From NCBI GenBank assembly GCA_024653985.1, contig JANLIS010000108.1, positions 1-10,234 of the forward strand: a DNA stretch of 10,234 bases, written 5' to 3'. The DNA comes from Candidatus Roizmanbacteria bacterium (GTDB lineage Bacteria > Patescibacteriota > Microgenomatia > UBA1406 > GWC2-37-13). How positions within the stretch are numbered: position 1 is the first letter of the stretch; every line of letters begins with the position of its first letter. The notes beneath the pieces were generated by a model. It was not told the DNA's origin. It did not search any database and saw nothing but the letters and a program-made list of their open reading frames with translations. The position numbers and the translations under genes were made by a program. Shown here in pieces: positions 1 to 10,234 of this stretch.

Positions 1-70
1 TACGGGGCCGGGAGTCGAACCGCGGTCTAGGAGATTATGAGCCTCCTGTGCAGCCGTACACTACCCCGTA
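1..70 (-). tRNA. tRNA with CAT anticodon (Met or Ile2), 3' end cut by window edge
   Basis: Read on the minus strand, positions 70-64 and 7-1 form a perfect 7-bp acceptor stem (TACGGGG with CCCCGTA). The D stem is GTGT/GCAC with a short loop that keeps A14 and the GG pair. The anticodon stem GGAGG/TCTCC closes a 7-base loop CTCATAA with T33, anticodon CAT and A37. A T loop TTCGACT is present. The discriminator base and any CCA lie outside the window. The three G-C pairs that mark initiator tRNA at the bottom of the anticodon stem are absent (AGG/TCT), so an elongator Met or a lysidine-type Ile tRNA is more likely. The T stem CGCGG/CCCGG has two adjacent mismatches (G-G and C-C), unusual for a functional tRNA. 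A TATAAT box 18 bases upstream supports expression. Confidence 0.82.
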
Positions 71-88
71 TTGTTAAATTGCATTCAA

Positions 89-94
89 ATTATA
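89..94 (-). promoter_or_regulatory. -10 box for the tRNA
   Basis: A perfect TATAAT on the minus strand ends 18 bases before the 5' end of the tRNA. This predicts a precursor leader of about 12 bases for RNase P to remove. No convincing -35 hexamer is seen upstream. Confidence 0.5.
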
Positions 95-147
95 CTAAAA
101 ATTTTGTACTTATGTTCCTGTAATGAAGGTTTTTAAATTTGTTTGTC

Positions 148-198
148 ATCCCCGTGCTTTGCCGGCCGTAGTCTTGACGAAGGCTGGAAGACGGGGAT
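148..198. repeat. GC-rich nested hairpin repeat (REP-like intergenic element)
   Basis: Perfect 8-bp outer arms ATCCCCGT (148-155) and ACGGGGAT (191-198) enclose a second inner stem, CCGGCC (162-167) with GGCTGG (183-188), one pair being G-T. The flanks GTC and CCAGG extend a pattern (gtcatccccg ... cggggatccagg) that I associate with dispersed intergenic repeats in many bacterial genomes. The element is much richer in GC than its surroundings. Its core, 157-183 read on the minus strand, matches 20 of 27 bases of 1519-1545, so at least two members of one family are in this window. It sits between the tRNA and the gene at 295 and has no coding role that I can see. Confidence 0.75.
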
Positions 199-213
199 CC
201 AGGACTTACTTCG

Positions 214-227
214 ATGTATCGATACAT
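214..227. repeat. 14-bp perfect palindrome
   Basis: ATGTATCGATACAT is identical to its reverse complement. It lies about 55 bases upstream of the -10 box at 283, a position that would suit a dimeric regulator. No second copy was found in the window, so an operator role is only a guess. Confidence 0.3.
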
Positions 228-282
228 TGCAGTATTAATTTATTAATAAAATATTTAGGTATATTGCAGGGATTGATCTAAG

Positions 283-288
283 TATAAT
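283..288 (+). promoter_or_regulatory. -10 box placing transcription start at the ATG of 295
   Basis: A perfect TATAAT is followed by exactly 6 bases and then the ATG at 295. With normal -10 to +1 geometry the transcript starts on the start codon. No Shine-Dalgarno sequence is present. The only -35-like hexamer (TTGCAG, 264-269) is too close, at 13 bases. Confidence 0.6.
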
Positions 289-294
289 TAAATT

Positions 295-603
295 ATGAAA
301 CGTTGGCAAAAATATTGGCTCTATTTTAATATAATTATTTTTTCCCTCCATTTTATTCGGGATGTTTTTCAAAGCCTTGGGGTAAGAAATCTTCTTTCAA
401 CGTTTCTTGAATCAACAGGCGAACCTAAGGTTCCACTTATTATTTACTATACTATTTATAACACCGTAGTCATGGCTATTGTTGAGGTAACTTTTTCTGT
501 TATCTGTCTAAAACGTAATAAATTCGGAGCACTTGGTAAGTCAACAATTATTATGGCAATCTCATTTTTTATACTTTGGCTAATTTATTATTTTATTCTT
601 TAA
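295..603 (+). CDS. Small membrane protein, about three TM helices, function unknown
   Basis: This is a 102-residue protein that I do not recognise. Hydrophobic stretches at about residues 6-25, 45-70 and 82-102 suggest three membrane helices, with a basic loop (KRNKFGALGK) between the last two. The N terminus is basic (MKRWQK). No catalytic motif is visible. The ATG is chosen because a TATAAT box ends 6 bases upstream and no alternative start precedes it. It runs convergently into the next gene and the two stops overlap by 4 bases (600-603), so there is no room for a terminator between them. A role in the cell envelope is the most that can be said. Confidence 0.7.
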   Translation: MKRWQKYWLYFNIIIFSLHFIRDVFQSLGVRNLLSTFLESTGEPKVPLIIYYTIYNTVVMAIVEVTFSVICLKRNKFGALGKSTIIMAISFFILWLIYYFIL

Positions 604-938
604 TTATTAAAATATAATTCCCACCACTGCCTCCAGTTGGGCAGAGGTGTTGGGGTAATTGAAACAGGTGTTTTTGTCGGAGATGGAATGATTAAGGCAA
701 CCTCGTTGTCTTTAAGCAAGTTAAGATCGTTTCTGATCGTCTTTTCAATTTCTTCGGTACTTTTCTTTTTAACCACTTCAGTTTTTAATTCAATATTGCG
801 TTTTGTCTCTCTCTCAAAATTTTGTTTAAATTGTTGGTAAAAATCAAGTTTGCTCTTATAACTAAAAAGATTTTTGAGTAAAGAAGAAAATAAAAAAATT
901 AATAGAAAGATAAAAATAATATTCTTGACAAGTTTCAT
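600..938 (-). CDS. FtsB/DivIC-like septum formation initiator family protein
   Basis: This 112-residue bitopic protein has a short cytoplasmic N terminus (MKLVKN) and one membrane helix at about 7-23. A charged segment at about 28-70 is likely to form a coiled coil. Then comes a short motif (NDLNLLKDNEVALIIPSP), a proline/threonine-rich linker (87-100) and a tryptophan-rich tail (WRQWWELYF). The helix, coiled coil and 'L..L...E..l..p' order is that of the FtsB/DivIC family, which in other bacteria bridges FtsL and FtsQ at the division site. The W-rich tail fits CPR-type members as I remember them. The assignment rests on architecture, not on strong sequence identity. A TATAAT box lies 6 bases before the ATG. 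The gene lies downstream of the YqeY-family gene on the same strand but has its own promoter. Confidence 0.62.
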   Translation of the reverse strand: MKLVKNIIFIFLLIFLFSSLLKNLFSYKSKLDFYQQFKQNFERETKRNIELKTEVVKKKSTEEIEKTIRNDLNLLKDNEVALIIPSPTKTPVSITPTPLPNWRQWWELYFNN

Positions 939-944
939 GGTTAT

Positions 945-950
945 ATTATA
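945..950 (-). promoter_or_regulatory. -10 box with 6-base spacing to the ATG at 938
   Basis: TATAAT on the minus strand is followed by ATAACC and then ATG, so the transcript should start on the start codon. No Shine-Dalgarno sequence is present. Confidence 0.6.
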
Positions 951-969
951 GACCGAAGAATTGTTCTAT

Positions 970-1023
970 TGTTCCATTGTTACATTGTTAAAAATAACAA
1001 ACGAACAATGAAGCAATGAAACA
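970..1023. repeat. Imperfect inverted repeat made of ATTGTT-type units
   Basis: Arms 970-989 and 1004-1023 are complementary at 17 of 20 positions around a 14-base loop. Each arm is built from near-repeats of TTGTT/CATTGTT. It lies between the end of the YqeY-family gene and the promoter of the FtsB-like gene, so it could fold as a 3' stem-loop of the upstream transcript. It lacks the GC-rich stem and T-run of a standard intrinsic terminator. Similar low-complexity repeats occur in CPR intergenic DNA as I recall. Confidence 0.6.
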
Positions 1024-1034
1024 ATCAATCTTTA

Positions 1035-1475
1035 TTATGAGAGAAATGTCTGTAGTATCTTCATAATCCTTCCCGGGTCGGCTTTTGATTTCAATTGTTT
1101 CATACAAATTCCAATAATTGCCTTCTGATTATTATCAAAAACAGCCTGATTTTCTTTTATTACCTTTTCAATTTCAGTTTTAAGTTCTTCGTCACTTATC
1201 TCTTTAGGTAAATAAACAGAAGCAAATTCTAATTGTTTTTTACTATCTTCTGCAAGTTCTTTTCGTTCACCTTTTTCAAAAGCCTCAACAGATTCTTTTA
1301 ATTCCTTGATCACCTTCCTCAAAACAATCAAAACCTCCTCATCATTCAAGTCTGATTTTTTGTCAATCTCTTTATTCTTTATCTGTGCTAAAATAAAACG
1401 GAGAACATTGAGCCTGGTTTTATCGCCTGATTTCAATGCGGCGATCTGATCATCTTGAAGTTTTTGTCGTAACAT
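1035..1475 (-). CDS. yqeY: GatB/YqeY family protein
   Basis: This 146-residue protein starts MLRQKLQDDQIAALKSGDK and continues with the family pattern: RLNVLRFILAQIKNKEI, then a helical segment rich in E and K (EEVLIVLRKVIKELKES), then LEFASVYLPKEISDEEL, and a glycine-containing C-terminal helix pair ending with PGRIMKILQTFLS. The domain is related to the tRNA-binding tail of the GatB amidotransferase subunit. The stand-alone protein's role is not settled, though a tRNA-linked job is often assumed. The frame stays open to 1574, but the extra 33 residues are the antisense of the repeat at 1519-1545. A TATAAT box 6 bases upstream and the usual family length both favour the ATG at 1475. It is divergent from the 1494 gene. 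Confidence 0.88.
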   Translation of the reverse strand: MLRQKLQDDQIAALKSGDKTRLNVLRFILAQIKNKEIDKKSDLNDEEVLIVLRKVIKELKESVEAFEKGERKELAEDSKKQLEFASVYLPKEISDEELKTEIEKVIKENQAVFDNNQKAIIGICMKQLKSKADPGRIMKILQTFLS

Positions 1476-1477
1476 TA

Positions 1478-1487
1478 CATAATTATA
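1478..1487. promoter_or_regulatory. Bidirectional AT palindrome serving as -10 on both strands
   Basis: The palindrome ATAATTAT (1479-1486) supplies TATAAT on the minus strand (1487-1482), exactly 6 bases before the YqeY-family ATG. On the plus strand it supplies a weaker CATAAT (1478-1483), 10 bases before the ATG at 1494. The two start codons are only 18 bases apart, so both genes must share this site and their transcription start regions nearly touch. Confidence 0.5.
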
Positions 1488-1493
1488 GACCCT

Positions 1494-1928
1494 ATGGGAA
1501 AAAAAACAAGCAAGCCCTCCTTTGCTAAAGCTACGGCGGGTAAAGACATTCTGTCTCTTTTTGGAAATATTCAAAAAATAATTTCCTCAAAACCGGCAAC
1601 CAGCCAAATGTTTAAGGAAGTTCAAATGATGAAGTTCAAAATAAAACCGATCCAAGGAGACCTGATGTCATTTAATTTGAAAAACGAACAGTTTATCGAA
1701 AGTTTATGGAGCCTAGGAAAACTGGATGAATTTTTTTTCAGAGAAGTACCATCGCTTACAAAAAAAGAGAAGGAAGTTTTTATGAAGATCTTTGATAGTA
1801 TGTATTTTAAATATCAACAACAGCTCAATCAGGCTAATCTGCAGCAAAAAAAGACCCCTCTTACAAGAACAGGACTACTGGAATTGGAGATCTACAAAGA
1901 GAGGAAATTAAATAAAAAAACCAACTGA
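1494..1928 (+). CDS. Unknown protein carrying a translated SFAKATAGK repeat near its N terminus
   Basis: I do not recognise this 144-residue soluble protein. Residues 9-17 (SFAKATAGK) are encoded by the repeat at 1519-1545, inserted in frame just after the start. The rest is mostly predicted helix. It has a central conserved-looking segment (MFKEVQMMKFKIKPIQGDLMSF and FIESLWSLGKLDEFFFREV) and a lysine/glutamine-rich C terminus (about 98-144) that may be disordered or coiled. No membrane segment, signal peptide or enzyme motif is seen. It is followed after 7 bases by the exonuclease gene, so the two are probably one transcript. The start could be later: methionines lie at residue 39 and beyond, which would leave the repeat outside the mature protein. 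Confidence 0.65.
   Translation: MGKKTSKPSFAKATAGKDILSLFGNIQKIISSKPATSQMFKEVQMMKFKIKPIQGDLMSFNLKNEQFIESLWSLGKLDEFFFREVPSLTKKEKEVFMKIFDSMYFKYQQQLNQANLQQKKTPLTRTGLLELEIYKERKLNKKTN
1519..1545 (+). repeat. Dispersed 27-bp repeat, in-frame copy (SFAKATAGK type)
   Basis: This 27-base unit, CCTTTGCTAAAGC followed by TACGGCGGGTAAAG, matches 157-183 on the other strand at 20 of 27 positions. Here it is read in frame as (P)SFAKATAGK. The minus-strand copy at 183-157 would read as (A)FVKTTAGK in the same phase, though it is not inside a gene. From memory, both peptide forms recur inside unrelated CPR proteins, which suggests a mobile repeat that tolerates being translated. It also creates a false 5' extension in the opposite YqeY-family frame (RRSFSKGGL). 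Confidence 0.75.
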
Positions 1929-1935
1929 TCATACT

Positions 1936-2514
1936 ATGAGAAAATTTCCGGTCGTTCTTGATCTTGAAACAAAATATACCTTTAGAGATTTTGCCGAACA
2001 TTCAAAGTTAGGTATTACAGTTTTAGCGCTTTTTAACTATAAAGATAAATCTCAAAGGATATTTACAGAAAAAGATGTCAGAGACCTATTTCCGATACTG
2101 GAAAATTGTTCGTACATAATAGGATTTAATATTAATAGCTTTGACCTCCCTGTTCTCCAACCATATTATCCGGGAGACATAAAGCATTTTAAAACTTTTG
2201 ATATCTTAGATGATATAAAAAGAATTTTAGGTAGAAGATTGTCATTAAATGACACGATCAAAGCAACATTGGATAAAAAAAAGACCGGTCACGGATTGGA
2301 GGCGATTGATTTTTATAAAGAGGGAAAATGGGATGAACTGAAAAAATATTGTATGGACGATGTTATGCTTACTAAAGAACTTTTTGATTATGGGGTAAAT
2401 AATAAAAAGATTTCATATTTAAATGAAAACGGCAAAGTTGATATTAAGGTTGATTGGGAAAAATATCTGGAAGATAATGGCGGAAGTGAGATGCCATTGA
2501 CATTACCTTTTTAG
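1936..2514 (+). CDS. DEDD-type (DnaQ/RNase H-like) 3'-5' exonuclease
   Basis: This 192-residue protein has the three exonuclease motifs in order. Exo I is VVLDLET with D9 and E11. Exo II is GFNINSFDLPVL with D70. Exo III is YCMDDVMLTKELF, a Y-x3-D pattern with Y138 and D142, which marks the DEDDy subtype. These acidic residues bind the two metal ions used to remove nucleotides from a 3' end. The segment RRLSLNDTIKATL resembles stand-alone predicted exonucleases of the YprB/RNase H-like group. There is no polymerase or helicase domain, so it acts alone or with a partner. It lies 7 bases after the 1494 gene. No Shine-Dalgarno motif is seen, so it may be translated by coupling. The substrate (DNA or RNA) cannot be told from sequence. 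Confidence 0.8.
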   Translation: MRKFPVVLDLETKYTFRDFAEHSKLGITVLALFNYKDKSQRIFTEKDVRDLFPILENCSYIIGFNINSFDLPVLQPYYPGDIKHFKTFDILDDIKRILGRRLSLNDTIKATLDKKKTGHGLEAIDFYKEGKWDELKKYCMDDVMLTKELFDYGVNNKKISYLNENGKVDIKVDWEKYLEDNGGSEMPLTLPF

Positions 2515-2551
2515 TTTATAAAGTTATAAAGTTCGTAAAGTTTATAAAGTG
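2513..2551 (+). repeat. 8-9 bp tandem repeat filling the exonuclease-nitroreductase gap
   Basis: Four units, AGTTTATAA, AGTTATAA, AGTTCGTAA and AGTTTATAA, are followed by a partial AGTG. The array begins inside the TAG stop of the exonuclease and ends in the GTG start of the nitroreductase. It therefore is the whole intergenic region. Slippage here would change the spacing between the two genes. Confidence 0.8.
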
Positions 2552-3121
2552 ATTACAACAGATCAGATAATAGATATTAAGAAACCAAAATTAAAAGCGG
2601 AGATATTTAATTTGTTTAGAAAACGTTTTAGTCCGAGGGTTTATTCAGAAGAAGAAATTGCTAGAAAAGATTTGGATTCAATGATTGAAGCGGCTCGCTG
2701 GTCTCCCTCGGCAATGAATAATCAACCGTGGTTTTTTTACATTGCTAAAAGTGGCTCCGTTGGTTTTAAAATATTAATAAACTCTTTAGGTAATAGAAAT
2801 TATTGGGCTAAAAAAGCCCCCGTACTAATTTTAGCCTGCTATATAAAAGAAGATAAATTTGGTGAATATGGACAATATGATTTGGGGCAAGCCGTTTTTT
2901 CATTGGTTATTCAAGCAAGATCGCTTGGCTATCATAGTAGACAAATGGCAGATTTTAATAAAAAACAAGTAAGAAATAACTTAAAAATTAAAAATTCTTT
3001 TTTCCCTTGGGTAATAATCGCAGTTGGGAAAATAGGTGATTATACCAAAGCTGATTCTACCTTGATAGAAAAGGACAATCTGGAAAGGAAAAGAAAAGAA
3101 AATATCAAGATAGAAATTTAA
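2549..3121 (+). CDS. Nitroreductase family FMN-dependent oxidoreductase
   Basis: This 190-residue protein has the nitroreductase fold signatures: FRKRFSPRVYS (residues 24-34; the arginines contact FMN phosphate), ARWSPSAMNNQPWFFY (about 49-64), DLGQAVFSLVIQARSLGYHS (about 111-130) and the C-terminal strand WVIIAVGKIGDY. These flavoenzymes reduce nitro groups, quinones or similar compounds with NAD(P)H, and the natural substrate is not predictable. The length suits the small single-domain class. The start is a GTG embedded in the tandem repeat, and no ATG exists before the FMN motif, so the GTG is the best choice. It probably shares a transcript with the exonuclease. The next gene downstream also encodes an FMN enzyme. 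Confidence 0.82.
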   Translation: MITTDQIIDIKKPKLKAEIFNLFRKRFSPRVYSEEEIARKDLDSMIEAARWSPSAMNNQPWFFYIAKSGSVGFKILINSLGNRNYWAKKAPVLILACYIKEDKFGEYGQYDLGQAVFSLVIQARSLGYHSRQMADFNKKQVRNNLKIKNSFFPWVIIAVGKIGDYTKADSTLIEKDNLERKRKENIKIEI

Positions 3122-3158
3122 AATTCTTAATTTTTAATTATTAATTATCAATTCTACA

Positions 3159-3164
3159 TATAAT
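3159..3164 (+). promoter_or_regulatory. -10 box before the dihydrouridine synthase
   Basis: A perfect TATAAT stands 4 bases before the in-frame ACG at 3169. The other genes here use 6-9 bases, so the geometry is slightly off and the true first codon is open. Confidence 0.45.
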
Positions 3165-3168
3165 TAAT

Positions 3169-4113
3169 ACGAAGCCTATTATAGGACTGGCGCCGATGGA
3201 TGGGATTACCGATGCTCCCTTTCGCTATATCACTGATATTTATGGAAAACCGGATATTCTATATACAGAATTTACCTCCGTTAAAGGGTTGATCTTAGGA
3301 AAACCAGCAATCCAAAGAATGTTGCTCCGGCATAAAACAGAGACAAGAACGATTGCTCAATTTTTTGGCTGCGAACCGGAGTATTTTTATCAAGCAGCCT
3401 TAGTTGCACTGGAGAAGGGCTTTGACGGAGTCGATATTAACATGGGTTGTCCGGATAAAAGTGTCTTTCATAGGGGGGCAGGAGCCGCTCTAATAATCAA
3501 CCCCTCGGTTGCTAAGAAAATTATTCTCGCCGTAAAAAAAGGGATAAAAGATGGAAAAGAAAAATACAAAATTGATAGATACATTACAGTTTCTGTTAAA
3601 ACCAGAACCGGTTATCGAGAACCGCAAACGAAAGAATGGATAAGTCATCTATTAGAGGTTGAGCCGGATGTAATTTGTATCCATGCAAGAACCTTTGCTC
3701 AAAAATATTCCGGACTTGCCGATTGGACGCAGATAGGCATAGCTGCTGAGTTAATGAAAAATAGCAAAACAAAAATATTTGGTAACGGTGATATAAAAAA
3801 CAGAGCTCAGGCACTGGAGAGAATAAAAGAATATGATTTGGCCGGAGTATTGATCGGGCGGGGAGCTCTTGGAAATCCTTGGGTATTTACAGACAAGATT
3901 CCAACTACTGAAGAAAGATTCCAGGTTTTACTTGCACATTGTAAAAAGTTTGCGGAATTTTTTCCAACCACCGATCTAAGTATCATGAGAAAACATCTGG
4001 CTTGGTATGTAAAAGATTTTCCCCATGCAGCTGAAATTAGAAATGAACTGATGCAGGTAAACAATATTGAAGAAGTGAAAAAAATAATTTCTAAAACCCT
4101 AAAGACTCTTTAA
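3169..4113 (+). CDS. dus: tRNA-dihydrouridine synthase (Dus family), non-ATG start
   Basis: The TIM-barrel core is clear. Numbering from the internal ATG at 3196, it has MDGITDAPFR at the start, the active-site NMGCPDKSV (C85), VSVKTRTGY (FMN-binding K135), CIHAR (H163, R165), the phosphate-binding IFGNGDI (about 195-200) and GVLIGRGALGNPWVF. The enzyme reduces uridine to dihydrouridine in tRNA D loops with FMN and NAD(P)H. Starting at 3196 would remove the first barrel strand, which is plainly encoded just upstream as KPIIGLAP. The in-frame codon before that lysine is ACG at 3169, where an ATG is expected. I place the start there tentatively: it may be a real ACG start, a mutated ATG or a sequence error. 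The protein would be about 314 residues, normal for the family. The 3' end overlaps the convergent LUD gene by 23 bases. Confidence 0.85.
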   Translation, partial: TKPIIGLAPMDGITDAPFRYITDIYGKPDILYTEFTSVKGLILGKPAIQRMLLRHKTETRTIAQFFGCEPEYFYQAALVALEKGFDGVDINMGCPDKSVFHRGAGAALIINPSVAKKIILAVKKGIKDGKEKYKIDRYITVSVKTRTGYREPQTKEWISHLLEVEPDVICIHARTFAQKYSGLADWTQIGIAAELMKNSKTKIFGNGDIKNRAQALERIKEYDLAGVLIGRGALGNPWVFTDKIPTTEERFQVLLAHCKKFAEFFPTTDLSIMRKHLAWYVKDFPHAAEIRNELMQVNNIEEVKKIISKTLKTL

Positions 4114-4705
4114 CCAAAATCAATTTGATTCTGTTTGGGGCCGATTCTTTTTCAATAATAATCCACTTATTTAAACTGCTTTTTACACCATAAACTTTCA
4201 TCGCCCGCTCGTTTTCCAGATTGATTACATAATTTTTTATGCGATCAAAAGCACCTTCAATGTTTGGAACAATTTTATTAGCTCCAGCAATAATTAAAAC
4301 ATTTTTAGCTGCAAATGGTAAAGCTCCAACCCGACTTCCGGAAGCGTCAACTGCAACTAATTTCCCGTCTTCGGTGATAGCGTTAACACTACACAAAAAA
4401 TAATCTGCTTCTGTAATGGATTTTCTTCTTAAGTCTGATTGTTTGCTACGATCTGATTCCTTGAGAATATCCTCATGTAAATTTTTCCATTTATGATTTC
4501 CGGATTTCAATAAATCAGAAAACCCAATTTGTATTAGAGTTGTTGAAGAACCATTCATTATTTTTGAACTGGCCGGGACATTTTTTAATATTTCCTTAAG
4601 CGCCTGTTCTTTTGTATCAACAAGAATGACATCGATTCTATGATTTTTAAGCTCACAAATAGTTTTTTCTATTGTTTCGTTGTTTGGTACTTTTGAGTAA
4701 TCCAT
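4091..4705 (-). CDS. LUD-domain protein (LutC/YkgG-like)
   Basis: This 204-residue protein has the LUD (formerly DUF162) pattern: helical N terminus with SKVPNNETIEKTICELKN, ILKNVPASSKIMNGSSTTLIQIGF, then ITEADYFLCSVNAITEDGKLVAVDASGSRVGALPFAAKNVLIIAGANKIVPNIEGAFDRIKNY. In Firmicutes and E. coli, LutC-type proteins help oxidise L-lactate together with the iron-sulphur proteins LutA and LutB. Neither partner is in this window and no cysteine cluster is present here, so lactate use should not be assumed. It is the last gene of the panC operon, 24 bases after the alkyltransferase, but a TACTAT hexamer 6 bases before the ATG may give it its own start. Its tail overlaps the dihydrouridine synthase gene on the other strand. 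Confidence 0.82.
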   Translation of the reverse strand: MDYSKVPNNETIEKTICELKNHRIDVILVDTKEQALKEILKNVPASSKIMNGSSTTLIQIGFSDLLKSGNHKWKNLHEDILKESDRSKQSDLRRKSITEADYFLCSVNAITEDGKLVAVDASGSRVGALPFAAKNVLIIAGANKIVPNIEGAFDRIKNYVINLENERAMKVYGVKSSLNKWIIIEKESAPNRIKLILVKESLGF

Positions 4706-4711
4706 GTCTAA

Positions 4712-4717
4712 ATAGTA
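4712..4717 (-). promoter_or_regulatory. Possible -10 box (TACTAT) with 6-base spacing to the ATG at 4705
   Basis: TACTAT matches the -10 consensus at 4 of 6 positions and sits at the same 6-base distance seen at stronger sites in the window. It would allow the LUD gene to be transcribed separately from the genes before it. Confidence 0.35.
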
Positions 4718-4729
4718 ACAAATTTATAA

Positions 4730-5032
4730 TTATTTTTCCCACCTTGAAATAGCAAGATCAACCTTGTTGTTTTTGAAAAAAACACCTTCAATGATTAACA
4801 TTTTTTTCTTCTGAGCTATTCCGCCGATCCCTGAATAACCGGTGAGCCTACCATCTGAGGCGACGACACGGTGACAGGGGACGATCGGGGCACTAGGGTT
4901 TGTCCGCATAAATCCTCCGACCGCCCGAGCAGCCTTTGGTTTTCCGGCAAGTTCTGCCAGTTGTCCATAAGTAGCCACTTTTCCTTTGGGAATAGAGCTG
5001 CAAATTTTATAAACTTTTTCTTTGAAATTCAT
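4730..5032 (-). CDS. ogt: Methylated-DNA--protein-cysteine methyltransferase family, DNA-binding domain only
   Basis: This 100-residue protein corresponds to the C-terminal domain of Ada/Ogt/MGMT. It has a helix-turn-helix with YGQLAELAGKPKAARAVGGF (R36 is the intercalating 'arginine finger'), the NP turn at 45-46, and the active-site PCHRVV with C53, followed by GRLTGYSGGxA-like residues (65-73). The acceptor cysteine is kept, which favours a real alkyl-group acceptor over the alkyltransferase-like (ATL) proteins that have lost it. The N-terminal domain found in full-length Ogt is missing, as in many short members. It lies 8 bases after panC and 24 bases before the LUD gene, in one operon. 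A TTTAAT hexamer 7 bases before the ATG overlaps the panC stop and could act as an internal start. Confidence 0.85.
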   Translation of the reverse strand: MNFKEKVYKICSSIPKGKVATYGQLAELAGKPKAARAVGGFMRTNPSAPIVPCHRVVASDGRLTGYSGIGGIAQKKKMLIIEGVFFKNNKVDLAISRWEK

Positions 5033-5040
5033 AAGATATA

Positions 5041-5880
5041 TTAAATAATAATATTATCGATCAATCTTGTTTTTCCAACAAACGCAGTAATAAGAATAAC
5101 GGCTTTTTTTGAGGCGACTTTAACGATGGATAAATCCTCTATGTTACAAATTTCAATATAATCTAAACGTATTAATTTATATTTTTGTAAATAATTATTC
5201 ATCTCTGCTTTTATCTTTTTAACATTTTTATTTCCTGCCAATATTAATTTTTTTCCCAACAATAATGATTGATACAAACTCAATGCCTGTAATCTTTCTT
5301 GAGAGCTTAAAAAAACATTTCTTGATGAAAGTGCCAATCCGTCTTTATCTCGGACAGTTGGAACGATATTGATTTTAACAGGCAAGTTCAAGTCGCGAAC
5401 CATTTGTTTAATAACAATACACTGTTGAAAATCTTTTTGGCCAAAATATGCATTGGTAGGATTAACTAAATTAAATAATTTGAGAACAATGGTGGCAACA
5501 CCGGCAAAATGTCCTGGACGACTTTTTCCTTCAAGAATATTTGAAAGATTATTAGGAGTGACATAGGTTTGAAAACCATTTGGATACATTGTTTTTACAT
5601 TGGGATGGAATAAATAATCGACTTTTTCCTGTTCTAATAATTTTTTATCATGCTCGAGAGGCCGAGGATATCTAGCCAAATCTTCAGTAGGGGAAAACTG
5701 AGCAGGGTTCACAAATATTGAAACAACAGTTATGTCATTGTTTTTTTTTGATTCCGAAATCAATTTTAAATGTCCTTTATGAAGAGCTCCCATAGTTGGG
5801 ATAAAACCAATGGTCTTGCTTTTTTTATGCAAATCACTGGTAATTTTTTGCATTCCCTGGACAGAAGCTATTATTTTCAT
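5041..5880 (-). CDS. panC: Pantothenate synthetase (pantoate--beta-alanine ligase)
   Basis: This 279-residue protein joins D-pantoate and beta-alanine using ATP, through a pantoyl-adenylate, to make vitamin B5. All the family motifs are present: IPTMGALHKGHLKL with H34 and H37 (adenylate-forming histidines), IFVNPAQFSPTEDLARYPR, a pantoate/ATP site with KSRPGHFAGVATIV, NAYFGQKDFQQ, and RDKDGLALSSRN, the KMSKS-like loop. The length is normal. It is the first gene of a three-gene minus-strand operon. The -10 box TAAAAT sits 6 bases before the ATG and there is no Shine-Dalgarno motif. Neither panB, panE nor panD is in the window, so whether the cell makes or imports pantoate and beta-alanine cannot be judged. 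Confidence 0.96.
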   Translation of the reverse strand: MKIIASVQGMQKITSDLHKKSKTIGFIPTMGALHKGHLKLISESKKNNDITVVSIFVNPAQFSPTEDLARYPRPLEHDKKLLEQEKVDYLFHPNVKTMYPNGFQTYVTPNNLSNILEGKSRPGHFAGVATIVLKLFNLVNPTNAYFGQKDFQQCIVIKQMVRDLNLPVKINIVPTVRDKDGLALSSRNVFLSSQERLQALSLYQSLLLGKKLILAGNKNVKKIKAEMNNYLQKYKLIRLDYIEICNIEDLSIVKVASKKAVILITAFVGKTRLIDNIII

Positions 5881-5886
5881 TGATTA

Positions 5887-5892
5887 ATTTTA
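5887..5892 (-). promoter_or_regulatory. -10 box (TAAAAT) with 6-base spacing to the panC ATG
   Basis: TAAAAT matches the consensus at 5 of 6 positions. The six bases TAATCA separate it from the ATG, putting +1 on the start codon. Confidence 0.5.
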
Positions 5893-5998
5893 CACCACAA
5901 AAACAAAGTAAGGAATTATTTTTATTTTTTAATTTTGTCCTTGATCGTATTTGTTAGAGGGTTAGATCAATCAATAACAAAAAATAATTAAATTAATA

Positions 5999-6004
5999 TA
6001 TAAT
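5999..6004 (+). promoter_or_regulatory. -10 box before the gene at 6014
   Basis: A perfect TATAAT ends 9 bases before the ATG, giving a predicted leader of only about 3 bases. It is divergent from the panC promoter. The 133 bases between the two ORFs are otherwise AT-rich, with no clear operator. Confidence 0.5.
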
Positions 6005-6013
6005 TTAACAAAT

Positions 6014-6340
6014 ATGTTTATTAAACTTTTTATCAATGCTTTGGCTTTTTACATTACCTCCTATATTATTCCTGGGATGGTGATTGGCGGGTGGCAGACG
6101 CTACTGGTCATCGCCGTTGTCTGGGGGATACTGACGATTTTTATAAAACCGATATTGGTAATTCTGACCCTGCCTATAAACATCATGACGTTGGGGTTAT
6201 TTACATTTGTAATTAATGCAATATTGCTTTTAATAATGAGCAGTATTGTTCCTGATTTTCATTTGGCCGGTTTTGGGACTGCCTTGCTGGCTGCCATAGT
6301 CTTAACTATTGTCAATGGATTTTTGTCTACATTGAACTAA
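6014..6340 (+). CDS. Small four-helix membrane protein, phage holin 4 superfamily IV (Phage_holin_4_2) type
   Basis: This 108-residue protein is almost wholly hydrophobic, with about four membrane helices (roughly 2-20, 27-53, 58-80 and 85-106). It shows the family hallmark: IKPILVILTLPINIMTLGLFTFVINAILL, that is, a proline pair, 'LP-x-N-x-x-TLGLF' and 'VINA'. The name 'holin' is inherited from a database family. Members are chromosomal in many bacteria and their function is not established, so a lysis role should not be assumed. The gene stands alone with its own TATAAT box and ends 12 bases before the nucleotidyltransferase pseudogene. Confidence 0.82.
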   Translation: MFIKLFINALAFYITSYIIPGMVIGGWQTLLVIAVVWGILTIFIKPILVILTLPINIMTLGLFTFVINAILLLIMSSIVPDFHLAGFGTALLAAIVLTIVNGFLSTLN

Positions 6341-6352
6341 AAACTCTCAATA

Positions 6353-6569
6353 ATGACCAAAACGAATTTAAATTCAGAATATATTGATGCTCTTTCAATT
6401 ATTACAAAAGACGTTCCTCCAGATAGTTATATTGTTTTAGGTTCAATGGCCATGTTATCATTTACATCAAAAATTAGTTAATTTGGGAAAAGCCAAAAAA
6501 CTTCTTTCACTTTGTAGATTTGGATATCTATCATTGTCATTTCAAATTCCAAAGTTTATTCTTAAATAA
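6353..6569 (+). pseudogene. Nucleotidyltransferase pseudogene with a 434-bp internal deletion
   Basis: This is a second copy of the gene at 8859-9509. Bases 6353-6476 match the first 124 bases of that gene (6 differences). From 6478 on it matches the last 92 bases (about 16 differences, many at third codon positions). The length difference is exactly 434 (651 minus 217), so there is a single clean deletion. The intact gene carries the same 8-mer AAAATTGG at 8976-8983 and 9410-9417, 434 bases apart, and the join falls there, consistent with deletion between short direct repeats. The deletion shifts frame and meets TAA at once (6479-6481), leaving a 42-residue N-terminal peptide. The part with the catalytic aspartates is gone. 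The 3' piece stays open in its old frame to TAA at 6567, so decay looks recent. No -10 box sits at the usual distance. Confidence 0.93.
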
Positions 6570-6592
6570 CTCATTCAAATATATATGTATCA

Positions 6593-6610
6593 ATTAATCA
6601 ATAGATTAAT
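6593..6610. repeat. Perfect inverted repeat, 7-bp arms with 4-base loop
   Basis: ATTAATC (6593-6599) and GATTAAT (6604-6610) are perfect complements around AATA. It lies between the pseudogene and the broken gene at 6686. Because the arms are AT-rich, it could be an operator-like site or simply chance. Confidence 0.35.
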
Positions 6611-6671
6611 ACACAAGATAAAATAAATTATTTGAGACGAAAAATTGGGATTTTTTGATTATATATTTTAA

Positions 6672-6677
6672 TATAAT
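6672..6677 (+). promoter_or_regulatory. -10 box before the broken gene at 6686
   Basis: TATAAT is followed by 8 bases and then ATG. The promoter arrangement is like that of intact genes, supporting the idea that the fragment was once a real gene. Confidence 0.4.
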
Positions 6678-6685
6678 ATCAACAT

Positions 6686-6736
6686 ATGAATGTTCGACAA
6701 ATTTATGAAAAATATTTGATTCCTCCCAACCTACAA
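6686..6736 (+). pseudogene. 5' fragment of a gene, probably an HD-domain phosphohydrolase
   Basis: From the ATG at 6686 the first 17 codons read MNVRQIYEKYLIPPNLQ. From memory this resembles the start of HD-domain hydrolases common in CPR genomes (pattern 'IYxKYxIPPNLQxHxLRV'). After that the similarity stops: the frame reads KQVWDYFFFF and on to TAA at 6812, running antisense into the gene at 6751-7020. The HD metal-binding residues are therefore missing. The break lies at about 6737-6750, exactly where the next minus-strand gene ends. No 3' part of the gene was found elsewhere in the window. The family guess rests on 17 residues; that this is a gene start with its own -10 box is more certain. 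Confidence 0.45.
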
Positions 6737-6750
6737 AAACAGGTCTGGGA

Positions 6751-7020
6751 TTATTTTTTCTTTTTCGTGAAGAACTTTGAAATTAGGGCTAGGACAACTG
6801 ACACTCCGACGTAAACCACAAGTGAAAACCCCAACATTAGAAAGAAAGCATAATATTCTCCCACTTGTAGATAGGTAGAGAGTAAGAAAAGAGGGCTATA
6901 ATGTGCCACGGAATAACCACCAGTTTCTGACGGAGCTTGTTCTCTAATAAGTGGTAAAAGTAAAACAACAAAAGTTATCAGAAGATTTGTGGCGTAAGGC
7001 TTTAAAAACTTTAACTTCAT
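6751..7020 (-). CDS. Small two-helix membrane protein, function unknown
   Basis: This 89-residue protein has a basic N terminus (MKLKFLKPY), a first helix at about 11-24, an extracytoplasmic loop of about 33 residues (REQAPSETGGYSVAHYSP then a less polar stretch), a second helix at about 57-81 and a lysine tail (KFFTKKKK). The two ends are positively charged, so both should be cytoplasmic. The first helix could instead be an uncleaved signal anchor. I do not recognise a family. It has its own TATAAT 6 bases before the ATG. Its 3' end abuts the broken gene at 6686, so it may have arrived with the DNA that disrupted that gene. Confidence 0.68.
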   Translation of the reverse strand: MKLKFLKPYATNLLITFVVLLLPLIREQAPSETGGYSVAHYSPLFLLSTYLQVGEYYAFFLMLGFSLVVYVGVSVVLALISKFFTKKKK

Positions 7021-7026
7021 GGTTAG

Positions 7027-7032
7027 ATTATA
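7027..7032 (-). promoter_or_regulatory. -10 box with 6-base spacing to the ATG at 7020
   Basis: TATAAT then CTAACC then ATG on the minus strand. No Shine-Dalgarno motif is present. Confidence 0.6.
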
Positions 7033-7126
7033 GCATTTTCAATCAATTGTTCGAACTTTATACTGTGTCCTCCCTTAACTGGATTAGATCTAAGCCGGAA
7101 AAATCGGGTTTTTTTCTTAAGTAGTG

Positions 7127-8167
7127 TTATATTTTTAGTTCCTTCAAAATATAATAAGTAGACTTTCCTTTGCCTTTTGGTTTAATCAAACCAACATTAA
7201 TTAGTTTTTGAAAATCAAGGTACCGAGTGGCTCGTGCTCTTGTGGTCAACTTCGCATACTCTGAATCATTAATAAAACCATTCTGCTGAATTGTTTGTAA
7301 GATTATCTGATGGTGAGGTTTGAGATTATTATGTGGATTTATAAATAGTTGCGATACTGTCTTTTCTACTCGTAATAGTTCATCGATAATCCCATCGGTA
7401 AAATATTCAAGCCATTCCGTAAAGTCAATGAGACTAACTAAGTCGTAGTAATTCCCTTTTACCCCAACAATCTCAAAATATCTTGAGACATTGTTATTAT
7501 AATAATTTTCAAAACTAAATAAATAAAACGTATCCAGACCCATTTGGGCAAGAAGTATTTTTGTTGCTAACCGGGTTGTTCTGCCATTTCCGTCCATAAA
7601 AGGATGAATAATAACCATCTGTTTATGAAATATTCCAGCGACGATGAGCGGATCAACTGTTTGTTTACTTGTTTTTATAAATTCCATAAGCTCTTCTACA
7701 AGAGGCAAAACGTCTTGTGCATCTGGAGGCCAATAGACTGTTTTACCGAGATGTGGATTATTTACAAAGACCGGTTGTGTTCGAACCCGCCCCGATTGAT
7801 GAACTGGAAGAAGTTTGTCAGTGATTTTTTTTTGAAGAGAAATAATGAAGGATAGATTAAATGATGTCTTTTGTTTGTTTAACTTTGCATTGACATCTTG
7901 AAGTGCTTGGTTATAGTTAAGGACTTCTTGTTCACTCTCCCTTATCTGTGCCGGGCGGGTTTTTAGAATCCGTTTTACATCAGTGAGGGGAAGTGGGTTA
8001 CCTTCGATACTAGTTGAAGCAAATGCAGAAACAGCTTCTGCATTTTTTTGCAATTCAACTAAAACAACCTCTGGAAATCTCCATTGACTCATCGTATGTG
8101 TAAGTGTTGTAATGTGCTTAATATTCTTTAATAGCTTGTTGGTAATTGTATATTTTGGATTAAACAT
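7127..8167 (-). CDS. Fic-domain protein adenylyltransferase with C-terminal winged helix
   Basis: This 346-residue Fic protein would transfer AMP from ATP to a hydroxyl of a target protein. Numbering from the ATG at 8167, the N-terminal region holds STSIEGN (about 52-58), the [S/T]xxxE[G/N] inhibitory motif. Its glutamate normally blocks ATP binding, so this is a class II, self-inhibited Fic. The catalytic loop HPFMDGNGR (H187 to R195) is complete, preceded by GIFHKQMVII. A flap segment (NNPHLGKTVYWPPD) precedes it. The C terminus (about 285-346), with FINDSEYAKLTTRARATRYLDFQKLINVGLI and a GKGKSTYYIL wing, is a winged-helix domain. The frame also has a GTG at 8173, but that codon touches the TATAAT box; the ATG at 8167, 6 bases after it, is the likely start. 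No Doc/Phd-type antidote gene is adjacent, which fits built-in inhibition. Confidence 0.93.
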   Translation of the reverse strand: MFNPKYTITNKLLKNIKHITTLTHTMSQWRFPEVVLVELQKNAEAVSAFASTSIEGNPLPLTDVKRILKTRPAQIRESEQEVLNYNQALQDVNAKLNKQKTSFNLSFIISLQKKITDKLLPVHQSGRVRTQPVFVNNPHLGKTVYWPPDAQDVLPLVEELMEFIKTSKQTVDPLIVAGIFHKQMVIIHPFMDGNGRTTRLATKILLAQMGLDTFYLFSFENYYNNNVSRYFEIVGVKGNYYDLVSLIDFTEWLEYFTDGIIDELLRVEKTVSQLFINPHNNLKPHHQIILQTIQQNGFINDSEYAKLTTRARATRYLDFQKLINVGLIKPKGKGKSTYYILKELKI

Positions 8168-8173
8168 AGACAC

Positions 8174-8179
8174 ATTATA
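8174..8179 (-). promoter_or_regulatory. -10 box that decides the Fic start
   Basis: TATAAT is followed directly by GTGTCT and then ATG. Transcription is predicted to begin at the ATG (8167), so the GTG at 8173 would not be in the message. Confidence 0.6.
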
Positions 8180-8250
8180 GACTAATATTAGACGAATGTA
8201 AAGCTATTAGCCCTCCCAAAAACTCGGGTAATTAAAATATATTATTAAAT

Positions 8251-8760
8251 TTAATCAAAGTTCTTTTTAATAAGTTTTATGCATTCATCAACAGATGTTT
8301 TTTCTGTATCAAGCTTAATAGCATCTTCAAAAGGATTTTTTTCTATTATGTTAGATAAGTTACTGATAACAAAATTACCTAATGGTCTTCTACATCCTTC
8401 TTTAACCCCTGGTCTTATTCTATCCCGTACCTGAAGAACATTTATAGAACATTTAAGCTCATAAACGACGGTTTTAATATTTTTTTGTTTTGCTATATTT
8501 ACTGCTTCTTGAATATAAATAGGATTTTGAAACACTCCCTCCATAACAATAGAAAATTTTTGATTTAACAGATAATATAAAACTATAATTGCAGTATTAT
8601 TAACATCACCCAAGATTGAATCAGAACTTTCCGCAAAAAAAGGTTTAAAATTATCTATTTTTAACCATGCTATTTTCTTTTCATAATCTCTTAAGCTTTT
8701 AGCTATTGTTGATTTCCCACTAGAAGGAGCTCCTCTTAAAATCACAAGAACTTGTTTCAT
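8251..8760 (-). CDS. P-loop kinase, AAA_33 / zeta-toxin-like group
   Basis: This 169-residue ATP-binding protein starts with a strand and a Walker A loop, GAPSSGKST (residues 10-18). D36 in WLKIDNFKP is a likely metal or substrate acidic residue, followed by VMEGVFQNP (E74) and an arginine-rich lid, RDRIRPGVKEGCRRP (112-126). This order is that of small phosphotransferases in the AAA_33 family, which includes polynucleotide kinase-like, chloramphenicol phosphotransferase-like and zeta-toxin-like enzymes. The substrate is not evident. No epsilon-like antitoxin gene is adjacent, so a toxin role is speculative. It lies upstream of Fic on the same strand with its own TATAAT, so the two may be transcribed separately or read through. 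Confidence 0.82.
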   Translation of the reverse strand: MKQVLVILRGAPSSGKSTIAKSLRDYEKKIAWLKIDNFKPFFAESSDSILGDVNNTAIIVLYYLLNQKFSIVMEGVFQNPIYIQEAVNIAKQKNIKTVVYELKCSINVLQVRDRIRPGVKEGCRRPLGNFVISNLSNIIEKNPFEDAIKLDTEKTSVDECIKLIKKNFD

Positions 8761-8767
8761 ATAAAAA

Positions 8768-8773
8768 ATTATA
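8768..8773 (-). promoter_or_regulatory. -10 box with 7-base spacing to the ATG at 8760
   Basis: TATAAT is followed by TTTTTAT and ATG on the minus strand. The predicted leader is about one base. Confidence 0.55.
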
Positions 8774-8845
8774 TCAAAAATTGAACTACCAAAATAATTT
8801 AAGTCTAATAAAAAACTATTAACTGAAAAATTATAATTTTTTTGA

Positions 8846-8851
8846 TATTAT
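8846..8851 (+). promoter_or_regulatory. -10 box (TATTAT) with 7-base spacing to the ATG at 8859
   Basis: TATTAT matches 5 of 6 consensus bases and is followed by CCTCATA and ATG. It is divergent from the kinase promoter; 98 bases separate the two start codons. Confidence 0.5.
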
Positions 8852-8858
8852 CCTCATA

Positions 8859-9509
8859 ATGACCAAAACAAATTTAAATTCAGAATATATTGACACCCTT
8901 TCAATTATTACAAAAGACGTTCCTCCAGATAGTTATATTGTTTTAGGTTCAATGGCCACGTTATCATTTACATCAAAAATTGGCTATGAAAGAAAAATGA
9001 ATGATCTGGATATTATTGCCGATGAATCACAGGTTAAACCGATGAAAGATGTGTTGGAGGATCTGGGATTTATTCAGACGACATTTATAAATAAACGAAT
9101 GCCATTCTATAAAAAATTACTAAAACATAGTCAATCAAGATATCTTCGTTTTTCTAAAGACGATATCAATGTAGAAATTTTAACGACAAAATTTATTAAA
9201 AAAGATTCTAGTTTAAAATTTGATCTTTATCCAAATTTTTGGGTAAAAATTCCACAAGAGTCACTTTTTAAATCAAAGATAGGGGCGGTAAAATTTACAA
9301 CGCTTGATGTAAATCTGCTTTGGGCAATTAAATATCTACTGCATAATTCGTTAGGAAAATTTATATTTTATAAAGGAAAACAGAGAACAGAGGACCTTTT
9401 ACATTTAAGAAAATTGGTTAATTTGGGAAAAGCAAAAAAATTCCTTTCGCTTTTCAGATTTGGATATCTGTCTTTATCATTCCAAATTCCAGGATTTTTT
9501 CTTAAGTAG
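8859..9509 (+). CDS. Nucleotidyltransferase-fold protein (AbiEii/MNT-like), intact paralogue
   Basis: This 216-residue protein shows the nucleotidyltransferase signature: a helix-capping GS (VLGSMATLSF, G30-S31), then KMNDLDIIAD with D49 and D51 as the metal-binding pair, and a third acidic strand candidate INVEIL (D102 or E106). Downstream lies a helical region with a basic RTEDLLHLRKL segment, similar to the K/R-x(n)-DL pattern of AbiEii-type proteins. Such enzymes add nucleotides to RNA, antibiotics or proteins, and several act as toxins. No AbiEi-like antitoxin is next to it. The 3' third is the part most different from the pseudogene at 6353. The start ATG is supported by TATTAT 7 bases upstream and by the same ATG in the pseudogene. 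It is convergent with the gene at 9557. Confidence 0.78.
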   Translation: MTKTNLNSEYIDTLSIITKDVPPDSYIVLGSMATLSFTSKIGYERKMNDLDIIADESQVKPMKDVLEDLGFIQTTFINKRMPFYKKLLKHSQSRYLRFSKDDINVEILTTKFIKKDSSLKFDLYPNFWVKIPQESLFKSKIGAVKFTTLDVNLLWAIKYLLHNSLGKFIFYKGKQRTEDLLHLRKLVNLGKAKKFLSLFRFGYLSLSFQIPGFFLK

Positions 9510-9556
9510 TATCTAGGTTTTTTGTATTTGCTCCCCCAAGCACAGGCAATTAGAAA

Positions 9557-9937
9557 TTATTTGGAATTAGATTTAGACCTTTCCTGAATAGTTCTATTAT
9601 ACGATTTCATATTTTTCCAACCTACAGCTTCATTATATGCGAGTCTTAAACCTTCGCCCACCATTAAATAAGGGGCAATTTGAGCTGTGAATCTTAAAAT
9701 ATTAGTTGCAATTTTAACTTGACCTTCTAAAGGATAATTTGCATCAATAAAGTCAGCAACTTTAGGTAATCCAAATATTAGAGCTACACCCAATCCTTCA
9801 TTTATAAAAGTTTTAATAGGCTCAATGTAAATTCTTCTTATATAATCTTTCCTATATTTATTAAGATTAATTATCTCTCCCTGTGAAAAACCAAGGCTTG
9901 ACAATTGAAAATTGTGTAAATCATCTATTTTTGTCAT
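9557..9937 (-). CDS. Unknown small protein with one or two hydrophobic segments
   Basis: This 126-residue protein is not one I recognise. The N-terminal third (about 1-40) is polar, with KYRKDYIRRIYIEPIKTF basic and probably helical. A hydrophobic stretch at about 49-62 (LGVALIFGLPKVADF) and another at about 83-100 (LRFTAQIAPYLMVGEGL) could touch a membrane but are short and interrupted by charges. The C terminus is polar and serine/lysine-rich. No signal peptide or catalytic motif is seen. A TATAAT box lies 8 bases before the ATG. It faces the nucleotidyltransferase tail to tail with 47 bases between, and is the last full gene of the accessory region in this window. Confidence 0.62.
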   Translation of the reverse strand: MTKIDDLHNFQLSSLGFSQGEIINLNKYRKDYIRRIYIEPIKTFINEGLGVALIFGLPKVADFIDANYPLEGQVKIATNILRFTAQIAPYLMVGEGLRLAYNEAVGWKNMKSYNRTIQERSKSNSK

Positions 9938-9945
9938 AATAGTTC

Positions 9946-9951
9946 ATTATA
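9946..9951 (-). promoter_or_regulatory. -10 box with 8-base spacing to the ATG at 9937
   Basis: TATAAT then GAACTATT then ATG on the minus strand. The predicted leader is about two bases. Confidence 0.5.
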
Positions 9952-10192
9952 CTATAGGATTTTAATAAATTCAACAATATACTTAATTATATTATTAAGA
10001 AGATCTAAACCGGAGTAAGCTCGAGAAGCGTAGTCTTAATAGAACCACGCAATTAAGCTATATTATCAGGGTTTTTGAGGATTTTCAATTAGTCCAACAA
10101 ATAAGGCAGGAAATGGAAAAAGTAAGGCCTTGTATTACTTTAACGGCTTAATATCGTAGAATAAAATATGACTTTACTTATTATTAAATAAT
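9952..10192. other. Intergenic region with repeated CTTAAT/ATTAAG arms and a hairpin
   Basis: This stretch has no recognisable complete gene. It contains CTTAAT...ATTAAG inverted repeats twice (9982-9999 and 10035-10057). A 23-base hairpin at 10028-10050 has 8-bp arms and a 7-base loop, but it pairs fully only as minus-strand RNA, where two G-U pairs are allowed. A plus-strand frame without a start codon is open for 50 codons (9999-10151), but its protein is not recognisable. AGATCTAA plus CCGGA at 10001 resembles 7086-7099 at 13 of 14 bases, which chance can explain. Confidence 0.5.
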
Positions 10193-10234
10193 ATGAAAAA
10201 TTCTTCAATTGGTAGCGTTGGAGGTAAAATAATC
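10193..10234 (+). CDS. Possible start of a gene running off the window
   Basis: ATG at 10193 opens a frame of 14 codons (MKNSSIGSVGGKII) that continues past the window edge. No strong -10 box lies at the usual 6 bases; TAGAAT at 10157-10162 is the nearest good match. A 7-codon ORF (10168-10191) ends one base before it. The product cannot be identified from this length. Confidence 0.35.
   Translation, partial: MKNSSIGSVGGKII

Follow-up and report, generated by a model that had tools for sequence, protein, structure and literature searches.

Why do hexamers resembling a bacterial -10 box stand at the same short distance before so many start codons of this Candidatus Roizmanbacteria contig? Within the window (the whole 10,234-nt stretch of DNA analyzed here), the hexamers and distances given in the original prediction all proved correct on base-by-base re-reading (Table 1; 'gap' denotes the number of bases between the hexamer and the start codon). 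The prediction omitted starts 1936, 2549, 3196 and 5032, which lack the pattern, and start 1494, whose hexamer lies further upstream; 18 bp separate the latter from the divergent start at 1475. With these included and the gene remnant at 6686 left out, six of 16 starts have a hexamer with at most one mismatch to TATAAT at gap 6 and five have an exact copy, whereas dinucleotide shuffles of the same 16 upstream regions give 0.38 and 0.05, respectively (binomial P about 1e-6 and 1e-9). Five exact copies were reached at no gap from 0 to 39 in any of 2000 shuffles, three being the maximum.

Table 1. Hexamers, and the genes that follow them, in the window
Feature	Position	Strand	Basis
-10 box TATAAT, 6 bases before ATG 295	283..288	+	base-level reading
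ORF, 102 aa, apparently hydrophobic, without Pfam match; probably a leaderless gene	295..603	+	Pfam search
-10 box TATAAT, 6 bases before ATG 938	945..950	-	base-level reading
DivIC/FtsB-like septum formation protein, 112 aa	600..938	-	Pfam PF04977, E=3e-10
-10 box TATAAT, 6 bases before ATG 1475	1482..1487	-	base-level reading
GatB/YqeY-like protein, 146 aa	1035..1475	-	single NCBIfam match (GatE C-terminal region), far below cut-off
CATAAT, 10 bases before ATG 1494; overlaps opposite-strand -10 box of divergent gene	1478..1483	+	
ORF, 144 aa, no Pfam match	1494..1928	+	Pfam search
Weak -10-like TACTAT (two mismatches), 6 bases before ATG 4705	4712..4717	-	base-level reading
LUD-domain protein, 204 aa	4091..4705	-	Pfam PF02589, E=2e-33
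-10-like TAAAAT, 6 bases before ATG 5880	5887..5892	-	base-level reading
PanC, pantoate--beta-alanine ligase, 279 aa	5041..5880	-	NCBIfam TIGR00018, E=3e-105; match begins at profile position 1, in support of start 5880
TATAAT, 9 bases before ATG 6014	5999..6004	+	base-level reading
Four-TM holin-IV-superfamily-like membrane protein, 108 aa	6014..6340	+	Pfam PF04020
TATAAT, 8 bases before ATG 6686 of gene remnant	6672..6677	+	base-level reading
-10 box TATAAT, 6 bases before ATG 7020	7027..7032	-	base-level reading
ORF, 89 aa, membrane-protein-like, no Pfam match	6751..7020	-	Pfam search
-10 box TATAAT, 6 bases before ATG 8167	8174..8179	-	base-level reading
Fic/DOC family protein, 346 aa from ATG 8167	7127..8167	-	Pfam PF02661, E=5e-16
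-10 box TATAAT, 7 bases before ATG 8760	8768..8773	-	base-level reading
P-loop kinase-like protein, 169 aa	8251..8760	-	Pfam PF06414/PF07931
-10-like TATTAT, 7 bases before ATG 8859	8846..8851	+	base-level reading
ORF, 216 aa, nucleotidyltransferase-like by eye, no NCBIfam match	8859..9509	+	NCBIfam search
-10 box TATAAT, 8 bases before ATG 9937	9946..9951	-	base-level reading
ORF, 126 aa, no NCBIfam match	9557..9937	-	NCBIfam search

The same spacing recurs outside the window. Our survey of the source genome took in 340 readable kb of 817 kb (the bin is 86% complete), with genes called by a purpose-made ORF caller and no curated annotation. Plotted against shuffled upstream regions, as had been proposed, -10-like hexamers peak at gap 6: 30/195 non-operon starts carry one there, compared with 3.6±1.9 in dinucleotide shuffles (z=14.1), and an earlier mononucleotide shuffle was concordant (25/174 against 4.2). 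A genome of the same family, G156, has the hexamer at gap 6 before 23/147 starts (z=15). When no hexamer or gap is chosen beforehand, the pair that most often precedes starts is TATAAT at gap 6, in the source genome as in a second genome. Beyond the window, exact TATAAT precedes 18/263 starts of the source genome at gap 6, compared with 4 at gap 7, 9 at gap 8 and 0 at gap 12. It stands at gap 6 before 21/275 leftmost ATGs as against 0/1134 internal ATGs; with one mismatch allowed, 13/1191 internal ATGs have it. The suggestion that the pattern is the organism's default rather than a local trait thus holds as regards locality, while 'default' is too strong. Near-consensus boxes at gaps 5-8 number 64 before the 195 non-operon starts (14.3 expected), an excess of only about a quarter of these starts; the other three quarters or so show no such box beyond expectation.

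Nor is the pattern particular to the source organism, as it recurs in most of the Patescibacteria genomes sampled. Across 286 genomes of the phylum, TATAAT-N6-ATG exceeds the N12 control 2.6-fold (and is individually higher in 263 genomes) and the reversed pattern 2.5-fold; the exceptions are 20 genomes in which the reversed pattern is ahead and 15 in which N12 is. The source genome has about 35% GC and the window 32%, and the gap-6 signature is also present at 40-51% GC (G156, G109, G244+G252). In a separate phylum sample, taken in list order, -10 matches at gaps 20-39 exceed the shuffle (54 against 40.3), so other lineages do have ordinary promoters with a leader.

Several properties of the boxes are those of promoters. 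The extended -10 element TGn precedes 21/71 boxes at gaps 5-8 in the source genome and 22/62 in G156, compared with 4.8±1.9 and 4.4±2.0 in shuffled sequence. A -35-like site accompanies 28/71 of the boxed starts in the source genome (17.1±3.7 shuffled), and no -35 enrichment is seen in G156 (17/62 against 15.8±3.4). Sigma-70 region 2 gave three matches. We considered tRNA promoters as an independent calibration of the -10 box and set them aside, as they are too few and their enrichment is weak (6/10 against 3.4±1.3 and 4/7 against 1.5±1.0 shuffled).

We therefore propose, with a probability of about 0.87, that the hexamers are sigma-70 promoters fused to start codons, which would give leaderless or near-leaderless mRNAs. 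RNA polymerase, often aided by the extended -10 and weakly by a -35 element, would usually start transcription at the seventh base after the box, which at gap 6 falls on the A of the ATG. A box at gap 6 would then yield an mRNA beginning 5'-AUG, and one at gaps 7-9 an mRNA whose leader is one to three bases long. Ribosomes can bind a 5'-terminal AUG directly together with initiator tRNA, and initiation on these messages would probably follow that route. Since such mRNAs would begin at or just before the AUG, they could not carry a Shine-Dalgarno (SD) sequence.

It is also conceivable, if unlikely, that the promoters are real and that they mainly serve mRNAs with short leaders (1-8 bases), true 5'-AUG messages being a minority. 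Gaps 8, 10 and 13 show secondary peaks in the source genome; gaps 6 and 7 have 11 matches each in a sample from the same class; and the base before the ATG at gap 8 is T in 12/15 and 12/14 starts, as in leadered, operon-internal genes. Against this, no other single gap accounts for as many starts as gap 6 in the source genome, G156, G109, G244+G252 and the group 'others'. The secondary peaks are, moreover, less secure than gap 6 when the two strands are compared at divergent starts. At gap 6, sense matches outnumber antisense 11 to 2 in the source genome and 10 to 1 in G156, whereas at gaps 5 and 8 the former shows strand specificity (8 to 2 and 10 to 3) and the latter does not (0 to 5 and 5 to 4). 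The excess at gaps 9-13 in the source genome is as large on the antisense strand (18) as on the sense strand (19), so it partly reflects local A/T richness or symmetrical boxes. Further upstream, we found no overall -10 excess over shuffles at gaps 14-44 in the source genome, and at gaps 20-119 sense matches did not clearly exceed antisense ones (65 against 77; 51 against 49 in G156). Seven of 29 divergent pairs have starts no more than 33 bp apart. We do not take such very short intergenic regions as proof of leaderless starts, because the E. coli annotation has pairs 33 and 38 bp apart.

Operon-internal starts bear on a second alternative, in which the hexamer would be no promoter and would instead act in translation on a leadered mRNA, either by keeping an A/U-rich stretch unpaired or by providing a binding site. 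U-rich or A-rich leaders do aid SD-less initiation, and the motif is also found at a few operon-internal starts: in one count 6/75 have a gap-6 box, a small excess (z=4.5) that could stem from internal promoters or wrong operon calls. However, most operon-internal starts lack the box, and a translation signal should be most needed there (6/79 as against 30/195 at non-operon starts). Its sharp spacing and exact TATAAT consensus preceded by TGn, as in a sigma-70 promoter, also make this reading very improbable. Finally, eye-selected chance matches in A/T-rich DNA, which the low GC and the omission of motif-free starts from the original prediction might suggest, can safely be dismissed, because the position-specific peak lies in data outside the window (z=14 against dinucleotide-preserving shuffles), internal ATGs lack the exact hexamer, N6 exceeds both control patterns across the phylum and the signature persists at higher GC; the expectation that chance would not produce one fixed distance at so many starts is borne out.

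What, then, of the SD sequence? None of the 16 window starts has an SD core (GGAGG, AGGAG, GAGGT or AAGGA) at -18 to -4, in agreement with the original prediction, and in the genome stretches examined SD motifs do not rise above the shuffle either: 6/273 starts (about 8.1 expected) in the source genome and 6/212 (6.0 expected) in G156, compared with 13/42 (1.4 expected) in an E. coli positive control. The anti-SD GGATCACCTCCTTTCT is intact at the 3' end of the 16S rRNA in the source genome and, to judge solely by the lack of SD motifs, would appear to be unused. G109 and G244+G252, by contrast with the source genome and G156, combine the -10 box with SD motifs. Operon-internal genes, which would be unable to be leaderless, are also without SD motifs in the source genome, and most have U at -1: T stands there at 73-82% of operon-internal starts without a gap 5-7 box, compared with 23-24% at spurious ORFs. 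This U may perhaps be read by a fourth base pair with initiator tRNA. The T at -1 is weaker at gaps 5-7 than at gap 8 and at operon-internal starts, where it peaks, and was for this reason rejected as a transcription-initiator signal. It is not unique to the group (46% of non-operon starts in the E. coli sample), and G109, with T at -1 in 80% of 15 gap-6 starts, does not fit the same rule. A ribosome without bS1 was likewise considered and set aside. The only two S1 matches in the source bin (86% complete) are a 704-aa frame of PNPase size and NusA; G156, G306 and G316, of the same family, have bS1-like frames of 362-391 aa with more than one S1 match, and we therefore put the missing bS1 down to incompleteness. 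Taken more broadly, and only tentatively, the Roizmanbacteria family may have abandoned SD-led initiation, with operon-first genes largely leaderless through promoter-start fusion and leadered or operon-internal genes relying on the U before the AUG, the leaderless mode being a trait of much of the Patescibacteria.

SD-less Bacteroidota keep an intact anti-SD, and the 16S tail here is likewise normal. In the available text on those organisms SD motifs are missing too (PMC5397173); unlike there, a leaderless promoter signature coexists here and leadered starts favor T at -1. The combination may not be unique, since Bacteroidetes and Cyanobacteria are described in the same text as having a bias toward A/T between about -20 and -10 that is possibly leaderless (PMC5397173). 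Promoter-start arrangements of this kind are known from Deinococcus-Thermus and Actinobacteria. In the former, as far as the accessible portion of the paper goes, a TANNNT -10 box some 6-7 bp ahead of the ORF, much the distance found here, marks about 30% of ORFs on average; no 5' UTR is expected and promoter function was shown (PMC12340547). The box in D. radiodurans is mostly TACACT, with an SD-like motif as the other primary motif (PMC12340547, same portion), whereas the box here is TATAAT preceded by TGn, and neither of the two Roizmanbacteria-family genomes tested has SD motifs above chance. That paper's text does not name Patescibacteria. In the parts available of Zheng 2011 (PMC3160421), TA-led genes, read as leaderless from a TA-like signal roughly 10 bp ahead of the start, are described in Actinobacteria, Mycoplasma, Lactobacillales and others. 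Low-GC Firmicutes show TAtAAT there, several with a TG peak ahead, much as here; Patescibacteria are not among the phyla in those parts, and one genome is labeled unclassified. The literature that we searched yielded no account of leaderless genes in Patescibacteria.

A large part of bacterial diversity belongs to the Patescibacteria, whose genomes and ribosomes are reduced. If our main reading is right, the gap-6 box would allow transcription starts to be read directly from the genomes of mostly unculturable organisms, start-codon calls made by SD-based gene finders could be corrected, and working promoters could be predicted for the few genetically tractable members. A link between SD loss and leaderless genes in reduced genomes would also become testable, and within one phylum, since its lineages differ in whether the box occurs with or without SD.

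The box is conserved at orthologous starts. As PanC matched in only 2/93 other genomes of the class, we turned to the GatB/YqeY-like protein, which we take to be YqeY. Among ten close loci (the window itself included, two from one assembly; 46.9-100% identity), nine have the box at gap 6 and the tenth at gap 7, and the box is kept within surrounding sequence that is mostly divergent; more distant loci have it at gap 6 in 2/22. The DivIC box is found at gap 6 at three Roizmanbacteria loci from two assemblies, and as TATACT in G156. Distant Fic relatives at two loci (L073 and L107) have TATAAT at gap 7. At one locus, L064, the DivIC box lies inside the yqeY coding sequence, within its 3' end.

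Boxes at a fixed distance from the start codon, the observation of the original prediction, are confirmed: every hexamer and distance claimed for the window proved correct on base-by-base re-reading. At 6/16 examined starts a hexamer differing from TATAAT at no more than one base ends six bases before the start codon (gap 6), and at 5/16 it is exact, compared with 0.38 and 0.05 expected from shuffles of those 16 upstreams, and in none of 2000 shuffles did five exact copies fall at one gap (0-39). Five starts without the pattern had gone uncounted (see the table). The window is contig C42 of a bin of 817 kb (127 contigs, 85.8% complete).

The comparison with shuffled upstreams that had been proposed genome-wide was run on the window and stretches of 60 other contigs (388,483 bases, 340,180 of them readable in 40/61 contigs, the remainder being N; GC 0.351), and the gap-6 peak is present. 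Counting as a box any hexamer that keeps A2 and T6 of TATAAT and departs from it at no more than one position, and using dinucleotide-preserving shuffles as the control, we found a box at gap 6 in 30/195 non-operon starts against 3.6±1.9 shuffled (z=14.1). Gaps 5 (12 boxes), 8 (16), 10 (12) and 13 (10) are also raised, gap 7 (6) is not, and gaps 14-44 show no excess at these starts (95 vs ~110 expected). Gaps 5-8 together hold 64 boxes vs 14.3 expected, an excess equal to roughly one in four of the 195 starts. When leftmost ATGs are taken as starts, exact TATAAT stands at gap 6 in 21/275 starts vs 0/1134 internal ATGs; hexamers with up to one mismatch occur there at 13/1191 internal ATGs. No other hexamer-gap pair is as common as TATAAT at gap 6, either here (20/273; 18/263 with the window left out) or in G156, a second genome of the same family (13/212).

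At divergent starts, sense and antisense boxes can be compared directly. For gaps 5/6/7/8 the counts are 8/11/2/10 sense vs 2/2/6/3 antisense in the own genome, and 0/10/3/5 vs 5/1/1/4 in G156. Strand specificity is therefore seen at gap 6 in both, and at gaps 5 and 8 in the own genome alone. The two strands are about equal at gaps 9-13 (own 19 vs 18, G156 12 vs 9), and at gaps 20-119 the counts are 65 vs 77 and 51 vs 49; up to 120 bases, no promoter class with ordinary leaders stands out in either genome. At four loci the start codons of divergent genes lie 15-30 bp apart. Between two of these pairs, in the window and in L074 (the G156 locus), lies the palindrome ATAATTAT, in which a single box may serve both strands.

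Several features point to a sigma-70 promoter rather than a ribosome signal. Where a box lies at gaps 5-8, an extended -10 TG is in place at 21/71 starts in the own genome (4.8±1.9 shuffled) and 22/62 in G156 (4.4±2.0). Hexamers resembling a -35 element are in excess in the own genome (28/71 vs 17.1±3.7), with no excess at the G156 box starts (17/62 vs 15.8±3.4). Proteins with sigma-70 region 2 are present (three matches), and operon-internal starts are less often boxed (gap 6 in 6/79, own genome); it is on these data, together with those for TG and -35, that the promoter reading is based. The tRNA upstreams, with a box at 6/10 vs 3.4±1.3 and 4/7 vs 1.5±1.0, are not numerous enough to be informative.

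YqeY matches were found in 84/94 genomes of the class, and we compared the 30 best loci plus three named ones, 33 in all, with a start found for 32 (all except L158). Ten of the 32, the window included, form a close set with protein identity of at least 46.8%, in which L065 and L066 come from one assembly. The box stands at gap 6 in 9/10 of the close loci, the tenth having TATACT at gap 7, and the majority of the bases flanking it differ. Among the distant loci it is at gap 6 in 2/22; several of their upstreams resemble the end of another gene, and yqeY may be operon-internal there. Over all 32 loci, boxes at gaps 5-8 number 14 vs 1.4±1.2 shuffled. The DivIC gene has its gap-6 box in L064, L065 and L066 as well (the L066 match covers residues 1-34 only), and in L074 the box is TATACT. 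In L064 it falls inside the final codons of yqeY, and the stop codon of that gene overlaps the DivIC ATG.

The leaderless interpretation is backed by the gap-6 peak, the TG context and the conservation at yqeY, which support promoter-fused genes that are predicted to be leaderless or near-leaderless.

We used the same code for all genomes to count Shine-Dalgarno (SD)-like 5-mers at -18..-4. In the own genome they are at shuffled levels at non-operon (5/198 vs 4.9±2.0) and operon-internal starts (1/75 vs 3.2±1.7), as they are in G156 (4/147 vs 3.7; 2/65 vs 2.3); a 50 kb E. coli sample gave 11/31 and 2/11 vs 1.0 and 0.4. The 16S 3' end of the own genome carries a normal anti-SD. T at -1 is frequent: 177/273 own starts vs 356/1277 internal ATGs, and 133/212 starts in G156. 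Operon-internal starts that lack a box at gaps 5-7 have it most often (own 73%, n=62; G156 82%; all operon-internal own starts 69%, n=75); the share is 52% (n=46) and 49% in gap 5-7 starts and 24% (n=1366) and 23% in spurious ORFs. Operon-internal starts of 20 same-class genomes reach only 44% (n=73); E. coli gives 29% (n=17) operon-internal and 46% (n=59) non-operon. In our reading, T at -1 serves leadered starts as a context signal. U(-1) may pair with the initiator tRNA; among the matches listed, judged by titles and abstract openings, there was no paper on this pairing.

Counted over whole genomes in 286 evenly drawn members of the phylum, TATAAT-N6-ATG occurs 7364 times vs 2808 for TATAAT-N12-ATG, a spacing that retains the reading frame and so matches the coding background. 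N6 exceeds N12 in 263/286 genomes (8 equal, 15 lower), among them 24/24 same-class genomes with the own one counted, and in 121/130 families; 73 genomes are individually significant after Bonferroni correction. The backwards-pattern control gave 2990 (N6 higher in 258/286, equal in 8, lower in 20). Start-based counts in 20 same-class genomes gave z=8.5, 7.1 and 5.7 for gaps 6, 7 and 8; SD did not exceed the shuffled level at their non-operon starts (8/186 vs 6.2±2.4) but did at operon-internal ones (10/80 vs 3.6±1.9). Three sets selected for high N6 count or ratio had gap-6 boxes at 15/68 (G109, z=15), 12/51 (G244+G252, z=19) and 10/68 starts (nine other stretches, eight readable, z=11), alongside SD at 23/68 vs 2.8±1.5, 9/51 vs 1.9±1.4 and 3/68 vs 2.0±1.3. 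A signal-blind sample (20 further genomes in handle order, one stretch each, 18 readable) gave 12/169 (z=6.2) with SD at 22/169 vs 5.6±2.2, and its 54 boxes at gaps 20-39 vs 40.3 expected make leadered promoters visible. In E. coli no gap-6 box was found (0/31 and 0/11 starts). Taken together, these counts indicate that the leaderless-type box is widespread in Patescibacteria, with varying strength, and that SD use differs between lineages. Six same-class genomes more than 90% complete (G298, G299, G302, G315, G318 and G321) may lack bS1, since each has a single S1-domain match.

Leaderless promoter-fused genes are a known kind. Leaderless transcription in prokaryotes is reportedly part of the model in the GeneMarkS-2 paper, which could be relevant to leaderless genes in Patescibacteria. 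In Deinococcus-Thermus about 30% of ORFs are preceded at 6-7 bp by a -10 box (PMC12340547), leaderless genes are estimated at ~20% in Actinobacteria, and in low-GC Firmicutes the leaderless signal takes the TATAAT form, with a TG peak in several genomes (PMC3160421). Among the matches listed, titles and abstracts in the open-licence literature searched report no leaderless genes in Patescibacteria/CPR, including Saccharibacteria, nor do the available sections of PMC12641178, PMC6851277, PMC9723584, PMC10434106 and PMC12369343 for Patescibacteria; the sole leaderless remark in those of PMC12641178 is that YchF promotes leaderless mRNA translation. The occurrence of such genes across Patescibacteria, and their combination with an absence of SD in the two genomes examined from the Roizmanbacteria family, seem new in the literature searched.

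Positions of features in the window and in loci from relatives' genomes
Feature	Sequence	Position	Remark
DivIC/FtsB-like gene, start	window	938	
YqeY-like gene, start	window	1475	
Starts without the pattern	window	1936, 2549, 3196, 5032, 1494	1494 at gap 10
Divergent start codons	window	1475-1494	palindrome
Divergent start codons	L062	2776-2792	
Divergent start codons	L015	3604-3635	
Divergent start codons	L074	3590-3608	palindrome
Dus gene, start region	window	3165-3200	no ATG/GTG/TTG at N-terminus expected from homology
ORF, 216 aa	window	8859-9509	
Truncated second copy of the ORF	window	~6353-6566	by eye
Gene remnant	window	6686	
tRNA-like sequence	window	1-71	minus strand, contig edge; by eye
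tRNA-like sequence, recurrence	L064	~3470-3541	adjoins DivIC gene

Two Candidatus Roizmanbacteria assemblies have loci that match the window Dus protein at 82-83% identity along almost all of its length, and the second of them also holds a third locus (79%); this places the genome of the window in the Patescibacteria/CPR (class Microgenomatia). For the window Dus gene the DusB profile match begins only at position 15. An in-frame ATG stands at the expected N-terminus in L065 but not in L064 or L066, so the gene may use a non-standard start codon or encode a shorter protein. The tRNA-like sequence is absent from the ARAGORN output. The truncated copy lacks the middle of the ORF and keeps its 5'-terminal ~125 bases together with a fragment from the 3' side, and by eye the gene remnant comes after it.
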